From Elusimicrobiota bacterium (GTDB lineage: Bacteria > CG03 > SLGR01 > PWQF01), in contig PWOI01000047.1 in NCBI GenBank assembly GCA_003557485.1, forward strand, positions 1-5,504: a DNA stretch of 5,504 nt, in the 5' to 3' direction. Below the pieces are notes generated by a model. The model saw only the letters and a list, made by a program, of their open reading frames with translations, did no database searches and was not told the DNA's origin. The position numbers and the translations under genes are program-made. Position 1 is the first letter of the stretch, and each line of letters opens with the position of its first letter. This document shows, in pieces, positions 1 to 5,504 of the stretch.

Positions 1-3000
1 AATCCGCAACGCCTTTCAAAGCCAGAAGCCTTCTGGCAAGATTTTTTCCACTGTAAGGAAAACTGACATTAGGAATATATCTTCCGTAGCTGTCTTGGAC
101 TAACTGCGAGGGGCTTGAAGTTATACCGGAAAATGTATCCTCTATGAAATGAACAGCGGGATTTCCGCTTATTCTACCCCAGGCATCCCCAGATATTCCG
201 GAAAATTCTCCCCCTCTCAGATACCCCTCGACTTTTGGGGTTTTGGAGACCAGAAAAAAAGTTTTATCAACCTTATTATTTACTTTTCTTTTAAAACCGT
301 CTAAAAAAGAGCCGTATATTCCCACATCCACAAGCATAAGATTATTTCCCTCAGGAACCCCCACCGTTTCATTCAGGTAATACTGTAAAACATCAGGCGA
401 GGAATTTCTTATAATAGAAGAATTTATATACGCGTATTTAAGATTTCCATCTCTTACAAAAGGGTATCTTTCCGGATATTTCTCAACCATAATCCTAGCC
501 GTAAGATATGAAGAAAGGCCGTCCCTGGCTATAAACAGAACCGTAGTAGGATGACCCTTTTCAAGCTGTTTGTTTAAACCCTTCAATATATTGTCTGCAA
601 AACCCGCCAGCATGGGAGCATATTTATCCATTGAAACCCTATACAGCTTCAACTCTGGAGCCCTTTCGCCCATTTTTTTAACCCCCTCTATCTGTTCAGG
701 GCTATATCCCGCGTCTCCCAGAAAGCTTTCAAAGCTGCTAAGTAAACCTGAAGTGTCTGTATCCAGGTCCTGTTTTATTTCATGGGATGAAAAAAGAAGC
801 CCCACAAAATCAAAGGTATGAAGTAAAAACTCCTGCAATATGTTAGGTACAAAAAATCTGTTCAGCAGAATATGGCCCTGCTCGTGGAAATCTACCGCAG
901 AATGAAGGATATGTCCCGGCTCAAGGTGGTTAATCCAGCCGGACGGGATAGGTTCACCGGCTACATCCCGGCCGTAAAGAAGCGCCTTAGCCCCATTCCA
1001 GGCAGCAAACGAAACCCCTGCCGGGGCAACTGCAAGAGTCCACGGCGAAACAAATATGGCCGAAACAATACCCGCCGCAGCCAGGCCTGACCATAACGCC
1101 ATCGTTGTGAGGGCCCCGGATACGGAAGATTCCTGTCTTCCGGTTTCTGCCGGCCCCCGGCTCTTGGCCTCTTCAAAAATTTGCTTTGCATCAATCTGGT
1201 TAGCGTCCTGAACTCTCCCCTGGCTGTAGGTAAATAAACCCGGCTCTTCATTGTTAACGCTGACAAGCAAATAGGCTTTGCCGTCACTCACCGCCGTATC
1301 AAGGCTTAATTCCAGCTCATTGCCTGTTGCTGCCTTGTAGCTTTTCTTATAGCTCTCTATCAGTAATTCCGACTGCCGGGCAAACTCCTCCGCGCCGGGG
1401 CAACTATCCTGAAGGACGGCAAGCTGCACTACTATTGCGGGAGGAACCCTGTTTTCAAGCAGATACTGCCCGAAAGCCGTACTGACCGCAAGGCGCTCGT
1501 CTATCAGCTCATTGTAGTCCAGTATGTTATCTCCCCTCAAAAAACTGTAGTACCTTTCTATAACTTCTGATGTATGCGAGGTCACCCGGGGCAGAACAAG
1601 GCTGTAGGATATCCCTTTCTCCCTTAACAGCTCCGCTATCCCGTCGCTGTGGAATCCTCCCGCAACCATAACCGAGACCTTCCCGTTTTCAGGGGCCCGG
1701 GAGGCGAAATTCTCCACAAAGTATATGTCCCTCTCTTTGGCTCCCTCGTAAAACTGCCTCATCTCATCAACATACGGCGCAAGCGCCCTCAATAGCGAGT
1801 CTATACTCCTCATCCTGTCTCCGTAAACAGGCACAAGCCTACGGTACGCACCGCTGAACTCACCGGTTCCCCCGAGAAACTCTTCAAGCTCCTCACGGGT
1901 CACCTGGTTCAGTAAAAACTTAACCAGAAGCTGGCTGTAATCGGCTACAACAAGAAGGTCCCTCTCCCTGTCGCTTCGGGCAAGAGATGCGGATACGGCA
2001 TCTATTACCTTTTTCTCCTCCTGCACAACACTGTAGGTGTTTATCTGCTGCATTGCCTGCATGGCTTCTATGTAATCGCGCAGGTTTGAATAGCTGCGAG
2101 AGGAATATATCTCCCTTATAAGCTTGCTGTAGACAGGCCCGGGGGAGCGGAATATGTCCCTGAAACGCCCGAAGACTCCCTCGCCGGAAGGCATAACGCT
2201 TTCTATAAGCCGCTCGTACTCTCTCTGGACCCTGTTTTCGTTTATCCCGGCTGCCTTCTCCGAGACCCTCATATACCCGGCATATTCCGCCGATATATCT
2301 GATATGGATATCCCCGCCCGGCCGGCCCACTGCCTAAGGTAGCCGTGAAACCTCTCGGCGCTTAACTCGCCGCGCCGGTAAAGAAAATACTGGCTCCGGA
2401 AACGCCTTAAATCAGAAGAGTATTCCCTCCCCTCAAGGTCCCTTACAAGCCTGCTTAAATCCTCAAGAAGCTTTACCGTCTCAGGCCTGCGGTTAAGCGA
2501 CGACAAAAGAAGCTCAAGGTCCCTATCGTAAAGCTCCTCGTTCTCTATTCCCAGTAAAACCGGCTCCGGGCCGTTCATCACGCTGTAGCCCTCGGGACCC
2601 CTGACAAGCCCCTGCCTCATAAAATAGTCAAGCACACGCTCCTTTACTCTCTCATCGGGTATTGTTGACATTATGGATGTGTCTATTATCTTTCCGGCCG
2701 GGTCGCCCTCAAGCCCTATAGCCTCTATACCGGCGGTAGTATCTATGGACTCTATTATGTGCTTTATGTTCTTCTGCACCTCGTAGTTGACGTGCAGGTC
2801 TTTTATCAGGACAAGGCGCGGGCCGGTCCCTCGGGGGTCGTACTCCTCAACCACCTGTCCCAGCGATACAGGTATGTCCAGAACCGCAACCGCAACCGGA
2901 GGAGAGAGGTACTGCGCGTAGGCATAGTCGTTTATTACAGAAGTGAAGACCATTCCCGCCGTTATCACCCAGCAGATTATTTTTGTGTATATACTTGATG

Positions 3001-3010
3001 CAAACTTCAT
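1..3010 (-). CDS. Large exported multidomain protein, 3' end outside window (at least 1003 residues)
   Basis: One minus-strand frame stays open from the ATG at 3010 to the window edge without a stop. Residues 1-32 form a Sec signal peptide (MKFASSIYTK, hydrophobic core, likely cleavage after AYA). Residues 66-82 carry LVLIKDLHVNYEVQKNI and residues 447-457 carry VMVAGGFHSDG. An early D-x-H...Q and a late GGFH..G recall the ChaN/TraB/erythromycin-esterase group; this assignment is inference. From memory the same pattern occurs in long Omnitrophica proteins. A hydrophobic stretch lies at about 634-680 and HEQGH (an HExxH pattern) at 709-713. A C-terminal module has FIARDG at 826-831 and LVDVG..GS at about 893-901, resembling the second half of some HAD-like proteins in polysaccharide clusters. 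The start overlaps the upstream stop as ATGA; only a weak AAGG lies 12 bases upstream, so translational coupling is likely. The coding frame is secure, but the function is unknown. Confidence 0.9.
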   Translation of the reverse strand, partial: MKFASSIYTKIICWVITAGMVFTSVINDYAYAQYLSPPVAVAVLDIPVSLGQVVEEYDPRGTGPRLVLIKDLHVNYEVQKNIKHIIESIDTTAGIEAIGLEGDPAGKIIDTSIMSTIPDERVKERVLDYFMRQGLVRGPEGYSVMNGPEPVLLGIENEELYDRDLELLLSSLNRRPETVKLLEDLSRLVRDLEGREYSSDLRRFRSQYFLYRRGELSAERFHGYLRQWAGRAGISISDISAEYAGYMRVSEKAAGINENRVQREYERLIESVMPSGEGVFGRFRDIFRSPGPVYSKLIREIYSSRSYSNLRDYIEAMQAMQQINTYSVVQEEKKVIDAVSASLARSDRERDLLVVADYSQLLVKFLLNQVTREELEEFLGGTGEFSGAYRRLVPVYGDRMRSIDSLLRALAPYVDEMRQFYEGAKERDIYFVENFASRAPENGKVSVMVAGGFHSDGIAELLREKGISYSLVLPRVTSHTSEVIERYYSFLRGDNILDYNELIDERLAVSTAFGQYLLENRVPPAIVVQLAVLQDSCPGAEEFARQSELLIESYKKSYKAATGNELELSLDTAVSDGKAYLLVSVNNEEPGLFTYSQGRVQDANQIDAKQIFEEAKSRGPAETGRQESSVSGALTTMALWSGLAAAGIVSAIFVSPWTLAVAPAGVSFAAWNGAKALLYGRDVAGEPIPSGWINHLEPGHILHSAVDFHEQGHILLNRFFVPNILQEFLLHTFDFVGLLFSSHEIKQDLDTDTSGLLSSFESFLGDAGYSPEQIEGVKKMGERAPELKLYRVSMDKYAPMLAGFADNILKGLNKQLEKGHPTTVLFIARDGLSSYLTARIMVEKYPERYPFVRDGNLKYAYINSSIIRNSSPDVLQYYLNETVGVPEGNNLMLVDVGIYGSFLDGFKRKVNNKVDKTFFLVSKTPKVEGYLRGGEFSGISGDAWGRISGNPAVHFIEDTFSGITSSPSQLVQDSYGRYIPNVSFPYSGKNLARRLLALKGVAD

Positions 3011-3564
3011 AATGACGGGCCGCCTTGATAGGCAATAAAAAAACCCGCGTTATCTGATGATTTAAACGCGGGTTTAAGAAAACCTCTATAACCGTAAACA
3101 GGGTCTATGTCAAACCTCTCCGAAAGATTTCTTATGATCTTCTGAAAGGGAGACAGGAACTCTAAAAACCAGCTCCTGTAATAACAGAGGCGGCTCTCGC
3201 CCCCGGAAGGTTCTGCCCGGAAAGTTCTCTTTGAATCCGAAAACCCCGCAACGGCAAAAAAGAATGCCCAGATAACAATAACAAGAAAAGAACTGCCGGA
3301 CGAAGAGACAATCCCCGAAAGAAAAAGAAGATCCTCAACCGGACGGCGGCTATCGGATTCTGCGCCGGGATCATCCTGCTCCATACCGGTGGAGGCCCTG
3401 TTTATATCTATCTCAGCAGAGGAGACCGCCAGGGATTCCATAAGGGTGCCGTAAAAACTGCCCGCCCCTTCACTGACCTGGAAGAACCCGGCAAGAAAAG
3501 TAAAGATAAATACTGCCGCAAGCAGCACTGCCAAACCATTTCTGTTTTTGCTTTTTTTATACAT
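3007..3564 (-). CDS. Membrane protein of unknown function, 185 residues, coupled to the large exported protein
   Basis: I do not recognise a family. The ATG at 3564 has a good ribosome binding site, AGGAAAG at 3574-3580, nine bases upstream. Residues 2-9 are basic (KKSKNR) and lead into a hydrophobic segment at about 11-29, either an anchor or an uncleaved signal. A polar, acidic loop follows at about 30-88 (EIDINRAS, EQDDPGAESD), then a second membrane segment at about 91-107 (FLVIVIWAFFFAVAGF). The C-terminal 78 residues are soluble and start with SKR, so by the positive-inside rule both ends should be cytoplasmic. The stop overlaps the start of the large gene as ATGA, which suggests that the two proteins act together. 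The last 22 codons run through a terminator hairpin, so the C-terminus may be a late read-through extension. An array of 11-bp repeats lies upstream. The frame is likely real, but conservation is untested. Confidence 0.75.
   Translation of the reverse strand: MYKKSKNRNGLAVLLAAVFIFTFLAGFFQVSEGAGSFYGTLMESLAVSSAEIDINRASTGMEQDDPGAESDSRRPVEDLLFLSGIVSSSGSSFLVIVIWAFFFAVAGFSDSKRTFRAEPSGGESRLCYYRSWFLEFLSPFQKIIRNLSERFDIDPVYGYRGFLKPAFKSSDNAGFFIAYQGGPSL
3034..3075 (-). terminator. Intrinsic terminator embedded in the 3' end of the 185-residue gene
   Basis: On the minus strand a perfect 11-bp stem (AAACCCGCGTT with AACGCGGGTTT, arms 3065-3075 and 3041-3051) encloses a 13-base loop. It is followed by an uninterrupted run of seven T (3043-3037, the first three in the stem), then ATT. 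There is no T-run on the other side, so it works only leftward. It lies within codons 164-175 of the 185-residue gene and ends 26 bases before the ATG of the large gene. A terminator inside an intact frame suggests attenuation or partial read-through into the large gene. Confidence 0.8.
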
Positions 3565-3582
3565 TTTATTCAGCTTTCCTTA

Positions 3583-3643
3583 CTATTAGAATACGGTTTC
3601 GATATAAAATATATGTGAAATCATTATGAAATATATATGAAAC
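3583..3643 (-). promoter_or_regulatory. Promoter region with four 11-bp direct repeats (Pho-box-like array B)
   Basis: Read on the minus strand, four consecutive 11-base units fill 3643-3600. Their cores are TTTCATA, TTTCATA, TTTCACA and TTTTATA, starting at 3642, 3631, 3620 and 3609, an exact 11-base period. The variable four-base parts are mostly A/T. A weak -10 follows: TATTCT at 3588-3593 or TCTAAT at 3585-3590. The array sits 35 bases before the ATG of the 185-residue gene. Direct repeats at 11 bp are the known layout for PhoB and OmpR-family regulators, which stack head to tail on one DNA face. The regulator is inferred; the repeat is directly visible. Confidence 0.6.
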
Positions 3644-3653
3644 CTATTTAACC

Positions 3654-4796
3654 TTACCTCTGATAGTGGTTTGCCTCAAAAACCATAAACCGTCTTCTAA
3701 GGGCTGCAACTTCTTCCAAATCAGGTTTCCTCTCATCCGCAATATTCAAACCTATAGTTGCCACCGCCATCCCGTGTGAATACAGCTCCACTGTGAGGTC
3801 TTTTTCTATCCAGCGCCCTATGAGCCTGCCTTTCTCATAGTAGAACTTTTCTTCCACCTTTCCCTCATAGGTTACATAAGCGGGACGCCCGTGGTTGTAC
3901 CAGGTTATCATATCCGTTTCCAATTCCCTGCTGTAAACAAGGCGGCTGCCGACCCATTTAAACTCCGTGACAATATTTCCCGCCATATCAACTGAATATA
4001 ATTGCCTGCCGTCCTCATAAAAAGTAATTATTTCACTCTCCTCGTTCTTAACAGATTTAAGGGCAGTAAAACCCCGGTCATTTTTCCCGTAATTGTAGGT
4101 TGCAATAAGGCGGCCGTACCTGTTATATGTTTCGGACATCTGCCCGTCTTTATTGAAATAGGTAACATTACTGTAAGCGTCAGTCCTGCTCAACAGACGA
4201 CCGGTATCGTCATCATATGAATACCTGGCTACTTCGTTTCCTTCAAAATCCAGTTCCTTGACTGCCCTACCCCGCTCGTCATGGACAGTTCTTGACATTG
4301 TAAGCTCATCCACTGTTAAAGTCGCTATCTTGCCGTACTCGTTATACTCAACGCTTCTGACAAGGTTGTTTTCTGTATCGTACTCGGCTACAAGTTTCCC
4401 CCCGTAGCCGTACTCTTCGTAGGCGAGAGTCTCCTGCCGTTCGTTCTCAACTCTGACCCGGCTGGTACCGGCTTCCCTGACCCATCTTTTCTCTATTTCA
4501 CCGTCCTCGCCCCTGTGGTGCTCGCGCCTGCCCCCTATACTGAAAGTCATCTCTCCGGCAGTATCTATATTAACCATAACTTCCCCCCGGGAGGTGGTAA
4601 GCATAACGTTACCGGACTTATCCCTTACAACAAGGGGACGGCCGGGAGTTATCTCAACAAGACTCTCGGACCTCTGGAAAACAGACTCGTCCATCCTGTA
4701 TATGCTTGAAGGGTAAAATGAGTAGGGGTCGCCGGCTTCTGCGCCGGCGCATATAAAAACAGTTATAATCGTGATAAGCAGAACAATCTTCTTCAT
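3654..4796 (-). CDS. Exported YD-repeat (RHS-like) protein, 380 residues
   Basis: The ATG at 4796 follows AGGGG (4803-4807) by six bases. Residues 1-21 are a Sec signal peptide (MKK, IVLLITIITVFI, likely cleavage after AEA), so the mature protein is periplasmic or external. From about residue 126 to 345 the protein is built of degenerate repeats of roughly 20 residues of the YD type: YGYGGKLVAEYD, YNEYGKIATL, HDERGRAVKELD, YDDDTGRLLSRTD, YNRYGRLIATYNY, YEDGRQLYSVD, YYEKGRLIGRW. Such repeats form beta-strand shells in RHS and teneurin proteins. At 380 residues it is far shorter than typical RHS toxins, and it has neither the RHS core signature nor a separate C-terminal toxin: it ends in a short charged helix (ERKPDLEEVAALRRRF). 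A structural or surface-binding role is more plausible than a toxin. It has its own promoter with a repeat array. Confidence 0.9.
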   Translation of the reverse strand: MKKIVLLITIITVFICAGAEAGDPYSFYPSSIYRMDESVFQRSESLVEITPGRPLVVRDKSGNVMLTTSRGEVMVNIDTAGEMTFSIGGRREHHRGEDGEIEKRWVREAGTSRVRVENERQETLAYEEYGYGGKLVAEYDTENNLVRSVEYNEYGKIATLTVDELTMSRTVHDERGRAVKELDFEGNEVARYSYDDDTGRLLSRTDAYSNVTYFNKDGQMSETYNRYGRLIATYNYGKNDRGFTALKSVKNEESEIITFYEDGRQLYSVDMAGNIVTEFKWVGSRLVYSRELETDMITWYNHGRPAYVTYEGKVEEKFYYEKGRLIGRWIEKDLTVELYSHGMAVATIGLNIADERKPDLEEVAALRRRFMVFEANHYQR

Positions 4797-4825
4797 ATTT
4801 TTCCCCTATATATCTTCTTCGTCTG

Positions 4826-4831
4826 ATTATA
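4826..4831 (-). promoter_or_regulatory. -10 box (TATAAT) for the YD-repeat gene
   Basis: A perfect TATAAT on the minus strand lies 29 bases before the start codon and 16 bases after the TTTCA core of the nearest upstream repeat unit. No good TTGACA is present; the repeat unit covers the approximate -35 position, as expected for a promoter that needs an activator. The leader should be about 20-25 bases. Confidence 0.6.
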
Positions 4832-4842
4832 GAGTACTGTAT

Positions 4843-4886
4843 AAAAATGAAATATATTGGAAAGCTATGTGAAAGGAGTGTGAAAC
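4843..4886 (-). promoter_or_regulatory. Four 11-bp direct repeats (Pho-box-like array A)
   Basis: On the minus strand four abutting 11-base units have cores TTTCACA, TTTCACA, TTTCCAA and TTTCATT, starting at 4885, 4874, 4863 and 4852, an exact 11-base period. The first unit begins GTTTCA, just as in array B. The E. coli Pho box consists of 11-base units of CTGTCAT plus four A/T-rich bases, so period and core are similar though not identical. The array lies between the terminator at 4910-4938 and the TATAAT at 4826-4831, a good place for an activator. Control by a PhoB/OmpR-type regulator is inference. Confidence 0.65.
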
Positions 4887-4909
4887 GAACTAAGAGCAAG
4901 AAATACTAT

Positions 4910-4938
4910 AAAAAAAGCGCCCGGCAGAAACCGGGCAC
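4910..4938 (-). terminator. Intrinsic terminator of the small exported-protein gene
   Basis: On the minus strand GTGCCCGG (4938-4931) pairs with CCGGGCGC (4924-4917) around a six-base loop, giving eight pairs with one G-T wobble. A run of seven T (4916-4910) follows directly. It lies 33 bases after the stop of the 124-residue gene and separates that gene from the YD-repeat transcription unit. Confidence 0.85.
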
Positions 4939-4955
4939 CTTAAAGAAACAGTGTT

Positions 4956-4971
4956 AAACTGAATTCAGTTT
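4956..4971. repeat. Perfect 16-bp palindrome next to a stop codon
   Basis: AAACTGAATTCAGTTT is a perfect inverted repeat without a loop. It directly abuts the stop codon of the 124-residue gene (4972-4974). It could form a small weak hairpin upstream of the terminator or bind a dimeric protein. It has no T-run of its own and is not a terminator. Confidence 0.5.
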
Positions 4972-5346
4972 TTACCTTCGTACAATACCACTTACCCTTA
5001 CAACCCTGAGTGAATCCAAACCGTACTGGCGGGTACTGAACGGGACCCCGTGTATGATTACTTCTTCGCCTTCAAACTCCCTGCGAAGAATATTTGTAGC
5101 ATCCCCGAATAAGAGTATACGCTCCCCGCTGTTAAGTTCCATTATAACATGTACCGGTTTTTCAACGTGGACGGGCAGATGCTCCGAACCCTCAACAGGC
5201 AAGAGGAGAATCCTGCCGGTAAACACCTCCCGTTCTACCCGTTCAACGGAAGGGGCATCAACTTCATCCCCGTCCCTGCCGCACCCGGGACCCGCAAAAA
5301 AGAACCCTAAAACAACTGCACACATTAAAAAACTTTTTATTTTCAC
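4972..5346 (-). CDS. Small exported beta-rich protein, possible lipoprotein, 124 residues, GTG start
   Basis: The start is a GTG at 5346, chosen because AAGGGAG (5355-5361) lies eight bases upstream and because a signal sequence begins right there. Residues 1-21 are basic then hydrophobic (MKIKSFLMCAVVLGFFFAG), followed by GPGC with Cys22. This could be a lipobox, but proline at -2 is atypical, so lipidation is uncertain. After an acidic linker (about 24-40) comes a compact domain of about 80 residues with alternating strands: VFTGRILLLPV, PVHVIMELNSGERILLFGD, EEVIIHGVPF, SLRVVRVSGIVRR. The glycine and strand pattern recalls small OB-fold or similar beta-barrel domains of exported proteins; this is a guess from pattern. 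No catalytic motif is visible. It is apparently monocistronic, with its own promoter and terminator. Confidence 0.85.
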   Translation of the reverse strand: MKIKSFLMCAVVLGFFFAGPGCGRDGDEVDAPSVERVEREVFTGRILLLPVEGSEHLPVHVEKPVHVIMELNSGERILLFGDATNILRREFEGEEVIIHGVPFSTRQYGLDSLRVVRVSGIVRR

Positions 5347-5391
5347 TTTAAAATCTCCCTTTACTTCCGTATCTGCCAGTTTCTGATTAAT

Positions 5392-5419
5392 ATTATACTA
5401 AGAAAAACCCCGGGTTCAA
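5392..5419 (-). promoter_or_regulatory. Sigma-70-type promoter of the 124-residue gene, overlapping a terminator stem
   Basis: On the minus strand TTGAAC (5419-5414) and TATAAT (5397-5392) are separated by 16 bases. The -10 is perfect and the -35 matches at four of six positions. The -35 lies in the second arm and loop edge of the terminator hairpin at 5407-5439, so one DNA segment seems to serve as both terminator and promoter. No 11-bp TTTCA array is present here. Confidence 0.6.
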
Positions 5420-5439
5420 GCCAAGCCTGAACCCGGGGT
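5403..5439 (-). terminator. Strong intrinsic terminator after the gene at the right edge
   Basis: A perfect 12-bp GC-rich stem (ACCCCGGGTTCA, 5407-5418, with TGAACCCGGGGT, 5428-5439) encloses a nine-base loop. On the minus strand it is followed by five T (5407-5403, the first in the stem) and CTT. On the plus side CTGTTTTCTC follows, so weak rightward activity is possible, but no plus-strand gene approaches it. Confidence 0.8.
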
Positions 5440-5468
5440 CTGTTTTCTCTAAGCCTCCGCTCAGTTTC

Positions 5469-5504
5469 TTATACTTCCTCTATTAGGGTCAGTTCCTCTA
5501 CTTC
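5469..5504 (-). CDS. C-terminal end of a gene entering from the right, product unknown
   Basis: The last eleven codons before a TAA at 5469-5471 read EVEELTLIEEV. The terminator 30 bases downstream, on the right strand and at a normal distance, supports a gene end here. Another minus-strand frame is also open for a similar length, so the frame is not certain. Nothing can be said about function. Confidence 0.45.
   Translation of the reverse strand, partial: EVEELTLIEEV

Follow-up and report, generated by a model that had tools for sequence, protein, structure and literature searches.

A four-unit array of 11-bp direct repeats, located upstream of a gene encoding a 185-amino-acid protein, belongs to a promoter module that recurs in related genera. 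The sequence comparisons show a real, conserved regulatory module of known architecture, for which a convincing candidate regulator can be named. Probably, an OmpR/PhoB-type regulator encoded in a conserved four-gene operon (contig C114) binds these arrays as tandem dimers, filling the position of the absent -35 element, and activates genes for exported and giant proteins. The window analysed is the whole stretch of 5,504 bp, which is the complete contig C144 of genome G000 (assembly of 2.07 Mb, 212 contigs, 86.6% complete); genome-wide scans were carried out as pattern searches.

The array and its sister

The proposed operator (3605..3642, reverse strand), delineated by pattern search, shuffles and a sequence logo, reads TTTCAtatataTTTCAtaatgaTTTCAcatataTTTTA from 3642 to 3605 and comprises four TTTCA-N6 units with a period of 11. 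The cores are situated at 3642-3638, 3631-3627, 3620-3616 and 3609-3605, and 19 of their 20 bases match, the single mismatch being in unit 4 (TTTTA). A sister array of four units upstream of the YD-repeat gene (4885-4848, reverse strand; 4848..4885) reads TTTCAcactccTTTCAcatagcTTTCCaatataTTTCA and likewise matches at 19 of 20 core bases, with TTTCC as unit 3. The two arrays are separated by 1,243 bp, each is directly preceded by a G, and a repeat search of the window grouped both into one family of period 11. The sequence-only reading of this DNA, which had described a second four-unit array of matching core, period and strand about 1.2 kb away, both arrays starting with GTTTCA, was thus accurate. 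Its judgement that such a pair is unlikely by chance also held: 150 first-order Markov copies of the window and 3,000 copies of the gap with the array at 3605..3642 reached 4 mismatches at best, compared with the 1 observed.

The gaps of the window are AT-rich, the one feature that would favour a chance or compositional pattern, and similar TTTCA spacing in AT-rich gaps without promoters had been named beforehand as the mark of a compositional signal. Such spacing was searched for across the whole 2.07-Mb assembly. A three-unit pattern with at most one mismatch gave 11 matches in six places and none in the reversed control, and the four-unit pattern with at most three mismatches gave 12 matches against 0 in the reversed control. 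When the -10 hexamer was included in the pattern, seven sites were found at no more than one mismatch, beyond which only shifted registers and background appeared. All seven sites are promoter-like, with 20-50 nt between the -10 and a plausible start codon in six of them and 128 nt in the seventh (C126). Because the sites in the assembly are few and promoter-like and the reversed control is empty, a compositional signal was not found. Together with the shuffles, the matrix null, the fixed -10 distance and the conservation across genera (see below), this confirms that the four-unit array is real and excludes chance and base composition, whose probability as an explanation is practically nil.

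Anatomy of the promoter module

The functional module reaches beyond the array. Unit 4 is followed by a spacer of exactly 11 nt, TATCGAAACCG (3604-3594, reverse strand; 3594..3604), and then by a -10 hexamer, TATTCT (3593-3588; 3588..3593), with a conserved G before it; the sister promoter carries its -10 hexamer, TACTCT (4831..4836, reverse strand), 11 nt past its own unit 4. Of 31 arrays gathered across the phylum, counting two from G032, which lies outside it, 26 have a TANNNT hexamer that starts exactly 11 nt past the last core; none of 12 background arrays does. The logo from 29 sites displays four units and no more, units 1 and 2 being TTTCACA and units 3 and 4 TTTCA, followed by 11 nt with a terminal G and then TATAAT-like bases. 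With a position matrix derived from these sites, nearly all of them score 35-59 bits, and 1 Mb of first-order random sequence yields 0.5 at best. The array promoters show no evident sigma70 -35 hexamer, and the array sits where it would be.

This layout agrees with that of OmpR/PhoB-family operators: four head-to-tail direct repeats spaced by about one helical turn (period 11), at a fixed position beside a sigma70-type -10 without a separate -35, and a full-length regulator with receiver and Trans_reg_C domains linked to the sites. Members of this family bind direct repeats as head-to-tail tandem dimers (PMC4832192). In Escherichia coli, the half-sites of PhoB contain TGTCA tracts 6 bp apart (PMC6194859), and the pho box usually stands in for the -35 region (PMC4971064). 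The present array resembles this box in its direct repeats, its core tracts 6 bp apart, its 11-bp period (PMC6194859) and its position near the -10 in replacement of the -35 (PMC6194859; PMC4971064). The PhoP protein of Mycobacterium tuberculosis recognises TCACAGC repeats with a 4-bp spacer and binds sites of three or four motifs with higher affinity (PMC4832192), and for mycobacterial MtrA the operator consists of GTCACAgcg direct repeats (quoted in PMC13189361). With the PhoP operator our array shares the 11-bp period and, in the TTTCACA of units 1 and 2, the TCACA sequence (PMC4832192); as far as the motif quoted in PMC13189361 goes, TCACA is also common to the MtrA operator, and MtrA is the best PDB match of the C114 regulator. 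Orthology of that regulator to MtrA or PhoP is nevertheless not supported, its score on the NCBIfam MtrA model being 200 against a cut-off of 300, and the system differs from actinobacterial PhoP and MtrA in its distant lineage, its GGDEF and extra receiver partners and its targets.

We propose that the array serves as operator in an activated promoter of class-II type. Two head-to-tail dimers of an OmpR/PhoB-family regulator would line up along one helical face over the four repeats, take the place of the missing -35 and recruit RNA polymerase to the -10, which lies at a constant 11 nt downstream. The same regulator might instead repress, its occupancy of the -35 position blocking polymerase. 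The array does overlap that position, and OmpR/PhoB-type regulators can repress, an example being PhoB at the -10 region of phoB (PMC6194859); yet these promoters have no -35 hexamer of their own to block, and the constant 11-nt distance to a good -10 matches the way activated pho promoters are laid out, which makes repression distinctly improbable.

Distribution of the module

Among 61 genomes, matches to the four-unit pattern are concentrated in G000 (6), G003 (8) and G005 (15); G002 adds a single good site and G013 a single perfect one. Across 290 genomes, the full 55-bp signature with at most three mismatches occurs seven times in G000, three times in G002, seven times in G003 and 18 times in G005; the remaining genomes have 0-3 each, near the control level, some of those in G032 being promoter-like. 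A relaxed pattern of two units plus TANNNT is enriched over its control in the same four genomes (22 versus 4 in G000, 18 versus 6 in G002, 10 versus 2 in G003 and 55 versus 19 in G005) and less clearly elsewhere. The expectation that the regulon could be bounded stands, and the regulon is wider than the window, with seven promoters in G000 and about 18 in one relative. The gene encoding a 124-amino-acid protein has a promoter without the array, as had been noted.

Three further observations concern single loci. G032, outside the phylum, contains two four-unit TTTCAC arrays with 11 nt to TACACT (L076 3390 and L077 3459, both reverse strand), and the genes downstream were assigned by eye as PHP-domain-like and CBS-domain-like. 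Array C34 follows an 804-amino-acid protein with GGDEF-like stretches that is cut by the contig end (L012 547-2961, reverse strand). Upstream of the 124-amino-acid gene, a strong terminator-like hairpin (5405-5441, reverse strand) overlaps a promoter-like pair (5419-5392, reverse strand) consisting of TTGAAC, 16 nt and TATAAT.

Gene neighbourhood and its conservation

The three genes of the window described here lie on the reverse strand. The order in the window is array, YD-repeat gene, array, 185-amino-acid gene and giant gene. The YD/RHS-repeat protein is exported and has 380 amino acids (3654..4796); the 185-amino-acid protein (3007..3564) has an N-terminal hydrophobic segment, and its orthologues in three other genera are encoded downstream of an array; only the start of the giant exported protein is present (2..3010; 1003 amino acids, cut by the contig end). 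The last two genes overlap by ATGA and very likely form one transcription unit. Between the 124-amino-acid gene and the sister array lies a terminator-like hairpin with a T run (4914..4941, reverse strand), which may insulate the sister module.

In G005 the order is array, YD gene, CheY-like gene, weak array, 178-amino-acid gene and giant gene (5,628 codons). In G003 a four-gene operon and one divergent gene are followed by an array, a YD gene and two genes, and then by an array, the YD orthologue, a CheY-like gene, a weak array and a 187-amino-acid gene. G002 has the four-gene operon, an array, a YD gene, a 181-amino-acid gene and an array, after which come a 690-amino-acid gene and the YD orthologue, a CheY-like gene, an array and a 225-amino-acid gene. 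The gap upstream of the 185-amino-acid orthologue scores 37.8 bits on the matrix in G002, 13.1 in G003 and 12.3 in G005, against a null best of 0.5; the two weak-scoring arrays have only two or three clear units. The orthologous gaps of G002, G003 and G005 all carry arrays, and the array is therefore found in this gap across all four genera. The CheY-like gene of G000 is located elsewhere with an array of its own and is 61% identical to its G003 counterpart. Two more genes of the 185-amino-acid type, on contig C42 of G002 and contig C110 of G003, are likewise preceded by an array and have a giant gene downstream. Comparison with relatives, in line with the check that the sequence-only reading had proposed, recovered the same module in orthologous gaps of other genera, and the co-regulation that it had suggested for the YD-repeat, 185-amino-acid membrane and giant proteins is well supported by these gaps and by the ATGA overlap.

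The cassette of a 185-amino-acid-type gene followed by a giant gene recurs at L186, L188, L201, L202 and L203, often behind another large ORF. The gene order suggests that the two proteins work as a pair.

Targets and giant proteins

A hydrophobic N-terminal segment is encoded by 31 of 35 array-driven genes compared with 29 of 73 background ORFs. The array-driven genes encode YD/RHS-repeat proteins, the 185-amino-acid family, giant exported proteins and CheY-like receivers, as well as an FtsH-like protease in G005 and an RND-type efflux operon in G000 (C126). Relatives of the giant protein have open frames of 11,860 codons (G002:C25:33910-35517), 9,931 codons (G002:C42:35916-37511) and 5,628 codons (G005:C41:2575-4521), and the N-terminal region of the family is conserved, with the motifs DLHxNYEVQxNI and GGFH. 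An AlphaFold model of the N-terminal 530 amino acids (pLDDT 75) had no PDB match at E <0.001. Several copies of the giant gene lack an array immediately in front of them; some of these come after a further large ORF and may belong to operons. No array was found before the distant giant-protein relatives of FCPU426, Goldiibacteriota and Firestonebacteria.

The candidate regulator and its operon

Two genes with a Trans_reg_C domain (PF00486) were found in the G000 assembly, and only the one on contig C114 also encodes a receiver domain. Its product, a 231-amino-acid OmpR/PhoB-type protein, would be the likeliest regulator. The operon encodes a HAMP-HisKA-HATPase kinase, a receiver-GGDEF protein, this regulator and an extra receiver protein. 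Orthologues of the regulator in G002, G003 and G005 are 67-73% identical, while other PF00486 proteins in the phylum set reach at most 45%. Within the phylum set of 16 genomes, four alone (G000, G002, G003 and G005) have the operon, and the YD and giant families occur in exactly these four, which are also the ones in which the arrays concentrate. Simple arithmetic gives a probability of 1/1820 for this four-in-four overlap, a figure that is only indicative because the genomes are related and co-occurrence is not independent on the tree. No array precedes the four-gene operon in G003 or G005, and in G000 the operon's own promoter is out of sight because the contig is cut inside the kinase gene. 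That the C114 regulator binds the arrays, that it activates rather than represses and what signal it answers to are matters that we infer.

Alternatively, the arrays could be the operator of another DNA-binding protein, either an unassembled OmpR/PhoB paralogue or a member of a different family, with the four-gene operon a mere neighbour. At 86.6% completeness, another regulator could be missing from the assembly. A different OmpR-type gene in G013, which belongs to another family, has its stop 44 bp before that genome's perfect array and encodes a protein only about 40% identical to the C114 regulator, and the G032 arrays with the same 11-nt distance to a -10 lie outside the phylum. Against this, array-driven genes come right after the operon in all three relatives that have both (G002, G003 and G005, with the one divergent gene between in G003). 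Operon and array-driven genes are also missing together from the order's other genomes. G001 (family of G000), G007 (family of G003 and G005), G004 and G006 have neither the operon nor the YD or giant families. The second PF00486 protein of G000, membrane-anchored and without a receiver, was considered as the regulator and disfavoured, having a recognisable homologue in the array-free G001. We regard another regulator as rather unlikely and the C114 protein as the probable one.

The second PF00486 protein combines an OmpR-type DNA-binding domain with N-terminal membrane segments and is encoded beside V-type ATPase genes in G000 and G001, with a homologue in G003 (L026 6829-7503, L144 3964-4638 and L145 958-1626).

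Relation to phosphate control

If the array were a true Pho box, PhoB would activate the genes of the window under phosphate limitation. In favour of this are the period and the 6-bp spacing between cores, both as in the PhoB site (PMC6194859), and the affiliation of the candidate regulator, which is in the same family as E. coli PhoB and closest to the PhoB model, TIGR02154 being its top-scoring NCBIfam model. Its score of 223 bits is, however, below the curated PhoB equivalog cut-off of 296.2, as is that of the pst-linked regulator of G005 (239 bits). The core is TTTCA(CA) rather than TGTCA, there are typically four units, and no link to pst is seen. The regulon consists of exported and giant proteins, again unlike that of E. 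coli PhoB. The regulator-kinase-porin-pstSCAB-phoU cluster of G005 comes with a regulator of its own and lacks the TTTCA module, and in G000 the PhoU-family matches are two domains of one 569-amino-acid protein, with no stand-alone PhoU.

The gaps of the G005 pst cluster contain instead a TTAAC array with an 11-bp period and 3 mismatches in 20, a quality that none of 60 shuffles equalled (the core having been picked after looking), and a second, weaker copy (L139, G005:C115, 3559-3607 and 3897-3945). This array resembles the TTTCA array in its period and in its similar place upstream of a gene cluster, but differs in its core and linked regulator; two PhoB-type box systems thus seem to coexist in one genome. 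Because the relative's pst cluster has a different box, a phosphate regulon is disfavoured. The phosphate link raised in the sequence-only reading is not supported, phosphate control of the window genes appears unlikely, and a true Pho box is highly improbable. An explanation of the G-to-T change in the core by an N in the recognition helix in place of PhoB Arg201 was also considered and dropped, because the pst-linked G005 regulator has N there as well.

Discussion

While the layout of the operator is of a known type, no description of the two-component circuit or of its targets seems to exist, and a search of the literature for response-regulator arrays of TTTCA with an 11-bp period returned nothing relevant. 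The regulon would comprise exported and membrane proteins peculiar to the lineage, namely YD-repeat proteins, the 185-amino-acid family, the giants and an orphan CheY-like receiver. More tentatively, and with less than even confidence, a circuit containing a c-di-GMP enzyme (the receiver-GGDEF protein) and a second receiver might switch on, through the four-unit operator, a giant-protein surface programme of YD-repeat proteins and exported proteins that reach about 11,800 residues, with feed-forward through the array-driven CheY-like receiver.

To our knowledge, almost nothing is known of the regulation of giant exported proteins in uncultured bacteria. Here the operator is clean, there is one candidate regulator and the list of targets is short, so that the control of such proteins can be tested without culturing the organism; the operator also serves as a tag that picks out uncharacterised proteins likely to act together.
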